A DNA stretch of 64,000 nt from a virus. The DNA lies in the IMG/VR virus record IMGVR_UViG_3300033571_011534, positions 1 to 64,000 of that record; one strand, given 5' to 3'. Below the pieces are notes generated by a model. It was not told the origin of the DNA and ran no database searches. It was given only the letters and a program-made list of their open reading frames with translations. The first letter of the stretch is position 1. The number at the start of each line of letters is the position of its first letter. A program made the translations under genes and the position numbers. Positions 1-64,000 of the stretch are shown in pieces.

Positions 1-1085
1 TCCCACTGAATACCGAAACGTACGAATACGGTGTACTCAATGGTGTCCTTCTTTGGCTTGTACTCACGGTTTACAGTGATGTCTCTCTGGAAACCCCAAA
101 CACGGTTAGCTGGGAAAGTCAAGTCGACATATCCAGCTGGGTAGTAAGGAACTTCCTGAACATCAATGCCTAGAACACGGGTAGTGCGAGCACCACCAAA
201 TGTCTGACCCTGTCCATCTAGGTAAGCCTGGGTGTTAGCCTGGGTGTTACCATTCTTTCCGAGAGCCTCGGCAATTGCATCTGACAAAGTACCGTTGTTC
301 TTAACGATTCCCTGGAATGCGTCTGTACCAGCGTAGAACTTAAGGTTGGCCTTAAGTGCACGGTACTTACGTGGCATAGCAAGGATAATGTTCTGCATTA
401 CCTCTGGTGTCCAAGCGTTGTTAGACACAGAGACAACAGCCTCGTGTGCGTCACCATTAGTACGAACTCGGTTTACGAAACCATTCATGATTGATGTGAA
501 TGGGTCGTTACCTGTGCCAGTACCATTGATTGCTAGGTCCTCTAGATCATTGGCAAATGCGTTTGTCATTAGACGTACAAGGTGGTCTTCAAGAGCCGCA
601 CCCTCAACGTTGTCTTCTAGTGCTTCAGCAGAAACCTCCCAGTCAAGACGAATCTTCTTTGTAGTCAATTCGACCTTGCTAAACTGGGCGCCAGCGTTGG
701 TGTAGTCACCAACAGCCTGGGCGGCAGCACGAATTACACGCTCACCAACGTTAACTTTTTCAAGTTCCATTGTGTTTGCTCGCATAGTAACACGGCGACC
801 ATCCTTGGCGAGAACAGTTGCGTCCCAAACATAGTCGATAAAACGACGTGCCTGCTCTGGACGTAGAATTCCACTAGCTGCCTCACCCGAAGGATTGACG
901 GCATTTGGACCACTGGTCACTCCGAATTCAGCGTTTGGGATGTTGCCCAGTGTGCTAGCACCTGGATCAGTTACACCACCAATACCACCTGATGCGAAAG
1001 CACCTTGGCCTTGGAAAGTACCAGGAGTAGTTCCTCCTAGTTCGCCAGCTTCACCTGGCTGATTTTTGATAATCTCTTCCGACAT
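1..1085 (-). CDS. HK97-fold major capsid protein (3' end outside window)
   Basis: Main shell protein of the head. The frame opens at an ATG preceded by a strong AGGAGG and stays open for 361 codons to the window edge. The N-terminal ~65 residues are Gly/Pro/Ala rich (a likely delta region removed by the protease). The rest shows HK97-capsid features: a P-domain-like stretch with KVNVGERVIRAAAQAV, LDWEVSAEALEDN, a NAFANDLEDLAINGTG turn, and a late FGGARTTRVLGIDVQEVPYY strand followed by a pre-C-terminal VFVRFGIQW. It lies directly downstream of the protease-scaffold and portal genes, the normal head-gene order. The C-terminus is not visible. Confidence 0.9.
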   Translation of the reverse strand, partial: MSEEIIKNQPGEAGELGGTTPGTFQGQGAFASGGIGGVTDPGASTLGNIPNAEFGVTSGPNAVNPSGEAASGILRPEQARRFIDYVWDATVLAKDGRRVTMRANTMELEKVNVGERVIRAAAQAVGDYTNAGAQFSKVELTTKKIRLDWEVSAEALEDNVEGAALEDHLVRLMTNAFANDLEDLAINGTGTGNDPFTSIMNGFVNRVRTNGDAHEAVVSVSNNAWTPEVMQNIILAMPRKYRALKANLKFYAGTDAFQGIVKNNGTLSDAIAEALGKNGNTQANTQAYLDGQGQTFGGARTTRVLGIDVQEVPYYPAGYVDLTFPANRVWGFQRDITVNREYKPKKDTIEYTVFVRFGIQW

Positions 1086-1110
1086 ATTGTCACCTCCTAA
1101 GTGATTTTTC

Positions 1111-2460
1111 TTAATTAAATAAGTCGGCAGTTTTGAGGAAACGTCCGCCCCATAGGGATTTCTCAACCTGTTCTGGTTGAGTTTCCTGAACGATCTCGCC
1201 TAGATCGCCAGATTTACGGAAAGCGGTATCTGCCTCAACAGCGTCAACTCTCTTTCCAAACTCATTAAAATCCTGCTTGGCTTCTTTCACTTCTTGTGAA
1301 ACAGCTTTTACCTCATTAGAAACTGTACCAAGGGATTTCTGTAGCTCTGCTACCTGGTCTCCAAGAGACTTGATAGTAGAAGCTAGATCGCTAAAGGCTG
1401 ATGCAAGACCATTTTTAATTTCGGCAACTGCCTCAATCATTTCATCTGACTTTGATACTTCAGACTCATCGGACTTTTTAGCTTCACCGTTGCCCTTCTT
1501 TGGATAAGAGTCATCCTCTTCATCATCCTCGTCTTCATCATCCATTTTCTCGGCCTTTGGAGACTCTTCGTCTTTGGCTGAGTCGGACTTTACGACTGAA
1601 TTGGCTTCGGCATCTGCCTCTGGAGCGACCTGTGTTTCTGCAACAACATCGTCTGACTTTTCTACAGTCTCTTCAACGACATTTTCTGTTGTTTCATTCA
1701 TAGGACTTGCCTCCTTCATAATCTTAGAAGTATTAATGCCTTTAGCACTATCAACTAAGAACTTTATCATATCTGTTTTTTCGTTATCATTCTTTTCAAC
1801 GAAACCGATATTTTCTAGTGGTCTGCCAGAGATGGGGCTTGTCTCAGTCTCATTACTGGAAAGTAGGACTAGGCCTGACTCACTATCAAAAAATACATTC
1901 TCTAACTCTGTTGCGAACTGGTCGCCCTTAATAACATCTACACCATCAACCTTTTCTACAGAAAGGATATTTGCAAACTGGTTTGCTGGGTTGTCAACTA
2001 GAGATAGCTCTACCAAATCATAATCTTTAATTATTCTAATCTGAACATCTGCCTTAGAGTCATATGCATCATCCCACTTGTTCATTCTGCCTCCAATGGA
2101 AAAACCAGAAAGGGTGCCATCAAGAACCTTTTCCCAGGTATCCTGTGCGCCCTTTGAGATGTATGCAGATACGTATACTCCGCTATAAAACTTTTTAGAC
2201 TCTGGATCGAAATACTTATCTTCTTTAAATGACACCATCTTTCCAACAGCTGTTGGCTGGTGCATTTCACGAATGTTACCACGGAACTTTTGAAATGCCT
2301 TTAGACTGGCATCGGTAGTAACAACATCAGACTGCTTATCAACGTTATCGAGTGTGGCAAATCCAGAAACGATGCGACGTTCCTCGTCTACTTTGCTAAA
2401 GGGCATCGAGAGACGTAGACTGTCCCCTTCTCGATCCCAATATGCCTTGATAATAGTCAT
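1111..2460 (-). CDS. Prohead protease (XkdF-like) fused to scaffold domain
   Basis: Residues 1-175 resemble XkdF-like prohead serine proteases: an R-I-V-S-G-F-A strand, a candidate catalytic His in EMHQP, a candidate Ser in LSGFSIGG, and a terminal ELSLVDNPAN typical of the family. Residues ~240-330 are very acidic and low-complexity; ~335-410 form a heptad-rich coiled coil, as expected of a scaffold removed during maturation. A protease-scaffold fusion before the capsid gene is a known arrangement. The ATG lies 8 nt from a TATAAT box with no Shine-Dalgarno sequence, so the mRNA is probably leaderless. Confidence 0.82.
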   Translation of the reverse strand: MTIIKAYWDREGDSLRLSMPFSKVDEERRIVSGFATLDNVDKQSDVVTTDASLKAFQKFRGNIREMHQPTAVGKMVSFKEDKYFDPESKKFYSGVYVSAYISKGAQDTWEKVLDGTLSGFSIGGRMNKWDDAYDSKADVQIRIIKDYDLVELSLVDNPANQFANILSVEKVDGVDVIKGDQFATELENVFFDSESGLVLLSSNETETSPISGRPLENIGFVEKNDNEKTDMIKFLVDSAKGINTSKIMKEASPMNETTENVVEETVEKSDDVVAETQVAPEADAEANSVVKSDSAKDEESPKAEKMDDEDEDDEEDDSYPKKGNGEAKKSDESEVSKSDEMIEAVAEIKNGLASAFSDLASTIKSLGDQVAELQKSLGTVSNEVKAVSQEVKEAKQDFNEFGKRVDAVEADTAFRKSGDLGEIVQETQPEQVEKSLWGGRFLKTADLFN

Positions 2461-2525
2461 ATTAGTTAATTATACTGTCTGTTTTTTCAGTTATTACAAT
2501 ATTATAACATATATAAAACAATACG

Positions 2526-4121
2526 TTATTCAGAGGATCTACCCTCGCCAGCGGCATTTCTTCCTGAAATTGTAGCCTCGCCGTCTGACTGGTTGTTTGT
2601 TCTTTCCGCATCTCTTTGCCTGTTTCCAGCTAGATTTGCCCTAGCGTCAGTTGCCTGCCTAGAAGACATTACGAAGAACTTATCTCCTTCCGCATGCTGA
2701 GGCAGACCTAGCTGCTCTCTAGCTTCGTTAGGAGTCATTACCTGGGTCTTGACGTACCTCTCAAGAATCTGAGACTGTGCTATCTCGTCTGTCAGGGTTA
2801 GCTCGTTAAACTTAAACTCAAGAATATCGGTCTTTTCTCTGACAAGCCTGTTGATGACCTTCTCTAGATTTCTTTGAGCTGGTCTTGACACTTGCTCCTT
2901 AAATGTCCTATCTTGAGCTAAGGCAGCTGCGATGGCAGAGGAGTCTCCTCCACCAATCTTAGATAGCGGAACTTGGTGTGCGATCAGAATGTCATCTCTA
3001 TTCTGAATTCTGTACTCTTTAAACGATGCCTCTTGAACACCATTCTCAATTGGCTCCATCTTAAACTCGACCTTGTTCTGATCTGTATCACCTGGTAAAG
3101 GAATGTATAGAGTTCTGTGATTCTGCCCCTTAAGGCCAGTCTGAAGGAATCTAAACATCTTATCTTCAGCATCAGAAGAAAGCTTTGCACCCTTAAGGGT
3201 AATAACATATCTAGGCACAGCCTTGTTTCCAAAATAATCTATGTTGTATTGGGAAGCTAGTTGATCTCCGTGTAGGGATCCAATGGCAGACATGATATCT
3301 GGAACACCGTAGAATGTATTTAATGGAGAGTATTCCTTATAGTGAATAATCTCATTTGGTCTTGGATCATCTGTTACTGGGTTTGGATTCTTTGCACCAA
3401 AGTTTCTAAAATAAACAACCTTGTTTCCAATAATCTGGACGTATCCGTCTTTTAGCCTTCTAACTCTAACAGTAGTGGACGGAATGTGTCCGATGTACCC
3501 AATTTCTCCAGTAACTGTTCTTGCAATTTCTAGATATCCATTTCCAGTTGCCTGAACGTCTGTGTAGAATTTTGTTAGCGTCTGAGTAAAAGATTCGGTG
3601 TCGTTGAGTCTCTCCATCCAGTCTCGCATCTCAATTTTGGCTCGCTCAATTCTTTTTCTAGCTCTTGCCACAGATGCCGCATCTGAATTATCTTCTAATC
3701 TCAAAAGGGTTCTTGCAGATATGTCAAAGTCATAGCCAAGCCCTACAATGTTTTCTACTTTTGCGTCAATAGCTGCGTGATTTGCGAAAGATGTGTCATA
3801 GTAGTTTGCTAGCTCATAAAGATTCCATGGTGGCGTAATAACGTCAAACATTCCATACCCATTACGGAATACTTCTCCTGGGTTGATTTCTTTTGATTTT
3901 GCCCCGTTAATTCCAGAACTGACGGCCTTAGCCGAAGTTTTGTAGGAGTCTGAAACCTGAGAAGACTTAGAAACAGTTCTGTCATTTCGTCTCTTAAAGT
4001 TGCTATTGATTCCAGAAAGCGATCTTAGATCTGACCAGGACTTGTTGAATGGGTCCTGCTTTTTAAATAAATCCTCGTCTGCCTGGCTCTCATCAAGCCT
4101 TGCATTAATAAAGTCTGACAT
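2526..4121 (-). CDS. Portal protein (PBSX/XkdE-like)
   Basis: Forms the dodecameric DNA gate at one head vertex. The 531-residue length is normal for portals. Around residues 100-130 it shows PPWNLYELANYYDTSFANHAAIDAKVENIVG, a typical portal wing/stem start; later come a conserved FYGVPDI motif, the glycine-rich stretch DSSAIAAA, and the C-terminal EAREQLGLP motif common to phage portals. The start codon overlaps the stop of the preceding gene (TAATG). Its neighbour, the XkdF-type protease, supports the assignment. Confidence 0.88.
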   Translation of the reverse strand: MSDFINARLDESQADEDLFKKQDPFNKSWSDLRSLSGINSNFKRRNDRTVSKSSQVSDSYKTSAKAVSSGINGAKSKEINPGEVFRNGYGMFDVITPPWNLYELANYYDTSFANHAAIDAKVENIVGLGYDFDISARTLLRLEDNSDAASVARARKRIERAKIEMRDWMERLNDTESFTQTLTKFYTDVQATGNGYLEIARTVTGEIGYIGHIPSTTVRVRRLKDGYVQIIGNKVVYFRNFGAKNPNPVTDDPRPNEIIHYKEYSPLNTFYGVPDIMSAIGSLHGDQLASQYNIDYFGNKAVPRYVITLKGAKLSSDAEDKMFRFLQTGLKGQNHRTLYIPLPGDTDQNKVEFKMEPIENGVQEASFKEYRIQNRDDILIAHQVPLSKIGGGDSSAIAAALAQDRTFKEQVSRPAQRNLEKVINRLVREKTDILEFKFNELTLTDEIAQSQILERYVKTQVMTPNEAREQLGLPQHAEGDKFFVMSSRQATDARANLAGNRQRDAERTNNQSDGEATISGRNAAGEGRSSE

Positions 4122-4492
4122 TACTCTTCGTCTCCATAAAGCTCTAGTGTCTTTTTTGCAGCCATGACGGCACCAATATCGTTTAGCGAAGGAATTAGGC
4201 CTTGTTTCATTCTGTCCATCTGCTCGCTATACTCTTCATCGCTAATTCTTGCTGTTCCTGGGAAAAACACTGGAGATCCGTCTGGCTCTCCATAGTGAGC
4301 GGCTGCTGCCTTTAGTTTGGCGATCTGGTTTTCGTCGCCCTTATTGGATGGAACATTTAGAACGTTTCCATTTCCATCTGTAAACCACTTGCCATTTGAC
4401 TTTTTCCAAACATATACGCCCCAGGCATACCCAGTTTGGTCAACAAGAGTTACCTTGGCCTTGCCAATAGCTTCTGCAAATTTGTCTTCCAT
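4121..4492 (-). CDS. Conserved hypothetical head-region protein
   Basis: Unrecognised 123-residue protein between the large tail protein and the portal. It has a Trp-rich N-terminal strand (YAWGVYVWKKSNGKWF) and a helical C-terminus ending acidic. I placed the start at the ATG 7 nt downstream of a TATACT box (leaderless form) rather than at the GTG two codons upstream, which would begin only 1 nt after that box. The stop overlaps the portal start, so the two are co-transcribed and this could be a small head-assembly factor. Confidence 0.6.
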   Translation of the reverse strand: MEDKFAEAIGKAKVTLVDQTGYAWGVYVWKKSNGKWFTDGNGNVLNVPSNKGDENQIAKLKAAAAHYGEPDGSPVFFPGTARISDEEYSEQMDRMKQGLIPSLNDIGAVMAAKKTLELYGDEE

Positions 4493-4510
4493 GACCACAA
4501 GTATACCATA

Positions 4511-7500
4511 CTATAGAGGTTTTATGACAGAAGAATTCCATTCTACGTCTTTATATATCGAATACTGGTATCCTCGGAACACACTGCTGTTTAAATTATC
4601 ATCAATTATGAACTTATTCGTTCCAGTATATCTTTTATAGACGTCAGATGGGTCAAAACCAAACAATTTCGTTTCATTTGCAACTAAAACGCCATTCCAG
4701 GTAAAGGAGCCTTGCCAGAAGTTCCAGCCCAAAATGGTAGAAGACCCCTCTACGCCAACCTGGTTTACTCTAAACCATGGACGATATGACTGCCTTTGAA
4801 CTTCTTGTAGGCTTGTAGACTGATAGTGGGAAACGTTATTTACGATAGCATCAGACACTATTCGAATGGCCCCAGGGTAACTATCAAAATTAAGGATTCT
4901 GGCAAAGTTAATACCTATAACTGACCAATCCTGTGCATCGATAACGGCTTCTCTAACCTTCTTTCCATTTACGTAGAATAGTAGGCCATTTTCAACTGCC
5001 CCAGTTTTAGCATTAATGGCATAAAGGCGGCCACGCTTTCCACTACTGTCGTTTGCTACCGAAAAGAACTTTATAAAGTCCTCTTTACCCTGTATTTCAA
5101 AAACTAGCTTTGGAATTTGAGAGAAAGATTCCTCTGGGAACCTTAAAAACATTTGCATTGCAAAGACCCTATACGACTCTGCCAGGTTTTGATTTATTTG
5201 AAAAATTAGCCCTCTATCTACAAGCCTAGCGTCTGATCCAACTTTCTGGATTCCACTATCTTTTGTTAGGTATAGGTGTGGCGTCGTGCCCTTATAAATC
5301 CTAAATGGGTTTTTGGATACGTAGTCAAAGTAGCTTCCATACTTCTTATATGGAATAATCTTGGTTCCGAATTTTGTTCCTACGAAGTTTGGAGAGGTCT
5401 CATTAATGGCCTGAGACGAATACTCTATCCTTCTGATATTTACTGGATTGGACGACATTCCTTCTACATCAATTTCTAGATGTGTAACAATTGCAATATC
5501 CGAAATCGAGACAGAAGATGGAGGATAGATGATTGTTCCATTCTCTACAACGTACTTTGTATTAATCCACTCCAAGGTATTTCCAGGATCAATCACCCCT
5601 TTTATTGGTGATTTTGTTTGTGTAAATGCATCTAGGTTAGCATTCGCTCCGCTCTTCAGAAACTGGAAAGTAATATATTGTCTAATAGAGTATTGCTTAT
5701 TTACGTTAACCGAATCGCCAACCCCTGGAATTGACGGCACAGAAGAATTGTATTGAATAAAGTCTAGGTCATAGTATTTACCACCGAAGCTGTCGTCAAC
5801 AAATTGAGCAAAGTAGCTTAGTGGCAAATAGTCTTGCCAGCTTGATGCAGAAGATATATCTAAAGAATATTCTCCAAATCTATAGACTGGCTGAATCGTG
5901 TAACTTGCTATATGGTCGTAGATCTCCTGAGTTCCTGAGCCATCGTCTTCAAACGAATCTGATCTACCACCATCGATTATTTTACTCCAAAAGGCTGGAT
6001 CGTTTCCAAAGTAGGAGTCTCCAACGTTCCAGATTTCTGGAACCTCTGGTTCTATTGGCAAGGCAAACAGGCTTGTAAGCTTCTTAAAGTTATTGCTTGT
6101 ACAGAACCCAAGTTTATAGACTTTACCCTGGAATGTTTTAGAAAAGTCCGAATCTCCTGCAATATAGATTCTTAACTGAGCCCTGTTTCCAAAAAATGCA
6201 GACACGTTCTTTCCAAACGCCTTTATAAGTCCGTCTATATTTATACCAGCAAAGATGCTTGTGGCATCAATAATTGAGTCCGAGTACAGGGTTTCAAGCT
6301 GCCCATTATAAAATAAAGAGTAGTTAATTCTATCCCCAATTACGGATGCAGAAAAGTAATTGTTGTTACTTATATTCTCTATTTTAAATAAAATCTGTTC
6401 TGATGCTGAGTATGACTCAATACCGAATATTCCATAAATCGCTTTGGTCTTTTGTCTCATAAAGTTGATCTTGTCGATAAACATAAAGGACTCTTTGTCC
6501 TTAAATGTAAAAAACAACCTGTCCTCATCTTGTAGCTCTGATTGTTCCGAATACCAGCTACTCAGGTTTGTTGGCTCGTCTAAAAACCGTATTTCTGGAA
6601 TCTCATAACCAGGAAGCTGAATGGAGTTTCTAGATACATCCAGGTTCTCAACAATTCCTTGTGCAAATTTTCCAAATTCTGGATAGGTGTAGGTATTGGT
6701 GTAGTCCGCAACCGAATAGTCAATAGCGACTGTTGTTCCTCCAAATGAAGTATTTGCGTTTTCTGGTATCTCTACCGCTTGACCATATGCCCATCTTCTT
6801 TTGGCGATAATGTCTGAAACCCAGTATGGGTATATTGAAACGCAGTCAATTTCTACTAGCCTCACGTCTTCGTAAGCATAAAAGCCAATCCAGTCTTGCA
6901 ACTTGCCATTTTGATCTAGCTCTTGCGGCAGATCGATATCGGATATATCAATTTGAATAGATAAAACCTCTTCACCGTTTATAAGAAGAGATGCTATGTC
7001 TGGCTTTATTCTTAGGTTTAAAAGCATTGGCCTAAACAGTTCTCCAGCATAATAAGATGCTGAACTTTGACCAATTTTTACCTTAATAAATGGGCCATCT
7101 ATATAGATTCCGTCTTCAGAAAAAACTGGACCAATAATTCTTTTTGATGATGTTGTTTGAGAGTCAATACGAACCCATGCCTCTAGGGTTGCTTCACGAT
7201 ACCTTCCCCAATCATTAAGAAACCCAAAACCTGGAAGAATTAATGATGGCTTTCCAGAATTTCTAGGATAAATTCTTGTAACGTTTTCCGACCCGAAAGT
7301 CAGAGGAACACCGTGATTCTTAGCGACAAGATTACTGTCTTCAATAAAGTAGTAGCCAGAAGAGTCCTGCAAGCCATAGGAGTTTGCCTCAACAACTTTT
7401 GTACTAGACGACCCTCCAATGCTGGAAGGAAGACTTGAGGGAACTGACCCTGGAACTATTCCCAAAGAGGTTGCTTGAAACTCTTCTGACCTTTGCCCCA

Positions 7501-8092
7501 TTGTTATACCGTTTACATAAAACTCATAGTCAGAATTTTGTGACCCAGCGTTAATATACTCAATCTCCAGAACTATCTTCATGTCTAATTCTTGGTGCTC
7601 TTGTGGGATATCAAATGTTTCTGATATAAAGACCCATTCTTTAGAAATTGTGCTAGAGAATTTTTTTAAGACTTCCCTTGGGGAAGACTCTCCAGGAACA
7701 GAATATTGATAGCCAATTTTGTATGAGCTAACGTATGGGCTTTTAGCATAAATGTAAGTTCCTAGCGAAAAAGTTTCCATTTGCTCATTTAGCTGGTTAA
7801 ACTTTATGATATTTTGGCTTTCAAGATGCATAGTCATTGGAGACATTGGAAGCATAGAGCTATATGTGCCAGTTATTTTCGATGTAAAGCTATCTGGAAA
7901 TGGAGTTCCAGAAATAGTATCATTGTTAATATCGGAAACTGGGCCTGTATATACCCAGATATTTGGATTATCAATATTTCTTTGGTTTTCTGAAATAAAT
8001 GATACATAGTCTACTCGATCATCCAGCGACCAAAGCGCTATTGGATGTTCTGCAAATACCTTTTCTGCGTACAAGTTAGAAGGAGTAGACAT
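4511..8092 (-). CDS. Large lectin/LamG-like tail or adsorption protein
   Basis: A 1,193-residue, beta-rich protein. Residues ~10-25 (HPIALWSLDDR) and ~295-400 (ATLEAWVRID, then a VKIG strand and LLING-EEVLSI) match concanavalin A/LamG sandwich patterns; similar strands recur near 540-680 and at the C-terminus. Such proteins are virion-attached carbohydrate-binding modules. No catalytic glycosidase motif was recognised and no signal peptide is present. It is preceded by a TATGAT box and an AAAGG. Position between head genes and fibres suits a baseplate or minor tail protein. Confidence 0.6.
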   Translation of the reverse strand: MSTPSNLYAEKVFAEHPIALWSLDDRVDYVSFISENQRNIDNPNIWVYTGPVSDINNDTISGTPFPDSFTSKITGTYSSMLPMSPMTMHLESQNIIKFNQLNEQMETFSLGTYIYAKSPYVSSYKIGYQYSVPGESSPREVLKKFSSTISKEWVFISETFDIPQEHQELDMKIVLEIEYINAGSQNSDYEFYVNGITMGQRSEEFQATSLGIVPGSVPSSLPSSIGGSSSTKVVEANSYGLQDSSGYYFIEDSNLVAKNHGVPLTFGSENVTRIYPRNSGKPSLILPGFGFLNDWGRYREATLEAWVRIDSQTTSSKRIIGPVFSEDGIYIDGPFIKVKIGQSSASYYAGELFRPMLLNLRIKPDIASLLINGEEVLSIQIDISDIDLPQELDQNGKLQDWIGFYAYEDVRLVEIDCVSIYPYWVSDIIAKRRWAYGQAVEIPENANTSFGGTTVAIDYSVADYTNTYTYPEFGKFAQGIVENLDVSRNSIQLPGYEIPEIRFLDEPTNLSSWYSEQSELQDEDRLFFTFKDKESFMFIDKINFMRQKTKAIYGIFGIESYSASEQILFKIENISNNNYFSASVIGDRINYSLFYNGQLETLYSDSIIDATSIFAGINIDGLIKAFGKNVSAFFGNRAQLRIYIAGDSDFSKTFQGKVYKLGFCTSNNFKKLTSLFALPIEPEVPEIWNVGDSYFGNDPAFWSKIIDGGRSDSFEDDGSGTQEIYDHIASYTIQPVYRFGEYSLDISSASSWQDYLPLSYFAQFVDDSFGGKYYDLDFIQYNSSVPSIPGVGDSVNVNKQYSIRQYITFQFLKSGANANLDAFTQTKSPIKGVIDPGNTLEWINTKYVVENGTIIYPPSSVSISDIAIVTHLEIDVEGMSSNPVNIRRIEYSSQAINETSPNFVGTKFGTKIIPYKKYGSYFDYVSKNPFRIYKGTTPHLYLTKDSGIQKVGSDARLVDRGLIFQINQNLAESYRVFAMQMFLRFPEESFSQIPKLVFEIQGKEDFIKFFSVANDSSGKRGRLYAINAKTGAVENGLLFYVNGKKVREAVIDAQDWSVIGINFARILNFDSYPGAIRIVSDAIVNNVSHYQSTSLQEVQRQSYRPWFRVNQVGVEGSSTILGWNFWQGSFTWNGVLVANETKLFGFDPSDVYKRYTGTNKFIIDDNLNSSVFRGYQYSIYKDVEWNSSVIKPL

Positions 8093-8118
8093 TTTTTACC
8101 TTTGTAAAGTTTATCATA

Positions 8119-8991
8119 TTAGGATACCAGCCCTGTCCATCTACCCTGGTCGTCATACCTATATAGATGGGTAACATCTATCCATTGCTGTGTGGAAGAG
8201 TCATATCTTTTAATAAGCGTTACTGGGATAAATGCCCCTGAACTATCCCTTCTTTTTGCTCCAGGTAAGATATTTATAAAAAAGTCTCTCCTAGATGCTG
8301 GTGCAGTTGGGCCGACAGCCTCTACAGTTACGGACAATCCTTGTTTCGTTTCGTTAGGTGTTCCAGAAATTAATCCAGAGGGTGAGAGAGAAAGTCCGTT
8401 TGGAAGCTGGCCACCTACCACTGAATAAGACGTGGCATCGAGAGCTTCAAGCTGTATTGACACTGGAACATTGTTTCTTACACTTCCTAGCTCAGTGCCA
8501 GTTACCCAGCTTGGAGCTGGGATAAATGTTGGGAAAAACGGAAAAAACGGTGGAAAGAATGGTGGAAAGAATGGAGGAAAAAATGGTGGAAAGAATGGTG
8601 GGAAAAATGGCGGAAAGAATGGTGGCGCTGCAGCGGTTGTAAAATTAAATGATACGCTTGCATTTCCAACTACACCAGCACCAGTAAAGCTACCACTAAC
8701 ACTGTAAGTGGTAGATGGGCTGAGTCCTGTAACTGTTCCAGATACCGATCTTGGGAAAAATGGGTTAGATACGTTTCCAGATCCAAAGTCATAACTTCTA
8801 TTTGAGGCGTTTGCTACTTGAGTGCCTGCAACGGTAACTGTCCACCCCGCACCAGATGAGCCGAAACCAGAAAAGTTAGGATTATTATCTGTAACGGAAG
8901 CTGACCAGTTAACTGAAGTAGCTGTTATACCGCTAACGTCTACGGTTAATCTAGCTCTTCGTTCGGCATCGCTAGTATTAGAAAATGGCAC
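8119..8991 (-). CDS. Ig-like/FnIII surface protein with PPFFP repeat rod
   Basis: 290 residues. Residues ~14-120 look like one or two fibronectin/Ig-type domains (ITATSVNWSA, SVSGTVTGLSPSTTYSV). Residues 123-156 are an uninterrupted proline-phenylalanine tract, mainly PPFFP units. Residues ~185-215 carry a putative-Ig signature (LPNGLSLSPSGLISGTP). The C-terminus is a short tail (LYRYDDQGRWTGLV). The coding DNA of the tract is a ~15-bp minisatellite. The GTG start follows GGTAGGTG in the end of the upstream fibre gene. It lies at one edge of the dioxygenase block; a related tract lies at the other edge. Confidence 0.65.
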   Translation of the reverse strand: MPFSNTSDAERRARLTVDVSGITATSVNWSASVTDNNPNFSGFGSSGAGWTVTVAGTQVANASNRSYDFGSGNVSNPFFPRSVSGTVTGLSPSTTYSVSGSFTGAGVVGNASVSFNFTTAAAPPFFPPFFPPFFPPFFPPFFPPFFPPFFPFFPTFIPAPSWVTGTELGSVRNNVPVSIQLEALDATSYSVVGGQLPNGLSLSPSGLISGTPNETKQGLSVTVEAVGPTAPASRRDFFINILPGAKRRDSSGAFIPVTLIKRYDSSTQQWIDVTHLYRYDDQGRWTGLVS

Positions 8992-8999
8992 CTATGCAC

Positions 9000-9998
9000 C
9001 TACCAGATCCAGAGGTCACCGTTTGATGCATTTGACGGAGTCTCAGTTGACGGTTGCACAAAAATTCTCATTCCAGGCTCCCATTTAGCATCACCAGAAT
9101 CGTACATAAGAATTTGTCTATTTTGTGGCGAGGAGATATTTACATCAGAAAGACTTACTAAAGATCTTGGCGTAGTTCCCGCCTGCCAGGTTTGAGTTGA
9201 CGTGTTATAGATAAGGGAGTCTCCGTTTGCAACGGTTGTAATATTAACATCAGACAAATCATTAAGATTGGAAGCTGGTTTTCCTGGAACCCACTTCTGA
9301 GTTACAGAATCATAAACAATACTGTCGCCATTTTGAACAGAAATAAGGTTGACGTCTTGCATTTCTGACAAGTTATCAACACCTGGACCTGGAGGGCCTG
9401 CTGGACCTTGTGGCCCCTCATCACCAATTACGTTAAGATTTACTTTATACCAAAAAGTGGAAGAGTCATCTGGTTCGTGTCCAAGATTTGGGTCTACGGC
9501 AGAAAACCAAGAGAACCCATCATGGTAAACGGCATCATTAGCGGCATAGTCAACTGACTGACTCCAAACACCCCTCCATGTGATGTTAGTTGGTCCAGCT
9601 GCACCAGATTCACCTCTTGGCCCCTGAGCTCCCTGAAGACCAGTATTTCCTTGCTGACCTTTCGGAATTGAAAATGTTAGTGTTCTATTTGGATGTGTTC
9701 CACCTAAAATCACCTGAGCTGGTTGATCATGCTCAACTGTTTGAACAGCAGCAATCGATAAGTTAACGGCAAGAGAATTTAGCCACTGCTGCTCTGTGCC
9801 AACGAAACCATTTTCTACAGCAATGTCATAGGCGGTAGCCTGTGCATATGAAAGGTCTGACCACGTGTCAATTCCATTTCCAAGCTTAAACTTACCACTG
9901 TCTTGCTCTACACCAATTTCTCCTGGTGCTAGGATTGGGTTGCCGTCTTCCCATTCTTCGGAAAATCCTCGGCGTAGCTGAACTCTAACAAATGACAT
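9000..9998 (-). CDS. Collagen-like tail fibre
   Basis: 332 residues. The N-terminus (VRVQLRRGFSEEW, then LAPGEIGVEQDSGKFKLGNG) matches the major-tropism-determinant/fibre N-terminal domain that docks fibres to the virion. Two Gly-X-Y segments follow (near residues 115-138 and 190-205, e.g. GPQGPAGPPGPG), and three ~30-residue repeats of the form LSDVNI...NGDSLIYN...W. It is preceded by AAGGAGAG. It sits immediately downstream of the 2-oxoglutarate oxygenase cluster, which makes its X-Pro-Gly triplets plausible hydroxylation substrates (inference). Confidence 0.8.
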   Translation of the reverse strand: MSFVRVQLRRGFSEEWEDGNPILAPGEIGVEQDSGKFKLGNGIDTWSDLSYAQATAYDIAVENGFVGTEQQWLNSLAVNLSIAAVQTVEHDQPAQVILGGTHPNRTLTFSIPKGQQGNTGLQGAQGPRGESGAAGPTNITWRGVWSQSVDYAANDAVYHDGFSWFSAVDPNLGHEPDDSSTFWYKVNLNVIGDEGPQGPAGPPGPGVDNLSEMQDVNLISVQNGDSIVYDSVTQKWVPGKPASNLNDLSDVNITTVANGDSLIYNTSTQTWQAGTTPRSLVSLSDVNISSPQNRQILMYDSGDAKWEPGMRIFVQPSTETPSNASNGDLWIW

Positions 9999-10041
9999 AA
10001 AATACTCTCCTTAGACTATTTTAGCACATAGATGTTAAAAA

Positions 10042-10746
10042 TTAGTCTTTAACTAGGAATGCCGTGGCAATGTACTTTTCTTCTTTAATGACCTTGGTTG
10101 CCTCGTGAGAAAAGGGTTCTCCAGATGGGAAGACTACGACGCTTCCTGCAGATGGCTTAATGGTTACCCCCTGGTTGGGGAAGTGCAACTCTCCGCCATC
10201 ATAATTATCGTTTAAATAAAGAACTGCCGACAAGTAGGATTCCCCCTTGTAGGTGTCTACGTGCTGACCCTGCTCCGAGCCCACGTAATATTTACAAATC
10301 ATTATTGGAGACATCTTTGCTGGCCCCAACTCCAGGGTATTTGTATAGTGGTCAGTAGTAAAGGTTAATGCGTTCTTTATTTGCCCAAAAGCAAACTGGC
10401 CTTCTGAAGAGCTTGTAAGGTACTTTTTAGCATTTGTTGTTTTCACCTCTCCAAGAACATAGGCTGTCTGTGACTCAATTTCTCCTGATGGCAACAAGAC
10501 TTCACTGGTATGCTCCCAGGGATTCCACTGCTGAATAGCATCAGAATCTGTAGTATTAGGATCAGAGTTTTCTAGGGCAAGAATTACCTGGTCTGGGTGG
10601 TAGATAATATTTTCGTAATAGAAAATCTTTTCTGCATAGACCTTTGGCTCAAAATTTGTAGTTTTAATCCATAATGGCGAGAAAAATGGTGGATAAATTG
10701 ACACCTGGTCAACCAGGTACTTGTCAAGAGCTTTTTGATAGTCCAT
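10042..10746 (-). CDS. Fe(II)/2-oxoglutarate dioxygenase, P4H-like (cluster member 1)
   Basis: Double-stranded beta-helix oxygenase of the prolyl-4-hydroxylase alpha-subunit type, expected to couple 2-oxoglutarate decarboxylation to substrate hydroxylation. The metal triad is visible as H162-x-D164 and H214, with K224 as the 2-oxoglutarate anchor; the family core YLNDNYDGGELHFPNQ lies between. The first ~35 residues are extra and aromatic. It has its own promoter (TATAAT) and a GGAGG site, separating it from the upstream operon. It is the gene nearest the collagen-like fibre. Substrate unknown. Confidence 0.85.
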   Translation of the reverse strand: MDYQKALDKYLVDQVSIYPPFFSPLWIKTTNFEPKVYAEKIFYYENIIYHPDQVILALENSDPNTTDSDAIQQWNPWEHTSEVLLPSGEIESQTAYVLGEVKTTNAKKYLTSSSEGQFAFGQIKNALTFTTDHYTNTLELGPAKMSPIMICKYYVGSEQGQHVDTYKGESYLSAVLYLNDNYDGGELHFPNQGVTIKPSAGSVVVFPSGEPFSHEATKVIKEEKYIATAFLVKD

Positions 10747-10805
10747 ATATCCTCCAATAGAACAATTATTATTATACCAGATCTGCCATTACTGGTGAAT
10801 TAGGC

Positions 10806-11387
10806 TTACAGGGTATCCCAGTGGAAGAACTCTCTGTAGTCCTCAAGTCCAATCACGGTTGGGTCTACCCACCAGTCTTCGTGAATGGATCTGTGAACCA
10901 GAGAATACCCAAATGAGTCCAGGATTTCTCTTTGAGCGTCTCTTATTGTACTATTGCGCCAATACATATTGGCATCATGCTCAAAAGTAATTAACGTAAA
11001 CCTATATGTATTTAATGGCACGGCAACAAGACCCTGTAGCGTCCAGTGACTATTTCCAACTGGCCTTCCAGCAAAGTCATATCCAGCGTCAATATCTAGC
11101 TGCAGATAATCAATTTGCTTTGGAAAGTTATTTTTTTCAAAGTAATCGATATAGTTAAAAGATAGGGCGTCACCCATGCATGGGTTCTTTCTATTTGAGT
11201 TAAACTCATCCCTCATAGAATCTACAATTTCAAAAGACACACCTTTCCAGTCATATTCCTTTTCCAGCAAATAGGTGTTGTTTCCTTTGTCATAGTGAGC
11301 TGCCCCTAGCTCAACATAGTGGCCATTTCTCTTCTTTTTTAAAATCTCTATAATAAAGTGCTCTTGTTGCGTTATTTGATGTGTCAT
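10806..11387 (-). CDS. FkbM-like SAM-dependent methyltransferase
   Basis: 193 residues with the Rossmann methyltransferase motif I as GHYVELGAAHYDKGNNT, followed by a WKGVSFEI strand and DYLQLDID, the pattern of FkbM-type O-methyltransferases. The short length indicates a minimal catalytic domain. It overlaps the upstream oxygenase gene by 4 nt and ends a multi-gene operon of oxygenases plus a dehydrogenase. A role in methylating a sugar or hydroxylated residue is inferred from family and context only. Confidence 0.68.
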   Translation of the reverse strand: MTHQITQQEHFIIEILKKKRNGHYVELGAAHYDKGNNTYLLEKEYDWKGVSFEIVDSMRDEFNSNRKNPCMGDALSFNYIDYFEKNNFPKQIDYLQLDIDAGYDFAGRPVGNSHWTLQGLVAVPLNTYRFTLITFEHDANMYWRNSTIRDAQREILDSFGYSLVHRSIHEDWWVDPTVIGLEDYREFFHWDTL

Positions 11388-11962
11388 TTAAACAAATCTC
11401 CTCTTAATTTTGTTGGTTCCTCATATGTTCCTCGTACGAAGACAGTTGAAAAGTATCTTATTTTATCATTTAAAACTGGTTTTGAGCCATGCAAAATGTG
11501 TCCGCCATGTATGTACAAAGAGTTTGCCTTTGGCTTGACGGTTATTCCAAGCTCTGGGTATTCCAACTCCCCTCCCTCATAGTCATCGTTATAATATAGA
11601 CAAAATCCATATCCAATATAATATGGCAAATCTGGGTTCCACTGATCGGTATGTGGTTTTATGAAGTCACCCATCTTATATCTTTGCAAAAGAAGATTTG
11701 ATGGGTAGTAGTGATAAGACTCAAAAAGCGATTCCATTTTTTTATTAATATCTGAAAATACTGTCTTTGTTTTGAATTCTAAATTTTTACCATACCAAAA
11801 ATCTGCAAAATCTTCGCCTTTTGCCGTGTCTTCAGAAAACCAATCTTTTTCGCTAAGGCTATTTATAATATTAAAAACTTCGCCAAACTCCTCTTCAGAA
11901 AGAAAATTATTAATTTCATAGACACCCTCGTGCAACTTTACAATTTCCATATCATCACACAT
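11384..11962 (-). CDS. Fe(II)/2-oxoglutarate dioxygenase (cluster member 2)
   Basis: 192-residue P4H-like oxygenase. Triad H104-x-D106 and H158; R169 is the likely 2-oxoglutarate anchor (KIRYFSTVFV). The core YYNDDYEGGELEYP is intact. It overlaps the upstream dehydrogenase gene by 8 nt, so translation is probably coupled. Compact and without added domains; substrate unknown. Confidence 0.85.
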   Translation of the reverse strand: MCDDMEIVKLHEGVYEINNFLSEEEFGEVFNIINSLSEKDWFSEDTAKGEDFADFWYGKNLEFKTKTVFSDINKKMESLFESYHYYPSNLLLQRYKMGDFIKPHTDQWNPDLPYYIGYGFCLYYNDDYEGGELEYPELGITVKPKANSLYIHGGHILHGSKPVLNDKIRYFSTVFVRGTYEEPTKLRGDLFK

Positions 11963-12623
11963 ACTTACTATTAAAGATATTGCTAATTTCTAGATGGTTT
12001 ACATTAAAGTGTTTTGGCAAAGAGGAAATCCATCTAATGGCCTCTGCCACATCCTCTGCGGTCAAAGCGTTGTCTTTTTTCTCAATTTGGGTATCTATTG
12101 TTCCTGGGCAGATTTCTGTAACCTTAATGCCGTACTGGGGAAATTCCATTCTCATTGTGTCAACAAGAGCCATCATCCCCCTTTTCGCATTAGTGTAATT
12201 TCCGCCACCCCGAAAAGGAACCTTTCCAGAAAGAGATGATACAAAAACAATTGACGGAGACTCTGACCTTTGTAAACACGGCACGAATAGCTGAGAAAGA
12301 TACATTGGTCCAGAAACGTTTATGTCATATGCCATTCTAAAATTATCCATTGTTTCATTAATAATGCTGGTTGGGCTTGCTCCTCCGCCTGCATTATTTA
12401 CCAGCAAATCTAGAGAAATATCCTTGTACTTGTCAAAGAAGCCTTTTATCTGATCTTTTTGTGTAATGTCTAGTCGATAAAGTTCTAGGTTATCAGAACT
12501 TATTTTAGATAATTCGGACAGGTTTCTTGATACAGCTATTACCCTATACCCAGAATTTAGCAAAAGCTTTACAGTGGCATAGCCGACGCCCTTGCTAGAC
12601 CCAGTCACGATTGCCGTTTTCAT
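11955..12623 (-). CDS. Short-chain dehydrogenase/reductase
   Basis: NAD(P)-dependent oxidoreductase of the classical SDR family, 222 residues. The cofactor motif TGSSKGVGYA lies at residues ~6-16, NNAGGG near 90, the catalytic Ser in FVSSLSGK near 138, and YTNAK (Tyr-x-x-x-Lys) near 150. All catalytic residues are present, so it should be active. It is embedded between two dioxygenase genes with short overlaps. It may oxidise or reduce a hydroxyl on the same substrate pathway (inference). Confidence 0.85.
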   Translation of the reverse strand: MKTAIVTGSSKGVGYATVKLLLNSGYRVIAVSRNLSELSKISSDNLELYRLDITQKDQIKGFFDKYKDISLDLLVNNAGGGASPTSIINETMDNFRMAYDINVSGPMYLSQLFVPCLQRSESPSIVFVSSLSGKVPFRGGGNYTNAKRGMMALVDTMRMEFPQYGIKVTEICPGTIDTQIEKKDNALTAEDVAEAIRWISSLPKHFNVNHLEISNIFNSKYV

Positions 12624-13474
12624 TATCCCAAAGATTCTATTTCTTTTTCATAATAAGACTCAAAGTCTTGCCAAAACGGGACGCCATTAATTATGTCAAT
12701 GTTGTCGCTATTTCTATTATATCTAAGCCTTTCGTCTTCCATCTGCTTCCAGATGTCCTCTCCATACTTTTCTTGCAACCTTTTCCAAAGTGGGTGGCCA
12801 GGGTAGTCGTATCTCCAGTATGTTCTAATAATATACTTTTCTCCCTCAGAGACTATTTTGACTCCATGATAATGTGGGTGGCCAGAATTAAAAATAACTA
12901 AATCTCCAGCCTGGGGCTTATAGTTATATTCTTCTTTAATTACAGAAACATCGTCATTGTCTAAGAATCTAAATAAAACATCTCCACCAGAATAATTATC
13001 GTTTAGATAGAAAACTGCGGTTACGGCAAATTTATGTCCAGGATTATAGGCAAATTCTCTTTGATAGTCTGTGTGGAAGGCCATTGCATAGTCGCCACCA
13101 TTGATTTCATTTTGCCTTGGTTCATATTTTGCAATATTCCATCCACTAAATATCCAGTTATCGATAGATACATTATTTGCCTCGACGTACTCTTTTGTTG
13201 CATTGTAAAATACGTCATTTATTTCACTTTCAAATGGACCGCATGCCCCAAAGTCGTGGTCATAGATATTTTTTGCTTCTTCCCACTGTTCTGGTGTTGG
13301 AAAACTATCAAACCTAGTTGTAAAATGTGTACCCTCTGCATGCTTTCCAAAAATATACCAGTCTTTCCATTCCACCTTTTTGTCAAGATAGTCCAACGTA
13401 GCTTCTGGACTCTTTAATGCGTTTTTAAAGACCCAGACTGTGTTGTGGATTTTCTGAATATCAAAATTAGACAC
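12623..13474 (-). CDS. Fe(II)/2-oxoglutarate dioxygenase (cluster member 3)
   Basis: 283 residues, the longest oxygenase here. H134-x-D136, H203 and K213 form the expected metal and co-substrate sites; a 16-residue insertion lies between the GGDVLF strand and the KPQAGD strand. The ~70-residue C-terminal extension is charged and Trp/Tyr rich, absent from shorter relatives. It overlaps the genes on both sides. Substrate unknown. Confidence 0.83.
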   Translation of the reverse strand: MSNFDIQKIHNTVWVFKNALKSPEATLDYLDKKVEWKDWYIFGKHAEGTHFTTRFDSFPTPEQWEEAKNIYDHDFGACGPFESEINDVFYNATKEYVEANNVSIDNWIFSGWNIAKYEPRQNEINGGDYAMAFHTDYQREFAYNPGHKFAVTAVFYLNDNYSGGDVLFRFLDNDDVSVIKEEYNYKPQAGDLVIFNSGHPHYHGVKIVSEGEKYIIRTYWRYDYPGHPLWKRLQEKYGEDIWKQMEDERLRYNRNSDNIDIINGVPFWQDFESYYEKEIESLG

Positions 13475-14168
13475 TGCAGCCTCCGTGTAGGTTCATATCA
13501 TTATGAATCCAGTGGCTTGGGACCATATACTTTACCCCAGACTTTACTGTGTGGGCAATGTGATAGTACGGAGCGGATGATGGGAATATGATAATACTTC
13601 CAGCACTTGGCTTAACGCCAAAATCGATTTCGTTATTCTCAACAGCAACAGAGTAATCCAAATCTGGGCTAACAACCTTGCTGTGGTCCTCGTAATCAGA
13701 AAGCTTAAAGGATATTTCTCCGCCATCACAGTCATCATTCAAATACATTACCAAAGAGTACCTGAGGGTTTTGTCTCCATCTAGCTGGTCATAGTGTGCC
13801 CCCATTGCAGCGCCAGTATTGTATTTTTTAATATTAAAGACTGGGAATAGCCTTGGCTCATCGCTATCGCCAACTGCTGCGGCATAGTCTTTACAAACGT
13901 TGTACAGCGACTTCATGATGTTGATGTAAATAAATTCAGACTTACTTCTGTATGGCTCTTCCATATGCTTAATCTGATTAAGATCAAACGACTGAGTCTC
14001 TCCATATATAAAAGTCTTGTCGTTTGAAGCTGTCCAGTCTTGCCATAGCGGCTTTCCAGCGGATGCTCCGATTTCGTCTAGTTCCCTAATGGCGTCCATA
14101 ACCTCTTTAAAGTTTTCGACGGCATCCTCGTAGTAGTAAACCTTTTCGTGTAATACCTGCTTTTTCAT
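13467..14168 (-). CDS. Fe(II)/2-oxoglutarate dioxygenase (cluster member 4)
   Basis: P4H-like oxygenase with H125-x-D127, distal H203 and K213 (numbered from the chosen start). It has an insertion of ~25 residues between the GGEISF strand and VKPSAGS. I chose the ATG that directly follows the upstream stop codon (TAATATG) with AGG 8 nt before it; a TTG ten codons earlier would overlap the neighbour by 29 nt. Part of a tightly packed operon. Confidence 0.83.
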   Translation of the reverse strand: MKKQVLHEKVYYYEDAVENFKEVMDAIRELDEIGASAGKPLWQDWTASNDKTFIYGETQSFDLNQIKHMEEPYRSKSEFIYINIMKSLYNVCKDYAAAVGDSDEPRLFPVFNIKKYNTGAAMGAHYDQLDGDKTLRYSLVMYLNDDCDGGEISFKLSDYEDHSKVVSPDLDYSVAVENNEIDFGVKPSAGSIIIFPSSAPYYHIAHTVKSGVKYMVPSHWIHNDMNLHGGCSV

Positions 14169-14169
14169 A

Positions 14170-14829
14170 TTAGTACCTATTCCTTTGATAATGTCCAACT
14201 TCTTTTATAAAGCCCACAAGGACATATCTGATTGGGCCTTCTGAAACAAATTCTACTCCATGCTCATACTTTTCATTGCCTGGAAAAATCAACAAGCACT
14301 TTGGCTTTGGCCTTAGCTTTAAGCCTAAATTTTTAAAAAGTAACTCTCCATCTTTATAGTCATCATTGATATATGTAATAGCTGCATACCTAATAGATGG
14401 GTCTGTGTGCTGATCAGTATGAGACTTTAGCTCAACCCCTGGTTGCATTCTTTGAATTGTTGCAAGCCCACTGAGCTCTAGAGAGCTATCTGCCTCTCTG
14501 ACCATGGAAGCAAGCCTTTCATAAAAAACCCTATATTCTGGATATTTACTTATATTAAGATTTTTGTCTGTCCAGTTTTGAGTGATCTCGAACTTGCCCT
14601 CAGCCACAAGGTTATCTACGTCATCTCTTCCAAACTTTTCTATGCAAAAATTTTTTAAATTTGACATGTACTCAATTTCCCAGTCAGGTTGAGATGCCTC
14701 GTTAATTCTGTCTTGCAGAAAGCTTAAGTCTTCGTCTGTTAGGAAATTGTCAATAGATAGTAGCTCATCAGTTAGCTCTTCAAACGCAATGCCCCTATCT
14801 TTTAAAACTTCCTTTAACGACTCAATCAT
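14170..14829 (-). CDS. Fe(II)/2-oxoglutarate dioxygenase (cluster member 5)
   Basis: 219-residue P4H-like oxygenase: H137-x-D139, H190, R201. Its N-terminal ~110 residues (FLTDED, GK-FEIT--W-DKNL) are clearly shared with the separate plus-strand oxygenase at 51.6 kb, so the two are paralogues with the same extended architecture. Only 1 nt separates it from the upstream gene. Confidence 0.84.
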   Translation of the reverse strand: MIESLKEVLKDRGIAFEELTDELLSIDNFLTDEDLSFLQDRINEASQPDWEIEYMSNLKNFCIEKFGRDDVDNLVAEGKFEITQNWTDKNLNISKYPEYRVFYERLASMVREADSSLELSGLATIQRMQPGVELKSHTDQHTDPSIRYAAITYINDDYKDGELLFKNLGLKLRPKPKCLLIFPGNEKYEHGVEFVSEGPIRYVLVGFIKEVGHYQRNRY

Positions 14830-14830
14830 C

Positions 14831-15577
14831 TTACAGGTCTTCTACCTTATACTTGTTTCCATTTATGTCTATCTTGTAGCCTTCTTTTAGCAGATCTTGC
14901 CACTCTTTTCTTTCTAGCTCTTGACCGTCTCTAATCTTCTTCATTTCTTCCGCCCAGGCGTCTCTCAGCTCTTGAGGGTATGCGTCTTCTTCACGATCAT
15001 CCCAAAAAGATCCGATTGTGTATCTAACGCCTGACTCAATTAGGGTAACCTCGTGCATATTATTAAATCCGCCATCAAATGCCGCAAGCATTCCAACCTT
15101 TGGCTTAATCTCTATATCTTGTGATGGGAACTTTAGAAGACCTCCCCCAAAGTCATCATTTAAGTAAAGAAACGCAGCATATCGGCTTCTAGTAAATGGT
15201 CCAGAGTTGCCATGCTCATCTGTATTGTCGGAGTGGACTCTTGCATATGCTCCTGGCTCCCACTTTTGTGTATGGTATCCGATCTGAACGACTGTTTTTG
15301 GATCTAGGTCGTGTACGGATGCAACTGCCTCAATAATGCCCTGCTTAATTTTTGAAAAAATGTCAGAGTCAAGACCCTCATCTAGGATCTCTTGATCGCC
15401 ATCCTGCGGTAAAACAGAGGAATAGGACTCGTAAAAAGATATTGGCATCCACGTAATTTTTCCAGTTTCTGCAACCTTATCTAGGACTTTTATGATTTTT
15501 TGAGATTCTTCTGGGGTTAAAAAGTTCTCATAAAGGACTATATCCTTAGTAATCCTGTTTTTGTTATTTAAATTCAT
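14831..15577 (-). CDS. Fe(II)/2-oxoglutarate dioxygenase (cluster member 6)
   Basis: 248 residues; H115-x-D117 in VHSDNTDEHG, H175, R185. It is closely related to the next gene upstream (shared HSDNTDE-G motif and RYTI-SFW end), indicating tandem duplication. A charged ~60-residue C-terminal tail follows the catalytic core. It starts an operon: a TATAAT box and AAAGGAG precede the ATG. Confidence 0.84.
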   Translation of the reverse strand: MNLNNKNRITKDIVLYENFLTPEESQKIIKVLDKVAETGKITWMPISFYESYSSVLPQDGDQEILDEGLDSDIFSKIKQGIIEAVASVHDLDPKTVVQIGYHTQKWEPGAYARVHSDNTDEHGNSGPFTRSRYAAFLYLNDDFGGGLLKFPSQDIEIKPKVGMLAAFDGGFNNMHEVTLIESGVRYTIGSFWDDREEDAYPQELRDAWAEEMKKIRDGQELERKEWQDLLKEGYKIDINGNKYKVEDL

Positions 15578-15629
15578 TGCAAGGCACTCCTTTTAAATAT
15601 ATTATAGCAGATAGTAAAAGTGGCCAGCA

Positions 15630-16355
15630 TTAAGCAAAGTTCCAGAGCGACCACTTAGATCTCCAGGAACTGTCCCATTCTTCATACCAGGACTTAGACC
15701 AATCTTCCATTTTTTGACTTCTCCAGGCTTCTCTTTCTTCAGAATACTTGGAATCAGAAAAGTCCCAGAATGAAATTATTGTATATCTGAGTCCAGACGT
15801 GATTTCCCTTACTCCGTGGATGTTTTCCTTTCCTCCAGGAAAAAGAACTAGCGACCCAGCCTTTGGCCTAACGTCCATTTCGTGCTCAGGAAAAAACACC
15901 TCTCCACCAGAATACTGATCATTTAGATAAATAATCGCTGCGTACTTATTTATTTCAAAATGGTTAGAGTCTCCATTTTCATCTGTATTGTCGGAGTGGA
16001 CATGACCAAGACCTCCAGTTTGAAATTTTTGGGCATGAATAGTGTTAAGGGAAACGTCCTTAGAGAAAAAGAAAGATACGTGATTATTTATTTTTTCAAC
16101 AATGTCATATACAGTAGATTTAGAAAGATTAAACAATTCAAGATCTACGTCTGGCTCTGGGAAGTGTCCTAGTCGATATTTATAAGAAGCAACATGCCCC
16201 CAATTTTCTGGTTTGCTTTCTATATACTTAATTATGTTTTTGCAAGCCTCATCGTCTAAAAAATCCAGAACTTCTATTATTTTATTTTGACTGATTCCAG
16301 GAGTTCCATTATTATTCAAAGAGTCTAAATGGACAACAATTTTGGGGTCCATCAT
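15630..16355 (-). CDS. Fe(II)/2-oxoglutarate dioxygenase (cluster member 7)
   Basis: 241 residues; H120-x-D122, H180, R190, with core YLNDQYSGGEVFFP. Paralogue of member 6. The last ~35 residues are strikingly Trp-rich (WYEEWDSSWRSKWSLW), which could bind sugar or an aromatic partner. Two adjacent ATGs are possible starts; no clear Shine-Dalgarno sequence is visible. Confidence 0.83.
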   Translation of the reverse strand: MMDPKIVVHLDSLNNNGTPGISQNKIIEVLDFLDDEACKNIIKYIESKPENWGHVASYKYRLGHFPEPDVDLELFNLSKSTVYDIVEKINNHVSFFFSKDVSLNTIHAQKFQTGGLGHVHSDNTDENGDSNHFEINKYAAIIYLNDQYSGGEVFFPEHEMDVRPKAGSLVLFPGGKENIHGVREITSGLRYTIISFWDFSDSKYSEEREAWRSQKMEDWSKSWYEEWDSSWRSKWSLWNFA

Positions 16356-16360
16356 TTTTA

Positions 16361-17035
16361 TTACTCAGAAGTTTTTTCTTTATGAGACAGGATTGTCCAA
16401 AAGAACGGTACTGTATACCTGATACCAGAGATAATTTCTGAAACTCCATGAATGTAGTTCATGTCTCCAGGGAAGAAGTAAGCAGCGCCCCTCTTAGGCT
16501 TAAATTGAATGTTCTGGTTTGGAAAGTACAACTCGCCACCTTCATAATCATCGTTAATGTAGAAAAGGCCAGCAATGTCGTAATATGGGAAATCATTTGG
16601 CTTACCAGCGTCTGGTCCTGTGTGAAGCTCTTTGTCTGCGTGTGGCATCTGTAGCTGCCCTGGAAGCCATCTAACCATTGCTGGGCTAGTTGGGAGGGCG
16701 TCTACGCCAAAGAACTTATCTACCTCTATCTTCAATCTTGCAACCATTCCCTCAATAATTTCTGGAATTTCTTGATTTGTTTTATAGATAGTTGGATAGG
16801 TCGCTACACGATTAGCCCAGTATCCAGCATCATAAATAACGGTTCCGTTTTCGTTGTGATGAGTTTCTGTTTGGTCCCAGTTTTCATTACTTCTAATAAA
16901 GTCATTTAGAGCAGTCAGCTCTTCTTCGGTCATAAAATTTTCTAGGGCAACAATGTTTTCTGGAGATGAACCAAAAAATCCAGATGGCGTAATTGAAACC
17001 CGATCAACAATGTGATTGTTAGTTAAGTCGTCCAT
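16361..17035 (-). CDS. Fe(II)/2-oxoglutarate dioxygenase (cluster member 8)
   Basis: 224 residues; H132-x-D134, H196, R206. The core YINDDYEGGELYFPNQ and end IRYTVPFFW are intact. AAGGAGAG precedes the start. It has a slightly longer loop after the HxD motif (DAGKPNDFPYYD), also seen in P4H enzymes that bind extended peptides. Confidence 0.84.
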   Translation of the reverse strand: MDDLTNNHIVDRVSITPSGFFGSSPENIVALENFMTEEELTALNDFIRSNENWDQTETHHNENGTVIYDAGYWANRVATYPTIYKTNQEIPEIIEGMVARLKIEVDKFFGVDALPTSPAMVRWLPGQLQMPHADKELHTGPDAGKPNDFPYYDIAGLFYINDDYEGGELYFPNQNIQFKPKRGAAYFFPGDMNYIHGVSEIISGIRYTVPFFWTILSHKEKTSE

Positions 17036-17049
17036 TATAACTCTCCTTC

Positions 17050-17775
17050 TTAGTCATACTTTCGTCTTTCCCAAACCTCTTTTAAGTATACACCACCGTT
17101 GGGCACCCGATATTTCTTCGAGTTTTCCATGTTCTTTTTCATAATAGAAAGGCCAGAATCAAGCTCGTACTCAGACTCCCAGTCCTCTCGTTTAAATGGT
17201 ATCATTTGAGAATATGGTGTTCCAGCTGGAATAACCCCAGTCCAGCCTTCTTGTATAAAAAATGGAAAAGTTCCTGGAAGGTGTACCTTATCATTGTCGA
17301 TGATACCGCTTGTTGTATGAAATGGCAAGTCATATCTTCCAAAAGGCTGGGCATACAAGACGCTGTACCCCTTTGGAGTAGCTACGGCCCAGTCTGGGTA
17401 CCAGGCAAAATGCTTTTTATAGTATCCTCGTGGATGCTCAAACTGCGGCATAGGATCTCGAAACTGAATAAAATCAGAGTATTTAGGGTCTAATACTTTA
17501 GCTGAAATTTCATTTTTGCTATCAAGAAAAAACTCGATATCGCAAGGAGTTCTATATACGTAACCAGTAATAAAAATATCATATATGGCTGGGCAGGCTT
17601 TCCAGGTTGGAATCTTACCACCATCCATTCCAATGATGCTTTCTCCATTTTGTCCCTTGTAGAATCTGTCAGCAGAGGTATACCATTCTGGCAAACTTTT
17701 TGATACTGGCTCTGGAGCTGATGAGTCTTTTTCGGACAACCACCCTCTATTAGCTAAAAATTTAATTTTTGGCAT
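17050..17775 (-). CDS. Conserved phage protein, possible DUF6065-like (A)
   Basis: 241 residues, no recognised catalytic motif. It begins like several phage proteins that follow the pattern KFLA...PKSLPEWY, followed by a CPAIYD segment and an Asp/Trp-rich centre. The C-terminal part contains GVIPAGTPYSQMIPF, which recurs in the next upstream gene as ITIPANTPIASVLPI, so the two are distant paralogues, perhaps of a cupin-like beta fold. It is embedded in the dioxygenase operon and overlaps its neighbour by 14 nt. The DUF6065 suggestion is from memory of the family pattern only. Confidence 0.5.
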   Translation of the reverse strand: MPKIKFLANRGWLSEKDSSAPEPVSKSLPEWYTSADRFYKGQNGESIIGMDGGKIPTWKACPAIYDIFITGYVYRTPCDIEFFLDSKNEISAKVLDPKYSDFIQFRDPMPQFEHPRGYYKKHFAWYPDWAVATPKGYSVLYAQPFGRYDLPFHTTSGIIDNDKVHLPGTFPFFIQEGWTGVIPAGTPYSQMIPFKREDWESEYELDSGLSIMKKNMENSKKYRVPNGGVYLKEVWERRKYD

Positions 17776-18481
17776 AATTGGTGACCTTCATGATAATCTT
17801 TTTGGATTCGTGATGGCCGATAGGGACTCCGTTGTGGTCTACAGCATCTCGATAAAAATGAGTCCATTCCCCTTTAGAGTTCTTTTCCTGACTTGCAACT
17901 CCACGATCTCTCATTCTTTCCTGCCATTGAAGGTCCTCGTATTCTGGCCTTCCATTACGAACCTCTAGTTCGTGTTCCTGAATATCAGAAAGGGATATTG
18001 GCAAGACAGAAGCTATTGGAGTGTTTGCTGGTATTGTTATTTCAATATTTGGCTCTGTAATCATCCAAGCAATCGGAAGGTCACCAGCCAAAACAGAAGT
18101 ACTTATTAGGGTTGTCATACACTGAGCTCCTCTAATAAACTGATTCGGCACAGGCATTGTCAAAAGACTTAGATTTTCATTGTTTTCTTTTACAAATGTA
18201 ATGTCTGTGTAAAAGCTAACAGTTCTGTTTCCACGATTTGGATGAGCATAATTTGAACCAGAAAGAATTTTTACGTGCTCTCCTCTTGAATCATTTATTC
18301 CATCCCAAATAAACGTAATATCTTCTGGGTACGAAATGCCCCACCCAAGTCTATTTGACAAAGAAACAGGAAAGCACTGATAGGCATGTCTATCAAAAGT
18401 AATATCCATCCAGTCACGGTGTAGCGGTAGCTGATCTATATTAGCGTGATGACCAGAAGTGTAGGCTGTTACCTTGGGCAT
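17762..18481 (-). CDS. Conserved phage protein, possible DUF6065-like (B)
   Basis: 239 residues. It contains CFPVSLSNRLGWGISYP and FIWDG near residues 35-60, then a beta-rich half and IPANTPIASVLP near 150. Its start overlaps the upstream oxygenase stop (TGATG). Relationship to the adjacent gene is visible at the PAGTP/PANTP motif and overall length. Function unknown; co-transcription with oxygenases suggests the same pathway. Confidence 0.5.
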   Translation of the reverse strand: MPKVTAYTSGHHANIDQLPLHRDWMDITFDRHAYQCFPVSLSNRLGWGISYPEDITFIWDGINDSRGEHVKILSGSNYAHPNRGNRTVSFYTDITFVKENNENLSLLTMPVPNQFIRGAQCMTTLISTSVLAGDLPIAWMITEPNIEITIPANTPIASVLPISLSDIQEHELEVRNGRPEYEDLQWQERMRDRGVASQEKNSKGEWTHFYRDAVDHNGVPIGHHESKKIIMKVTNYAKN

Positions 18482-19185
18482 CAGGAACCTGTCTCTTGGT
18501 AGAACTTTGGATTGTGATATTTATCTGAGTAATCCAGCATTGTCACAATAGAATGCTTTATTCCAGACTCTACTGGCAACGATTTGTGAGGATACATGTA
18601 GTTAGATGGGAAGATGAAAAGATCTCCTGCCCTTGGCTTTACCTTTAGCCCCTGTAGTCTAAATTCTAGCTCTCCACCAGTATAGTCATCATTTGGATAG
18701 GCAACAAGCGAAACAACACAGTTATAGGAGTAACCGTTGTCAGAATGCTCTTGGAAGTGTTGTCCTGGACCATATTTTACAAAGTTCATTGCTTCCCAGT
18801 AGCGGAGCTCTCCGACGTTGAATCGTCTTGAGTAATCTTTTACTGCTGCGATTTCTCTATCATAAACATCTTGCCACAACTGCTGAAGCTTTTGAGATGC
18901 TGGAGATTGGTCATGCATAATATCTGTTTTCTTGTACTTAAAATCCCAGCAGTCACGGTATTCTGGCATCTTGGTACCGTAGCCCACCATAGCTTCCATG
19001 TAGTTGTAGTAGTTTGTATTATCGTCCAAAACCTCTTCGAGTCTATTTATGATATCCATATCTGTAGGAAGGACATCGTGGTATACGAATATGCCAGGAG
19101 ATAGCTCCTCTACAGAAGACCAAGTCTGCTCTTCGATCTGATAGTATTCCTGAATTCTTCTGCTTAAATCTTCAACTTTTTCCAT
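18481..19185 (-). CDS. Fe(II)/2-oxoglutarate dioxygenase (cluster member 9)
   Basis: 234 residues; H147-x-D149, H200, K210 (IKHSIV). It has a GELRYWEAMNFVKYGPGQHF lead-in shared with the next gene, so this is a second tandem-duplicate pair. A weak GGTGA lies before the ATG. Core NDDYTGGELEF intact. Confidence 0.83.
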   Translation of the reverse strand: MEKVEDLSRRIQEYYQIEEQTWSSVEELSPGIFVYHDVLPTDMDIINRLEEVLDDNTNYYNYMEAMVGYGTKMPEYRDCWDFKYKKTDIMHDQSPASQKLQQLWQDVYDREIAAVKDYSRRFNVGELRYWEAMNFVKYGPGQHFQEHSDNGYSYNCVVSLVAYPNDDYTGGELEFRLQGLKVKPRAGDLFIFPSNYMYPHKSLPVESGIKHSIVTMLDYSDKYHNPKFYQETGS

Positions 19186-19195
19186 TTTTCACCAA

Positions 19196-19951
19196 TCAGT
19201 ATGTTATCTTTGTCGAGTCCTCTTGCCTATATGGGAAATATCTTAGATTTCCACGATCATTGTAGTCTGTCATAACAACCACAGAGTACTTTGTACCGCT
19301 TTTCATTGGCAATGAGGCGTGTTCATATATATATGTAGATGGGAAAACAGCAATATCTCCAGGCTTTGGCTTAATAGTTAAATCAAACCTTGGGAAGTAA
19401 AGCTCTCCACCCTCATAATCATCGTTTAGGTATGCAACAACAGAGACTGTAGTCACATATGCGGGACCATGGTCTGCATGAATATTAAAATGCTTCCCCT
19501 CTCCCTCATACTTTACAAAATTAAATGCTTCGTAGTATGATATTCCTACTCCCCAATAGTGTCCATAATCCTGGACATTTGGGTGAATAGCCTGAAATGC
19601 CTTTTCGTGCATATCATATAGTTCTGAGTTTTCTGGATTTCTTGGGCCGTAGGAAGTACTATTAATTTTAAAGTCTACACAATCTCTTGCATCTGATAAA
19701 ACAGCATCAGACTCTGTTACCATGGCTCCGTGCCACTTATAGACATCACTTGTGCTATTCGTAAGCTTTGACTCTAGGGTATTTATAATGCTCTTACAGT
19801 CGTTAAAAGAAATAGCATTATTGTAAATATTAATTCCAAGTGCTGGATTTGATACTAAAATACCGCCACCTGTTGTTCTGTCTGGCATTCTGTTGCTATA
19901 AGTTTCGGATCTATCTTTAGTTAGCCAAGGATTTTCATATTGTTGTTCCAT
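19196..19951 (-). CDS. Fe(II)/2-oxoglutarate dioxygenase (cluster member 10)
   Basis: 251 residues; H158-x-D160, H211, K221. First gene of the oxygenase block: a TATAAT box ends 6 nt before the ATG with no ribosome-binding site, so the transcript appears leaderless. Closest relative is member 9 (shared RDC-DFK and NFVKY motifs). The N-terminal ~35 residues are extra. Confidence 0.83.
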   Translation of the reverse strand: MEQQYENPWLTKDRSETYSNRMPDRTTGGGILVSNPALGINIYNNAISFNDCKSIINTLESKLTNSTSDVYKWHGAMVTESDAVLSDARDCVDFKINSTSYGPRNPENSELYDMHEKAFQAIHPNVQDYGHYWGVGISYYEAFNFVKYEGEGKHFNIHADHGPAYVTTVSVVAYLNDDYEGGELYFPRFDLTIKPKPGDIAVFPSTYIYEHASLPMKSGTKYSVVVMTDYNDRGNLRYFPYRQEDSTKITY

Positions 19952-19984
19952 GCAGCAATTATATCACAGTGGCCAAAACAGAAA

Positions 19985-20016
19985 AACTGCAAGTTATTTC
20001 TAACCTGCAGCTTTCT
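19985..20016 (-). terminator. Rho-independent terminator after PPFFP protein
   Basis: On the minus strand a 10-bp stem (CTGCAGGTTA pairing with TAACTTGCAG, one G-T) with a 4-nt loop is followed by TTTTTCTGTTTT. It lies just after the stop of the upstream gene and before the leaderless promoter of the oxygenase block. Confidence 0.75.
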
Positions 20017-20030
20017 GTTTATACGCTAAC

Positions 20031-20843
20031 CTAGCAGCGGGGTGGACATCCACCAAACCTTGGGAAGAATGGACCGAATCTAGGGAAGAATGGCGGGAAG
20101 AATGGTGGGAAGAATGGGAAGAACGGTGGGAAGAACGGCGGGAAGAACGGTGGGAAGAATGGTGGGAAGAATGGGAACCATGGTGGGAAAAATGGTGGGA
20201 AGAACGGGAACCATGGTGGGAAGAATGGGGGGAAGAACGGTGGAGTAGTAGTAATGTCTCCAGAATATGGAGACCACTCTCCTAGGCCATTTGCATTTTG
20301 AGCACGTACACGATATGCCTGAGTAGTAGAACCCTCTTGAGCAACGGTAACAGAAGTGCTTGTAGTGGACCCACTCTTGCTATCTGTACTTTCCCAAGAA
20401 TAAGAAGTAATAGTACTTCCTCCGTTATTTGGGATATTCCAGCTTACAATATCCTCATTAACTTGTGGGCTAGCTGAAGGAGCATTAGGCGCTGCTGGAA
20501 CTGTGGTTGCTGTAACACTTACAGATGAAGATGGCTGAGAAGTTCCAGCATTATTAGATGCAGTTACTGTAACAGAGTAGCTAACATTAGAGGCAAGACC
20601 CTCTACGGAAATTGGAGAAGAAGATCCTGTGCCAGTTCTAGTGGTCTGGCCAGATGCTGTAGCAGTTACAGTATAAGAGTTGGCAGCTGGAGAATCATCT
20701 GGCAAAGAGAACGACACAGTTGCTGCGCCGTTATTAAAAGCTCTTGATGTCCCTACGTTTTGTGCTGATACATTGATCGGAGCCTTAGGCTCTAAAAAGT
20801 CATTCTGCTGTGACGACCTTCCGCCAACTTCTTTCTTTGCCAT
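20031..20843 (-). CDS. Tandem FnIII protein with C-terminal PPFFP/PPWFP rod
   Basis: 270 residues. Two fibronectin type III-like domains (residues ~20-112 and ~114-200; VSFSLPDDSPAANSYTVTA, SYSVTVTASNNAGTS, VSWNIPNNGGSTITSYSW). From residue 201 to the end it is almost only Pro, Phe and Trp in PPFFP and PPWFPFF units, ending RFGPFFPRFGGCPPRC. The two terminal cysteines could cross-link chains. The repeat DNA is a ~15-bp minisatellite. AAGGAGA precedes the ATG. Likely an external virion or adsorption protein; it brackets the oxygenase block with its relative at 8.1-9.0 kb. Confidence 0.68.
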   Translation of the reverse strand: MAKKEVGGRSSQQNDFLEPKAPINVSAQNVGTSRAFNNGAATVSFSLPDDSPAANSYTVTATASGQTTRTGTGSSSPISVEGLASNVSYSVTVTASNNAGTSQPSSSVSVTATTVPAAPNAPSASPQVNEDIVSWNIPNNGGSTITSYSWESTDSKSGSTTSTSVTVAQEGSTTQAYRVRAQNANGLGEWSPYSGDITTTPPFFPPFFPPWFPFFPPFFPPWFPFFPPFFPPFFPPFFPPFFPFFPPFFPPFFPRFGPFFPRFGGCPPRC

Positions 20844-20889
20844 GTAGGTTCTCCTTCTTTAAAGACTCTTTAATTATAACGTATTTTTT

Positions 20890-20932
20890 AAAATCCCATA
20901 TTTAGGTGTTTGCCATTAAATATGGGATCTTA
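20890..20932 (-). terminator. Terminator after major fibre gene
   Basis: A 12-bp stem (ATCCCATATTTA with TAAATATGGGAT) and ~13-nt loop, followed on the minus strand by TTTTAAAAAA. It sits between the fibre stop and the promoter (TATAAT) of the FnIII gene. Confidence 0.75.
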
Positions 20933-20939
20933 ATTGTTT

Positions 20940-23336
20940 TTAGGCCTTTAGGTCTCCATAAACAATCCAGCTGTTCTCTGAACGCTTTAGAATTGTTGCA
21001 GATGACCACTGAGTTCTAAGCTTTAGACCTGGTGTTGAGTTTACGGTAACACCAGCAGCACCAGCAATCGTAACCTCACCAGTACCAGTTCCAAGGATGT
21101 CCATGGATGCTCCGACTGGCCATGCCAGGGTAGCGTTTGCTGGAATTGTAAAGGTAGTTGCTGAAGATGAGCTCATCTCTACAATACCGTCTCTTAGGTC
21201 TAGGTCGTCTAGTGTATAGCTTGAAGTTTTTACTACAAACTCAGTAAGTGATGGAACACCAACTTTAGTCTGGGTACCGTCGGTAAATACGACTCCAGCA
21301 GCAGTTAGGTTGTTTACCTGTAGGTCATCAAGAGATCCCTGTCCAAAATCAACAGTTGTTGCAGGCTCAGTGGTTACACCCTTGAATAGCTTCCAGCGGT
21401 CGTCAGATACGTCACGAACGATACCAGCATGCTTTAATGCTCCGTCGTTGTATCCTACTACAAGACCAAGGTCTACGGTGTTTGCAGCATTTTCGTGTGC
21501 AAGCTGAAGCATGTTGTCTTCAATTGTGATGCTTGTTGCACTTGCTAAAAACTCTGTACCATTTACAGTCAAGTCACCGTCAACAACTAGATTTCCTTCT
21601 ACTTCTACGTTTCCAGTAAAGGTTGCACCAGAAAGGTTTGCCTTTGCGTCTAAAGCTGTTTGAGTTGCAGTAGAAACTGGCTTGTCAGCATCAGAGGTGT
21701 TGTCTACATCTCCAAGACCAACGTGTGCCTTTGTTACACCCGCAACAGTTCCAGTAAATGTTGGATTAGCTGTAGGAGCCTTAGAGTCTAACTGATCCTG
21801 AACGTTTGAAGATACAGTAGAGATGTGGCCAAGCTCAGTTGCAGACACGTTTCCAATCGAAGTAGTGCTTGGAAGAGTTACTGTTCCAGAAAGCGTTGGG
21901 TTATTAAGTGGTGCATAAGTTGCAGACGCCACTGAAGAGTCTAGCTTGTCATCAATCTGGTTCTGGATTGAAGATGTTACACCATTAAGGTGACCAATCT
22001 CGGAAGAAGAGACGTCCCCAATTGAAGTGGTAGATGGCAAGACAACAGTTCCAGTAAAGTTTGGTGATTCTGATGGAGCCTTCTCTGCAAGATCAGAAAC
22101 GACAGTATTTAGAGTGGTCTGCTGATCTGCAAAGTCATTGTCAAGTCCCAAAATGTTAGCATTCGCTGCTATCAGTCCGTCAGACAAAGCACTTACTGCG
22201 TCATTGATAGTTAAAATATCTGTAGCAGCCTGGTTTGCAGTTGTGGTTACTGTAGCTAGGTCGTTTGCAACTGAAGTAACAGTATCAGAAATAGCATCAT
22301 CAGCTGCAGTAAGGGTGTCAGAAAGTGTTAAAATTTCAGAATCAACATAGCCCTTGCTAGCAACAACATCTAGGTCTGCAGAAAAAGTATTTCCATTAAG
22401 AGTAATTCCTAGTCCAGCAAGATAGGTTCCTGCACCAGAGAACTGAGTAAATTCAACAGGGTCTGTTCCGATAGTTCCTACGGTAGCTGTTTGAACCCAT
22501 CCAGTGTCTCCATTAACCGTTCCTCCAGATACGAAAACAAAGTCACCAGCATCAATTTCTGCAGGTGAGTTATAGTCTTGTGCTCTATTGGTTGAATAGT
22601 TTGTTCCGCCCATGGACTGAAGAGCATAAATACCATTTTGTGTTGGGTCTGTTTGATCCTTTACAAGAATTCTCATGCCGTCGAAGGTTGTGACACCGTC
22701 AATGCTTGGAAGATTAGATCCAGAAGAAATAAGAATGTTTTCAGTTGTTGCAGCCGCTACAGACTCGTGAATGTGCAGGTTGGAAGCTACGCCATCAACA
22801 TATGACTTAGTTGCAGCTTCTAGTGGCTGTGTTGGGTTTGCACTAAGAACAACAGAGCCAGTAAAGACTGCTCCATCTCCACGTGCGTAGTCTGCTAGCA
22901 TAGTGTCAGTATAGTCTTTGGACTCTGTTACTCCGTCCTCAACACTTTGCTGAATATTTGTAAAGAAGTTAGGGTCATCGCCAATAGCATCTGCTAGCTC
23001 TGAAAGAGTGTCAAGAGCTTCTGGTGCCAGGCCAACTACGTTTTCGATTGCCTGGTCTACATAGCCAAGCTGCGAGGCTGGAATCTGACCACTTGAGTTA
23101 AGAGTTGCAACACCATTAGCTGCGCCTCTCTGGGTAAGAGGAACATAGTCATCAATAGATCCGCCAAGCGTCGTTGCATTTTGGAAGTAGTCTAGCTGGC
23201 TCCAAGTGCTTTCTCCATCACCAATCTTAAAAGAGTTGGTGTCAACCTCGAAACCAATTTCTCCAGGTCCTAGCACTGGGTTTGCTGTGGTCCACTGTTC
23301 TGCGGTACCACGACGCTGCTGCATTCTAATAGCCAT
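20940..23336 (-). CDS. Tail fibre with tropism-determinant N-terminus
   Basis: 798 residues. N-terminal docking domain (IRMQQRRGTAEQWTTANPVLGPGEIGFE). Residues ~160-340 form a module shared with the 763-residue fibre downstream (AATKSYVDG...HIHESVAAAT...NGIYAL...GWVQT...FSGAGTYLAGLG). Then come long alpha-helical and TGTVxLPSTTSIG repeats. The last ~75 residues (TIPANATLAWPVG ... SWIVYGDLKA) are shared with the 211-residue protein at 29.9-30.5 kb and look like a trimerisation tip. CGAGGAG precedes the ATG. Confidence 0.82.
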   Translation of the reverse strand: MAIRMQQRRGTAEQWTTANPVLGPGEIGFEVDTNSFKIGDGESTWSQLDYFQNATTLGGSIDDYVPLTQRGAANGVATLNSSGQIPASQLGYVDQAIENVVGLAPEALDTLSELADAIGDDPNFFTNIQQSVEDGVTESKDYTDTMLADYARGDGAVFTGSVVLSANPTQPLEAATKSYVDGVASNLHIHESVAAATTENILISSGSNLPSIDGVTTFDGMRILVKDQTDPTQNGIYALQSMGGTNYSTNRAQDYNSPAEIDAGDFVFVSGGTVNGDTGWVQTATVGTIGTDPVEFTQFSGAGTYLAGLGITLNGNTFSADLDVVASKGYVDSEILTLSDTLTAADDAISDTVTSVANDLATVTTTANQAATDILTINDAVSALSDGLIAANANILGLDNDFADQQTTLNTVVSDLAEKAPSESPNFTGTVVLPSTTSIGDVSSSEIGHLNGVTSSIQNQIDDKLDSSVASATYAPLNNPTLSGTVTLPSTTSIGNVSATELGHISTVSSNVQDQLDSKAPTANPTFTGTVAGVTKAHVGLGDVDNTSDADKPVSTATQTALDAKANLSGATFTGNVEVEGNLVVDGDLTVNGTEFLASATSITIEDNMLQLAHENAANTVDLGLVVGYNDGALKHAGIVRDVSDDRWKLFKGVTTEPATTVDFGQGSLDDLQVNNLTAAGVVFTDGTQTKVGVPSLTEFVVKTSSYTLDDLDLRDGIVEMSSSSATTFTIPANATLAWPVGASMDILGTGTGEVTIAGAAGVTVNSTPGLKLRTQWSSATILKRSENSWIVYGDLKA

Positions 23337-23402
23337 GTAAAAACTCCTCGTTAAAGCTTATATTAAATTATATATACAATTTTAAATAAAGATTTGATTT
23401 CT

Positions 23403-23858
23403 TTAGTTAAAATTATCTATTGCAATTCCACCATTGTAGATGTCTGCCCAATCAATTGTTCCTGGGCCACCGCCATCTGCAGCAGTTCCCTGAGGCTGAT
23501 TAAAGCTTCCAGCATCAACAAACCTGGTCACGATAAGTCCATTTCCATCGATAGATGTATCGTGAATGTGGTCTGGAATATTTAGCGTGTCATCGATTGT
23601 TGCGATTGTTCGCCAAAGTCCTTCGTAGTATACGTTAATTCTTTCTACAATGGTGTCGAACCAAAGCATTCCGTTTAGTGGGTCTTCTGGAGGGGTTGAT
23701 CCAGAAGGCATAAGTCCAGAAACAGAGTCAACGTATTCTTTTGTTGCTAAATGTGTAGGAAGAGTAGGGTTAGCCGCAGCAACATTTCCTCCAAATAAAC
23801 CGTCGCCAGCTACCTGTATTCCATGCTTGACTTTAAAGTCTTTATTAACTGCAGTCAT
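23403..23858 (-). CDS. Short fibre/adaptor protein
   Basis: 151 residues; N-terminus KDFKVKHGIQVAGDGLFGGNV is like that of the following long fibre (KDFKIKSGLVVEG). It then has the LATKEYVDSVSGL linker and a small W-containing domain (GMLWFDTIVERINVYYEG-WRTIA) common in fibre proteins. Probably a fibre component sharing the same docking site. GGGAGAG lies upstream. Confidence 0.65.
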   Translation of the reverse strand: MTAVNKDFKVKHGIQVAGDGLFGGNVAAANPTLPTHLATKEYVDSVSGLMPSGSTPPEDPLNGMLWFDTIVERINVYYEGLWRTIATIDDTLNIPDHIHDTSIDGNGLIVTRFVDAGSFNQPQGTAADGGGPGTIDWADIYNGGIAIDNFN

Positions 23859-23884
23859 CCCTACTCTCCCTATTTATTAAATTA

Positions 23885-26176
23885 CTATGAAAGTAATGTT
23901 CCCATTACCTTGATTGTTGAATTGTTGTTGGTTGGGGTAACAAGAAGTCTTACGTTACCGCCAGTTACGTCTGCAGTAATACCTGATGCAGAACCGTTTG
24001 TTCCTACAACAGCGTACTCTGTAATCGCAATGTTGTCTGAAGAGTCAAGGGTCAAAAGAACCTCTGATACCTCAGTGTGAGATCCGTGAGCAACCTTAAC
24101 CAAGAACTTTGCAGATCGGTAATCTGCAGTAGCAAAGCTGTATGCTACAACGTTCTGGGAAGCGTCTCCAGAAGATGCTGCTGCAACCTGAGTTGCAACC
24201 TCATTAATGTCGATCTCTGTAAAGTTAGGAACAACAGCCTCTAGAGCAGATACTGCACGAGCATCCGTAAAGTAGAGGTTTGTAGAACCTTCAGCAAGAT
24301 CATCAGTATCAGAGTCTGCAACACCGTTTTCAGCAGTAATGGTTAGACCATTCTCATCTCCAGTAATCTGAATGTTGGTTTTTGTTGCTCCAACAAGAAG
24401 GTCTGCTGCATCTGCCTTTGCACGTGATGTAGTGTAGTAAAGGTTGGTTGTGCCTTCCTCAATGTCATCAGTGTCAAGTGCGTTAATAGCATCGCCAATA
24501 GTTCCGCCTACTGCATCAATTGCTCTCTGGTTTGTGAAGTATAGGTTATTGCTTCCCTCTTCAATGTCGTCAGAGTTTAGAGCAGAGATTTCTGTGTCTG
24601 TGTAAAGCTTTGCATCAGCTTCTGCCAAATCAGCGTAGTTCTGGTAAGCAGTAGTGATTGCAGCTTCACGAGCATCTGTGTGGTCCTTGGCATTGTTTTC
24701 TGCTGTGTTTGCATAACCCTGAGCAGCAGTGTCTAGATCTGAGATTTCGGCGTCTACATAAGACTTAGTAGCAGTGTAGTCCTCGTCAATAGAAAATGAG
24801 TTTCCATTCAGATTTAGACCAGTGCCTGCAACGTACTCTCCAGCACCAGAGAACTGATCAAAATTAATTGAGCTTGTTCCCAAAGTTGTTACAACGTTTG
24901 TCTGAACCCATCCAGTACTTGCGTAGGTGTTACCTCCAGTTACGAAGGTAAAGTCACCACCCTGGATTTCGGCAGCAGAGTTGTAGTCATCTGCACGTAC
25001 CCAAGCACCAGGCTTTGCTAGATAGATACCATTCTCAGTGGTATTTGACTGATTCTTAACAAGGACACGCTCATCTTCGTTAAGACCTACGCCATCAATT
25101 GTTAGCAAGCCACCTGTTGCAAGATCTACGTTTGCAGCTGTTGCTGCAACTACAGATGCGTGAACATGTAGTCCCTCTGCAACTGCGTCTACGTACTGCT
25201 TTGTAGCTGCACCAAGTGCCTGAGTTGGGTCTCCAGGAAGAATAACATCACCAGTAAAGGTTGCTCCAGCTAGTGGTGCATACAGAAGTGCTGCTGCACT
25301 AGCTGCTGCATTGATAGCATCAGCCTCAGCTTCATCTGCATACTCCCTTAGAGAAGTGTCTAGTGTGTCAATCTCGTCATTGGTGTATGCGTTTGCGGAA
25401 CCAAGAGTTGCGGTGTCTGCGTCATCTACATAGTTCTTAGTTGTAGCATCTGTACCAGCAGTAGGTGTTCCAAGATCTTCAATCTTGTTACCGTTCATGT
25501 CTAGGTTTACAGATAGGTTAGTTCCCGCACCAAGAGTCTTGTTGGTAAGAGCCTGGGTATTGTCAGTTCCTACAACGAATCCAGATACTCCGTGTACGCC
25601 TGTGTCTAGGTCTGAGTGGTTGGTTACTGCTGTTGCAATTCTGTCTGATACTGTGTTTCCAGCGGTACCGTCAACAGTATTGTCACCGATTAGGTTATCA
25701 ACTGTTCCCTTGACAACTACTTTGTTATCTGGTGCCTCGCCATTTATAAATACATTTCCATCAGGTACATCAAATTCTACCATTCCACTAGCACTAATGC
25801 CGATAAAATCATTTGCATCTAAACGAATATCATCTGATGCATTTAGTCTAAAGTCATTAGTGTTAATCTCAACATCGGTGTTGTCAATATTGGCAATAAC
25901 AAGATCGCCATCCTCATCCTCATAGATACGAGCGATGTCCGTAACACTAAGCTCATTTACTGTGATATCTCCTGCAGCAAAGTTACCGCTTGCATCACGC
26001 TTTACAACCTTGTTTGGCACATTTGCTGACTCTGCTCCGCCACCAGCTAGGTTGATAATGTACTGCTCATCTGCAGCATTTTCTTTCTTAAGGACATCGT
26101 ATCCGCCTACGGTAGCATTTGCACCCTCAACGACAAGTCCTGATTTAATCTTAAAGTCTTTTACGACTGTTGCCAT
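23885..26176 (-). CDS. Long tail fibre (763 aa)
   Basis: N-terminal FKIKSGLVVEGAN domain, Asp/Asn-rich beta repeats (residues ~75-170), then the ~180-residue module also present in the 798-residue fibre, followed by repeated LNSDDIEEGSNNLYFTNQRA and ALDTDDIEEGTTNLYYTTSRA units and a beta-rich C-terminus. Repeats of this YFT/YYT kind are typical of trimeric phage fibre shafts. AAAGGAG before the ATG. Confidence 0.8.
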   Translation of the reverse strand: MATVVKDFKIKSGLVVEGANATVGGYDVLKKENAADEQYIINLAGGGAESANVPNKVVKRDASGNFAAGDITVNELSVTDIARIYEDEDGDLVIANIDNTDVEINTNDFRLNASDDIRLDANDFIGISASGMVEFDVPDGNVFINGEAPDNKVVVKGTVDNLIGDNTVDGTAGNTVSDRIATAVTNHSDLDTGVHGVSGFVVGTDNTQALTNKTLGAGTNLSVNLDMNGNKIEDLGTPTAGTDATTKNYVDDADTATLGSANAYTNDEIDTLDTSLREYADEAEADAINAAASAAALLYAPLAGATFTGDVILPGDPTQALGAATKQYVDAVAEGLHVHASVVAATAANVDLATGGLLTIDGVGLNEDERVLVKNQSNTTENGIYLAKPGAWVRADDYNSAAEIQGGDFTFVTGGNTYASTGWVQTNVVTTLGTSSINFDQFSGAGEYVAGTGLNLNGNSFSIDEDYTATKSYVDAEISDLDTAAQGYANTAENNAKDHTDAREAAITTAYQNYADLAEADAKLYTDTEISALNSDDIEEGSNNLYFTNQRAIDAVGGTIGDAINALDTDDIEEGTTNLYYTTSRAKADAADLLVGATKTNIQITGDENGLTITAENGVADSDTDDLAEGSTNLYFTDARAVSALEAVVPNFTEIDINEVATQVAAASSGDASQNVVAYSFATADYRSAKFLVKVAHGSHTEVSEVLLTLDSSDNIAITEYAVVGTNGSASGITADVTGGNVRLLVTPTNNNSTIKVMGTLLS

Positions 26177-26194
26177 TTTTTATCTCCTTTTAAT

Positions 26195-26641
26195 TTATGC
26201 CTTTAGCCCCATGCGAGCGAATCGCACGGTGACTGGCTTAATAGCTGAATCTGGGGTAACAGTTATAGCAACTGTATCTCCAGCCCTAGAGACATTAACG
26301 GTGCCCATATTCCCATCGTTGTCTATTGTTCCGTATTCAGTGACAGAGACATTTTCCTCGTCAACCAATACGGTTAATTCTGTAGCATAGAAGAGGTTAT
26401 CCCCCTGAGTTGTTTTTGATATTGAAACAATGTACTTAACCATTCTCCACTGAGTTGCGTTAAAGCTATCAATGATTGTTGGATTTTCAATTCCAAAGAT
26501 TTCGTTTTCATTGTTTCCAAATGTTCCTAAATCAGTTGCCTGACTGGACATTGTGTCAATCAAGTCTTCATAGTCAGTCTGACTTGGTCTGTCTCCAGTT
26601 TCATATCTGGATTTAACATAGGGTATAGTTACTCTTGCCAT
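26195..26641 (-). CDS. Fibre-associated protein, unknown
   Basis: 148 residues. The C-terminal half (KYIVSISKTTQGDNLFYATELTVLVDEENVSVTEYGTI) parallels the C-terminus of the 763-residue fibre (FLVKVAHGSHTEVSEVLLTLDSS), suggesting a free-standing copy of the same fibre tip. A TATAAT box lies 7 nt before the ATG with no ribosome-binding site, a leaderless start. Confidence 0.6.
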   Translation of the reverse strand: MARVTIPYVKSRYETGDRPSQTDYEDLIDTMSSQATDLGTFGNNENEIFGIENPTIIDSFNATQWRMVKYIVSISKTTQGDNLFYATELTVLVDEENVSVTEYGTIDNDGNMGTVNVSRAGDTVAITVTPDSAIKPVTVRFARMGLKA

Positions 26642-26671
26642 ATTTATTATTATAAATAGCTTTTTTAAAGA

Positions 26672-26896
26672 TTATAGAATATAGTTGCTATATCCAATAA
26701 TTTGTACGCCAATTCCAGGAACATTATTACTAGAAAAACCAGGAATCTGAATACTTGTAAATCTTACTCTAAATGGTAGCGTGTCTAGAATCTTTACTCT
26801 TCCAGACTTGTAAGTTATTTTTGATCGATGGCTACCGACTTCGTATATCTTTCTAACTTTTTCAGATTCAAGAATCTTTATAGTTGAAGTTGCCAC
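26672..26896 (-). CDS. Small structural-region protein, unknown
   Basis: 74 residues, basic and beta-rich, no recognised motif. Its start codon overlaps the stop of the upstream baseplate-like gene, so the pair is co-translated; probably a small virion component. Confidence 0.5.
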   Translation of the reverse strand: MATSTIKILESEKVRKIYEVGSHRSKITYKSGRVKILDTLPFRVRFTSIQIPGFSSNNVPGIGVQIIGYSNYIL

Positions 26897-27306
26897 TAGT
26901 CAGTTACGTCCTCTAGAACAATGACACTACCCTGGGCCACTGTCCAAACCTTTGCATTTTGCGGTAAAGAAAGCTGGATGTCAAAAATATCTCCAGTCTC
27001 TAGAATCAGAGACTCGTCAGCAGTAATCGATACCGTAAACTCTCCTGGTCCGTCCTCTGGCGTTACGCTAGGGGTAACAGATAAAATAAGACTTGCATCA
27101 TCAGAAATAGTCCCTAAAGATAGTGCTACGTTAGGTCTTTTAATTTTCATGCTAATTGACCAGTCTTCTATTACAAGTGGTTGCTTAGCATCGTCAACTG
27201 CAAAAACTCTAAATGCGGCAGTATCTCCTCTTACAAATGTCCAGGATACGAATGGTGGCTTGTTGCCAACGTCTACAAATCTAGAAGAACCTCTTGATAC
27301 AGCCAT
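26896..27306 (-). CDS. BppU-N-terminal-like baseplate protein (paralogue 1)
   Basis: 136 residues with the pattern W-x-FVRGDTAAFRV ... LxxWSISMKIKRP ... GEFTVSITADES ... VWTVAQGSVIVLEDV. The same RGD[T/S]-strand and final G-x-I-x-V strand occur in the proteins at 32.2 and 33.4 kb, giving three paralogues with a baseplate-upper-protein-like fold (inferred from pattern). The start is leaderless: TATAAT, 6 nt, ATG. Confidence 0.55.
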   Translation of the reverse strand: MAVSRGSSRFVDVGNKPPFVSWTFVRGDTAAFRVFAVDDAKQPLVIEDWSISMKIKRPNVALSLGTISDDASLILSVTPSVTPEDGPGEFTVSITADESLILETGDIFDIQLSLPQNAKVWTVAQGSVIVLEDVTD

Positions 27307-27334
27307 AAATAAATTATAACATATTTAAATAATC

Positions 27335-27364
27335 TTGACACTTTTACCCAAACGATGGTATAAT
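27335..27364 (+). promoter_or_regulatory. Promoter of lysis genes
   Basis: TTGACA, 18-nt spacer and TATAAT, all consensus. It is back-to-back with the leaderless promoter of the minus-strand baseplate gene. Confidence 0.85.
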
Positions 27365-27370
27365 TTTATA

Positions 27371-27398
27371 AGAGACCCTTAAACAAGGTCTTTTTCCT
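27371..27398 (+). terminator. Attenuator-like hairpin at the 5' end of the lysis mRNA
   Basis: AGACC and GGTCT pair around a short loop, then TTTTTCC. It starts at the predicted transcription start, before the AGGAGG of the first gene, so it could stop most early transcription or protect the 5' end. Confidence 0.6.
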
Positions 27399-27412
27399 TT
27401 AGGAGGTGCAAT

Positions 27413-28033
27413 TTGAGAAATACAGTTGCAATAATGGGATCAGTATTAGTTTTGCTTGGATGCTCCTCGTCCACACATGCAAATGAACGCAGTAATTCGC
27501 TACCGCTTTCTTATAGCTCTAGCTATTCGACAGGGCCGATTGGCGATCTTCTTGGAGTAAGTGACGATATTACGATGCTAGAAAAATTAGCAGAAGATTA
27601 TCAAATAGCTTCACAAAAAGAATTTGAAAGAAAAAAGGCAGCAATACAAAACAGAATGGCGCTAGAGTCTAGAATGAAAGCCCTTTATTCTTATGTTGGA
27701 AAAACCCCATACGTTTTTGCTGGCTCTACCCCTAGAGGATGGGACTGCTCTGGACTAGTTCTGTGGTTTTACTCTGGACTAGGGGTAGACCTTGAGCATT
27801 CTGCAACGAAGCAGGCAATGTCTGGGAAAAAGGTAGAAATTCCAGCTTTTGGAGATCTTGTGGCATTTAAGCATTTTAGTGCCAAGAAGTATTTTCATAT
27901 TGGGATCTACATTGGTGACGGAAAAATTATCCACTCCAGAGAGCCTGGAACAGTGACCGCCATATCAGAAATTAACGACAAGTGGTTTGAAAGAAGCTAC
28001 GTTGAGTTTGTCAGAATTGTAGACACTCAGTGA
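27413..28033 (+). CDS. NlpC/P60 lipoprotein peptidase (lysis or entry)
   Basis: 206 residues, TTG start after a perfect AGGAGG. The N-terminus is a lipoprotein signal with lipobox LLGC (Cys17). A short helix follows, then an NlpC/P60 endopeptidase domain: PYVFAGSTPRGWDCSG with catalytic Cys, HIGIYIG with catalytic His, and IIHS as third polar residue. It would cleave peptide stems of peptidoglycan from the outer face of the membrane. It overlaps the next gene by 4 nt (GTGA), a two-gene lysis unit opposed to all neighbours. A lipid anchor is unusual for an endolysin. Confidence 0.85.
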   Translation: MRNTVAIMGSVLVLLGCSSSTHANERSNSLPLSYSSSYSTGPIGDLLGVSDDITMLEKLAEDYQIASQKEFERKKAAIQNRMALESRMKALYSYVGKTPYVFAGSTPRGWDCSGLVLWFYSGLGVDLEHSATKQAMSGKKVEIPAFGDLVAFKHFSAKKYFHIGIYIGDGKIIHSREPGTVTAISEINDKWFERSYVEFVRIVDTQ

Positions 28034-28530
28034 AAATCGTTTTATCAATAACTTCTTTTTTAGCCCTGTCTGGATTAGCCATAGGGCTTGTTTCAAGCTT
28101 TTCAAAAAATGATACCCAATCGCTAAAAGTCTCAAATGCCGCCACTGTGTCATTTGAGCGGGGAAGCTACAAAATAGTAAAAGAAAAAGATACCTATAAA
28201 ACACAAATATCTGAAAAAAGACTTAGACAAATATTAAGTAAAGTAGGATTTAAAGAAGATGCATTAGATATGGCCGTAGCTATTGCATATTACGAATCAA
28301 CCTTTAGACCCATGGCATTAAATAGATCTAGCAACTGCTATGGACTATTCCAAATAAATATGACTGGCGACCTTGGAAAATCACGTAGGGAAAAATACGG
28401 ACTATCTAAAAATGAAGATCTATTTAATCCTGTAATCAATGCGTCTATTGCATATAAAATGTCAAATGGTGGAAAGAACTGGTCTGCCTGGACAACTAAG
28501 GATCTTGCAGAAGCAAAGGTTAACGGCTAA
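28030..28530 (+). CDS. Exported lytic transglycosylase/lysozyme-like protein
   Basis: 166 residues, GTG start overlapping the previous stop. N-terminal signal or anchor helix (IVLSITSFLALSGLAIGLVSSF). Lysozyme-like domain at ~70-155: AYYESTFRP with the likely catalytic Glu, SSNCYGLFQINM, and NASIAYKMSNGGKNWSAWTT, the usual SLT/lysozyme pattern of small actinobacterial cell-wall hydrolases. Acts on the glycan strand, complementing the NlpC/P60 partner. It converges on, and overlaps by 4 nt, a minus-strand gene. Confidence 0.82.
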   Translation: MKIVLSITSFLALSGLAIGLVSSFSKNDTQSLKVSNAATVSFERGSYKIVKEKDTYKTQISEKRLRQILSKVGFKEDALDMAVAIAYYESTFRPMALNRSSNCYGLFQINMTGDLGKSRREKYGLSKNEDLFNPVINASIAYKMSNGGKNWSAWTTKDLAEAKVNG

Positions 28531-28775
28531 ACTTCTTCCTTTGCCCATTTGTGTAATGGACATTCAGCGTGGGCAATAGTTGTCTTTGCCCTCATAAAGC
28601 ATCCACACTTCTTGCAAGTTTTAGTTGCCTGAATTAACTCTGGACACGCTTTACAAATATCATATCGTGCTTGTGCAATTTCTTTAGAGACATATTTAGT
28701 TGCTGGATTAATGAGATCCCATGGCCTGGTCTCTCCCAAATTCTCTTTCCATTGTTCCCAAGGAGTTTTAGTCAT
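28527..28775 (-). CDS. Small zinc-binding protein, CKKCGCFM family (copy 1)
   Basis: 82 residues. Cys pattern CKACP (residues ~42-46), CKKCGCFM (~56-63) and ECPLHKW (~73-79): a four-to-six-Cys zinc ribbon found in many phages. A paralogue with the same CKKCGCFMKLK-TL-QAKCPIDRW ending is at 35.2 kb. Role unknown. Overlaps the upstream gene by 8 nt. Confidence 0.7.
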   Translation of the reverse strand: MTKTPWEQWKENLGETRPWDLINPATKYVSKEIAQARYDICKACPELIQATKTCKKCGCFMRAKTTIAHAECPLHKWAKEEV

Positions 28776-29007
28776 CTAACTCGTACCCTGGCCCTTCTTG
28801 ATTGTGATATGGATCTGATGCTGGTCTATACAGCATTCCGTCAATGACCCTCCAGGCTGGCGAAATATCGTCAAAGCCAGTAACCTCTATAACCTGAGGC
28901 CCTGATCTAAGACCAGCGATGATTCCGTCAAACTGCGGATCATCTGGAAGCTTCATAATATGAAAAACTTCTCCATTTATAACAAATGCAAATACTTTTT
29001 CTGACAT
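28768..29007 (-). CDS. Hypothetical protein (79 aa)
   Basis: Beta-rich small protein: KVFAFVINGEVFHIMKLPDD, then PQVIEVTGFDDISPAWRVIDGML and an acidic end. The start is set at the ATG lying 6 nt after a TATAAT box (leaderless); a longer reading would begin upstream of its own promoter. Similar proteins sit in many phage tail regions, but no function is recognised. Confidence 0.6.
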   Translation of the reverse strand: MSEKVFAFVINGEVFHIMKLPDDPQFDGIIAGLRSGPQVIEVTGFDDISPAWRVIDGMLYRPASDPYHNQEGPGYELDD

Positions 29008-29021
29008 ATAGCCATTATACA

Positions 29022-29897
29022 CTAGACAGCGACTAGTCTGCCAGTTGTTGGCGTAGTACATCCTCTGGACTGTAGTCTAGAAGTACTATCGCAAGAAGAT
29101 GAAAATGTGGTAACAACCCTGTCCTGAACTCCACCAGAGCATCGGCTCCAGCTTCCTTCTACTGTCATAGAGCAGCATCTGCTATCAGATTGAGTGTATT
29201 TTGAGCAGTCCGATCTTGTACACGTTCTGGTTCCAGACTGAGTTCCTCCAGAACAACCTCCCCAACTATAAGAGCCACATCCAGAGCTGCAGCAAGATCT
29301 TGTTGTTTCCTCAAACCTAATACTGCAATCAGTTCTAGTACAAACTCTTTCTCCAATTTGAACACCACCAGAACATGGCCCCCATGTATAAGATCCACAG
29401 TTTGCGCTGCAGGTGGGAGCTGGAGGAACGTATCCGCAAGTTGTTGAGTTAGAAATGCTACTTGTTGAGCTTACAGATGAGCAAGACTGAGTTTGAACAG
29501 ACACAGACCCATCGCTATAGGAGTATGTTACCTGATTTTCCCTAAAGGTAGTTGTGGTTGTAAGAAGTGTAGTTCCACTACAAAAAGTGCTACTTGATGA
29601 TCCAACAGAGTAACATGGCCCCGAAATAACATCGACCAAAACGATTGCTGGCGGTACATAAGACGAATAAACAAAAGAAATCGGCAGCTCGTAATCAATT
29701 AACGTACCAGCGTTTACTGATTGTGAATTAATTCTGTCATTAAGAGATTGGTTCGTGGTACTAGACGAGCTTTCCGCATTAAACCTTAGTCCAGCAGACT
29801 GAATAGCCGCCCTGGCCTGCTCTCTAGTTAGTCCAGAAAGGTTCGGCATGGCAACCATTCCCTTGGATGATCCGAATCTAGATAAAGCCCCTAGCAT
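29022..29897 (-). CDS. PASTA domain plus thrombospondin-1-like repeats
   Basis: 291 residues. Residues ~16-85 form one PASTA domain (MPNLSGLTREQARAAIQSAGLRF), a fold that binds muropeptide or beta-lactam-like ligands in Gram-positive cell walls. A Ser/Thr-rich linker follows. From ~155 there are three Cys-rich repeats of the form GSYTWGPCSGGVQIGERVCTRTDC, resembling thrombospondin type 1 repeats (W-x-x-C, basic R-x-C, six Cys). Probably a virion adsorption protein with wall-binding and protein- or sugar-binding ends. AGGTGG precedes the ATG. Confidence 0.68.
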   Translation of the reverse strand: MLGALSRFGSSKGMVAMPNLSGLTREQARAAIQSAGLRFNAESSSSTTNQSLNDRINSQSVNAGTLIDYELPISFVYSSYVPPAIVLVDVISGPCYSVGSSSSTFCSGTTLLTTTTTFRENQVTYSYSDGSVSVQTQSCSSVSSTSSISNSTTCGYVPPAPTCSANCGSYTWGPCSGGVQIGERVCTRTDCSIRFEETTRSCCSSGCGSYSWGGCSGGTQSGTRTCTRSDCSKYTQSDSRCCSMTVEGSWSRCSGGVQDRVVTTFSSSCDSTSRLQSRGCTTPTTGRLVAV

Positions 29898-29905
29898 TTG
29901 TCCAC

Positions 29906-30541
29906 CTAGGCCGTTAGGTCTCCAACTAGATACCAGATATTTTCTGCTTTTTTAAGCAAAACAGCCTGGGCATATCTTGAAGATATCTTCCTATTACCAA
30001 ACTTACTCAAAAGTGTAATGCTTTGTGCGTTTGATGGTGCAAAGGTTGTTTGTCCAACTCCAGACTGAATAAATACGAACTGCGAACCTACTGGGATTGG
30101 GTCTTGCGAATTTGTTGGTATGGTAACTGTGTTATTTGTGGAAATGTTTATGTCGATAGTTCTTCCAGCATCTGCTGATGAAAGCGTAAAGTTTGAAGTT
30201 CTTTCTAATAGGCCTGCGTTGTCTCCATATACTCGCCAAGCTCCGTTTGAGTAATACTGAAGCTGGTTTAGTGATCCACCAGACGAATTGTTTCTTACAA
30301 ACGCAATAGCCCCATTTTGTGGAGTTGGGATTGAAGAGTCTCTTTGAGCTGGGTTTTCGAAATTATTAATACCAAGCCTGGAAATAAAAGTTGATAAAAC
30401 AGATATTGAATTTGAAAAATTATGGGTTCCGCTCCACTCAAAGTTTTGGGTTGTGTCAACTGATCCTGCAATTGGGAACCATGTGTCGGAGGCTTCATTA
30501 TAAATATAACCAAGCTTTCCTGTAGAACTAATGTTAGACAT
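29906..30541 (-). CDS. Fibre tip protein
   Basis: 211 residues. N-terminal half has the short WFPIAGSV and FSNSISVLST beta strands of fibres; the last ~75 residues (TIPTNSQDPIPVGSQ ... ENIWYLVGDLTA) match the C-terminal domain of the 798-residue fibre. The start overlaps the upstream stop (TAATG). Likely the receptor-facing tip of a second fibre. Confidence 0.65.
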   Translation of the reverse strand: MSNISSTGKLGYIYNEASDTWFPIAGSVDTTQNFEWSGTHNFSNSISVLSTFISRLGINNFENPAQRDSSIPTPQNGAIAFVRNNSSGGSLNQLQYYSNGAWRVYGDNAGLLERTSNFTLSSADAGRTIDINISTNNTVTIPTNSQDPIPVGSQFVFIQSGVGQTTFAPSNAQSITLLSKFGNRKISSRYAQAVLLKKAENIWYLVGDLTA

Positions 30542-31419
30542 TACCCAATCTCCTTCACTACCGCCTGAATGGTGTAACTAGCAGACTGCCCATCAAAGGT
30601 TATTGTCTCTGATGACAAGTTTTCAAGAACATAGGTCAACAGAGATCCCTCTGGTGCGGTTACGCTATCGACATAGTGTATCTGTGGCACAGAAATTCCA
30701 TCAAAATAAAATGAGCCTAGTAGAGTGGGGGATTGCTCTGAGTTAATAAATCTTCTCAAGCCAATGTTACCTTGAGCTGACTGAAGAGCCTTTCCAAAAA
30801 CAAAAGAAACCTCTACTTTTGAATTATCTTTTGTTGTAGTAATTGCTGGCGCTAGAGGGACAAGTGCTCCTGAATTTTGATATCCAAAAACTGGAGCAAT
30901 ACCTAGACCAGCAGCCGTTACGGAATCAAGTCCGACAATACTAATTGATTGGCCAGTAAGGTTCACTACGCTAATTGCTCCTGCAGATGAAGAAGATCCA
31001 GAGGCGACTGTTTTCCACGTCTCGTCTGCTGCATCATAAACTTTGATTTCTTTTGTTGAGCTATTTACCCACAAAAGACCGTTTTCTTCAGCCGATGGCT
31101 GAGATTCTTGATAATATGCTACAAAAAAGTTTTCGTATATTGGGGCATTTGAGTTTGCGTCTACCCAAATAGCACCGTCCACTTTGCTTGATGGCTCATT
31201 TGGTGAGTAGGCAGATCCAATTCCGAGCTGCTCCAAAGTCTGCAGCCTTAGGTTTGCTGATTGGAGGTGGCCAGCAACGGAATTAGGGATTACCTGGCTA
31301 ACATTAGATGGAACTGTTTTAGTTCCATAATGGAAAATCTTCAAGGCATCCTGAATGTTTGCGTTTTCAGAAAGGCTTGGTACTTGTGTCGAGAATATTG
31401 GTCCGATTGATTCTGGCAT
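30541..31419 (-). CDS. Structural fibre protein with gp-repeat motifs
   Basis: 292 residues; N-terminal helical part (ENANIQDALKIFHYGTKTVPSNVSQV) then repeated GAIWVDANS and GLLWVNSSTKEIKVYDAADETWKTVA units typical of fibre proteins that carry small W-containing hairpins. The C-terminal ~120 residues are beta-rich. No enzymatic motif. Confidence 0.6.
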   Translation of the reverse strand: MPESIGPIFSTQVPSLSENANIQDALKIFHYGTKTVPSNVSQVIPNSVAGHLQSANLRLQTLEQLGIGSAYSPNEPSSKVDGAIWVDANSNAPIYENFFVAYYQESQPSAEENGLLWVNSSTKEIKVYDAADETWKTVASGSSSSAGAISVVNLTGQSISIVGLDSVTAAGLGIAPVFGYQNSGALVPLAPAITTTKDNSKVEVSFVFGKALQSAQGNIGLRRFINSEQSPTLLGSFYFDGISVPQIHYVDSVTAPEGSLLTYVLENLSSETITFDGQSASYTIQAVVKEIG

Positions 31420-31461
31420 AGTTTTTTATCACCAGGATTATTGTATCATAATACTATTAAA

Positions 31462-32220
31462 TTATGACTCTTCATCTGGCTGCTCAGAGGTATTTCCAAT
31501 ATTTGCAGTCACAACAATGTTTAGGCTTCTAATGCCAGTAAGTGGTGCCCATGACACAACTGGAAGCTGGGTCTGTGGGTTAATGGTCGTAGTTGCCTCT
31601 ACCGCACTAATAAGAACTGGCAAGAAAATTGTTCCCTGAACCTCATTGGCCAAAATTGGGCCTAGAGATATTGAACTTGAAATTGGGTTATTTACAATTC
31701 CAGTTCCCTGTGGATTATTTATTGGGTCAAAAAGCTCTGGATCGTTTTTTGACAAAATGCTGTACTGGACGTTAAAGTTTTCAGAGTTTACGAGTCCGAG
31801 TTCATCGAGGGAAAAGAAGTCATTTAGAGGAAAAATAAGTCCTGGAAGCTTTTGATTACCAACTGTACGAACCGCCTGACCATTAAGAAATTCTACGTCA
31901 ATATTTGCAATTGCGGTATTTGGAATAAGCCTTAAAATTCTTTCCCATACAGCAACTCCATTAACATTCTGATACTGATATAGGAACAAGTACTCATTGT
32001 CTGATGGCTTCAAATTAATGTAAAAATCAAAAATTTGTGGAGTAGAGTTTGTTGGCTGAGATGGAGAAGCAATAATCACATTCGGATCTGTTGGCTTTCC
32101 GTCTCCCCTAAAGATATACGTTCCTCTTGATCCTGGTGGGCCATAGTCAAGAGAGATGTCTAATAATGATGGGCCACCTAGAACTGACAGCTGATTATTA
32201 GAAAATACAACTTCTGTCAT
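31462..32220 (-). CDS. Baseplate/tail structural protein, unknown
   Basis: 252 residues, beta-rich, with GPPGSRGTYIFRGDGKP at ~27-43 and a central hydrophobic NDFFSLDELGLVNSENFNVQYSILS. No family recognised. It is packed 2 nt after the upstream baseplate-like gene and precedes fibre genes, so a virion role is likely. Confidence 0.5.
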   Translation of the reverse strand: MTEVVFSNNQLSVLGGPSLLDISLDYGPPGSRGTYIFRGDGKPTDPNVIIASPSQPTNSTPQIFDFYINLKPSDNEYLFLYQYQNVNGVAVWERILRLIPNTAIANIDVEFLNGQAVRTVGNQKLPGLIFPLNDFFSLDELGLVNSENFNVQYSILSKNDPELFDPINNPQGTGIVNNPISSSISLGPILANEVQGTIFLPVLISAVEATTTINPQTQLPVVSWAPLTGIRSLNIVVTANIGNTSEQPDEES

Positions 32221-32222
32221 AG

Positions 32223-32594
32223 TTATGCCCCAGTTACTTGCTCTTCAACGGAAATAGTCCCAGTTAGCAACGTGTAAACCTTGTTGTATGGAGTATCTGT
32301 CTTATTTATCTCAACGTCATAGAAGTAATCTTTTGATGCGTCTAGAGCGTTACCGTCATTTGGTCTAATAGCGCAGGTAATGTGAGTTCTGTCCAAAGAA
32401 ATCTCTGCATAGGCCTCAACCTTGCTTGTACGTCCTGGAAGCCCTCTTTCTGCCGAAATAGTAAACTTCACACCGTTGAGTCTGTCGTATCCATCCAAGC
32501 TAAACGATTGACCGTTATTCTGCTTTGGGTAGATTTTAAACTCATACGTGTCGCCACGGTAATAGTTAATATTAAGATTAGCTGGAAATGCCAT
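32223..32594 (-). CDS. BppU-N-terminal-like baseplate protein (paralogue 2)
   Basis: 123 residues sharing the NYYRGDTYEFKI strand, a central DRTHITCAIRP strand and a closing LTGTISVEEQV strand with the two other small baseplate-like proteins. A TATAAT box lies 6 nt before the ATG; AAGG in that gap is too close to act as a normal ribosome site, so the start looks leaderless. Confidence 0.55.
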   Translation of the reverse strand: MAFPANLNINYYRGDTYEFKIYPKQNNGQSFSLDGYDRLNGVKFTISAERGLPGRTSKVEAYAEISLDRTHITCAIRPNDGNALDASKDYFYDVEINKTDTPYNKVYTLLTGTISVEEQVTGA

Positions 32595-32611
32595 AGCCTT
32601 ATTATAGCATG

Positions 32612-33319
32612 CTACATGACAAAAACTGTAAAACTTTTAACTTTTAGTAGACAATCGTAGTCTGAACGAATCTGGACAAATATTCCGTTTTGCCTTTGAA
32701 TTGCCTTTTCGACTATCATCGTATGCTCAATAGAGATTCCATAAGTATGTGGGTACTTTAAGCTTGCAGCAAAGGTAGATTGTTCGATTTCAGTCATAGT
32801 GCTTTTGCACCAAATCTCTGTATTTGGCATTAAGCTTTCTACCTCAAAATCGTAAACGACCTTTACCAAAGCGCCAATATTTAGCCCTTTTAGGTTTATT
32901 AGCTTAGAGTTAGAGTTATACAGTGTTCCAGCGTTTTCTGGTAAGTATTCCTCAATTTTGCTACTAACATCAACTGATACCTTTACCCAGCCATCTTTTC
33001 CCTGATCAGCTCCTAGTCTATAGGTTTTACTGCCAGAGTCATAGTATTTGGCAAATCCTGGATTTTGATTGTTTTTTAGAATAAACGGGCTTCCGTCTTT
33101 TCCATTTGCTCCTGGCTTTCCAGGTTGTCCTGCATCACCCTTTGGACCAGTGTCTCCTTTTGGTCCAGGATCTCCCTTAGGACCTTGGTCGCCTTTTGGA
33201 CCAGCTGGGCCAGGAACAGAAATAAATCCTTCCTGTCTTTGTATTGGGGTATTCTGGACTAATTCAGCATATCTATTCTTAGACTCTACTGGAAAGGACA
33301 TATTCTTAGATAAGGCCAA
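32612..33319 (-). CDS. Collagen-like fibre (second copy)
   Basis: 235 residues. Residues ~37-80 are an uninterrupted Gly-X-Y run rich in GPK and GDP triplets; the C-terminal ~140 residues form a beta-rich head (KVVYDFEVESLMPNTEIW). A compact trimeric fibre is expected. TTG start after GGGAGAG. Some X-Pro-Gly positions are possible substrates of the phage oxygenases. Confidence 0.78.
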   Translation of the reverse strand: MALSKNMSFPVESKNRYAELVQNTPIQRQEGFISVPGPAGPKGDQGPKGDPGPKGDTGPKGDAGQPGKPGANGKDGSPFILKNNQNPGFAKYYDSGSKTYRLGADQGKDGWVKVSVDVSSKIEEYLPENAGTLYNSNSKLINLKGLNIGALVKVVYDFEVESLMPNTEIWCKSTMTEIEQSTFAASLKYPHTYGISIEHTMIVEKAIQRQNGIFVQIRSDYDCLLKVKSFTVFVM

Positions 33320-33330
33320 CTATGCTCTCC

Positions 33331-33417
33331 CTATTTTTTTACTGGAAACGACTTTCCGTTAATCTTTACTACTGATGGTAAATTCTTAGGTGTATTGCTA
33401 ACTCTGATAACTGGCAT
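33331..33417 (-). CDS. 28-residue basic peptide
   Basis: A very small gene, start overlapping the previous stop (TAATG). Product MPVIRVSNTPKNLPSVVK followed by a short basic end (INGKSFPVKK). Its last codons carry the GGGAGAG of the next gene, so it may act as a translational coupler. Reality rests on gene spacing only. Confidence 0.45.
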   Translation of the reverse strand: MPVIRVSNTPKNLPSVVKINGKSFPVKK

Positions 33418-33800
33418 TATAGTGATCCTGTAGTTACATCACTTAAAACCTTGATGGTTCCAATAACTGGTGTCCAAATAGATCCATCTTCTAGTGTTAC
33501 CTGTAGGTCAAATGGCAATTCTGCTACCGTTTTTGCAAATCCTATTCCCCAGGACTCTGTTATTTCAGGAGAGGCAATAATGTCGACATATCCAGAAAAG
33601 ACCTGAACCTCTAGTTCATCCAAGAAGTCTCCTCTTAGGTCATAGGAGGTAGCGGCAAAGGTCCAGGAAGAGGTGTTAAACTTAGTAACTTCGTCATCTT
33701 CAAGGAATTCAATCCTGATAGAAGAACTATCTCCTCTTACAACTTGCCAGGTAACATTGGCTGGATCGGCACCAAAAACTTCGGGGACACATAGACTCAT
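33417..33800 (-). CDS. BppU-N-terminal-like baseplate protein (paralogue 3)
   Basis: 127 residues: VTWQVVRGDSSSIRIEF, SWTFAATSYDLRG, and closing VIGTIKVLSDV match the other two paralogues. GGAGG is 15 nt from the ATG, further than usual, while a TATAAT lies 9 nt upstream; both initiation modes are possible. Confidence 0.55.
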   Translation of the reverse strand: MSLCVPEVFGADPANVTWQVVRGDSSSIRIEFLEDDEVTKFNTSSWTFAATSYDLRGDFLDELEVQVFSGYVDIIASPEITESWGIGFAKTVAELPFDLQVTLEDGSIWTPVIGTIKVLSDVTTGSL

Positions 33801-33825
33801 AATACTATTATTATACCTCCATATA

Positions 33826-33887
33826 AAAGAACTAGCATCCAGGATGGTGGGTATGAGAACAGCCTGAATGCTAGTTGTTTAAATTAT
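33826..33887 (-). promoter_or_regulatory. Promoter with 5'-terminal hairpin leader
   Basis: On the minus strand TATAAT, 6 nt, then a 14-bp stem (AACTAGCATTCAGG with CCTGGATGCTAGTT, one G-T) around 19 nt, followed by CTTTTAT. The stem starts at the predicted transcription start. It may attenuate or stabilise the mRNA of the downstream baseplate genes. Confidence 0.6.
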
Positions 33888-33929
33888 AACATATAGATAA
33901 CATTGGCATAAAAAACACTATATATAGTA

Positions 33930-33945
33930 GTTACCAAATTGTTAT
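33930..33945 (+). repeat. 16-bp repeat GTTACCAAATTGTTAT (copy 1)
   Basis: Exact copy also at 41,772-41,787. Part of a wider GTTAY-(5-6 nt)-GTTAT iteron-like family in intergenic spacers. Confidence 0.6.
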
Positions 33946-33993
33946 GAAATCTTTATAAAAACGTAATAAAAAATATCGTTTGTTTCTGCTATA

Positions 33994-34070
33994 ATCCTAT
34001 ATATATAATATATATAAATATATATAATATATTAATATTAAGTATATATTAATAATTAATATATAATAAT
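33994..34070. repeat. AT-only low-complexity tract
   Basis: About 75 bp made almost only of A and T, largely TATATA/AATATAT runs, between two minus-strand genes at the main strand switch. It would melt easily; possible unwinding element or strong promoter region. No gene. Confidence 0.7.
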
Positions 34071-34077
34071 CGGTTTT

Positions 34078-34413
34078 TTACTTTTTGTCAAAATGATTTA
34101 GAAGTGCCTCGAAAAGTTTATCAATTTTTTCTTCTAATCTAAAACTATCTTTTTTAAGATCTTTTACATCTTGGTCAATTTTATTGATTTTATTATAGAT
34201 TTCTTTGTGGTCTGATTCCATTTTATTTACCTGGTCCTTTAAGCTTGAACCTCCATTAGGCTTTAATTCCTTGGCCACATTAGTAATCTCGTCTTTAATG
34301 AAAACGGTAAATTTTTTGTGGATTTTGTAGACAATTGTTGACGCCAGCGTAATCAGGGTAAGAATTCCAACAGTTAGGGGCACGTAAGTTTGTAGCCATT
34401 CAACAAGAGTCAT
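34078..34413 (-). CDS. Membrane protein with coiled coil, holin candidate
   Basis: 111 residues: an N-terminal transmembrane helix (YVPLTVGILTLITLASTIVY), a basic turn, then a long charged coiled coil (~40-105). This layout matches small actinophage membrane proteins often called holin-like. TATAAT 7 nt before the ATG (leaderless). No second helix, so holin function is uncertain. Confidence 0.55.
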   Translation of the reverse strand: MTLVEWLQTYVPLTVGILTLITLASTIVYKIHKKFTVFIKDEITNVAKELKPNGGSSLKDQVNKMESDHKEIYNKINKIDQDVKDLKKDSFRLEEKIDKLFEALLNHFDKK

Positions 34414-34454
34414 ATCTATAATTATATTGTTTTTTTAAACATTTTTGCGCATGG

Positions 34455-34460
34455 TATAAT
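34455..34460 (+). promoter_or_regulatory. -10 box of the plus-strand oxygenase gene
   Basis: TATAAT followed by TAGGAGA and an ATG; divergent from the holin-like gene. Confidence 0.6.
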
Positions 34461-34480
34461 TTATTTCTAGGAGAAAAACT

Positions 34481-35119
34481 ATGTCGGTTCAGGTTATTGA
34501 TAGCTACATTTCGGATTACGATGCAAGGATGATCATCGATGGATTTTCTCCGCACCTGGTAGCCAGCGGCCGAATTGGTATGGCTGAGGCTCAGTACGCA
34601 GATCCAGTTAAGGCGATTAACAACATTTACGAAGGTAAGCCGATTATTGACAATGAGGAGTCACTTGAGGCTGCAGCACTTTTTACAGAAACTGTTAACA
34701 AGATCGCAAAAGAGATCAGCGAATTTTACAACGTAGAGGCAGTGCCTGCAAGCTCGATTTTTGCAGAGGTTTCTCAAGGCGGTAAAAATGGACTTCACTG
34801 CGATAGTGTCATGATAGACGGCACTCCGTGGCCAGATAATGACGATACACTGGATGGTCTTGAGTTTTCGGCATTATTGTATTTAAATACTTCGGGGGTA
34901 GATTACGAAGGCGGTCAAATCGTATTTCCAAATCAAAAGATCACGATAACGCCAGAAGTCGGTAAATTGATTTTCTTTCGGGGCGATATTGATCACCCAC
35001 ATGAAGTTTCCGAAGTAACCGCAGGCACAAGATATGCATTAGTTTTGTTTTATGGCTCCGCTGATAAAGTAAAGCAATATCAGAGATTTAAGTCAAAGCT
35101 CAATTTCGGCGGTATATAG
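34481..35119 (+). CDS. Fe(II)/2-oxoglutarate dioxygenase (stand-alone)
   Basis: 212 residues: H106-x-D108, H174 and R184, core YLNTSGVDYEGGQIVFPNQ. It differs from the cluster enzymes by a ~12-residue insertion after the HxD motif, and stands alone, divergent from the structural genes. Codon choice looks slightly more GC-rich than its neighbours (impression only). Substrate unknown. Confidence 0.85.
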   Translation: MSVQVIDSYISDYDARMIIDGFSPHLVASGRIGMAEAQYADPVKAINNIYEGKPIIDNEESLEAAALFTETVNKIAKEISEFYNVEAVPASSIFAEVSQGGKNGLHCDSVMIDGTPWPDNDDTLDGLEFSALLYLNTSGVDYEGGQIVFPNQKITITPEVGKLIFFRGDIDHPHEVSEVTAGTRYALVLFYGSADKVKQYQRFKSKLNFGGI

Positions 35120-35126
35120 AGATACC

Positions 35127-35165
35127 ATAACCACCATACAGTAAAACCCTGTAATATGGTTATTT
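35127..35165 (+). terminator. Probable terminator after oxygenase gene
   Basis: Imperfect hairpin (AACCA/TGGTT and TACAG/CTGTA stems) followed by TTATTT. The U-run is weak; a promoter (TTGCAC-N17-TATAAT) follows at once. Confidence 0.45.
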
Positions 35166-35212
35166 GCACTAAAAAGCCTGACATGCTATAATATTAAGAC
35201 AAGGTGGGTTAT

Positions 35213-35413
35213 ATGTCTAAAGATGTACGATTTATAGACCTTTTCGATCCTAATCAGCCTAGGAGCGATAGAGAGCTAATCGAGTACAGGCTTAGTATCT
35301 GTAATCAATGTCCCTGGTTTAATAAAAACCTAGCCAAATGTAAAAAGTGCGGGTGTTTTATGAAGCTAAAAAGTACACTACAACAAGCTAAATGTCCAAT
35401 AGATAGGTGGTAA
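35213..35413 (+). CDS. Small zinc-binding protein, CKKCGCFM family (copy 2)
   Basis: 66 residues; CNQCP, CKKCGCFMKLK and KCPIDRW match the protein at 28.5 kb. Chosen ATG has AGGTGG 5 nt before it; a GTG three codons earlier lies inside that site. Followed immediately by a gene in the same operon. Confidence 0.7.
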   Translation: MSKDVRFIDLFDPNQPRSDRELIEYRLSICNQCPWFNKNLAKCKKCGCFMKLKSTLQQAKCPIDRW

Positions 35414-35415
35414 AA

Positions 35416-35601
35416 GTGACTAGAGAAGAAATTGTACAGAAGATGGTTGAAATTGCAGAAGCATTTAACCTACAGGCTATGGAAGCAGCTAATCTTCCAA
35501 CAGACCAAGCAGAACAGATGGCTGCACAGGTTAGGCCACAGTTGTATACAATCCAAGGCGAGATTTATGATACCCTCGTCGAAGATGGAGTTATTCAGTA
35601 A
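35416..35601 (+). CDS. Hypothetical helical protein
   Basis: 61 residues, predicted almost all helix (EEIVQKMVEIAEAFNLQAMEAA). GTG start two bases after the previous stop, using the AGGTGG at the end of the previous gene. Unknown function. Confidence 0.55.
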   Translation: MTREEIVQKMVEIAEAFNLQAMEAANLPTDQAEQMAAQVRPQLYTIQGEIYDTLVEDGVIQ

Positions 35602-35697
35602 TTCTTATTAAGATGGATTCTGTGGAGTCTTGCAAGGACACTTGTCATTACAGCCACATGCCATCTTGTGCTTAATAATCAACATAGGAGTATTATA

Positions 35698-35895
35698 ATG
35701 CAAAAATTTTATTTTAGACCAAACCTTGATATAGTCAAGGAAAGATACCTTCACAATGCTGGATTTGAGTATAAGGTTCCAGCTGATGTCTTTAATGCTT
35801 TGTTAGTTGTAGAAGCAGAAGATCTGGATACCGCCAAAGAAATCAGGATAGGTATTACCGATATCGATATGTGGGAGCAAGTAGATAGCGAATAG
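35698..35895 (+). CDS. Hypothetical small protein (65 aa)
   Basis: FYFRPNLDIVKERYLHNAGFEYKVPAD ... VVEAEDLDTAKEIRIGI: a ferredoxin-like alpha/beta pattern also seen in other small proteins of this region whose second half reads like VEAEDxxxAxE. TAGGAG 7 nt before the chosen ATG. Unknown function. Confidence 0.55.
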   Translation: MQKFYFRPNLDIVKERYLHNAGFEYKVPADVFNALLVVEAEDLDTAKEIRIGITDIDMWEQVDSE

Positions 35896-35898
35896 TCC

Positions 35899-35917
35899 GT
35901 TATCATTTTGTTATAAT
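35899..35917 (-). repeat. AT-rich 19-bp element (inverted copy)
   Basis: Reverse complement of the ATTATAACAAAATGATAAC copy at 36,885-36,903. The two copies bracket the minus-strand three-gene operon and candidate origin. Confidence 0.6.
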
Positions 35918-36078
35918 TAATACCCGCTGAAATCTGAAAAAATTTTCAAATTGACAAAAATCTGAATATTTTTTAACTATGTACGATACACGATCTTGCA
36001 AAAAAAATAAAAAAGCATAGTGAGCACACACGTACCCGTACGCCTTCTTACATTTTTTATGAGACTGGTGCCTGCTTT

Positions 36079-36294
36079 CTATTTTAGAATAGAAAGACTA
36101 GCTAATGCATCTTCTACATTGTCAAACATTGCAGTAAAAGCATCTAGTGATTTTTGCTTTCGCAATTCACCACACACTTTCAAATCGTGATTAGCTTTCC
36201 ATTTTTTAGCATCTAGGTAGTAGCTCAAAAAAGTTTCTTGTTCGTATTCACAATTTGAGCAACGAGTCTTGCGATACATTGTTGTTTTAGTCAT
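36079..36294 (-). CDS. Small Cys-containing protein
   Basis: 71 residues; CSNC near the N-terminus and a third Cys at HDLKVC, giving a plausible C-x2-C...H...C zinc site, then a helical tail (TAMFDNVEDALASLSIL). Last gene of a three-gene leftward operon with no spaces between genes. Confidence 0.55.
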   Translation of the reverse strand: MTKTTMYRKTRCSNCEYEQETFLSYYLDAKKWKANHDLKVCGELRKQKSLDAFTAMFDNVEDALASLSILK

Positions 36295-36393
36295 TTAGTT
36301 ATTTTCCTTTTCATTTAGAGAGATTGTTAGTTGAGTGATTGAAGAGATTGCGTTATCGAACTCTTCCCAAGTTTCGAATGTTAGGGTAATCAT
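36295..36393 (-). CDS. 32-residue peptide
   Basis: Fits exactly between two minus-strand genes, stop and start codons abutting on both sides. Product ITLTFETWEEFDNAISSIT followed by a polar end. Its tail carries AAAAGGA for the next gene. Confidence 0.45.
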   Translation of the reverse strand: MITLTFETWEEFDNAISSITQLTISLNEKENN

Positions 36394-36591
36394 TTATTCA
36401 CCGTCCCAACAAGTGTTCCAGTCAGTTTCGCAAGGCTCCCAATACTGAAAGCTTGAGCAGAAAGCGCAACCTGCGAACTTATCGTGCTTGATACAGTAAG
36501 CCCTATCCTGGTATTCATCACAACAGCGGAATAGGTCATCACCGCTTAGGGTGTAGTAGTAATCACTTACCTTGAACATTGTTTGAGTCAT
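36394..36591 (-). CDS. Small Cys-rich protein
   Basis: 65 residues with eight Cys: CCDEY, YCIKHDKFAGCAFC, CETDWNTC; His/Cys arrangement suggests one or two zinc sites. AGAAAGGATAA precedes the ATG. First gene of the leftward operon, driven by the minus-strand copy of the ATGTC-type promoter at 36,699-36,721. Confidence 0.6.
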   Translation of the reverse strand: MTQTMFKVSDYYYTLSGDDLFRCCDEYQDRAYCIKHDKFAGCAFCSSFQYWEPCETDWNTCWDGE

Positions 36592-36617
36592 AATTATCCT
36601 TTCTAAACTCTAGGTTT

Positions 36618-36665
36618 TTATTTGCTAGGCTCATACCGCTAAGGGTCTTATTTGCTAGGCTCATA
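36618..36665 (-). repeat. Two 18-bp direct repeats in leader
   Basis: TTATTTGCTAGGCTCATA occurs at 36,618-36,635 and 36,648-36,665, a 30-bp period, in the leader of the leftward operon. Possible protein-binding site or RNA element. Confidence 0.65.
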
Positions 36666-36698
36666 ACCTTTTTTTTCTTATTTATTTATCTTGCTTTT

Positions 36699-36721
36699 AG
36701 CCTAACACGAACCTACGACAT
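36699..36721 (-). promoter_or_regulatory. ATGTC-type promoter, leftward copy
   Basis: Minus strand ATGTCGTAGGTT, 5 nt, TAGGCT. It is a leftward member of the promoter family and precedes the three small leftward genes. Confidence 0.65.
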
Positions 36722-36788
36722 TTATACCCCTTTTTCTAGCCTTTTTGATACAAACTTTAGACTAATTTTTTGTAGGGTATCTACAAAG

Positions 36789-36818
36789 TTATCCACAGGC
36801 ATAGAATAGTTATCCACA
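36789..36818 (+). other. Two DnaA boxes, candidate replication origin
   Basis: Perfect TTATCCACA at 36,789-36,797 and 36,810-36,818 in the same orientation, 21 bp apart start to start (two helical turns), in the gene-free stretch 36,592-36,972. AT-rich DNA and the 19-bp repeat flank it. Binding by host DnaA is inferred from the consensus. Confidence 0.6.
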
Positions 36819-36884
36819 GGTGCGCCGAGGCCCTATATCTAGTAGTACTAATTAAGTTACGATACTAGATCTAGATCTCCCAGA

Positions 36885-36903
36885 ATTATAACAAAATGAT
36901 AAC
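36885..36903 (+). repeat. AT-rich 19-bp element
   Basis: ATTATAACAAAATGATAAC; inverted exact copy at 35,899-35,917, and related forms at 39,883, 40,620 and 46,706. Confidence 0.6.
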
Positions 36904-36919
36904 AACAACGGCGTGTCGC

Positions 36920-36949
36920 TTGATAAATGTCGTAGGGTTGTGGTAGGTT
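36920..36949 (+). promoter_or_regulatory. ATGTC-type promoter A
   Basis: TTGATA, then ATGTCGTAGGGT (36,927-36,938), 5 nt, TAGGTT. First rightward member of the family. Confidence 0.7.
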
Positions 36950-36972
36950 GTTAGTAGTTAGAAAGGATAGAA

Positions 36973-37197
36973 ATGAATAACGAACTATTTGAGAAATTGG
37001 TATCACTAAAGACTGATACTCATACCGCTAGGTTTAGCGATGATGGCTCTGCCGTCAAACACGATGAAGAAAAATACCAAAAGGCTTTGGCTAGTCAAAA
37101 CGACTTTACTGATGAAGAGATAACAGCGGAGAGTGTTCGCCGTTGGAACCTGATGATACAGAAAATGAACGAGGCATACCAAGCCAAAATGTCCTAG
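36973..37197 (+). CDS. Hypothetical protein (74 aa)
   Basis: Charged helical protein (ELFEKLVSLKTDTHTARFSDDGSAVKHDEEKYQ). AGAAAGGATAG precedes the ATG, the recurrent ribosome-site form of this region. The last codons overlap the next ATGTC promoter element. Unknown function. Confidence 0.6.
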   Translation: MNNELFEKLVSLKTDTHTARFSDDGSAVKHDEEKYQKALASQNDFTDEEITAESVRRWNLMIQKMNEAYQAKMS

Positions 37198-37211
37198 GGT
37201 TATGCTAGGCT
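37189..37211 (+). promoter_or_regulatory. ATGTC-type promoter B
   Basis: ATGTCCTAGGGT, 5 nt, TAGGCT; no -35-like hexamer. Overlaps the end of the previous gene. Confidence 0.55.
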
Positions 37212-37232
37212 AATTTTAGAAAGAAGGAAAAA

Positions 37233-37412
37233 ATGGAAGAAAAAATCTGTGTATTTTGTATGAACCTAGTCAATGACTATGTATGCTTTGAGTGTGATGA
37301 CTACAAGGGTCTAATGCCACTAAAGGAAGCTGAGAGCTATCTAGGTGAGGACTTCCCTGAAGAGTACCGCCAACCAATGGCTATCTATGGGCAGAGGCTC
37401 TACTGGCAATAA
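37233..37412 (+). CDS. Small zinc-ribbon protein (59 aa)
   Basis: Product has two CxxC pairs within the first 22 residues (ICVFC and VCFEC), a compact zinc knuckle, followed by an acidic helix (LKEAESYLGEDFPEEY). AAGAAGG before the ATG. Unknown function. Confidence 0.55.
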   Translation: MEEKICVFCMNLVNDYVCFECDDYKGLMPLKEAESYLGEDFPEEYRQPMAIYGQRLYWQ

Positions 37413-37435
37413 ATGTCAGAGGGTCATGCTAGGTT
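37413..37435 (+). promoter_or_regulatory. ATGTC-type promoter C
   Basis: ATGTCAGAGGGT, 5 nt, TAGGTT, starting directly after the previous stop codon. Confidence 0.6.
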
Positions 37436-37458
37436 ATAAGTAATTAGAAAGGATAAAG

Positions 37459-37632
37459 ATGTACTACAACAGAGAAGCCCACCAACTACTAGAGGACACC
37501 CTAAAGGTTCTTCAGGCTAAAAGAAAACACGCCTACCCATACATGGTTGGACTACTAATGCCAAATGTTCCTTTGACAGAGGCTAAGAGAATTGCTAAGA
37601 TTGTAGAAGAAATGGAGAGTGAAAATGACTGA
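37459..37632 (+). CDS. Hypothetical protein (57 aa)
   Basis: Helical, basic-acidic product beginning MYYNREAHQLLEDTLKV. AGAAAGGATA before the ATG. Overlaps the next gene by 8 nt. Unknown function. Confidence 0.55.
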   Translation: MYYNREAHQLLEDTLKVLQAKRKHAYPYMVGLLMPNVPLTEAKRIAKIVEEMESEND

Positions 37633-37801
37633 GGAAGATTTCGATGATTGGCTAGATGATGTTTATCCAACTTATCAAATTGCGGGGGTAGAGTTGCGTC
37701 CCTCACAAATGCTAAAGAACTGCGACCCTATCGCATACAGAATTGCGATGTCAGAATGTGAAGATAGAGAAGAGGAATGGAATGGCTACTTTGACAACTG
37801 A
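37625..37801 (+). CDS. Small acidic protein (58 aa)
   Basis: Strongly acidic (TEEDFDDWLDDVYPTYQ, SECEDREEEWNGYFDN). Such DNA-mimic-like acidity is common in early phage host-takeover proteins, but no family is recognised. The ATG after GGAGAG was preferred to a GTG two codons earlier. Confidence 0.55.
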   Translation: MTEEDFDDWLDDVYPTYQIAGVELRPSQMLKNCDPIAYRIAMSECEDREEEWNGYFDN

Positions 37802-37901
37802 AGAACTAGAAACCCTAATTTTTCAAATTGACCTAATGCTATCTGATGACAAAATGTCTGAGGGTGTTGGTAGTCTTTTTACAACAAGAGAGGATAACTA
37901 A
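37782..37901 (+). CDS. 39-residue acidic peptide
   Basis: Starts inside the previous gene's end after AGAGGA; product ATLTTEELETLIFQIDLML plus a polar tail. An ATGTC-type promoter (D) lies inside its 3' half. Confidence 0.45.
   Translation: MATLTTEELETLIFQIDLMLSDDKMSEGVGSLFTTREDN
37854..37876 (+). promoter_or_regulatory. ATGTC-type promoter D
   Basis: ATGTCTGAGGGT, 5 nt, TAGTCT, inside the end of the previous coding region and 26 nt before the next ATG. Confidence 0.5.
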
Positions 37902-38021
37902 ATGATTTTTTATAACGGATTCAATCTAATGATTGATTTGATTTTGGTTGCTGTTGTGTATGTTGTTGCTCACGGAATTGGATACCGCAAAGGCTTAGAC
38001 AAAAACAAAACACCATTTTAG
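37902..38021 (+). CDS. 39-residue membrane peptide
   Basis: One hydrophobic helix (LMIDLILVAVVYVVAHGIG) followed by a basic tail: a single-pass inner-membrane peptide. AGAGAGGATAA precedes the ATG, adjacent to the previous stop. Confidence 0.5.
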   Translation: MIFYNGFNLMIDLILVAVVYVVAHGIGYRKGLDKNKTPF

Positions 38022-38060
38022 CAACACGCCAAAGCCAGGGCTTGACAATTCTGGTTTTTT

Positions 38061-38069
38061 GGGCCGAGG
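38061..38069 (+). repeat. GGGCCGAGG spacer motif
   Basis: Member of a motif repeated at the 3' end of transcription units (36,833; 39,871; 40,583; 41,759; 42,959; 44,457; 46,695, with GGTCGGG variants). Here it sits after TTTTTT and before a complementary GGCCCC, so a hairpin is possible. Confidence 0.5.
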
Positions 38070-38136
38070 CGATCTGATCGGGCCCCAAATTTTGTTTACG
38101 AAGATGTTTACGAAATTCCCAAAAAATCTCCCAAAA

Positions 38137-38159
38137 ATGTCAGAGGGTCAATGTATAAT
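38137..38159 (+). promoter_or_regulatory. ATGTC-type promoter E
   Basis: ATGTCAGAGGGT, 5 nt, TATAAT; the ATG of the next gene is 6 nt downstream, giving a leaderless mRNA. Confidence 0.75.
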
Positions 38160-38165
38160 AAGGCT

Positions 38166-38330
38166 ATGAAACTAGGAAAAGCTAATGAATCAAGACGCAA
38201 GGCGGAAAGTCAAGAACTATTCCGCAACTTACTAAAAGCTCCTCACCTAGTTTCTACCCCTCAAAAATACAAGGGTAGCCGTCAGTCTAACAAGACTAAC
38301 GCTATCAAGGAAAGTAGAGCAAGTGAGTAA
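38166..38330 (+). CDS. Basic 54-residue protein
   Basis: Lys/Arg-rich product (KLGKANESRRKAESQELF ... KGSRQSNKTNAIKESRASE) likely to bind nucleic acid or ribosomes. Leaderless start. Overlaps the next gene by 8 nt. Unknown function. Confidence 0.55.
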   Translation: MKLGKANESRRKAESQELFRNLLKAPHLVSTPQKYKGSRQSNKTNAIKESRASE

Positions 38331-38454
38331 TTATAACTGTTGGGACTGTAATAAACTAACTAGACACTTATTCGAATACAGAACAATAAATGTCTGTGCC
38401 TCATGCTATGCTATTAGAGTTGGACACCCCTCAGCAAGAAAGTTGGTAAAGTAA
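38323..38454 (+). CDS. 43-residue zinc-ribbon peptide
   Basis: NCWDC and VCASC are separated by ~18 residues, a complete four-Cys zinc ribbon. GTG start overlapping the previous gene; its stop overlaps the next start (TAATG). Confidence 0.55.
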   Translation: MSNYNCWDCNKLTRHLFEYRTINVCASCYAIRVGHPSARKLVK

Positions 38455-38615
38455 TGGGAAAGTATTCTGTTGGCTATGACGGTTTCGTTATCGTCAATGC
38501 TAAGAATGAGGAAGAGGCCTATAACAAGGCTAACAAGTATCTAAGCAAGACTAACCTTATCAATGATGGTGATGAGGGTGAATGGTATCTTACTGAAGCG
38601 GAAGAGATAAAGTAA
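38454..38615 (+). CDS. Hypothetical protein (53 aa)
   Basis: KYSVGYDGFVIVNAKNEEEAYNKANKYL: one strand-strand-helix unit of the kind repeated in several small proteins here (Y-V-x-V-x-A-x-x-E-E-x-A). TAATG junctions on both sides. Confidence 0.55.
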   Translation: MGKYSVGYDGFVIVNAKNEEEAYNKANKYLSKTNLINDGDEGEWYLTEAEEIK

Positions 38616-38917
38616 TGGGAAGAATGACGGCCATGTCAATTGCAGAGACAGATGTATCACTAGAGCAACAACTAGCCTGGCACCTTCAAGGGAATCACTA
38701 TCCACCAATTCCAAAAGCAATGGTTCAACCCTGCATAGACGCTATTGACGCTTATTGGGAAGAGGACTATGACAGACTAATCCAATTGCCAATTGATGGC
38801 TTAGACCGTAATGGAGAGCCATTCCAAATTAGATGGCGTGATGGCTCAGACAAGGCCCCTGCATGGGCATTAGTTGAACACGCTCACCTTGACAGTTGGC
38901 TGCCTGAAATAGAATAA
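38615..38917 (+). CDS. Hypothetical protein (100 aa)
   Basis: Compact alpha/beta protein (LEQQLAWHLQGNHYPPIP, then IDAIDAYWEEDYDRLIQLP and a Trp-rich end). Similar small proteins occur in actinophages; function unknown. Translationally coupled to the gene before it. Confidence 0.6.
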   Translation: MGRMTAMSIAETDVSLEQQLAWHLQGNHYPPIPKAMVQPCIDAIDAYWEEDYDRLIQLPIDGLDRNGEPFQIRWRDGSDKAPAWALVEHAHLDSWLPEIE

Positions 38918-38927
38918 ATGTCAGACG

Positions 38928-38950
38928 TCGTCTGTATAATTGTCTAAGAA
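38928..38950 (+). promoter_or_regulatory. ATGTC-type promoter F
   Basis: ATGTCAGACGTC, 5 nt, TATAAT; followed by AGAAAGGATA and the Gp88-like gene. Confidence 0.6.
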
Positions 38951-38961
38951 AGGATACCCCA

Positions 38962-39681
38962 ATGCCCCTAATACGTTCAAAAGATAGAAAGGTAACAAAT
39001 GCTGTATCTCCGAATGGTAAGTCGCCCACTATTGCTAACACCTTTGGGCTTCCGTCTGGTAAAGCGTTTTCCTGCCCTGGAGCGACTAGTGTATGCGAGA
39101 AAGTCTGCTACGCTGGCAAGCTTGAGAAAATCTACAAGGGAGTAAAAGACGTTCTTCTAAACAATTGGGACCTGCTACGTAATGCAGACCAATTGGAGAT
39201 GGAAGCGCTACTTTACCAAATGATAGATGAGTTTGATAAAGACTGTAACAAGCGCAATGCAGAAAAGCTGTTTCGAATTCACTGGGATGGAGACTTCTTC
39301 AATGAGACTTACACTCACGCTTGGAAGAATGTAATCAAGGCTTGGCCTAGCATTCAATTCTGGGTATACACTCGTTCAGACTTTTCGGTACCTATTCTTA
39401 GCGATGTTGACAACCTTAGCCTGTACTTCTCAACTGATGATGACAACTGGCAGCTGGCTAGTAAGTTGAAGCAAGAGACTGGCGTCAAGCTTGCATACCT
39501 TGCCAATAACTTTGCAATGGGTAAAGAGCGGATGTTGTCTATAACACCTAAGTCTGCAATTCCTTGTCCTGAGAATGCTAAGAAACTTCCGCTAATCAGT
39601 GACAAGGGCTCCGCCTGCGTAACTTGCGGACAGTGTGTGTTCGCTCGCAATGACATTTTATTTAGCGCTAGCAAAAAGTAA
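38962..39681 (+). CDS. Gp88-like phage protein
   Basis: 239 residues. Cys-rich N-terminus (FSCPGATSVCEKVCYAGK, three Cys), an FRIHWDGDFFNETYTHAW core and a C-terminal CVTCGQCVF. This matches the Gp88 family common in actinophages. The spaced Cys suggest an Fe-S or zinc enzyme; activity has not been established to my knowledge. It has its own promoter. Confidence 0.75.
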   Translation: MPLIRSKDRKVTNAVSPNGKSPTIANTFGLPSGKAFSCPGATSVCEKVCYAGKLEKIYKGVKDVLLNNWDLLRNADQLEMEALLYQMIDEFDKDCNKRNAEKLFRIHWDGDFFNETYTHAWKNVIKAWPSIQFWVYTRSDFSVPILSDVDNLSLYFSTDDDNWQLASKLKQETGVKLAYLANNFAMGKERMLSITPKSAIPCPENAKKLPLISDKGSACVTCGQCVFARNDILFSASKK

Positions 39682-39702
39682 GGAGATGAGGTAAAATATA
39701 CC

Positions 39703-39774
39703 ATGGACGCATTTTATATCATAACTATTTTACTTCTTATGTCTCTATTGCTAGTCTCTACTAATCGAAAATAG
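39703..39774 (+). CDS. 23-residue membrane peptide
   Basis: DAFYIITILLLMSLLLVST, one transmembrane helix. A TAAAAT box 5 nt before the ATG and AAGGAG further upstream are both possible starts. Low support because of size. Confidence 0.35.
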   Translation: MDAFYIITILLLMSLLLVSTNRK

Positions 39775-39931
39775 ACTCATGCTATAGGGGCATGTAAACT
39801 GTAGGGATCTTCTTACATCCTTTCTTAGGTCCTTACCGTCCTGGCTACGACGTAAAACTGGCCACAATCTGGGCCGAGGGCTTTATAACAAAATAATAAA
39901 GATTTAAGATCCTTTACGACACGCTCCCAAA

Positions 39932-39954
39932 ATGTCGTAGGGTTGGTGTATAGT
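39932..39954 (+). promoter_or_regulatory. ATGTC-type promoter G
   Basis: ATGTCGTAGGGT, 5 nt, TATAGT. The 205-nt spacer before it (39,775-39,979) holds a GGGCCGAGG motif and the AT-rich element TTATAACAAAATAATAA. Confidence 0.65.
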
Positions 39955-39979
39955 AATACTACCTAACAGAAAGTAGAGT

Positions 39980-40543
39980 ATGGGAACTAGAGGAATAACA
40001 GAAGTAATTTACAATGGCGAGACTGTAGTTAGCCAGTATGGTCAATGGGACCACTACCCAAGCGGTCAGGGTATCACAGCGTTCAAGTTTCTACGCAGCC
40101 AAGAAAACATCGACAACCTAAAGAAAAACCTTAGCCTAGTCTATGTTCCAAGTGATGAGGAATACAAGTCTATTGTTAGCAAGTATTCTGATGAGCGTGG
40201 AATGATGACTATGGAGCAAGGTGAAGAGTATAGCAAGATGTATCCAAGTCTTACTAGAGATACTGGTGCTGGTATCCTTGAGGTAATTGCTAACGCTACC
40301 AATCCAGTTCCGTTGTTCCTGGACCTAGAGTTCAAAAACGACAGACTGTTTTGTGAGGGTGTCTACACAATCAACCTAGATGACAACACTTTCACAACTA
40401 GATACAATCGCTATGAAAATGAAAATGATGAAGATACTTTGACTTTATCTTTTGAGCAGATTCTTTACACAGGTGAAGATGACTATCTGGAAAAAGCAAA
40501 GTGTGGAGTCTATCAGTATCTCAAGGCTGAGGCTTTAGCCTAA
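39980..40543 (+). CDS. Conserved phage hypothetical protein (187 aa)
   Basis: N-terminus GTRGITEVIYNGETVVSQYGQWDHYPSGQG is a pattern found in many unrelated phages (G-T-R-G ... Q-Y-G-Q-W-D-x-Y-P-x-G-Q-G), implying a conserved intracellular role, perhaps amidotransferase-like, which I cannot confirm. The second half is acidic. AGAAAGTAGAG before the ATG. Confidence 0.65.
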   Translation: MGTRGITEVIYNGETVVSQYGQWDHYPSGQGITAFKFLRSQENIDNLKKNLSLVYVPSDEEYKSIVSKYSDERGMMTMEQGEEYSKMYPSLTRDTGAGILEVIANATNPVPLFLDLEFKNDRLFCEGVYTINLDDNTFTTRYNRYENENDEDTLTLSFEQILYTGEDDYLEKAKCGVYQYLKAEALA

Positions 40544-40619
40544 CAAAGATACCCTGCCAGCTTGACAAACTGGTGGGGATCTGGTCGGGCCCAAAACTAG
40601 TAATTTGTCAAGTTTACGA

Positions 40620-40650
40620 TTATAACAATTTTTCCCCTGAATTGTTATAA
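40620..40650. repeat. 11-bp perfect inverted repeat
   Basis: TTATAACAATT and AATTGTTATAA separated by 9 nt, followed by A7, just upstream of promoter H. Palindromic protein-binding site or hairpin; no U-run for rightward termination. Confidence 0.6.
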
Positions 40651-40669
40651 AAAAAATAGGGCGTGGCTC

Positions 40670-40698
40670 TTGATAATGTCGGAGGTATGCCCTATAAT
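40670..40698 (+). promoter_or_regulatory. ATGTC-type promoter H
   Basis: TTGATA, ATGTCGGAGGTA, 5 nt, TATAAT: the best combined -35/element/-10 copy. The ~60-nt leader contains a small CCTAGT/ACTAGG hairpin. Confidence 0.75.
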
Positions 40699-40766
40699 TT
40701 AGGAGTAGCAAAAACGACTACTAAATAGAAAAATCCTAGTGGAAAGACTAGGTGAAAGGAAGCAAA

Positions 40767-40922
40767 ATGGCAAATGTAATTGCCCCCGTTGTTGGCTCAC
40801 AATACACTACTCAGAAATCAGGTGTTTCTGGGATTGTTCAGGAAGTAGTGGCAAATAAGACTGGCACTTATCGTGTTCGTCTTGATGTAAATGGTCAGCC
40901 ACGCTGGACAACTATCAAGTAA
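40767..40922 (+). CDS. Small conserved protein (51 aa)
   Basis: Product starts ANVIAPVVGSQYTTQKSGV and continues with SGIVQEVV and a TYRVRLDVNGQPRWTT barrel-like strand set. Small SH3-like folds of this type are found in actinophages. Strong promoter and GAAAGGAAG suggest high expression; a GC-rich hairpin follows. Confidence 0.6.
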   Translation: MANVIAPVVGSQYTTQKSGVSGIVQEVVANKTGTYRVRLDVNGQPRWTTIK

Positions 40923-40933
40923 TAAATTAGTTT

Positions 40934-40970
40934 GAGGGGGTAGAGTTATTTATCCTTTCGCTACCCCCTC
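40934..40970 (+). terminator. GC-rich hairpin after 51-aa gene
   Basis: GAGGGGGTAG and CTACCCCCTC pair perfectly (10 bp) around 17 nt. No U-tract follows, so it may be a 3'-end stabiliser or processing signal rather than an intrinsic terminator. Confidence 0.6.
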
Positions 40971-40977
40971 TCCTAAA

Positions 40978-41000
40978 ATGTCTTACCCTGCCCCTATAAT
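40978..41000 (+). promoter_or_regulatory. ATGTC-type promoter I
   Basis: ATGTCTTACCCT, 5 nt, TATAAT; divergent second half of the element. Directly after the GC-rich hairpin. Confidence 0.55.
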
Positions 41001-41030
41001 GTAATTACCCCAAATAGAAAGTAGAAACAA

Positions 41031-41477
41031 ATGGCTAGAACCCTGTCCGTAAAAGTTCCAACAAGCAAACTAATCGCAGACATTGAGGCAAGTATTGCTA
41101 AGATTGACGCAGACATTGAGGCGTATGCTGGAAAGCGTAAGCAGTATGAAGCAGACATAAAGCAGTATGAGAAAGACCTTGTTGCTTTTGCGATTGACGC
41201 ACTAAAGAACCCAGACAACATTGGAACAGAACACAACGCACTAATTCGCATCACAACCAACAACTACCGCAACGCTGTATCTGTTGATTTTGATACTGAG
41301 GCACTTGGCTTTCCAAAGCGACCAGAAGAGCCAGCCAGACCAAATGAAAAAAGTTATTTTGGTAGGGACTACACCACACGCAAGGAAATCCTAGAGAAGA
41401 ACCTTCGTATTCTCAAGATGACCTCGCAAGAGGAAGTATCAGCGAGTTCATACTCATCTGTTATTGACCTAATCTAA
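41031..41477 (+). CDS. Coiled-coil hypothetical protein (148 aa)
   Basis: N-terminal strand then a long coiled coil (ADIEASIAKIDADIEAYAGKRKQYEADIKQYEKDL) and a C-terminal segment with KRPEEPARPNE and YTTRKEILEKNLRIL. No family recognised; the helix-rich form would suit a nuclease inhibitor or scaffold, but that is a guess. AGAAAGTAGA ribosome site. Confidence 0.6.
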   Translation: MARTLSVKVPTSKLIADIEASIAKIDADIEAYAGKRKQYEADIKQYEKDLVAFAIDALKNPDNIGTEHNALIRITTNNYRNAVSVDFDTEALGFPKRPEEPARPNEKSYFGRDYTTRKEILEKNLRILKMTSQEEVSASSYSSVIDLI

Positions 41478-41478
41478 T

Positions 41479-41745
41479 CTTATTCGCACAAATACTGTGT
41501 AGGCAACTACTCTAAAGCTGAAGCGAATAATCACCTGAGCAAGTGGCTAAACTGCTCACTAGATTTGGTAAGGCAGATGCTATTTGCTGTTGCTGAATAG
41601 AAGTGAGTGCTAGCACAAAAACTTCGTTCCTTACCTCCAAAGATTGATCCTGCTAATTGTAATGGTACACTGGGCTTGGATCAATACCCCCTGTTGCAAT
41701 CAATTTGATAGATGCCCAGTTCGAACGAAGCATCTCGCAGGGGGA
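41479..41745 (+). ncRNA. Candidate structured RNA with pseudoknots
   Basis: A 418-nt gap (41,478-41,895) without a clear gene. Complementary arms: 41,480-41,487/41,523-41,530 (8 bp), 41,622-41,629/41,723-41,730 (8 bp), 41,643-41,650/41,678-41,685 (8 bp), 41,669-41,675/41,714-41,720 (7 bp), 41,687-41,693/41,738-41,744 (7 bp). The 669/714 pairing crosses two of the others, giving a kissing-loop/pseudoknot or two alternative folds. No promoter is evident, so it may be the 3' end of the upstream mRNA. It resembles no RNA family I recognise. Confidence 0.45.
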
Positions 41746-41771
41746 TCTTCCCATTTTTGGGTCGGGCCGCC

Positions 41772-41787
41772 GTTACCAAATTGTTAT
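41772..41787 (+). repeat. 16-bp repeat GTTACCAAATTGTTAT (copy 2)
   Basis: Exact match to 33,930-33,945; follows a GGGTCGGGCC motif. Confidence 0.6.
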
Positions 41788-41818
41788 TTACGAAGACTAA
41801 TTATTTTTTCCTAGATTC

Positions 41819-41848
41819 TTGACAAATGTCAGAGGGTGGCTGTAAAAT
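41819..41848 (+). promoter_or_regulatory. ATGTC-type promoter J
   Basis: TTGACA, ATGTCAGAGGGT, 5 nt, TAAAAT; drives the DUF932 gene. Confidence 0.75.
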
Positions 41849-41895
41849 AGTCTCAACAAACAAATAACTAATAACCCTAATAGAAAGTAGATAAA

Positions 41896-42897
41896 ATGGC
41901 ACACTTGCTAGAACAGTCCGCAACAGGCGAAACCGCTTTTGCTTCTTTTCGTGAGCCTGCTTGGCACCAGCTAGGCACAGTTTTCAATGAAGAAGTCTCA
42001 ACTAACAAGATGTTGAAACTCGCACACCTTGACAACTGGAATGTTCGCTTGGAAGATGTAGCGATTCCAAATGGTTTTGAGAGTGACAAGAATTATTTCT
42101 TCGTGACTAGAACTAACCCATTCAACAAAGAGCAAAATGATGTCCTTGGCGTAGTTGGTGAAAGATACAATGTTCTTCAGAATGAAGACTTATTTGATTT
42201 CGGTGATGCCCTGCTAGATGGTGGTCGCTGGGAAACTGCTGGTTCAATCAAGAACGGAAGACAGGTTTTCGGTTCTCTTGCTCTTGAGCGTGAAACAGTT
42301 CTTGACCCTAACGGCGTGTCAGATGTTGTAAAGTCTTATTTGCTAATCAACACTAGCCACGACGGCTCAGTTGCTATTCAGGCAAGTATCACACCTGTTC
42401 GTGTTGTATGTGCTAACACTCTAAATCTTGCTCTTGGTAAAGGCAACAGAGGTGTCAAGCAAACTTTCAAGATTCGCCACACCGCAACAGCATCTGGCAA
42501 GGTTGCTCAAGCTAGAGAGGCTCTTGGTCTTGCTAATAAGTATCTTGATGAGTTTGATAAGCTTGCTCAGTCTATGATTGCTAAAGAAATTACTAAGGCT
42601 CAGTTTGACAAGATTGTTGAGCTTGCTTATCCAAAGCCTGACAAGGACACAAAGGGTGCTGTCAAGAAGTGGGAAAACAAAACAGACATTCTTCAGGGAA
42701 TCTATGTTGGCTCAACTAACGGAATGATTGCTGGAACTGCTTGGGGTGCTTTCAACGCTCTAACAGAGAGACTAGACTGGTATCGCACTGCTAGAGGTGG
42801 TTCTAACGAATCTATTCTAGCTGCTGCTTCTGGTTTTGACCCTGTGACTACCGCAGAAAAGAACAGACTGCTTCAGCTGGTCTTGGCTAACGCCTAG
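41896..42897 (+). CDS. DUF932 / phage-plasmid-like protein
   Basis: 333 residues. Near the start it has AFASFREPAWHQLGTVF, later VLGVVGERYNVLQNEDLFDFGDAL and the RVVCANTLNLAL motif, the hallmarks of the DUF932 (TIGR03299) family carried by many phages and plasmids. Biochemical role not known. AGAAAGTAGATAAA ribosome site; largest gene of the early region. Confidence 0.85.
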   Translation: MAHLLEQSATGETAFASFREPAWHQLGTVFNEEVSTNKMLKLAHLDNWNVRLEDVAIPNGFESDKNYFFVTRTNPFNKEQNDVLGVVGERYNVLQNEDLFDFGDALLDGGRWETAGSIKNGRQVFGSLALERETVLDPNGVSDVVKSYLLINTSHDGSVAIQASITPVRVVCANTLNLALGKGNRGVKQTFKIRHTATASGKVAQAREALGLANKYLDEFDKLAQSMIAKEITKAQFDKIVELAYPKPDKDTKGAVKKWENKTDILQGIYVGSTNGMIAGTAWGAFNALTERLDWYRTARGGSNESILAAASGFDPVTTAEKNRLLQLVLANA

Positions 42898-43032
42898 CCA
42901 AAAGTCCTGAGCATGACTAAAAACTGCTCTCCATTCATTTGCCAGGATCTAAAATTTTGGGCCGAGGGCCTAAAATAAACTTAATTAATAAAAAATCTTA
43001 ATTACGAACTATCAAAAAAATTCGCAGAAATC

Positions 43033-43062
43033 TTGATAAATGTCGGAGGGTCATGTCATAAT
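43033..43062 (+). promoter_or_regulatory. ATGTC-type promoter K
   Basis: TTGATA, ATGTCGGAGGGT, 5 nt, CATAAT. Confidence 0.75.
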
Positions 43063-43088
43063 AGACCTACCCTAAAGAAAGTAGACAA

Positions 43089-43283
43089 ATGCCCAAATAC
43101 TATGTGAAGATGCGTATTGACTTTGCTGGTGAGCTAGAAGCAGAATCAGCTGAGGCAGCCGAACAACTAGCTTGGACTAGTTGGGGAGACTCTATGGACA
43201 ACGACATAACCTATGATGGTGTTTATGACATTGACGTAGAAGAGATTGAAGATGATGAGGAAGATGAGGAAGAAGATGAATAA
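43089..43283 (+). CDS. Small acidic protein (64 aa)
   Basis: KYYVKMRIDFAGELEAESAEAAEQLAW then a run of Asp/Glu (EIEDDEEDEEEDE) at the end. Member of the strand-helix small-protein group of this operon. Overlaps the next gene by 8 nt. Confidence 0.6.
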   Translation: MPKYYVKMRIDFAGELEAESAEAAEQLAWTSWGDSMDNDITYDGVYDIDVEEIEDDEEDEEEDE

Positions 43284-43389
43284 GCACTTCCGCTGCCAGA
43301 CTACAATTTCTTTTGACCAGGTATCAGATGGATACTATGCACAATGCCCTAGTTGCGATGAAGACCTATTTAGTTTTGAGGTCGTATAA
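43276..43389 (+). CDS. 37-residue zinc peptide
   Basis: HFRCQTTISFDQV ... QCPSCDEDLF: three Cys plus His can form one zinc site. Its stop codon overlaps the ATGTC element of promoter L. Confidence 0.5.
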   Translation: MNKHFRCQTTISFDQVSDGYYAQCPSCDEDLFSFEVV

Positions 43390-43411
43390 TGTCAGAGGGT
43401 AGTGTTATAGT
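43389..43411 (+). promoter_or_regulatory. ATGTC-type promoter L
   Basis: ATGTCAGAGGGT, 5 nt, TATAGT, then 7 nt and an ATG (leaderless). Confidence 0.7.
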
Positions 43412-43418
43412 ATCTACT

Positions 43419-43655
43419 ATGAAAGTATGCCCCAATCATTCAGGTAGTTTTGACTGTACCCCCTTTTGTCGTATCTGTGAGGGAAACCAGGAGTACGAGT
43501 CAAACGGCTACCTACCATGTAACAGATTCGGCCACTGTGGAGAATACATTGAGGAGGACATCTGGCATGAGGAGCTAGGCTTCTGTGTTGAATGTTCTCA
43601 CTTATACTGGGACCAAGAGCTAGACCCATTTACACTAGAGAGGATAGAGCAGTGA
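43419..43655 (+). CDS. Cys-rich zinc-finger protein (78 aa)
   Basis: Eight Cys in paired form (CPNHSGSFDC, FCRIC, CNRFGHC, CVEC), likely two zinc sites. The start is set at the ATG 7 nt after the -10 box; an ATG 30 nt upstream lies inside the promoter element itself and is not credible. Unknown function. Confidence 0.6.
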   Translation: MKVCPNHSGSFDCTPFCRICEGNQEYESNGYLPCNRFGHCGEYIEEDIWHEELGFCVECSHLYWDQELDPFTLERIEQ

Positions 43656-43792
43656 AAGAGTGGACCACCTTTATAAATAAATCTAATAAGAATGAGTTTG
43701 AGACTCTGCTAGCAGACATAATGTCAGAGGCTCTTGCTAAACTAGATACTGTCCCTGATGAAGAACTAGAAAGGCTAATTGACTGTGAGTAA
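43652..43792 (+). CDS. Small acidic protein (46 aa)
   Basis: GTG start overlapping the previous stop (GTGA) after AGAGGATAGA. EWTTFINKSNKNEFETLLAD then LAKLDTVPDEELERLIDCE. Helical, acidic, unknown. Confidence 0.5.
   Translation: MKEWTTFINKSNKNEFETLLADIMSEALAKLDTVPDEELERLIDCE
43731..43753 (+). promoter_or_regulatory. ATGTC-type promoter, intragenic
   Basis: ATGTCAGAGGCT, 5 nt, TAAACT, inside the previous small gene and 31 nt before the next start. The fixed spacing argues for function, but codon coincidence is possible. Confidence 0.4.
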
Positions 43793-43940
43793 AACTTGGC
43801 AAGTAGAATACAACGCTACCTATTGGGTAGAAGCAGAAACAGAAGACGAGGCTATTGAGTTGGCTATTGAATCACACGCTGACCTACCTAACGGAGACTG
43901 GGAAGCACACATTGAGCAGAAGTGGGAGACGAAAGCATAA
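43785..43940 (+). CDS. Hypothetical protein (51 aa)
   Basis: WQVEYNATYWVEAETEDEAIELAIE: strand-helix small-protein fold with W-x-V-E-A-E-T-E-D-E-A signature shared with others nearby, e.g. the protein at 44.9 kb. GTG start, TAATG junction at the end. Confidence 0.55.
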   Translation: MSKTWQVEYNATYWVEAETEDEAIELAIESHADLPNGDWEAHIEQKWETKA

Positions 43941-44098
43941 TGGCTACCAGCGAAATGGAAAAGATTGGATACGAGAATGGTATTAGATTTGCTATTCATT
44001 CCATAGAAAAATCTCTAGACAATCCAGCACTAAACATCTTGACACCAAAGCAGAGTCTTGGTATCCTATTAGCATCACTAAGAATGGAGATTCAGTAA
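43940..44098 (+). CDS. Hypothetical protein (52 aa)
   Basis: Helical (SEMEKIGYENGIRFAIHSIEKSL ... QSLGILLASLRMEIQ). Start and stop overlap neighbours by the TAATG arrangement. Unknown. Confidence 0.55.
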   Translation: MATSEMEKIGYENGIRFAIHSIEKSLDNPALNILTPKQSLGILLASLRMEIQ

Positions 44099-44295
44099 TG
44101 TCCTATGTATTAGAACAAACAAGCTATGTTTCAGAAGACGGAAACTTTGGAACAGGCTACCTACTAACATTCCCCTACAATGCGCTGACTGAAGAGCAGT
44201 GGGAAGTATTGGACATGCTAAACGATAGCTCTAAGATGGAGTATGCCCACGCTATCCTAAATGGACAGGCTGACCTATCGGAGTGGGAAGGCTAA
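44098..44295 (+). CDS. Hypothetical protein (65 aa)
   Basis: YVLEQTSYVSEDGNFGTGYLLTFPYNALTEEQWEVLDML: alpha/beta, acidic; unknown. Coupled to both neighbours. Confidence 0.55.
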   Translation: MSYVLEQTSYVSEDGNFGTGYLLTFPYNALTEEQWEVLDMLNDSSKMEYAHAILNGQADLSEWEG

Positions 44296-44441
44296 TGGCC
44301 AAAGAGGTCTGGAGTGTGTCTGTCTACAAAGAAGGCATAATCGAAATAGACACTGATGAAATGACTATCGAACAGGCGGTAGAGGATTGGGTCTATGACC
44401 TGGAAGTTGACTACGACCTAATTGAAAGAGTGGAAGGCTAG
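44295..44441 (+). CDS. Small acidic protein (48 aa)
   Basis: EVWSVSVYKEGIIEIDTDEM then TIEQAVEDWVYDLEVDYDLIE. Ends the operon that began at 43.1 kb; a GGTCGGGGC motif follows. Confidence 0.55.
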   Translation: MAKEVWSVSVYKEGIIEIDTDEMTIEQAVEDWVYDLEVDYDLIERVEG

Positions 44442-44532
44442 TCCTTCCATTTTTTCGGTCGGGGCTGATCTTTAAATAAAATACTTATAAATAAAAAACC
44501 TTTAAGATCTCATTATTTTTTTTCCCAGATCC

Positions 44533-44561
44533 TTGATAATGTCAGTGGGTAGCAGTATACT
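44533..44561 (+). promoter_or_regulatory. ATGTC-type promoter M
   Basis: TTGATA abutting ATGTCAGTGGGT, 5 nt, TATACT, 6 nt, ATG (leaderless). Confidence 0.7.
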
Positions 44562-44567
44562 ATAGTC

Positions 44568-44954
44568 ATGAAAGTAAAGTTGATTGATCCAGAAAAAGCT
44601 AAAAACGTATTGGGACTAGACAAGGAAGAGCACTGGGTTGCCCCTTCTGTTGTTGTCAACACCCCCAAAGGCCTAGCCGTAGTTTGCTATGAAGGTGTAG
44701 GCTGGTTCGAAAACGAGGGCAAGTACAAGATCCTTGTTGGAGATGAATGGAATGATTGGGTAAAAGAAATCACTAAGGATGAACTTATTAGTATTATTTC
44801 TAATAAGGAAACTACCCTTCATCAGTTAATTGATCCGCACAATGATAGGACTAGATCTAATCTATCGATCTGGGAGAATCAGATTAAGAATACCCCGCAA
44901 AATGTCGTAGGGTTAGGTTATAATGAGGAAAAGAAAGAGGTGGCAAATGCCTGA
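44568..44954 (+). CDS. Hypothetical protein (128 aa)
   Basis: Beta-rich N-terminal half (VVVNTPKGLAVVCYEGVGWFENEGKYKILVGDEWNDWV), helical C-terminus. Leaderless start. Its 3' end carries the next ATGTC promoter. Unknown function. Confidence 0.6.
   Translation: MKVKLIDPEKAKNVLGLDKEEHWVAPSVVVNTPKGLAVVCYEGVGWFENEGKYKILVGDEWNDWVKEITKDELISIISNKETTLHQLIDPHNDRTRSNLSIWENQIKNTPQNVVGLGYNEEKKEVANA
44902..44924 (+). promoter_or_regulatory. ATGTC-type promoter N
   Basis: ATGTCGTAGGGT, 5 nt, TATAAT, within the end of the previous gene. Confidence 0.65.
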
Positions 44955-45126
44955 ATACAAAGTTCAAAGAGAGTACACCAACTGGGAAGAAATTACAGTT
45001 GAGGCAGATTCGGAAGAGCAAGCTTTAGAGATTGCAGAGGACGACGAAGACTTATGGAACTATGCAATTGATGCTAGTTCATATAATTACACAGGTGAGA
45101 CCTGGGTAGGAGAAGCAGATGCCTAA
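44947..45126 (+). CDS. Hypothetical protein (59 aa)
   Basis: YKVQREYTNWEEITVEADSEEQALEIAEDDEDLW: same strand-helix pattern as the 51-residue protein at 43.8 kb, so probably paralogous. AAAGAGGTGG before the chosen ATG; a frame-compatible ATG 24 nt upstream overlaps the promoter. Confidence 0.6.
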   Translation: MPEYKVQREYTNWEEITVEADSEEQALEIAEDDEDLWNYAIDASSYNYTGETWVGEADA

Positions 45127-45223
45127 GCACATGCATTACTTTAGCTATGGAGCCTGCATTCATTGCGGTAAGGCAGTCAACAAAGGCCTTGGCGTAGACC
45201 TGTACAAGGGAAAAAGGGTTTAA
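45119..45223 (+). CDS. 34-residue peptide
   Basis: PKHMHYFSYGACIHCGKAVNKGLG: CIHC with two His could bind zinc. Overlaps the previous gene by 8 nt. Confidence 0.45.
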   Translation: MPKHMHYFSYGACIHCGKAVNKGLGVDLYKGKRV

Positions 45224-45232
45224 GAACCCTCT

Positions 45233-45261
45233 TGACAAAATCCCAGAATCCTGAGATAATA
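45233..45261 (+). promoter_or_regulatory. Plain sigma70-type promoter
   Basis: TTGACA, 17 nt, GATAAT, without the ATGTC element. Confidence 0.7.
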
Positions 45262-45289
45262 GTTTTACCCTAGAGAAAGTATAACCCCA

Positions 45290-45694
45290 ATGGAGAACAC
45301 AAAAGTAGAAGCGCCCTACACAGAGTACCAAGGTTGGAACGAATGGGCAGATAAATACAAGCCTATCAAGAATCACTTACGCAATGACCCAGACGAAACC
45401 ATGTTCGAGACCTATGGCGAAGAGGTTGAGTTTGTATCTAACTATGACAACAAGTATGTCTGGACCTATTTGCAAGGAGACATGTCTGACCTTATTTGTG
45501 CAGGCTATCACTATGTAAATAGATTAGGATACTACATCTCTGAGGTACCGTGGACGAACGAGGATGACTATGTCCTGCTATCAGTAGAAGTAGAATGCAA
45601 ATGCTACGACGAAGATGCATACGACGATGGTGGTTTTGGAAATCCAGAATGCCAAGAATGTGAAGGGTATGGCTATGTCACAAATTATGTATAG
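45290..45694 (+). CDS. Hypothetical protein with DnaJ-type Cys motif (134 aa)
   Basis: The C-terminus holds CKCYDED and CQECEGYGYV, like one CxxCxGxG zinc repeat of DnaJ but incomplete. The rest is acidic and aromatic (FETYGEEVEFVSNYDNKYVWTYLQGDMSDLI). AGAGAAAGTATA ribosome site. Confidence 0.6.
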   Translation: MENTKVEAPYTEYQGWNEWADKYKPIKNHLRNDPDETMFETYGEEVEFVSNYDNKYVWTYLQGDMSDLICAGYHYVNRLGYYISEVPWTNEDDYVLLSVEVECKCYDEDAYDDGGFGNPECQECEGYGYVTNYV

Positions 45695-46046
45695 GAATAA
45701 GAACAGAGACAAGACCAAGGTCGTCTATGACCTAAACATCTTTAAACGTGAGCTATTAAACGACGAAGGTGAATACGAGCACATGGGCCCCTGGTACATT
45801 CATATCTATGAATACGACGGTGGCAATATCGAAGAGGTAGGCGATCCGATTGAGTTGACGTCTGCTGAAGCTGATAGTCTTATTAATAATGACCCATACT
45901 TTCAAAACCATGAGCCAGACCTATGGTACGGCCTGGAGGGATTCATGTTTGAAAAGTGGGATGCATTGCCAGACAGGCTTAAGGCTGTATTTGAATGGTT
46001 ACCCAAGTACAAGGAAGACATGGGGTATGGCCTTGTCAATGATTAA
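45675..46046 (+). CDS. Hypothetical acidic protein (123 aa)
   Basis: VVYDLNIFKRELLNDEGEYEHMGPWYIHIYEYDGGNIEEV then an acidic helical end. The chosen ATG has AAGGG 8 nt before it; overlap with the previous gene is 20 nt. A second ATG four codons later would overlap by 8 nt. Unknown function. Confidence 0.55.
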   Translation: MSQIMYRNKNRDKTKVVYDLNIFKRELLNDEGEYEHMGPWYIHIYEYDGGNIEEVGDPIELTSAEADSLINNDPYFQNHEPDLWYGLEGFMFEKWDALPDRLKAVFEWLPKYKEDMGYGLVND

Positions 46047-46055
46047 ACTAAGATT

Positions 46056-46158
46056 GATGCGTTGAGCCAAGCTCCGCATCATATGGATACGACAGTTAGG
46101 GGTAGCTAGCGTATCCAGGGGGTGTCAGGACTTTTCCTACTTTCAGTCTTGACACCCC
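46056..46158 (+). ncRNA. Three consecutive hairpins, candidate regulatory RNA
   Basis: GATGCG/CGCATC (6 bp), GGATACG/CGTATCC (7 bp) and a 13-bp stem 46,119-46,131/46,146-46,158 with one G-T and a 14-nt loop. The right arm of the last stem contains the TTGACA of the next promoter, so termination and initiation may be coupled. No coding. Confidence 0.45.
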
Positions 46159-46177
46159 AACCAATTTGTGGGATAAT
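46149..46177 (+). promoter_or_regulatory. Promoter overlapping a hairpin
   Basis: TTGACA (in hairpin arm), 17 nt, GATAAT. Confidence 0.65.
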
Positions 46178-46197
46178 GGGCACAGGAGAATAACCAA

Positions 46198-46398
46198 TTG
46201 ACAATGAGTGATGAAGAAAAGGTCGCAGTAAAAATTACTGGACTTCTTTCTGACCATAGGCTAAACTTAGACAGGGTTGGCTTGTATGTGGCAAGAGAAG
46301 AACCAAGTAGCAATTACAGACGACTAATGATTGTGGCAGAAGCCGCTGATGAGGAATGGGAGAGCAGGTATGGCAGACACGACAGCAACAAGCTATGA
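46198..46398 (+). CDS. Hypothetical protein (66 aa)
   Basis: SDEEKVAVKITGLLSDHRLNLDRVGLYVAREEPSSNYRRL: small alpha/beta protein. TTG start after AGGAGAATA; an ATG two codons later is the alternative. Overlaps the next gene by 29 nt. Confidence 0.55.
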   Translation: MTMSDEEKVAVKITGLLSDHRLNLDRVGLYVAREEPSSNYRRLMIVAEAADEEWESRYGRHDSNKL

Positions 46399-46660
46399 GG
46401 CAAAGTGTGAAATCCTTGCTGATGTTTGGATAGAGTATAGAGATGAAGAAGCCTTTCAGGAACTGATGGAGTTTGCTGACTTAGGCTTTCCACTTGCGTA
46501 TGCTGTTCAGGGCGGTATCATAGAGAGCAACGAACGAGTAGAAGAATTAGTAGAGGGAACTTTCACCTTGCTACTTCAGTTGCTCAAAGTTGATGACACT
46601 GGCTTTGACAGTATCACCCAGCTCTTTGACAAATCCGAAGAAGCAAATAAATCAAAATAA
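46370..46660 (+). CDS. Helical hypothetical protein, paralogue pair (copy 1)
   Basis: 96 residues. CEILADVWIEYRDEEAFQELMEFADLGFPLAY ... ELVEGTFTLLLQLLKVDDTGF is clearly shared with the protein at 51.0 kb (EILADLWMNHRDADIF ... GFIEETFTLLLALLEVEDTGF). Start chosen at the ATG after GGGAG. Role unknown; duplication suggests a useful early function. Confidence 0.65.
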   Translation: MADTTATSYEAKCEILADVWIEYRDEEAFQELMEFADLGFPLAYAVQGGIIESNERVEELVEGTFTLLLQLLKVDDTGFDSITQLFDKSEEANKSK

Positions 46661-46705
46661 TTTTTGACCCAGCTTGACATTCGATCAAGACTGTGGTCGG
46701 GGTAT

Positions 46706-46725
46706 GTTATCAAAATGTTATCAAA
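46706..46725 (+). repeat. Tandem GTTATCAAAA/GTTATCAAA
   Basis: Two direct copies 10 nt apart, part of the AT-rich iteron-like family. Confidence 0.6.
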
Positions 46726-46734
46726 CCACTATTG

Positions 46735-46763
46735 ACAAAACCTTTACGATGGACTATAATATT
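46735..46763 (+). promoter_or_regulatory. Consensus promoter
   Basis: TTGACA, 17 nt, TATAAT; the first start codon downstream with a plausible gene is over 140 nt away, so a long leader is expected, containing CGCTGAAAT. Confidence 0.65.
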
Positions 46764-46908
46764 TCCCTGAAATTTGATCGAGGTCTATCCAAACCTCAAA
46801 CCTTATATTGTTTAACATATTACGATCATCTGTAAAAAATCGCTGAAATATTTTACATATAGGTTTGGGTATTTTTGGCAATCTTATCAAACATGATATA
46901 CTTATGCC

Positions 46909-47106
46909 ATGAGTCCAAGACATTTCTATAGAGCATACTATCCAGAAGAAGCCAAGAAGATGGATCAAGCATATGCTGAAGCTGGTGTTATTATTGTAGA
47001 TACTGTTACTAGAGCATTTAAGAGGTTTGTTATTCCTTTCTTTGTACCTGGCCTCAGGGAGACTAATAATACTGACAAAGATAATGCCAAGGGCATCAAA
47101 GAATAA
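46909..47106 (+). CDS. Hypothetical protein (65 aa)
   Basis: SPRHFYRAYYPEEAKKMDQAYAEAGVIIVDTVTRAFKRFVIPFFVPG: helical with a hydrophobic end, possibly membrane-associated. TATACT 6 nt before the ATG (leaderless). Unknown. Confidence 0.55.
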   Translation: MSPRHFYRAYYPEEAKKMDQAYAEAGVIIVDTVTRAFKRFVIPFFVPGLRETNNTDKDNAKGIKE

Positions 47107-47240
47107 CCCCATTCCCCCCTATATAAATAACATTACGAAGAACATAAAAAAATCGCTGAAATCTTTTTCTTTTGGCCAGATTTCATTTAAAATGGTTTAG
47201 TTTTTGATATTTTTATGGCCATATTTTATATAAAAAATGC

Positions 47241-47310
47241 TTGACATTTGACGGATATTATGGTATAAAGGTTTGGCGTTTAAGGGGTGTAAGGGTTTGG
47301 GGTTTGGTAA
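47241..47310 (+). promoter_or_regulatory. Strong promoter with G-rich start, no gene downstream
   Basis: TTGACA, 17 nt, TATAAA, then a G-tract-rich stretch 47,270-47,307 (GG, GG, GGGG, GGG, GGGG, GG) able to form a two-layer quadruplex. The gap 47,107-47,568 holds no credible coding region on either strand, so the product may be an RNA running antisense into the oxygenase gene 3' end. Confidence 0.5.
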
Positions 47311-47568
47311 ATGATTACGAGTTTAAGTTAATATGTGCTCCATTATCCACTATCCTCCATATCACTCCACTTTAACTCTATTAAACTTAATAAACAGTAA
47401 GATCTTTTATCCAAAACATGGTCTCTAAACATGCTCTAAATAGCCACAGAATCGATTTTGAGGGGGGTATACAAACCTTCGTATCTTGGATGTGGGGCTA
47501 TGGGGATATCTGGATATCAGGCTTATTTCTCTATAGTGTTATTGGTTATATAGGGGATGGTGGTTTGA

Positions 47569-48150
47569 TTATTTGATACCGTCGGAGTTTAGGCTATCCC
47601 TAATCTTATGAGCTTCATCAAAGATAGGATCGTCCTGGAGATATCTCATGTGCGAATAGTCTAGGTCTTCATCTATAAACCTAAAGAAAGCCATGGTTAT
47701 AAACTCTCCCTCTTTGAAGGTCTTATGTGGTCTCCAATGAGGATACTCATTTGGGTTAAATATGATAGCTTCGTTGTCTTCCATCTCAAAGACTTCCTTG
47801 TCTACCGCCAGACCCCATGTCGTATTGGACTTGTATTGGTAGTCAATAATTAATCCATTATTGTCCCCATCAAAGTGTGGTGGGAGATTTGGCTGTCCAT
47901 ATTTTGCATCATAGTCGACAAACATAACTCCTATTTGTGGAAGCTTCCTGCCAACAAGTTTTTCGACTCTCTCTTGAATACCCTCTAAAGTGGGCATCGG
48001 CAGTCTTGCCACATACATGAGTCTTCCAAGGACTGGGTCGTGTTTCTTTTCTGATCTATACATCCACTCATCCTCATCAGTAAGGATGTGCTCGATTACT
48101 TCTAGCTCTTCTGGGAGGAGAAAGTTTTTGACCCTGTACACATTGTCCAT
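47569..48150 (-). CDS. Divergent Fe(II)/2-oxoglutarate dioxygenase-like protein
   Basis: 193 residues. H92-x-D94 (PPHFDGD) and distal H138 (YPHWRPH) are present, but at the usual Arg/Lys anchor for 2-oxoglutarate there is E149 (GEFITMAFF), and the core YLNDDYxGGE is replaced by NTTWGLAVDKEVFEM. Either a nearby basic residue substitutes or the enzyme uses another co-substrate. End of a five-gene leftward operon. Confidence 0.65.
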   Translation of the reverse strand: MDNVYRVKNFLLPEELEVIEHILTDEDEWMYRSEKKHDPVLGRLMYVARLPMPTLEGIQERVEKLVGRKLPQIGVMFVDYDAKYGQPNLPPHFDGDNNGLIIDYQYKSNTTWGLAVDKEVFEMEDNEAIIFNPNEYPHWRPHKTFKEGEFITMAFFRFIDEDLDYSHMRYLQDDPIFDEAHKIRDSLNSDGIK

Positions 48151-48182
48151 ATGTTAAATTATACCATTTCTGGACAAGCTCA

Positions 48183-48512
48183 TTAAATATCGTCGTCGAC
48201 TGTATTGTTTAGCTCTATAGGCTTAAGTAGATCCATAGCATGCTTGTACTGGATTGCCTTGTTACCCTGCCCCATGTTAATGGCAGACTCAAACATCATG
48301 TTCAGGACATATTGGATACGAACCTGCTCTGCTTCGATACCAGACTGATACCCATTGCTATACCCTAGCTCATAGTTATAGTCAGCCTCAGAGCTATTCT
48401 CAGATTCAGATTCTTCATATCCAATATCGTAGCCAAGCTCATATCCGTGCTCTTGTCCAGCGTCAAAGATTTCTTTTTCTTCGTCTGTTAGCTCATCGTA
48501 GTTCACTGCCAA
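48183..48512 (-). CDS. Acidic Gly/Tyr-repeat protein (109 aa)
   Basis: Contains repeated G-x-E-x-GY-D/S-x-GY (HGYELGYDIGYEESES, YNYELGYSNGYQSG), then a helical end. Unknown; overlaps the upstream gene by 20 nt. Confidence 0.55.
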   Translation of the reverse strand: MAVNYDELTDEEKEIFDAGQEHGYELGYDIGYEESESENSSEADYNYELGYSNGYQSGIEAEQVRIQYVLNMMFESAINMGQGNKAIQYKHAMDLLKPIELNNTVDDDI

Positions 48513-48723
48513 CCTCCAAGGTTTCCTTTAGGTGTGAAAAGATTGTCTCCTGGTAAATGGGTGTCCTTGTCCTACGAGACTGTTCCTCTAGTTTGTTTAT
48601 TTCATTAAGAACCCTAAGCCTCTCATCCAACCTTGCCTTTTCAACAAAGTCATTGATAGCCTTAACATCTGACTTAGAGGTGCTTGGGTCTAGCACCAAC
48701 ATTCCATGCTCGTACTTAATCAT
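48493..48723 (-). CDS. Coiled-coil hypothetical protein (76 aa)
   Basis: Charged helix (DFVEKARLDERLRVLNEINKLEEQSRRT). Overlaps both neighbours, so part of the leftward operon. Unknown. Confidence 0.55.
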   Translation of the reverse strand: MIKYEHGMLVLDPSTSKSDVKAINDFVEKARLDERLRVLNEINKLEEQSRRTRTPIYQETIFSHLKETLEVGSELR

Positions 48724-48973
48724 TACGCCAAATCTCCACTCCTACGAAAAGGTTAAGAATCTCAAAACTAATGGACCTGTCATAGAAGTTGATTGCAGCT
48801 GCGATACCCCAGTGATCTGTCCTGCCAGCATAGAAGCCTATCGTATCGAAAAGGACTATGCTACGACTAAATCCAAAGGTATTGCTATCAATCCTAATCC
48901 ACTTACGCCTACCTGCCTTTTGCAGGTCTTTGTCTGTATAACCCTCTGCGTGAAGGCTTGCCATCTTAGCCAT
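48716..48973 (-). CDS. Hypothetical protein (85 aa)
   Basis: Mixed alpha/beta; KWIRIDSNTFGFSRSIVLFDTIGFYAGRTDHWG. No family recognised. Overlaps upstream and downstream genes by 8 nt each. Confidence 0.55.
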   Translation of the reverse strand: MAKMASLHAEGYTDKDLQKAGRRKWIRIDSNTFGFSRSIVLFDTIGFYAGRTDHWGIAAAINFYDRSISFEILNLFVGVEIWRND

Positions 48974-49172
48974 TAGATTGCTCCCAGTCTCCCTTGTATG
49001 TGTAGTTCACTCCTAGCTTAGGTAGGTAAACACAAATCTCGTCAGGCTCCAAATACCTTGTGTGCTTGTCAGATGTAATATGAAACATCCAGGTGCCTTC
49101 TGCTACCTCTGTCTCTACATCCATGTCGCTCATTAGATTAATAAACGTGTCACGCTTAGCTGTTACGAACAT
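48966..49172 (-). CDS. Hypothetical protein (68 aa)
   Basis: FVTAKRDTFINLMSDMDVETEVAEGTWMFHITSDKHTRYLEPDEICVYLP. AAAGGG lies before two adjacent ATGs; the second was chosen. First gene of the operon. Confidence 0.55.
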   Translation of the reverse strand: MFVTAKRDTFINLMSDMDVETEVAEGTWMFHITSDKHTRYLEPDEICVYLPKLGVNYTYKGDWEQSNG

Positions 49173-49197
49173 CATACCCTTTGCTCTCAGTAGTACT

Positions 49198-49226
49198 ATT
49201 TTATAGTATTACGAAGACATTGTCAA
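49198..49226 (-). promoter_or_regulatory. Promoter of leftward operon with ATGTC core
   Basis: TTGACA abuts ATGTC, 12 + 5 nt before TAAAAT, so the ATGTC part sits at the same distance from the -10 box as in the rightward family, but AGGGT is not conserved. Confidence 0.6.
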
Positions 49227-49326
49227 TACCCCAGGATGCTAGAGGCTATTGCTATGTAATAGCATACTAATCTCTATAATCCGCCGAACTTTTTGCCGCC
49301 GAACTTAATGCTATAATGTATAAGAT

Positions 49327-49515
49327 ATGACAAGACCACAACATGAATTCGAAGAGCTCGAATCCGCAGTAACCCTTACAGTTTATACAAAGTCTCCAAA
49401 CAAGTGGCTACTGATCGACAGGGAGACTGGTGTTGCCTACCAAGGCTCTGAACATGGACGATGGGATAAGCTTATTCCCAAGATTAAAGAGTCCTCTGAA
49501 AAACCAGGCATATAA
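49327..49515 (+). CDS. Hypothetical protein (62 aa)
   Basis: FEELESAVTLTVYTKSPNKWLLIDRETGVAYQGSEHGRWDKLIPK: small beta-sheet protein. TATAAT 9 nt before the ATG; no ribosome site, so probably leaderless. Unknown. Confidence 0.55.
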   Translation: MTRPQHEFEELESAVTLTVYTKSPNKWLLIDRETGVAYQGSEHGRWDKLIPKIKESSEKPGI

Positions 49516-49522
49516 TAGTTTT

Positions 49523-49642
49523 ATGATTTCTGGTACCTGTAACTCTTGTGGAAAGATAGCCACTGAGCCTGTACGACTTCCTCCAAAAGGAATCGTCCCT
49601 AGGACTCCACAGAAATGTTACGATTGCTCAAAAAAGAACTAA
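49523..49642 (+). CDS. 39-residue zinc peptide
   Basis: GTCNSCGKIATEPVRLP ... KCYDC: a four-Cys ribbon. TATAAT then 6 nt and ATG (leaderless). Converges with the next gene, stops overlapping as CTAA. Confidence 0.55.
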   Translation: MISGTCNSCGKIATEPVRLPPKGIVPRTPQKCYDCSKKN

Positions 49643-49794
49643 TCTTTATTTAGCACTTCATTATCAAGCTCTATTTGCAGAAACCTTATATCCATCTCAA
49701 GAGTCTCAATAGCTTCTGCGTTCATCATAAGACCCATCTCGATAGCGTCTAAGGCCTTTTTAATGCTGGACAACTCTTTGGCGAAGTCTTCCAT
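49639..49794 (-). CDS. Small coiled-coil protein (51 aa)
   Basis: EDFAKELSSIKKALDAIEM continuing as a charged helix (NAEAIETLEMDIRFLQIELDNE). 7 nt after the upstream metallopeptidase-like gene, same operon. Confidence 0.5.
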   Translation of the reverse strand: MEDFAKELSSIKKALDAIEMGLMMNAEAIETLEMDIRFLQIELDNEVLNKD

Positions 49795-49801
49795 TCTGAT
49801 A

Positions 49802-50164
49802 CTAAATATCTTCTTTTTCTAGCCAGGCTACTAGCTCTGGATTGTCACGCAAGAACATTAGCATTGCATTTTCGTAAACACCAATAAAGAAATGCTCCCA
49901 CTCCTCAAAGTCTGCCTCTGGCTTTGGGAGGCCGTTCTCAAAGACCATCCTCATTGCATGTAGGATTTCGTGCAGTAGCGTTACCTGCTGCTTGCTACGA
50001 CTAAGGGCACTGGAAACGACAATAAGGTTTCCAAGATCAAGAGTGTACCCATTTGTACCATCATTAAGCATGCCGTCATCTTTTGGGTCACGGAACACAA
50101 TATTAAAAACTTGGCTTCCAACCTTTACCTTTTCTGGATAAGCCTCTACCTTAGTCGACTTCAT
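49802..50164 (-). CDS. HEXXH putative metallopeptidase (ImmA/IrrE-like)
   Basis: 120 residues. A zinc-binding HEILH motif in TLLHEILHAMR near residue 68, with a downstream Glu-rich helix. Short HExxH proteins of this kind in phages are often called ImmA/IrrE- or SprT-like. Could cleave a repressor or host protein; target unknown. In an operon with the DNA-repair glycosylase. Confidence 0.6.
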   Translation of the reverse strand: MKSTKVEAYPEKVKVGSQVFNIVFRDPKDDGMLNDGTNGYTLDLGNLIVVSSALSRSKQQVTLLHEILHAMRMVFENGLPKPEADFEEWEHFFIGVYENAMLMFLRDNPELVAWLEKEDI

Positions 50165-50166
50165 TC

Positions 50167-50340
50167 TTAGATCTCCTCAACCTCAGATATTTCTCTAATG
50201 CTGATGGCACGTTGAACTCCTGCAATATACCCATCTTGCCAGGCAGTTAGGGCTGACTCTGTTGTGTCTCTCCCAACGCTTGCCATCCATTTTTGCATGT
50301 CTAGCGGAGCAAACTTAACTATTTCAGATTCGATGTCCAA
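50167..50340 (-). CDS. Hypothetical protein (57 aa)
   Basis: TTG start after AGGAG. Acidic-aromatic product (ESEIVKFAPLDMQKWM, then SALTAWQDGYIAGVQRAISI). Fills exactly the space between two genes of the operon. Confidence 0.5.
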   Translation of the reverse strand: MDIESEIVKFAPLDMQKWMASVGRDTTESALTAWQDGYIAGVQRAISIREISEVEEI

Positions 50341-50348
50341 CTGGTCTC

Positions 50349-50843
50349 CTATGATATTAGTGGTTCTTTGTTTACGTGTGTTACCCAGAAGTAACTACAA
50401 GTGCTGCAGCATGGTTTGTTGTCCTTGCTGACAGTGGCAATCTTAAAGGAATAGTAATACTCTGGATCCTTCTTGTAAAGATTAGCTTTATGCGTAGTTA
50501 TGATTCTATCACTAAACTCTGGGTTTTGCAACCACTCTGGAAACTGGCTTCCCCACAGGAACTTCTTTGAAGACCTAAGATTTGCTAGATTTTCCTCATT
50601 CTTATCTGTCTTGATACCACGCTTTTTTGCCTCCTGGACCATGGCTTTTGCATAGGTAAACAGGACGTGCTCTGAGCCTCGCCACATCTTGACAGCTGGA
50701 TGATTGCGCCAGCCAGCTTTTGGATCATCGCTTGAAAGGACCTTTAGTATTTGATAAGTTTCTAGTATTTGCTTGTTTAGTCTTTTTGAGTCTAGCGTCT
50801 GCGCTATATCTTTAAAGTTTTTTGATGTAAGGAAAGTCTGCAA
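50349..50843 (-). CDS. Pyrimidine-dimer DNA glycosylase/endonuclease V-like
   Basis: 164 residues. Pattern Q-T-F-L-T-S...LDSKRLNKQILETYQIL, then GWRNHPAVKMWRGSEHVLFTYAKAM, matches the DenV-type family (pyrimidine dimer DNA glycosylase), which repairs UV damage; in a sunlit aquatic phage this is sensible. The catalytic N-terminal residue would be exposed after Met removal (TTG start, then Gln/Thr here rather than Thr2 of T4 enzyme, a caveat). TATAAT and AAGAAGG upstream. Confidence 0.7.
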   Translation of the reverse strand: MQTFLTSKNFKDIAQTLDSKRLNKQILETYQILKVLSSDDPKAGWRNHPAVKMWRGSEHVLFTYAKAMVQEAKKRGIKTDKNEENLANLRSSKKFLWGSQFPEWLQNPEFSDRIITTHKANLYKKDPEYYYSFKIATVSKDNKPCCSTCSYFWVTHVNKEPLIS

Positions 50844-50942
50844 TGTTGCCTTCTTCTGTAGAGAGTTTTCTTATGTACCCATTATAGCTTATAACCAAAT
50901 GCCTGTCAAGAATATCTTATTAAATAAACTAATTACTCATTA

Positions 50943-50971
50943 TTGACAAAAAGGATTATCTTTGATATAAT
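50943..50971 (+). promoter_or_regulatory. Consensus promoter
   Basis: TTGACA, 17 nt, TATAAT, before the duplicated helical protein. Confidence 0.75.
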
Positions 50972-50988
50972 TATGTAGAGGAGTGCTA

Positions 50989-51258
50989 TTGTCAGAAACA
51001 CCTTTTAACACTAAAACAGAGATACTGGCAGATTTATGGATGAACCATAGAGATGCCGATATTTTTATAGACTTTGTCGAATACAACGATCTTGGCTTGC
51101 CTATAGCTTATCTGGCAGCCAACGAAGTAATAGAAGTAAACAAGGTGATCGCTGGCTTTATTGAAGAAACGTTTACCCTTTTGCTAGCTCTACTAGAGGT
51201 TGAAGATACAGGGTTTAGTTCTTTGTCTGATTTAATTTCTCCAGACATCTATGATTAA
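50989..51258 (+). CDS. Helical hypothetical protein, paralogue pair (copy 2)
   Basis: 89 residues, TTG start 5 nt after GAGGAG (a GTG two codons earlier is too close to it). Shares the TEILADLW...RD...LGLPIAY...FTLLLALLEVEDTGF pattern with the protein at 46.4 kb. Unknown function. Confidence 0.65.
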   Translation: MSETPFNTKTEILADLWMNHRDADIFIDFVEYNDLGLPIAYLAANEVIEVNKVIAGFIEETFTLLLALLEVEDTGFSSLSDLISPDIYD

Positions 51259-51290
51259 TCGCTATTGTTTGGTATAATTGTTATACCCCA

Positions 51291-51334
51291 GCTGGCTTGG
51301 GAACGGGAAATGAATGGGCCAGCTGGGGCTATAT
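51291..51334 (+). promoter_or_regulatory. 5'-terminal hairpin of the thioredoxin-fold gene
   Basis: CCCCAGCTGGC and GCCAGCTGGGG form an 11-bp perfect stem beginning ~7 nt after a TATAAT (51,281-51,286), then TATATTTAT. Same arrangement as the leaders at 27.4, 33.9 and 59.6 kb. Confidence 0.6.
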
Positions 51335-51362
51335 TTATAACAACAACTAGGAGAATCCCCCA

Positions 51363-51584
51363 ATGACAACCGTATACGTAAAGCCATCTTGTGTCCAGTG
51401 CGATGCAACAAAAAGACTTATGGATCGATTAGGCGTTCAATATGACACCGTAGACATCACAAAAGACCCAGATGCACTAGAAAAGATTTTAAGCATGGGA
51501 TTCAAATCTGCACCAGTTGTTATCACAGACAACGATGCCTGGTCTGGCTTTAATCCAGACAAGGTGGGGCAGCTAGCGGCATAG
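51363..51584 (+). CDS. Glutaredoxin/NrdH-like redoxin
   Basis: 73 residues, thioredoxin fold: TTVYVKPSCVQCDATKRLMDRLGV with a C-x2-C active site at 10-13, then SMGFKSAPVVIT (cis-Pro loop) and WSGFNPDKVGQL, typical of NrdH, the electron donor for class I ribonucleotide reductase. No reductase lies in the window. AGGAGA precedes the ATG. Confidence 0.8.
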   Translation: MTTVYVKPSCVQCDATKRLMDRLGVQYDTVDITKDPDALEKILSMGFKSAPVVITDNDAWSGFNPDKVGQLAA

Positions 51585-51610
51585 TTGCCCCAGTCGTGTA
51601 TAATATAACC

Positions 51611-52279
51611 ATGAGGCACGAACTACAAAACCTGACTAAACAGAATTTTATTGATTTTGGATACTCGGTAGAAGAAATAGATACCGAAATATTTTTAATT
51701 AAAGACTTTTTGACAGATGAAGAAGCTAAAGCGTTTTTAGATATAGCAAACTCTGCTAGTGAGGATGAATGGTCTGTTTCTTATATAGAGGGGCTAAAGT
51801 CTTTCGCTAGAGCAAAGTTTGGATACGACGACTTAGATGAACTGGTTGCCAGCGGCAAGCTTGAGATTACCGATAGATGGAGAGACAAGAACCTTACTTT
51901 ACACGACAAGAGTCTTCTTGACCCAATAAACGAAAGACTTTCAAGGGTTATAAAGCATATTCCTGAGCTTTTGTATAATGGTATCGATGCTATACAGAGG
52001 CAGTATGAAGGCGCAGATCTTGTGGTCCATGTTGATAATCAAACAGACCCCTCCCTTGTTTATGCCGCAATTATCTATCTAAATGACGACTATACAGATG
52101 GTGAGCTTATATTTCCAGAGCGTGGCATTGAAGTAAAGCCACCAGCAAAGACTTTGGCGATATTCCCCACTCACGAAGAATATCTTCATGGAACTAACGC
52201 TCCTGGGCCTGGTCCCGTAAGGTATGTCTTGCCCTCGTTTATTGGCGTAAAAGGCTTTTACGAGAACAATAAATACTAA
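51611..52279 (+). CDS. Fe(II)/2-oxoglutarate dioxygenase (stand-alone, paralogue of member 5)
   Basis: 222 residues: H140-x-D142, H193, R204; core YLNDDYTDGELIFP. Shares the ~110-residue N-terminal domain with the enzyme at 14.2-14.8 kb. Start set at the ATG 6 nt after TATAAT (leaderless); an upstream GTG would precede that box. Confidence 0.83.
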   Translation: MRHELQNLTKQNFIDFGYSVEEIDTEIFLIKDFLTDEEAKAFLDIANSASEDEWSVSYIEGLKSFARAKFGYDDLDELVASGKLEITDRWRDKNLTLHDKSLLDPINERLSRVIKHIPELLYNGIDAIQRQYEGADLVVHVDNQTDPSLVYAAIIYLNDDYTDGELIFPERGIEVKPPAKTLAIFPTHEEYLHGTNAPGPGPVRYVLPSFIGVKGFYENNKY

Positions 52280-52300
52280 AGCATGTTAAAATAGATTATT

Positions 52301-52900
52301 ATGAGCATAAACGCATGGGGAAGAATAAGTCCTAGAAGAAGGCAAAAGATGCAAGAAATTGCAGACAGAAGCGACCCTACAAAAATCACCAAAGAAAAGA
52401 TTGAGGATCAAAAGCGTAAGCGCTATGAGTTGCAAGAATCAAAACGTGCACCTAAGATCCAGGTAGACCAAAAGATAATTCTTTGGACATGGCTTATTGG
52501 TATTGCTGTTGCCTTTATATCATCTGCTGTAGTTTCTTTTAATGGTATTACTTCTGTAGCCACTTTCGTAGGTCTTTCTCAAGCCTGGATGGCTGGACTA
52601 TTTTTCTTTTTCATTGAGCTAATGTACCTTTTGTTTTTGGTAGCGTACCTTGTCCTTGCCTCAAGACTGGATGAGGATGGCAACCCAGAAAAAACTGGCG
52701 GAGCTTTAATTGGAATGATTTCCTTTGGTGGAATCGCTGTTTTGGCTAATGCGTTCCACACATTTGACTTCTGGGACTGGGCCTGGGTAGAGCCACGCAT
52801 GTGGGCTGGAGTAATTCTTAGCATTGCTGCACCAATAGCAATTATTAGTGCTTCCAAGATGGCGTCCAGAGTTGTTTTTGCAAAAGCAATTAAGCTCTAG
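52301..52900 (+). CDS. Four-helix membrane protein
   Basis: 199 residues. A basic 55-residue cytoplasmic N-terminus, then four hydrophobic helices (TWLIGIAVAFISSAVVSF, MAGLFFFFIELMYLLFLVAYLVLA, IGMISFGGIAVLANAFHTF, WAGVILSIAAPIAIIS). Unrecognised; possibly remodels the host membrane. TAAAAT 8 nt before the ATG. Confidence 0.6.
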   Translation: MSINAWGRISPRRRQKMQEIADRSDPTKITKEKIEDQKRKRYELQESKRAPKIQVDQKIILWTWLIGIAVAFISSAVVSFNGITSVATFVGLSQAWMAGLFFFFIELMYLLFLVAYLVLASRLDEDGNPEKTGGALIGMISFGGIAVLANAFHTFDFWDWAWVEPRMWAGVILSIAAPIAIISASKMASRVVFAKAIKL

Positions 52901-53586
52901 GCTTCTAGATAACTCTTTTCGCTAAATAATTTTTTTAAAATATTTTCCTTAACAGTCCGAAAAGACGAATCTGATGTTGATAAAAACTCAGAATCTTCTA
53001 CTAGATAGTTATAACTTTTAAACTGCATATTGCTTTCTGAGTAAACCTTGACATCTGACATTTGGCTGCCACCAACAGAGAACATGTTTCCATATACAGA
53101 TCTCCATAACAGATTACTATGTTTCATTGCCCTTGAAAGCTTTTGCTTTTCTACTGTAAATGGAATATGAAGCTCATACGAAAGTGGTTCTGAAAACCCC
53201 ATACGGAATAGCTGCTCATGTGTATCCTTAATTTTTTTAGTATAAACATAGCCAGAAGAAGCCTTTTGATAGCTTATATATTTCTTAAATAGGCTACCTT
53301 CATGAGCATACTCAAAGCTGTCTACTTTTTTCATAACGTAAAAGTCATCGTTCATAACTACAAACTTGTCATCTATAATTGGTGATTCTATAGCAGTTAT
53401 TAGGTTTTTGTGAACATTGTCATATTTCCTTTGATCCTGGCTTACCAGAATAGATTCCCCCAGATACCATGCTGGCTTGGCCCCTACAAGAATAATCTTT
53501 GGACTATCTACATTTTTTATTAATGACCTTATGGAGTACTTAAGCTCTTCGTCAGAATCTGGCCCACACAAATAAACAAACTGCAT
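52897..53586 (-). CDS. Stealth-like sugar-phosphate transferase candidate
   Basis: 229 residues. FVVMNDDFYVMKKV near 75-90 and YELHIPF near 140, followed by RSVYGNM, resemble the CR2/CR3 motifs of Stealth-type capsular polysaccharide phosphotransferases (NDD...H-x-P). N-terminus is a Rossmann-like IKNVDSPKIILVG. With the two genes upstream it forms a three-gene sugar-transferase operon. Confidence 0.55.
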   Translation of the reverse strand: MQFVYLCGPDSDEELKYSIRSLIKNVDSPKIILVGAKPAWYLGESILVSQDQRKYDNVHKNLITAIESPIIDDKFVVMNDDFYVMKKVDSFEYAHEGSLFKKYISYQKASSGYVYTKKIKDTHEQLFRMGFSEPLSYELHIPFTVEKQKLSRAMKHSNLLWRSVYGNMFSVGGSQMSDVKVYSESNMQFKSYNYLVEDSEFLSTSDSSFRTVKENILKKLFSEKSYLEA

Positions 53587-54261
53587 TTAAACTCTTTTAT
53601 CTTTAAAATCTACAAGGTCTTTATAGTGTTGGTTTTCTGGTCTATCTCCACGATATGTTGGGTCATTAAATGTAGAGTGTGCTGATCCCGCCACATATCC
53701 AAACAGCTTTCCATATTTTTCAAAATACATTCGATGAAACATAGTGTCTTCTGGCCCCCACCCCTTTATCTTTTCCTCAAATCCACCTATCTCTTTAAAG
53801 ATATGAACAGGCACAACAATTGCACCGCTGCATGGCCACAGCCTTCTTGGAAGAGAGTCGGAGTATGAAAGTGTGGGAGGGGAAAACTCTTTTCCAAGTT
53901 TCATGTTGTAGTTAAGTCTTTTTAAAAAGATAATTGTTTCTTTCATATCCTTATGCTGAAAGTATCTATTATAAGGAGCAGCAATTTCGTTATTCTTAAC
54001 TGAATAATTAATTGCTTTTCTTAATGCCAGCGGGTCTACAAAGAAATCTGCATCGTTAAATATTACTAAATCACATCCAGAATCAATAGCCTTTTGTGCC
54101 CCCAGGTTTCTAGCCTGTGATAGGTTAAACTCTTCTTCAGTGCTGTCAGACACAATTATTTCAAAATCTGGAAAGTTTTTATTATAGCATTCTATAACCT
54201 TTTCAAAAGCTGGCACTCTGCTTGGGTGAGATCTCCAGGGAATGACTATAGAGATTTTCAT
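53587..54261 (-). CDS. GT-A glycosyltransferase (family 2/7-like)
   Basis: 224 residues: ISIVIPWRSHPSR start, DFEIIVSDS, SQARNLGAQKA, NDADFF as the DxD-type metal/nucleotide-sugar site, and GGFEEKIKGWGPEDTMFHRM as the acceptor-side motif seen in galactosyltransferases. Should transfer a sugar from a nucleotide sugar to an unknown acceptor. One nt from the downstream gene. Confidence 0.78.
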   Translation of the reverse strand: MKISIVIPWRSHPSRVPAFEKVIECYNKNFPDFEIIVSDSTEEEFNLSQARNLGAQKAIDSGCDLVIFNDADFFVDPLALRKAINYSVKNNEIAAPYNRYFQHKDMKETIIFLKRLNYNMKLGKEFSPPTLSYSDSLPRRLWPCSGAIVVPVHIFKEIGGFEEKIKGWGPEDTMFHRMYFEKYGKLFGYVAGSAHSTFNDPTYRGDRPENQHYKDLVDFKDKRV

Positions 54262-55025
54262 ATATTGCCGAACTTTCTTAAGAAGTGCTCTATTGCAGAA
54301 CCACTTGGAGGCTTTTGATTAGTATCAAAGTTTTTCATTCTCAATGCCCCAGTAAAAAATGTTGCGCAATATGCGCCATCACACATTCTAATTATTTCTT
54401 CTTTCTTGTCTGGATTCCAGAAGTCTTCTGATTTACTCCAGTGATCTAAGACATTGACCAGGCTGGCTGGCTGTGCATACTTCATTAGATCAAATCTTTT
54501 AACAAGCTTTGTAATTAAAACTGGCCCAAGCTCTGCCCACTTAGCCTTTTTTTGAGCAAGCCTTATTTGTGGCAGTATGGTCTTTGCCATTTGATTAATC
54601 TGTTTTGTAAAGGCATGCGACTGTGGCATTTTAAGAATTCCTCCAGCTACAAGACTGTCTGATTCTTTTATAAAAACAAATGGGACATCTTCAAAGAAGT
54701 TGTTGTTCAGGCATAGTGTGTCTGCATCTACCCACATTAGTCCAGTTTTTTCAATCATATTATATCTAAAGTAATCAGAAAATGCTGCTAGCTGACCATG
54801 ATATGTAAAGATTTTATCAGATGGAACTATCTCTTCTGCATTTCTTTTAATGACGCCATCTGGGACCTCCATATCCATATCATAAACATAGAGAAATACT
54901 TCGTGTCCATGGTAAACAAAAGACTTTAAACAAAGCTTTTGAACTAATCCTAGTCCATCGCCAATCCACAAAGATCCTACGGTAGCCATGGCGTCCTGAC
55001 TGGCAATAAGAATATCATGATACAA
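54258..55025 (-). CDS. Glycosyltransferase with GT32-like DxD motif
   Basis: 255 residues: IGDGLGLVQKLCLKSFVYHGHEVFLYVYDMD then FSDYFRYNMIEKTGLMWVDADTLCLNN (DAD), the pattern of capsular/OCH1-like transferases. Overlaps the downstream transferase by 4 nt. May modify host surface glycans or virion proteins. Confidence 0.7.
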   Translation of the reverse strand: MYHDILIASQDAMATVGSLWIGDGLGLVQKLCLKSFVYHGHEVFLYVYDMDMEVPDGVIKRNAEEIVPSDKIFTYHGQLAAFSDYFRYNMIEKTGLMWVDADTLCLNNNFFEDVPFVFIKESDSLVAGGILKMPQSHAFTKQINQMAKTILPQIRLAQKKAKWAELGPVLITKLVKRFDLMKYAQPASLVNVLDHWSKSEDFWNPDKKEEIIRMCDGAYCATFFTGALRMKNFDTNQKPPSGSAIEHFLRKFGNI

Positions 55026-55034
55026 TTATACAGT

Positions 55035-55316
55035 ATGACAAGCTCTGCTAAGCAAAGAAAGCAACTACATGCCACACTGGAGGAGTTGCACCTCCACAAA
55101 GAAAAGCACGGCTGCGCTGACTGCAGAAATCATTACCCCCATTACGTATTAGAATTTGACCATAGGCCAGGAGAGACGAAGATAGACGTTGTCTATAGGG
55201 TTCTGCGCTCTTATGGACCAGCGGCTGCATGGGCAGAAGTAAGGAAGTGTGACGTAGTTTGCGCTAACTGTCACAAAATAAGGACATATGAAAGAGAGCA
55301 AGAAAGTGAGTCTTGA
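55035..55316 (+). CDS. HNH endonuclease-like protein
   Basis: 93 residues: CADCRNHYPHYVLEFDHRPG (His in the FDH motif) and CDVVCANCHKIRTYE, giving two CxxC zinc pairs and a compact HNH core, similar to small phage HNH proteins. Start chosen at the ATG downstream of TACAAT. Divergent from the glycosyltransferase operon. Could aid packaging or be a homing nuclease. Confidence 0.68.
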   Translation: MTSSAKQRKQLHATLEELHLHKEKHGCADCRNHYPHYVLEFDHRPGETKIDVVYRVLRSYGPAAAWAEVRKCDVVCANCHKIRTYEREQESES

Positions 55317-55464
55317 GGACGAGATAAAAGAAATACTATTTAATATTGGTAAAGACATCAAGGTTCACAAACTAATAAATGGCAACATGATATTAGAAAT
55401 TGATTACGAAAAGCATACCCAAGAAATAATTAATGCAATAAAAAACAATAAATCTAAAAACTAA
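55288..55464 (+). CDS. Small helical protein (58 aa)
   Basis: Starts inside the HNH gene end (ATG within ...RTYEREQ). KVSLEDEIKEILFNIGKDI then LEIDYEKHTQEIINAIKNN. Its stop overlaps the convergent capsid-type gene as CTAA. Unknown. Confidence 0.5.
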   Translation: MKESKKVSLEDEIKEILFNIGKDIKVHKLINGNMILEIDYEKHTQEIINAIKNNKSKN

Positions 55465-56456
55465 AAGATTTCTCTTATTGGTCTTGACTTTGTGTAATCC
55501 TTACCAAAGTCTGCAAACAGGGCCTTATCCTTCATTCTGTTTACTATGGCACGTGACCAGGCAAAGCCTGCGTTGCCACCCCATGCATCCCACATAATAC
55601 GACCATTAGATGGGTTGCTTGTGTTGTTAAAGTCTTTTCCACCCTTGCTTGCCTGCTCATGACGAGAGAAGAATGAGAACATGCGCCTAACAGTGCTTAG
55701 AGACATTGCTCTACCAGCCACGATATCTCTAGCACGGCCCCAGCCTACAGGGGTGCCTGCACCAGTTGCCTTGCCATCTTCTTTCCATTTCAATGCACGG
55801 CGAGCAGCTGCTTTCATTCCTGCATTTGGGGTAAAGGTTTCTGCCTTAGCCATCATTTCCATATCGTCATCTTCATACTCTTCCATGCTGATGTTTGGCA
55901 TATTAATTCTTTCGACATCTGACATTAGTGCACCAATTGTGTATGGTGTGTAGTAGTATACCCCGTCGTCTTCTTCTAGAATTCTAACAGCTACCGCTGG
56001 ATTTTCTGGAGTAGAGTTAACGGAGTAAGGATTTTCTGGCTCACCATATCTACCACCTTCACGCATAACGTGTTCTACTTGACCAACAATCATTCCTTCT
56101 GTGGTTCTTGCACTTACGAAGTCGCCTTCTGTGATTGCGGCATCTGCTTTAGATACTGGTACACAATTAGGAACCATTTTACCGCCCTTGCCTGGCTTCA
56201 TTCCTCTTTGAGTATAGCCTTCCCAGCAGGGATTTGATTTAGACACGGGCCATTCTTGTGGATTCTTAATTCCAATCCCGCCGTCATTGGTGATCATTTC
56301 TTTTTCATCAATATTTCCCTCAGATTGATTTATAGCGTAAATCTGAGCAGCTGCAGCGTCAGCAGTGTCGTGACACCCCATTACGGTGCCGTCGTCTTTT
56401 ACTGCAGGATATCCTGAACAGCCGTATGAGCCCTTGGCTCCAACATGATATGGCAT
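55461..56456 (-). CDS. Displaced capsid-maturation-type protein
   Basis: 331 residues. The first ~55 (HVGAKGSYGCSGYPAVKDDG...GCH...A-A-AQIYAIN) are the 'GCSGYAVVK...GCH' domain common in actinophage head-maturation proteins. The C-terminal ~115 (GMKAAARRALKWKEDGKATGAGTPVGWGRARDIVAGRAMSLSTVRRMFSFFSRHE) is another conserved phage domain, also seen attached to capsid proteases. A middle beta segment has VSARTTEGMIVGQV. It lies ~50 kb from the head genes, so its job in assembly is uncertain. Confidence 0.7.
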   Translation of the reverse strand: MPYHVGAKGSYGCSGYPAVKDDGTVMGCHDTADAAAAQIYAINQSEGNIDEKEMITNDGGIGIKNPQEWPVSKSNPCWEGYTQRGMKPGKGGKMVPNCVPVSKADAAITEGDFVSARTTEGMIVGQVEHVMREGGRYGEPENPYSVNSTPENPAVAVRILEEDDGVYYYTPYTIGALMSDVERINMPNISMEEYEDDDMEMMAKAETFTPNAGMKAAARRALKWKEDGKATGAGTPVGWGRARDIVAGRAMSLSTVRRMFSFFSRHEQASKGGKDFNNTSNPSNGRIMWDAWGGNAGFAWSRAIVNRMKDKALFADFGKDYTKSRPIREIF

Positions 56457-56471
56457 AGATTTATTATACCA

Positions 56472-57266
56472 CTATATGAACTTCTTGTTTTCTTTTAAGA
56501 ACCTAAATAGATTCGGCCTAATATCGTCCCAGGATGCTGTAAGCATGCCATAAAGGCCCTCTTGCTTAAAAGAATTGATTTCTTCAAGAAACTGCTCTGG
56601 GGTAAAGATTTGAGAGTCGCTAGTTCTGTTAACCATAGAATCAGGCGATACCCCATCCTCAGGAAAAACTATGACTGGATTTATCGAAACAAGGATGTTG
56701 TTATTGTTTATTGAAACCCGTTGCCGAACTTTCTCATAGGTGCCATCTTCTTTCCACTTTTTGTGAGTTATGTGCGGAATGATCATTTTGTAGCCATACT
56801 TTGAAGCAGCTTCTAAAACATACTCATTTGTTGTAGAGACATATACGTTCGGAATTTCAGTTTCTGGACTACTACAATTATTCTTTAGCCAGTCTATTGC
56901 GCCTAAGTATTCTATTAGATATTCAGATTTTTCTATTCTGGTTGACCAATCGTTAACTGGACCTACAAAACTGTTATACGGCTTTTCTAGTTCCTTTGGG
57001 TCTCCTGCTATTAAATTAATCTCTAACCTATTTCCAATCATTCCACAAATTGTTTTATGTATCATTGATAAGTATTGAGGAGAAATAGCGTAAGGCCTAA
57101 CGGCAACCATGTATCTAAAGTCGTCCTTTAGGCTATCGATATTACCAATCAAAGTTGTAAAATAGTCTGGAGAACGTGCGTTGTATAAGAACAAGCTTCC
57201 ATCAAAACCGCTTTCATAAATATCATCTATAAATCGATATTCTGATCCAAAATAATATATTTTCAT
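56472..57266 (-). CDS. Luciferase-like FMN monooxygenase candidate (A)
   Basis: 264 residues. The central stretch FRYMVAVRPYAISPQYLSMIHKTICGMIGNRLEINLIAGDPKEL resembles the SsuD/bacterial-luciferase pattern 'ALRPxxxSPTxAARxAxTLDRLSGGRxxxNxVTGxDP', and the following DWSTRIEKSEYLIEYLGAIDWL resembles the next 'DHDERYExxxEFLxIW' block. It lacks the usual N-terminal ~40 residues and is shorter than SsuD (~380). Recognition is by pattern only. A paralogue lies 1.5 kb away on the other side of a collagen-like fibre. AGAAGGAAAAATG start; TATAAT upstream. Confidence 0.55.
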   Translation of the reverse strand: MKIYYFGSEYRFIDDIYESGFDGSLFLYNARSPDYFTTLIGNIDSLKDDFRYMVAVRPYAISPQYLSMIHKTICGMIGNRLEINLIAGDPKELEKPYNSFVGPVNDWSTRIEKSEYLIEYLGAIDWLKNNCSSPETEIPNVYVSTTNEYVLEAASKYGYKMIIPHITHKKWKEDGTYEKVRQRVSINNNNILVSINPVIVFPEDGVSPDSMVNRTSDSQIFTPEQFLEEINSFKQEGLYGMLTASWDDIRPNLFRFLKENKKFI

Positions 57267-57326
57267 TTTTCCTTCTAGCTGGCAATTGCCTAAGCTTCAT
57301 AGCTGGAGCATTATTGTATTATAGCA

Positions 57327-58418
57327 CTATTCAGCTATATATGTACCAGAGATATGAAAGTTATCTGCTGTAGTCAGGTTAACTGGGGAGTTGTGGTCAA
57401 ATATCTCATCCTGACCATTTGAGCCAGTGTAATTTAGAAATAGCCTGTTTGTTCCCGCCTGGACATGACCACCTACTGAATACTGATTGTTTGCAGATAT
57501 ATCGTGCAGGCACCCATCATTAAGCTGGTAAGCGTACTTAGCATTAAATGGCAAGTCAACGTAGTATTGGCCAGTTCCAAAGTTAGTAATATTATCCATA
57601 TCTACCTGAATCTCAAAGTGAACTAGTGGGCCAGTCTTAACATAATTTCCAGTGAAACGTGGGGCTCCGTTAAAGGTTGGCTGTGTTCCAGCAGTACCGC
57701 CATTAACTGTAAATGACACCTCTACTGGTGCTGAATTAGAGATATCTCCAATAGTTGCAATCCTTGTTTCTCCACCGATAGTAGGTGTACCAAGATATGC
57801 ATATGAACTTCCTGGGTAAAGAATAATATCATTGTCTGCTTCAAGAGTTAAATTAGATCCATCTGATGCAATTTTTTCAGTTTTCTGGTCACCAAAAGCA
57901 ATTCCACCCTTTGTTGAATCTTGATTTCCAACAACTACTAAGTGGTTTGCAATATTGCCGTCTCCAATAAGTACATCATCACCAATTGTTATATTATCTA
58001 TTGCACCATTGCTTGTAAGAGTAATTTTGCTAAATGTTGGGCTATCTATTGTTCCTAAATCTTGTGGAAGAACTGCATCTTCTCCGTCTGCACCGTCTGC
58101 ACCGTCTGCTCCATCTGCACCAACTGCACCCTTTGCTGCAAGTAGATTCCAGATAAAGCCTTCTGATGGAGTGTCTCCAACATTTCCGCCATTTGAATTA
58201 GCACGGTACCAAAGTTGTCCATCATATGTTGCAATATCTCCTACTGCATATGATGCCCCACCATTGTATTCACCAGTAAAATTCCAAAGTGCATCTGCAC
58301 CATTTGCTCCGTCAGCACCTGGGGCACCATCTGCACCAGCTGGACCTTCTGGTCCTGTAGGCCCTGCTGGGCCAACTGTGCCCTCTCCGCCACTAGAGCT
58401 GCCACTAAATCTAGCCAT
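57327..58418 (-). CDS. Collagen-like fibre (third copy)
   Basis: 363 residues. Residues ~14-45 and ~95-115 are Gly-X-Y runs (GPAGPTGPEGPAG; GADGADGADGEDA), separated by a W-containing carbohydrate-binding-like segment (WNFTGEYNGGASYAVGDIATYDGQLWY, a chitin-binding type 5/12-like pattern). The C-terminal ~120 residues are a beta-rich head. Start overlaps the upstream stop (TAATG). It is flanked by the two luciferase-like genes. Confidence 0.78.
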   Translation of the reverse strand: MARFSGSSSGGEGTVGPAGPTGPEGPAGADGAPGADGANGADALWNFTGEYNGGASYAVGDIATYDGQLWYRANSNGGNVGDTPSEGFIWNLLAAKGAVGADGADGADGADGEDAVLPQDLGTIDSPTFSKITLTSNGAIDNITIGDDVLIGDGNIANHLVVVGNQDSTKGGIAFGDQKTEKIASDGSNLTLEADNDIILYPGSSYAYLGTPTIGGETRIATIGDISNSAPVEVSFTVNGGTAGTQPTFNGAPRFTGNYVKTGPLVHFEIQVDMDNITNFGTGQYYVDLPFNAKYAYQLNDGCLHDISANNQYSVGGHVQAGTNRLFLNYTGSNGQDEIFDHNSPVNLTTADNFHISGTYIAE

Positions 58419-58699
58419 TAGTTTCCTGACTCTAGGTTAGTCTTTATAATTGCAACCTGAGAGTTGTTTGTATCAGTAGTTGCATATAGAGCATCTTTTC
58501 CTGGAAGCTCAAAAGAAATTGCTGTTCCAGGATTTAGGCGGTATCCATAAGAAGAACTTGTCACACCTTCTCCACCAATATAAACATAGGCAGAAGCGTG
58601 AATATTCTGAATGGTAATGTCCATTCCAGAGTGGGTTCCGCTAGGGGTAAGTCTTGTGGCTGTCTCATTTGACAGGCTAATGGTAGAGTGGATTGTCAT
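58418..58699 (-). CDS. Small virion-type protein (93 aa)
   Basis: Beta-sandwich-like: TIHSTISLSNETATRLTPSG, ITIQNIHASAYVYIGGEGVTSSSYGYRLNPGTAISFELPG. This pattern is seen in short decoration or fibre-adaptor proteins of phages. TATAAT 6 nt before the ATG (leaderless). Coupled to the collagen-like fibre. Confidence 0.6.
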   Translation of the reverse strand: MTIHSTISLSNETATRLTPSGTHSGMDITIQNIHASAYVYIGGEGVTSSSYGYRLNPGTAISFELPGKDALYATTDTNNSQVAIIKTNLESGN

Positions 58700-58748
58700 A
58701 TGACTATTATACCTGTTATATTTAAAAGGTAATTCCCAGGTTATAAGG

Positions 58749-59492
58749 CTATATTAGCTCTTTATATTTGGACACAAAGTCAAAAAGCCTTGCCTGATCT
58801 TTGTCAAAGCCAACCAAAAGAACTCCGTAAACACCAGCATCCTTTATGTCTTTTAAAACTTTTACTATTTCTTCTTCTGTGCCATGGACCAGGTCGTTTC
58901 CCCTATCTTCGTCCATGATTGCCAGGCCGCTGTTGTCTATAATTGGAGTAATAGATAAAACTATATTATTTGTGTTTATTTTTTCGGCATATTTTTTATA
59001 TGTATAATAAGGCACAACCATTTTGCCATTAAACTTATTTGATGCATCCAGAGTAAACTCATTAGTCACAGAAACATATATGTTGGCTAGATCATTTTTC
59101 ATAGACTTTTTATAATTACCCAGCACTTCTAGGTATTTAATTAGGTAGTTTGACTTTTCAACAGAGCTAGAGTTATCATTAATCTCTCCGACAAAAAAGT
59201 TGTGAGGCTCCTCTTCTTGCTTTGCCCATCCAGATACTAGATTTATTTCTAGTATGTCTCCAAAATAATTATAAATATTCCTAGATATCATAAAGAGATA
59301 TTGTGGAGAAATTACATATGGCCTAATTGCCACCATGTATTTAAAATCTTTCCTAATTTTTGACGCATTGTGTACTATTTCTGTAAAATGCTCAAACCTT
59401 GAAGAGTCATACAAAAATAAATTACCGTCAAACTTTGCATCATAGACCTTATCTATAGAATCAAAGTCTCCACCAAAATAATAAAACTTCAT
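58749..59492 (-). CDS. Luciferase-like FMN monooxygenase candidate (B)
   Basis: 247 residues, paralogue of candidate A (FKYMVAIRPYVISPQYLFMI ... ILEINLVSGWAKQEEEPHNFFVGE ... VEKSNYLIKYLEVL; shared C-terminal GVYGVLL-GFD). The VAIRPxxISPQ block again matches LLM/SsuD proteins. A TATCAT box lies 7 nt before the ATG (leaderless) inside the end of a structured leader. Confidence 0.55.
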   Translation of the reverse strand: MKFYYFGGDFDSIDKVYDAKFDGNLFLYDSSRFEHFTEIVHNASKIRKDFKYMVAIRPYVISPQYLFMISRNIYNYFGDILEINLVSGWAKQEEEPHNFFVGEINDNSSSVEKSNYLIKYLEVLGNYKKSMKNDLANIYVSVTNEFTLDASNKFNGKMVVPYYTYKKYAEKINTNNIVLSITPIIDNSGLAIMDEDRGNDLVHGTEEEIVKVLKDIKDAGVYGVLLVGFDKDQARLFDFVSKYKELI

Positions 59493-59521
59493 ATAGTCTA
59501 TGATACACTAAAGTCCCCACA

Positions 59522-59610
59522 CAGAACCTCTGGCGATGCCCAGTAAAATGGTAACTAATCATCCTAAGAATAGCAACACCTTGCCCTGTGTGAGGACAAT
59601 TTTATTATAC
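59522..59610 (-). ncRNA. Structured leader RNA with 12-bp closing stem
   Basis: Minus strand: TATAAT (about 59,605-59,610), 6-7 nt, then GTCCTCACACAG ... CTGTGTGGGGAC, a 12-bp stem (one G-T) enclosing ~60 nt with two further small hairpins (GCAA/TTGC and CTGG/CCAG): a three-way junction starting at the predicted transcription start. It precedes the luciferase-like gene B. No known riboswitch family recognised. Confidence 0.5.
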
Positions 59611-59620
59611 CGCTTTTAGA

Positions 59621-60298
59621 TTACTTGGTAGGTTTCTTTGCAGCAGCCTTTTTAGGGGCAGATCCAAAACCTGGAACTGGGTTCACAAGCTTCTTTCCCT
59701 TTCCTGGCTTCTTCTTTGCGCCTAGGCTAGAAACATCTAAGCTAGGAGGAGCACTGTTTACGATACCATCATCTGGGGTCTCGTCTTTTGCAGAGTCTCT
59801 TAACTTTTCCCAAGCCATTACGGCTTCAACAAATGCAATAGGACTAACAAAGCCCTTGCCGTTTAGATCCCAGCGGTGAGTTCTGCCTTCGACAATTTCA
59901 AAGTGCAAATGTCTTCCAGCTGAAGCTCCAGTGTTTCCCATAATTCCTAGGATGGTTCCAGCTTCAACCTTTTGGCCAGTCTTAACCTTTAGGCTTCCTT
60001 CTTTCATGTGACCTGATCTAGTCACGTACCACTTTCCATTAATCTTTGAACGAATGTCAACGTAGTATCCAATGCCGCCCAGCGAACCGTCGGCTTTCTT
60101 TAGCTTTGATGGACCTGCATACACTACTGTTCCATCGTGCCATGCTTCGATATAAATCTTTGGGTTTGGCCCCCAGATGTCATCGCCGTTATGATGCTTT
60201 TTAATTTTTTCGATGGGATGCACCCTCCATCCGAAGGGGCTTGTAATTTTCCAAGCCTTGCCCTTTTTCCCGTCAATGGGGTATTGCGATTTTGCCAT
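59621..60298 (-). CDS. M23 (LytM-like) peptidase
   Basis: 225 residues. Zinc ligands in HNGDDIW and HLHFEIV (H-x-H), plus GWRVHP, GIMGNTGASAGRHLHFE: a complete peptidase-M23 domain at ~12-165 that cuts peptidoglycan cross-bridges. No signal peptide; the C-terminal ~60 residues are a Lys/Ala/Pro-rich tail (KKPGKGKKLVNPVPGFGSAPKKAAAKK) that may bind the wall or membrane. AAGGAG before the ATG. A second lytic enzyme, apart from the lysis pair. Confidence 0.85.
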   Translation of the reverse strand: MAKSQYPIDGKKGKAWKITSPFGWRVHPIEKIKKHHNGDDIWGPNPKIYIEAWHDGTVVYAGPSKLKKADGSLGGIGYYVDIRSKINGKWYVTRSGHMKEGSLKVKTGQKVEAGTILGIMGNTGASAGRHLHFEIVEGRTHRWDLNGKGFVSPIAFVEAVMAWEKLRDSAKDETPDDGIVNSAPPSLDVSSLGAKKKPGKGKKLVNPVPGFGSAPKKAAAKKPTK

Positions 60299-60357
60299 TT
60301 TTCTCCTTACACAAGTAAAATCATGTCTCTATTATGAAACACAGTCTTATTATATCA

Positions 60358-60390
60358 GAAAAAATGGGCCTTTTTACAACATGCCCAGGT
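60358..60390 (-). terminator. Intrinsic terminator after Hsp20 gene
   Basis: Minus strand TGGGC/GCCCA stem followed by TTTTTT; the next promoter follows for the M23 gene. Confidence 0.7.
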
Positions 60391-60398
60391 TGGTTTAG

Positions 60399-60788
60399 CT
60401 ACTTAATTTCGATTTTCTTTGGCTTCTTTTCTTCTGGAACACGCTTGTACAAATCAATGTACAGAATTCCGTCAATCATCGATGCCCTGTCTACCTCAAA
60501 ATATTCTGGCAGACTGAATGATCGTGTGAACTTGCGACCAGCAATGCCCTTGTAGACATAGTTGGCCCCTTCGTCCTCCTGGCGCTCACCCTTAACCGTT
60601 AGCACATCCTTCTCTACTGAGATATCGATGCCATACTGATTAAATCCAGCAACAGCAAACTCTAGGACGTAGTGTTCGTCTGAGATTTTGTTGATGTTGT
60701 ATGGTGGGTAAGATGCCTTTACTGGCTGTGTGAATACCTTCTCAAATTCCTGAGCAAGGCTTCCGAATGGGTCATTAAAAATAACCAT
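60399..60788 (-). CDS. Small heat-shock protein (Hsp20/alpha-crystallin)
   Basis: 129 residues. A short N-terminus (DPFGSLAQEFEKVF), then the crystallin domain: YPPYNINKISDEHYVLEFAVAGF, ISVEKDVLTVKGE, RKFTRSFSLPEYFEVDRASMIDGILYIDL. The IxI/V tail is short. An ATP-independent chaperone that holds unfolded proteins; phage copies are known from cyanophages. AAGGAG and a TATAAT promoter upstream. Confidence 0.85.
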   Translation of the reverse strand: MVIFNDPFGSLAQEFEKVFTQPVKASYPPYNINKISDEHYVLEFAVAGFNQYGIDISVEKDVLTVKGERQEDEGANYVYKGIAGRKFTRSFSLPEYFEVDRASMIDGILYIDLYKRVPEEKKPKKIEIK

Positions 60789-60880
60789 TTATATCATCTC
60801 CTTATATTAAGCGAGTTAATTGCCCCCAAATGGCAGGCAGGTTAATTATATCACAACTCAGGCAAAAGTAATAGCCCGAA

Positions 60881-61048
60881 TTACCAAAGGCTTAGGCCTA
60901 TCTCTAAGACGTCAAGGTGAAAGCTACAGACAGGCAGGTTCCTATCTGTAGAAGAAAAGATCTCGGTTGCAGAAGAGTCACAACCTGATATTGCACAAAG
61001 TCCCTTTAGGGATTGTAAGTCTTGGGCGTTGTCTTTAAGTCCTAGCAT
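60881..61048 (-). CDS. 55-residue Cys protein
   Basis: LGLKDNAQDLQSLKGLCAI continuing SGCDSS ... LPVCSFHLDVLEIG: C-x4-C ... C-x2-H gives one zinc site, like the 80-residue protein at 63.4 kb (CDTASCG ... LLFCAHHY). TATAAT 6 nt before the ATG (leaderless). Fills the gap between WhiB-side genes and Hsp20. Confidence 0.5.
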   Translation of the reverse strand: MLGLKDNAQDLQSLKGLCAISGCDSSATEIFSSTDRNLPVCSFHLDVLEIGLSLW

Positions 61049-61066
61049 TAAACCATTATATCATAA

Positions 61067-61444
61067 CTAATCTTTTGGCTTATTTGGCAATAAGCTTTTT
61101 AGTTTTTGATAAGCATTCGTAAGCTCATGGTCTGTAGACTTTTCAAAAACGACATCTGCTTTATCAACAAACTCAGAGATTCCAGCTTGCGCTGATTCGA
61201 TATACTCAAATGCAGCATCTCTTGATTCAGACAAAAATCTTACAAATCCCTCAGATTTATTAATTTCATTTTCCTTGATTGCCTGGTCAAGGGTTGAAAG
61301 CACAGCCATTTTATCAATCTCTAACTGAACTATTTTTGTTAAACCCTTTTTGTATTTAGATCTAAATCTAATATTATCTACAAGAAGTACTAGAATAACA
61401 AACGCAATAACAACAACTGCAATAACATCCAGTAAATTAGGCAT
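61067..61444 (-). CDS. Membrane-anchored coiled-coil protein
   Basis: 125 residues. N-terminal helix LLDVIAVVVIAFVILVLLV then a long coiled coil with acidic and helical repeats to residue ~115. The ATG overlapping the upstream stop was chosen over one 14 codons earlier. Unknown role. Confidence 0.55.
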   Translation of the reverse strand: MPNLLDVIAVVVIAFVILVLLVDNIRFRSKYKKGLTKIVQLEIDKMAVLSTLDQAIKENEINKSEGFVRFLSESRDAAFEYIESAQAGISEFVDKADVVFEKSTDHELTNAYQKLKSLLPNKPKD

Positions 61445-61676
61445 CTGGTTTACCGCCCTCTCTAACAAGTAATACGATAGCACCATTGTCCTCTAGTGCC
61501 TTTTTAACTCGTATCATATACTCTACTGCCTTTATCTTATCCTCACCAGTTAAAGACATGAACTTCTTCTCACTAGCCCTTACTGTTATGAAATGATCGT
61601 TGTCGATGATGTCAAGACTAAAGTTTGATGGAGGATTAATAGACCTAAAAGCTCTTCTCATTTGATCTGTATACAT
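61437..61676 (-). CDS. Hypothetical protein (79 aa)
   Basis: Alpha/beta: NFSLDIIDNDHFITVRASEKKFMSLTGEDKIKAVEYMIRVKKALEDNGAIVLLVREG. Compact, folded, unrecognised. AAGGG before the ATG. Confidence 0.55.
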   Translation of the reverse strand: MYTDQMRRAFRSINPPSNFSLDIIDNDHFITVRASEKKFMSLTGEDKIKAVEYMIRVKKALEDNGAIVLLVREGGKPDA

Positions 61677-61677
61677 A

Positions 61678-61968
61678 TTATTTGCCCTTATCCATTGTTA
61701 AAACTTCCCAGGTTTTGGCCCAGTCTTTTTTATTTCTATGACGATTAAACTCTTTTGAAATTTTTCCAGATTCTAGATACACTCCACCCCAGACACCCCA
61801 TTCTTTTTGAGAGATGCCAACAGCAAAGCACTGCCTCACAACTGGACAGCCAGAGCAAAGCTGATCTATTGCTGGACGTAAGAGTTCATCTTCTTCGTAT
61901 GTATCAAAAAATAAATTAGTATCATAATCACGACAAGAGGAATCATCTTTCCACTTGCCACTATCCAT
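61678..61968 (-). CDS. WhiB-family Fe-S transcriptional regulator
   Basis: 96 residues. The four-Cys cluster site is SCRDYD plus CSGCPVVRQC (C-x2-C-x5-C), and GVWGGVYLE is the Wbl G[I/V]WGG signature. Wbl proteins bind a [4Fe-4S] cluster and the host principal sigma factor, altering promoter choice; they are restricted to actinobacteria and their phages, which fixes the host phylum. Could regulate the phage's own promoter family. Confidence 0.88.
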   Translation of the reverse strand: MDSGKWKDDSSCRDYDTNLFFDTYEEDELLRPAIDQLCSGCPVVRQCFAVGISQKEWGVWGGVYLESGKISKEFNRHRNKKDWAKTWEVLTMDKGK

Positions 61969-62179
61969 TTTTGTTTAGAAGTCCTTCTGGTATTGACCAA
62001 CCATTTTCAGATGGAGAGTATCTTTTCTGAACATACCATTTTCCAGAAACCCTTACACCATCACGCCTCTTCCAGGCAAAGTGGTCAGGAATTCTTAGTA
62101 GGACATCCCAGCCATCCCAAGATAGTCTTTTGTTATTCTTAACAATTTCTTCCATTTTTTCAAGAGACTTTACTAACAT
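61961..62179 (-). CDS. Hypothetical protein (72 aa)
   Basis: KRLSWDGWDVLLRIPDHFAWKRRDGVRVSGKWYVQKRYSPSENGWSIP: aromatic, basic, beta-rich; could bind nucleic acid. An ATG after AGGGAAAAT was chosen over a GTG 14 codons earlier. Overlaps the WhiB gene by 8 nt. Confidence 0.55.
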   Translation of the reverse strand: MLVKSLEKMEEIVKNNKRLSWDGWDVLLRIPDHFAWKRRDGVRVSGKWYVQKRYSPSENGWSIPEGLLNKNG

Positions 62180-62239
62180 GATTTTCCCTATATTTTTATT
62201 TTTATTATTTAGCTTTTGCACATTCCGCTAGCTAAAATA

Positions 62240-62587
62240 TTAATATCTAAAAACGTCGTTCTTGATATCTTTTGCAGATAAGAAGTTTACTATTTCTGGA
62301 ATAGCTTCTTTGTGGTTACAAAAGTATGCGAACTGACTAATTACTGGGTGGTTTGATTTAAACCACTTTAGAGGAACACGAATAAGCTTTGTCTTGATCC
62401 CTCTTGATTTAAAATTAGACACATTCAGATACTCTTCTGCCATCTGCGTTACACGATATGGCCCTGCAGAAAAAATGATGAACTCTTTATCATCCGAATC
62501 CTTCATTGAATACAGCGTTTTTGCCATTCCAGACAGGAATATGTTATAGTCATTGAAGCTTTTACTTCCATGAATTCCCAAGATCAT
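62240..62587 (-). CDS. SLOG/Rossmann-like hypothetical protein
   Basis: 115 residues: ILGIHGSKSFNDYNIFLSGMAKTL ... FIIFSAGPYRVTQMAEEYLN resembles the SLOG-type (YspA/DUF2493) nucleotide-sensing fold G-S-R-x-F-x-D. Function unknown; recognition is weak. Overlaps the upstream gene by 26 nt. Confidence 0.5.
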   Translation of the reverse strand: MILGIHGSKSFNDYNIFLSGMAKTLYSMKDSDDKEFIIFSAGPYRVTQMAEEYLNVSNFKSRGIKTKLIRVPLKWFKSNHPVISQFAYFCNHKEAIPEIVNFLSAKDIKNDVFRY

Positions 62588-63002
62588 TTCTGTCCTGCCC
62601 TTCGTTTAGTTTGTCTACAATAAACATCATGTCTTTTAATTCTACCTTATCCATGGCCATTATGTCAAGTGTTTTTGTAGAACTTTCATCTACAACTCCA
62701 CCCACAAGGTTTGCGGAATACAGAGAGTTGTTCCTTATCCAGTAGGCCTTGCCCTTAAAGAACAGGATCTTCTGGTGCCTGCTATCAAAGAATCGTGTAG
62801 ACTGGGTGACCATTTCTTTTCTGTTTTCCTTTGCAGACATTGCAAAAATATATGGCCCAACCACGCTAAATATATGGCTTTGTCTATAACGAACCTTCAT
62901 GACTGAGTCTTTAGTTACTTTTGAAACTGCCTTGCTTAATATAAAAGTTCCAACGATTGCGACAATTGCGCCTACTAGATATTCCATATTGCTCCAGGTC
63001 AC
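62562..63002 (-). CDS. Membrane protein, unknown (146 aa)
   Basis: One N-terminal helix (YLVGAIVAIVGTFILSKAVSKV), then a soluble domain with FFDSRHQKILFFKGKAYWIRNNSLYSANLVGGVV. No family recognised. Overlaps the upstream gene by 4 nt. Confidence 0.55.
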   Translation of the reverse strand: MTWSNMEYLVGAIVAIVGTFILSKAVSKVTKDSVMKVRYRQSHIFSVVGPYIFAMSAKENRKEMVTQSTRFFDSRHQKILFFKGKAYWIRNNSLYSANLVGGVVDESSTKTLDIMAMDKVELKDMMFIVDKLNEGQDRNDLGNSWK

Positions 63003-63337
63003 CTATTGTTTTCTAAAAATGCACGGAGTATATCCTTTAAAGCATTTCTGTGGTTTATGTCTAGCTTCTCTATTTCCTGGACATCAAATGCCTTTTTTAG
63101 CAAATGAACTGTAGGGTTTGCCTCAAGAACATTAAGTTCTAAAAACCCTAGTTCCCAGAGCTTCATGATCTCTTGATAAAAAAGATCATTAAACCTGTCA
63201 TACATTTCAGGATTCTGTTCTTTAAGTTTACCTGTAGCAGAGTAAAGCATTTCTCCAGTGTCAGAGTCTATTCCAGCAAACTCAATTGCTCCAGAGAGAA
63301 TTAGTTTTGCTATGTATTCGTCATCGCTTGTACTCAT
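62999..63337 (-). CDS. Hypothetical protein (112 aa)
   Basis: Helical: YIAKLILSGAIEFAGIDSDTGEMLYSATGKL ... FYQEIMKLWELGFLELNVLEANPTV. The pattern recurs in other aquatic phages; function unknown. Same operon as its neighbours. Confidence 0.6.
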   Translation of the reverse strand: MSTSDDEYIAKLILSGAIEFAGIDSDTGEMLYSATGKLKEQNPEMYDRFNDLFYQEIMKLWELGFLELNVLEANPTVHLLKKAFDVQEIEKLDINHRNALKDILRAFLENNR

Positions 63338-63355
63338 TAAGACTCCTAAAGTAGA

Positions 63356-63598
63356 CTAGTCTTCAGATTGCTGATTTTTAGCATGGAGCTTTTCACGCTC
63401 ATCAACTATTTGATAGGCAAACTTCATCATTTTGTCATACCCAACTGCATTGTTAACAATTCCTTCGTAGTGGTGAGCACAGAACAAAAGCTCTCCAGAA
63501 ACGCCGATTGCCTTTACATAGGCCTGCGCACCGCAAGACGCCGTGTCACACCTATCATTGGCATTTAGACTGGTTTCTTCCACAACCTTGGTTTTCAT
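63356..63598 (-). CDS. Small zinc-binding protein, DUF7455-like
   Basis: 80 residues: CDTASCGAQAYVKAIGVSGELLFCAHHYE gives a C-x4-C...C-x2-H zinc site, as in short actinobacterial DUF7455-type proteins; helical tail. Family name from memory. Probably a regulatory or structural zinc protein. Confidence 0.6.
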   Translation of the reverse strand: MKTKVVEETSLNANDRCDTASCGAQAYVKAIGVSGELLFCAHHYEGIVNNAVGYDKMMKFAYQIVDEREKLHAKNQQSED

Positions 63599-63600
63599 TT

Positions 63601-63783
63601 TTACTTTCCTTTATCTGTTGAGTAAAATCCACTACCGTTAAATGTTACACCAACAGATGAATAAATTCTAACTAGTTTTTTATTACAGTTGTCACAAAAA
63701 TAATCTGGCTCTGGTTCTGAAATACCCCGCACTTTTACATGCGGGGCATCACAGTCTCCACAGCGATATTCGTATACCGCCAT
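63601..63783 (-). CDS. FmdB-type zinc-ribbon protein
   Basis: 60 residues: YEYRCGDCDAPHV and YFCDNCNKKLVRIYSSVGVTFNGSGFYSTD match the short FmdB/CxxC_CxxC_SSSS family of putative regulators, including the typical V-x-F-x-GxGFYxTD end. Four Cys bind zinc. Function not established. Confidence 0.78.
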   Translation of the reverse strand: MAVYEYRCGDCDAPHVKVRGISEPEPDYFCDNCNKKLVRIYSSVGVTFNGSGFYSTDKGK

Positions 63784-63788
63784 GTCAG

Positions 63789-64000
63789 TTACTTCTTTGG
63801 GGAAGCCTTTTTAGTTGAAGCTGTGGTCTTCTTTGCAACTGGCTTCTTAACATCTGAAGATGCAACCTTTCCAGTTCCCGCAGACTTCTGAACGGCCTCT
63901 ACAACGTCTACAATTGCCTTTCCAAGGTCCTTCTTATTAGACGGAGTGACGTTCGCATAAGCTAGAGAAGATCCTCCTACTGCCAATGCAGCAGCTGCGA
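63789..64000 (-). CDS. Exported or envelope protein, 5' end outside window
   Basis: Open to the window edge. The visible part reads AAAALAVGGSSLAYANVTPSNK, like the end of a signal peptide with an AYA cleavage site, followed by a Lys/Ala/Ser/Thr-rich tail (KKPVAKKTTASTKKASPKK). A TTG inside would give 65 residues but would cut the hydrophobic core, so the true start is likely beyond the edge. Confidence 0.5.
   Translation of the reverse strand, partial: AAAALAVGGSSLAYANVTPSNKKDLGKAIVDVVEAVQKSAGTGKVASSDVKKPVAKKTTASTKKASPKK

Follow-up and report, generated by a model that had tools for sequence, protein, structure and literature searches.

What does a phage modify with ten Fe(II)/2-oxoglutarate (2OG) oxygenases encoded in a single block? 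The block occupies positions 10042-19951 of the window, by which we mean the whole 64,000-nucleotide stretch analysed here (positions 1 to 64,000 of IMG/VR virus record IMGVR_UViG_3300033571_011534). A sequence-only reading had counted ten prolyl 4-hydroxylase (P4H)-like genes, nine or ten of them with an intact active-site motif. The upper value holds: in a profile search all ten exceed the Pfam cut-off for PF13640, and the alignment shows the HxD, the distal His and the Lys/Arg (metal triad plus 2OG-binding residue) intact in 10/10. All are encoded on the minus strand (PF13640 E-values in brackets): ox1 at 10042..10746 (7e-14), ox2 at 11384..11962 (2.2e-6), ox3 at 12623..13474 (1.5e-12), ox4 at 13467..14198 (3.6e-10), ox5 at 14170..14829 (1.1e-8), ox6 at 14831..15577 (3.4e-8), ox7 at 15630..16355 (3.5e-11) and, forming the core of the cassette, ox8 at 16361..17035 (2.5e-6), ox9 at 18481..19185 (3e-13) and ox10 at 19196..19951 (3.4e-12). 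For ox9 and ox10, HxD, distal His and the 2OG-binding Lys are invariant across an alignment of 50 rows.

The block is not a chance assembly, because its enzymes are diverged paralogues of 24-43% identity, every gene is intact, dN/dS is low and the gene order is kept in many other phages, as seen in synteny comparison. The dN/dS values are ~0.05-0.1 for ox4-6 and ox8-10, the six measurable enzymes, with many dS values saturated; these six are under purifying selection. At the best 80 loci in other phages, the counterparts of ox6 are 78-85% identical to it. Three further copies had been proposed elsewhere in the window, and two of them pass the PF13640 cut-off: ox11 (34481..35119, plus strand, 4e-12), which adjoins the cassette in relatives by synteny, and ox13 (51596..52279, plus strand, 1.2e-6), a paralogue of ox5 with 43% identity. 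The third, ox12 (47569..48150, minus strand), is a weak 2OG-oxygenase-like protein that matches phrog_2954 only (1.1e-6) and found no match in the Pfam profile search.

The genes interleaved with the oxygenases are less uniform. The short-chain dehydrogenase/reductase (SDR) named in the sequence-only reading is clear (11955..12623, minus strand, PF00106 adh_short, 2.3e-40). The FkbM-type methyltransferase (10806..11387, minus strand) is tentative: Methyltransf_21 (PF05050) matches 7/23 of its homologues below cut-off (best E 0.0094), the copy in the window is unmatched, and comparison of the product with the PDB gave no match. Two proteins described as related unknowns can now be assigned to families, and their relatedness is weak (E 0.003). 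The one at 17762..18481 (minus strand), part of the cassette core, is a DUF6065 protein (PF19541, 1e-23; 84.5 bits against a cut-off of 26.6). Its model has a predicted dUTPase-like beta-clip fold (pLDDT 87.7, Z ~10 to dUTPases), yet the profile search gave no dUTPase family match at E 0.05. Its DUF6065-like partner (17050..17775, minus strand) belongs to phrog_7084 (5e-33) and is not matched by the PF19541 profile. DUF6065-type genes are also found without PFF repeats or oxygenases (records L265, L267 and L287).

On both sides the block is bracketed by genes for proline-rich proteins, located where the sequence-only reading had placed them. PFF protein 1 (20031..20843, minus strand), our proposed main substrate, consists of an fn3 domain (PF00041, 5.8e-9), a (PPFF/PFF)n repeat spanning residues 201-261 and a Cys-containing tail. 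A DNA pattern for the repeat is found at this gene on its coding strand only, a control pattern gave zero, and the repeat codons vary synonymously. PFF protein 2 (8119..8991, minus strand), which the pattern also matches, carries (PPFF)n at residues 123-154, followed by an Ig-like He_PIG domain (PF05345, 5.6e-10). Between it and the block lies an Mtd_N fibre with a short collagen-like stretch (9000..9998, minus strand; PF18454 6.8e-9, Collagen 4e-4), probably a neighbour and not a specific partner of the oxygenases.

An AF2 model of ox9, the enzyme that we modelled (pLDDT 93.9), is nearest to 3gze, an algal P4H with a (Ser-Pro)5 peptide (Z 19.4, rmsd 2.1, 22% identity), and scores Z ~18 against PHD2-peptide complexes; by profile, the oxygenases are nearest to the Bacillus anthracis P4H, LH3 and the PBCV-1 P4H. 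The ox9 model is closest to peptide-binding prolyl hydroxylases, a shared fold that is no proof of function. Known members of the P4H fold also act on free amino acids, on Lys, on Asn/Asp and on small molecules.

The distribution of the genes ties the block to the PFF protein, and not to collagen-like fibres. Among 36 IMG/VR records selected by portal protein alone, the six with PFF repeats carry 6-10 oxygenases and the 30 without carry 0-2; counted over whole records, three or more oxygenases are present in 6/6 versus 0/30 (Fisher 5e-7). Multi-oxygenase blocks occur at 6/7 PFF loci versus 0/73 non-PFF loci (p=2e-8). In the reverse test, with 46 records retrieved by the PFF DNA pattern alone, PF13640 is present in 44, and 36 of these have four or more copies. 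Oxygenase and DUF6065-type genes lie within 6 kb on the same strand at 143 of the 157 PFF genes with at least 5 kb downstream, in the conserved order PFF-ox10-ox9-DUF6065 pair-ox8, with a median of 88 bp from the PFF stop to the first oxygenase. The sequence-only reading was to be refuted by finding the same block in relatives that lack any Pro-rich fibre gene; this check did not refute it, as multi-oxygenase blocks follow the PPFFP gene. Of the readings suggested earlier, modification of the phage's own proline-rich protein is the best supported. The same pairing recurs in hundreds of related viral contigs, and therefore the enzymes probably decorate a protein of the phage itself. On the portal tree the presence of the cassette changes at least five times, the oxygenases going with PFF.

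Several observations limit how far the association can be pushed. PFF and the oxygenases are physically linked and travel as a single module, and their co-occurrence is therefore not independent proof of an enzyme-substrate relation; with independent pairs, p=0.0625 is the limit of the sign test. Some PFF phages have one oxygenase only, and two PFF records, both fragments (G043 and G081), have none; ten enzymes are therefore not required. Oxygenase count correlates weakly with PFF repeat length (rho 0.24).

We consider it likely that the block is a cassette for the modification of a virion protein, with several of its prolyl-hydroxylase-like enzymes acting on (FFPP)n arms that the phage itself encodes; substrate, modified residue, virion location and purpose are what we infer. 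The phage would make fn3/Ig-type proteins with hydrophobic (FFPP/FFP)n arms, and the adjoining genes would supply the diverged oxygenases together with the two DUF6065-type beta-clip proteins, the SDR and the possible methyltransferase. During infection the oxygenases would add hydroxyls at several points along the arms, most likely to prolines and possibly also to the beta-carbons of Phe, Tyr or His. These hydroxyls may be oxidised further or O-methylated by the other enzymes, the roles of the SDR and the methyltransferase-like protein being guesses. Through such treatment, a Pro/Phe polymer that would otherwise be insoluble could become a soluble and stiff arm for adhesion at the tail. A more speculative extension, which we hold to be possible but rather doubtful, is an undescribed post-translational modification pathway of phages that yields a new type of biological adhesive or fibre material: a Pro/Phe polymer strongly oxidised by a dozen oxygenase paralogues, together with the DUF6065 proteins and, in some phages, an intein-like domain that processes itself. 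The polymer would be hydroxylated, and might also carry second hydroxyls, O-methyl groups or cross-links.

The strongest alternative, though it is unlikely, is that the targets of the oxygenases, the SDR and the methyltransferase-like protein are glycans of the host surface, envelope lipids or a small metabolite (for receptor masking, superinfection exclusion or nucleotide-sugar tailoring), their proximity to PFF reflecting a shared host-interaction module. Sugar tailoring typically has partners like the SDR and the possible FkbM methyltransferase, the module is located in the fibre region, and ORFs at 53-55 kb look glycosyltransferase-like by eye. However, the association is specific to PFF and absent for other fibre genes, the core PFF-ox10-ox9-DUF-ox8 is kept in other phages without SDR or FkbM, and the fold is nearest to peptide hydroxylases. 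Quite improbable, in our judgement, is hitchhiking, whereby PFF and oxygenases share an exchanged host-range island and the enzymes have other proteins of the phage as targets or serve independent functions. The genes are gained or lost together, copy number varies and some PFF records have few oxygenases, all of which this reading would accommodate; against it stand the tight fixed order with its short spacing, and the persistence of the pairing both on unrelated portal backbones, including records without a related portal, and where the oxygenases are at most ~45% identical to those of the window (L135 and L156). Hitchhiking of the fibre region in general is unsupported: the stem fibre and the big neighbour gene, both generic fibre neighbours, show no association with oxygenases.

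A very improbable explanation here is the one put forward for the 2OG oxygenases of cyanophages (PMC3037559, PMC9602691), namely auxiliary metabolic genes whose products deplete 2-oxoglutarate or change the nitrogen metabolism of the host. It gives no reason to expect ten diverged paralogues, each conserved and resembling peptide hydroxylases, that go with a single structural gene, and the close cellular homologues expected of a host-shared gene were not found for ox6: a scan of 84,980 prokaryote genomes, which detects close relatives only, confirmed no relative, prophage or host copy. That prolines of the collagen-like (Gly-X-Y) fibres are hydroxylated, in the manner of animal collagen, is hardly to be expected. 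In its favour are the similarity to P4H/LH3 and the window's three collagen-like genes, of which one adjoins the block; but in relatives genes of this type are not associated with oxygenases (0/4 versus 6/76, p=1) and were rejected as the partner on this ground, and most relatives' cassettes have no adjoining collagen-like gene. A role in defence was also rejected, the sole match being a generic CRISPR-associated "2OG" model.

The host of this uncultured phage is probably an actinobacterium, as suggested by WhiB and by the similarity of the portal to Streptomyces phages; KatG similarity is uninformative, at only 55-59% identity to many phyla. The cassette was not found in GenBank phages, and the papers searched contained no report of a PFF-oxygenase cassette. 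The analysis names a specific candidate substrate, the protein with Pro/Phe repeats whose gene adjoins those of the enzymes, and the genomic test separates this substrate from collagen-like fibres. If modification of the arms is correct, virion modification would replace host metabolism as the role of a large class of 2OG oxygenases in phages; the cassette would also offer natural hydroxylases that probably differ in site preference, and reveal an unusual protein material.

How does the cassette compare with known systems? The earlier statement that phages often carry one or a few such genes is out of date: the T4-like cyanophage S-SCSM1 has 24 2OG-Fe(II) oxygenase ORFs, in the published reading serving host metabolism (PMC9602691). 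Like the window, it combines many low-identity PF13640 paralogues in one phage; a difference is that its enzymes are <35% identical. Seven of them lie around a short tail fibre whose low-complexity repeats are of the RQPR type, and no PFF repeats were found in the stretch of the fibre examined. Related fibre matches in CRP-361, S-SCSM2R and S-B05 lack such low-complexity repeats, and in P-SSM2 the repeats beside PiuC are collagen-like; although S-SCSM1 fits, a generalisation to cyanophages is therefore only suggestive. Chlamydomonas P4H-1 and the plant P4Hs of hydroxyproline-rich cell-wall proteins, which include the closest solved fold (3gze), likewise act on extended Pro-rich peptides, but are eukaryotic secretory enzymes with Ser-Pro/Pro-Pro motifs, not FFPP. 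The Mimivirus collagen lysyl hydroxylase/glycosyltransferase (6ax6; PMC9546862, PMC5802723), a weak profile match, is a viral 2OG enzyme acting on viral structural repeats, its target being Lys in Gly-X-Y collagens. For prolyl hydroxylation in viruses there is one precedent, the PBCV-1 prolyl 4-hydroxylase with the Pro-rich proteins of that virus (Eriksson 1999, as cited in PMC9301287; structure 5c5t). The resemblance lies in a viral P4H-fold enzyme (profile match, fold Z 16.4) proposed to modify its own virus's proline-rich proteins; whereas PBCV-1, a eukaryotic algal virus, uses a single enzyme, here at least ten paralogues are encoded in a phage and are tied to Phe/Pro polymers and DUF6065-type proteins.

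The ten P4H-like Fe(II)/2-oxoglutarate (2OG) oxygenase genes of the window are all on the minus strand and all score above the PF13640 cut-off: ox1 (10042-10746), ox2 (11384-11962), ox3 (12623-13474), ox4 (13467-14198), ox5 (14170-14829), ox6 (14831-15577), ox7 (15630-16355), ox8 (16361-17035), ox9 (18481-19185) and ox10 (19196-19951). The sequence-only reading had described ten such genes, nine or ten of them with intact residues, and alignment bears this out: HxD, the distal His and the Lys/Arg are kept in 10/10. Pairwise identity within the set is only 24-43%, which marks them as old paralogues and not a recent tandem expansion. For ox4-6 and ox8-10, where orthologues permit the analysis, dN of 0.11-0.16 versus dS of 1.4-3.3 (many dS values saturated) points to strong purifying selection. 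Four PHROG families that match these oxygenases (phrog_274, phrog_2297, phrog_3531 and phrog_2954) are named DNA endonuclease (V) or ferrochelatase; these names are probably misannotations and will mislead automatic annotation.

A joint ox9/ox10 profile matches, among others, B. anthracis P4H, LH3 and PBCV-1 P4H. The nearest structures to the ox9 model (pLDDT 93.9) are an algal P4H in complex with a (Ser-Pro)5 peptide (Z 19.4; 173 residues at rmsd 2.1) and PHD2 with HIF peptides. The block further encodes an SDR, tentatively an FkbM-like protein, a DUF6065 protein (17762-18481) and its DUF6065-like partner (17050-17775). To our knowledge, the Pfam family DUF6065 has no assigned function. A dUTPase-like beta-clip fold is predicted for the DUF6065 protein (Z ~10), and a profile search for a dUTPase family match found none; speculatively, the protein may serve as a scaffold or hold a peptide.

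With respect to transcription, ox10 is preceded by PFF1 (20031-20843), which encodes an fn3 protein with a repeat of nearly only Phe and Pro towards its C-terminus; PFF2 (8119-8991) is a second Phe/Pro-repeat gene. In 208 distinct relatives F makes up 48% of the repeat, P 45% and Y 3%, and the median repeat length is ~58 residues. Its codons vary synonymously and the pattern occurs on a single strand, which shows that the repeat is selected as protein. Phe in the PFF1 repeat is encoded by TTC 28 times and by TTT once, versus 57 TTC and 141 TTT in background genes; PFF2 lacks this bias. Seven bases ahead of the ox10 ATG lies an extended -10, TGATATAAT (19966-19958), and a terminator-like hairpin is found at 20015-19982; together they suggest that the enzyme operon may have a transcript of its own, possibly leaderless, apart from that of the PFF gene.

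The association of PFF genes with oxygenases was approached from several sides. Thirty-six records that encode a relative of the portal found in the window were chosen blind to oxygenases and repeats, and PP[FYHL]FPP is present in six of them; these carry 10, 9, 9, 10, 8 and 6 PF13640 genes, versus none in 26 and one or two in four of the other 30 (Fisher p 5e-7). Over all 80 portal loci, at least three oxygenases are found at 6/7 loci with PFF versus 0/73 without (p 2e-8). Three specificity controls at the same 80 loci showed no association with oxygenases: collagen-like genes (0/4 vs 6/76, p 1), Mtd_N/stem fibre homologues (p 0.18) and the large neighbour gene (p 1). In reverse, 44 of the 46 records found solely by a DNA pattern for PFFPPFFP contain PF13640, 36 of those in four or more copies. 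From the oxygenase side, a PFF gene passes a strict filter at 31 of 36 ox6 loci with at least 6 kb upstream, and PFF repeats were found on reading at three more. The remaining two have metabolic genes inserted, and one, L361, has a PFF gene elsewhere in its record; the genes directly upstream of the block (L352:1-5450 and L361:1-5446) are, by eye, IMP dehydrogenase-like, PLP-enzyme-like and radical-SAM-like.

Relatives share a constant core, PFF - ox10 - ox9 - two DUF6065-type genes - ox8; in some cases one DUF-type gene separates ox10 from ox9. Behind the core comes a series that varies between relatives and draws on ox6/5/4/3, SDR, ox2 and FkbM-like genes. For 143/157 PFF genes with at least 5 kb downstream, an oxygenase and a DUF6065-type gene are both encoded on the PFF strand no more than 6 kb away, several of the exceptions being second PFF genes at the block's far end; the median distance from PFF stop to first oxygenase start is 88 bp (96 cases). 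In a 61-row portal tree, well-supported branches show five or more changes in PFF presence (eight on the best tree). Multi-oxygenase presence follows PFF in 4.9/5 independent pairs on average and never the opposite, a sign test limited to p 0.0625. The cassette also occurs on records whose portal is only ~50% identical, and on others without a related portal. Because genes of one module move together, a functional cassette is shown more firmly than an enzyme-substrate relation.

Of 236 relatives with a complete C-terminus, ~50 carry a bacterial intein-like (Hint/BIL) domain after the repeat (for example in the comparison stretches L242:5602-6096, L079:8587-9081 and L357:1444-1959); 52 such tails form one similarity cluster, and the domain matches PDB 2lwy (E 2.9e-10) and Pfam intein/Hint models. 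Many have an N-terminal Cys and C-terminal HN; some copies lack one or the other and may be inactive. The domain may release or cross-link the F/P arm. Other relatives have Cys-rich tails, with at least four Cys in 49/154 tails shorter than 120 residues.

Intact enzymes, a predicted P4H-like fold for ox9, selection, and an association with PFF genes that is both specific and recurrent are established. We infer that the FFPP arms would be oxidised by several hydroxylases with differing site preferences, either ahead of virion assembly or in its course; tailoring of the hydroxyls may fall to the SDR and the methyltransferase-like proteins. An unmodified (FFPP)n chain is expected to be very insoluble, so on general chemistry hydroxylation would account for tolerance of this sequence.

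The IMG/VR virus record to which the window belongs is 75.7 kb. The host is probably an actinobacterium, because the portal shares ~48% identity with its counterparts in Streptomyces BE-type siphophages and a WhiB is encoded at 61780-61953. The same phage carries a full-length KatG catalase-peroxidase (L009:4872-7067, record 68872-71067), with 55-59% identity to enzymes of many phyla.

Neither ox9 nor ox3 nor the DUF6065 protein has a close relative in 50,697 GenBank phages, the best being ~30% in cyanophages. Cyanophages can hold many 2OG oxygenases, 24 in S-SCSM1, which have so far been interpreted as serving host metabolism (PMC9602691, PMC3037559). In one stretch of Synechococcus phage S-SCSM1 (210680-219702; L444:15681-24703), seven of its oxygenase genes, four and three, flank the short tail fibre SSCSM1_245, whose RQPR-type repeats are rich in R/Q/P/F; cyanophages may thereby offer another pairing of oxygenases with a repeat-bearing fibre. 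Viral P4H use has been termed cryptic (PMC9301287), and the nearest precedent for the window's cassette is the PBCV-1 P4H (Eriksson 1999, as cited in PMC9301287).
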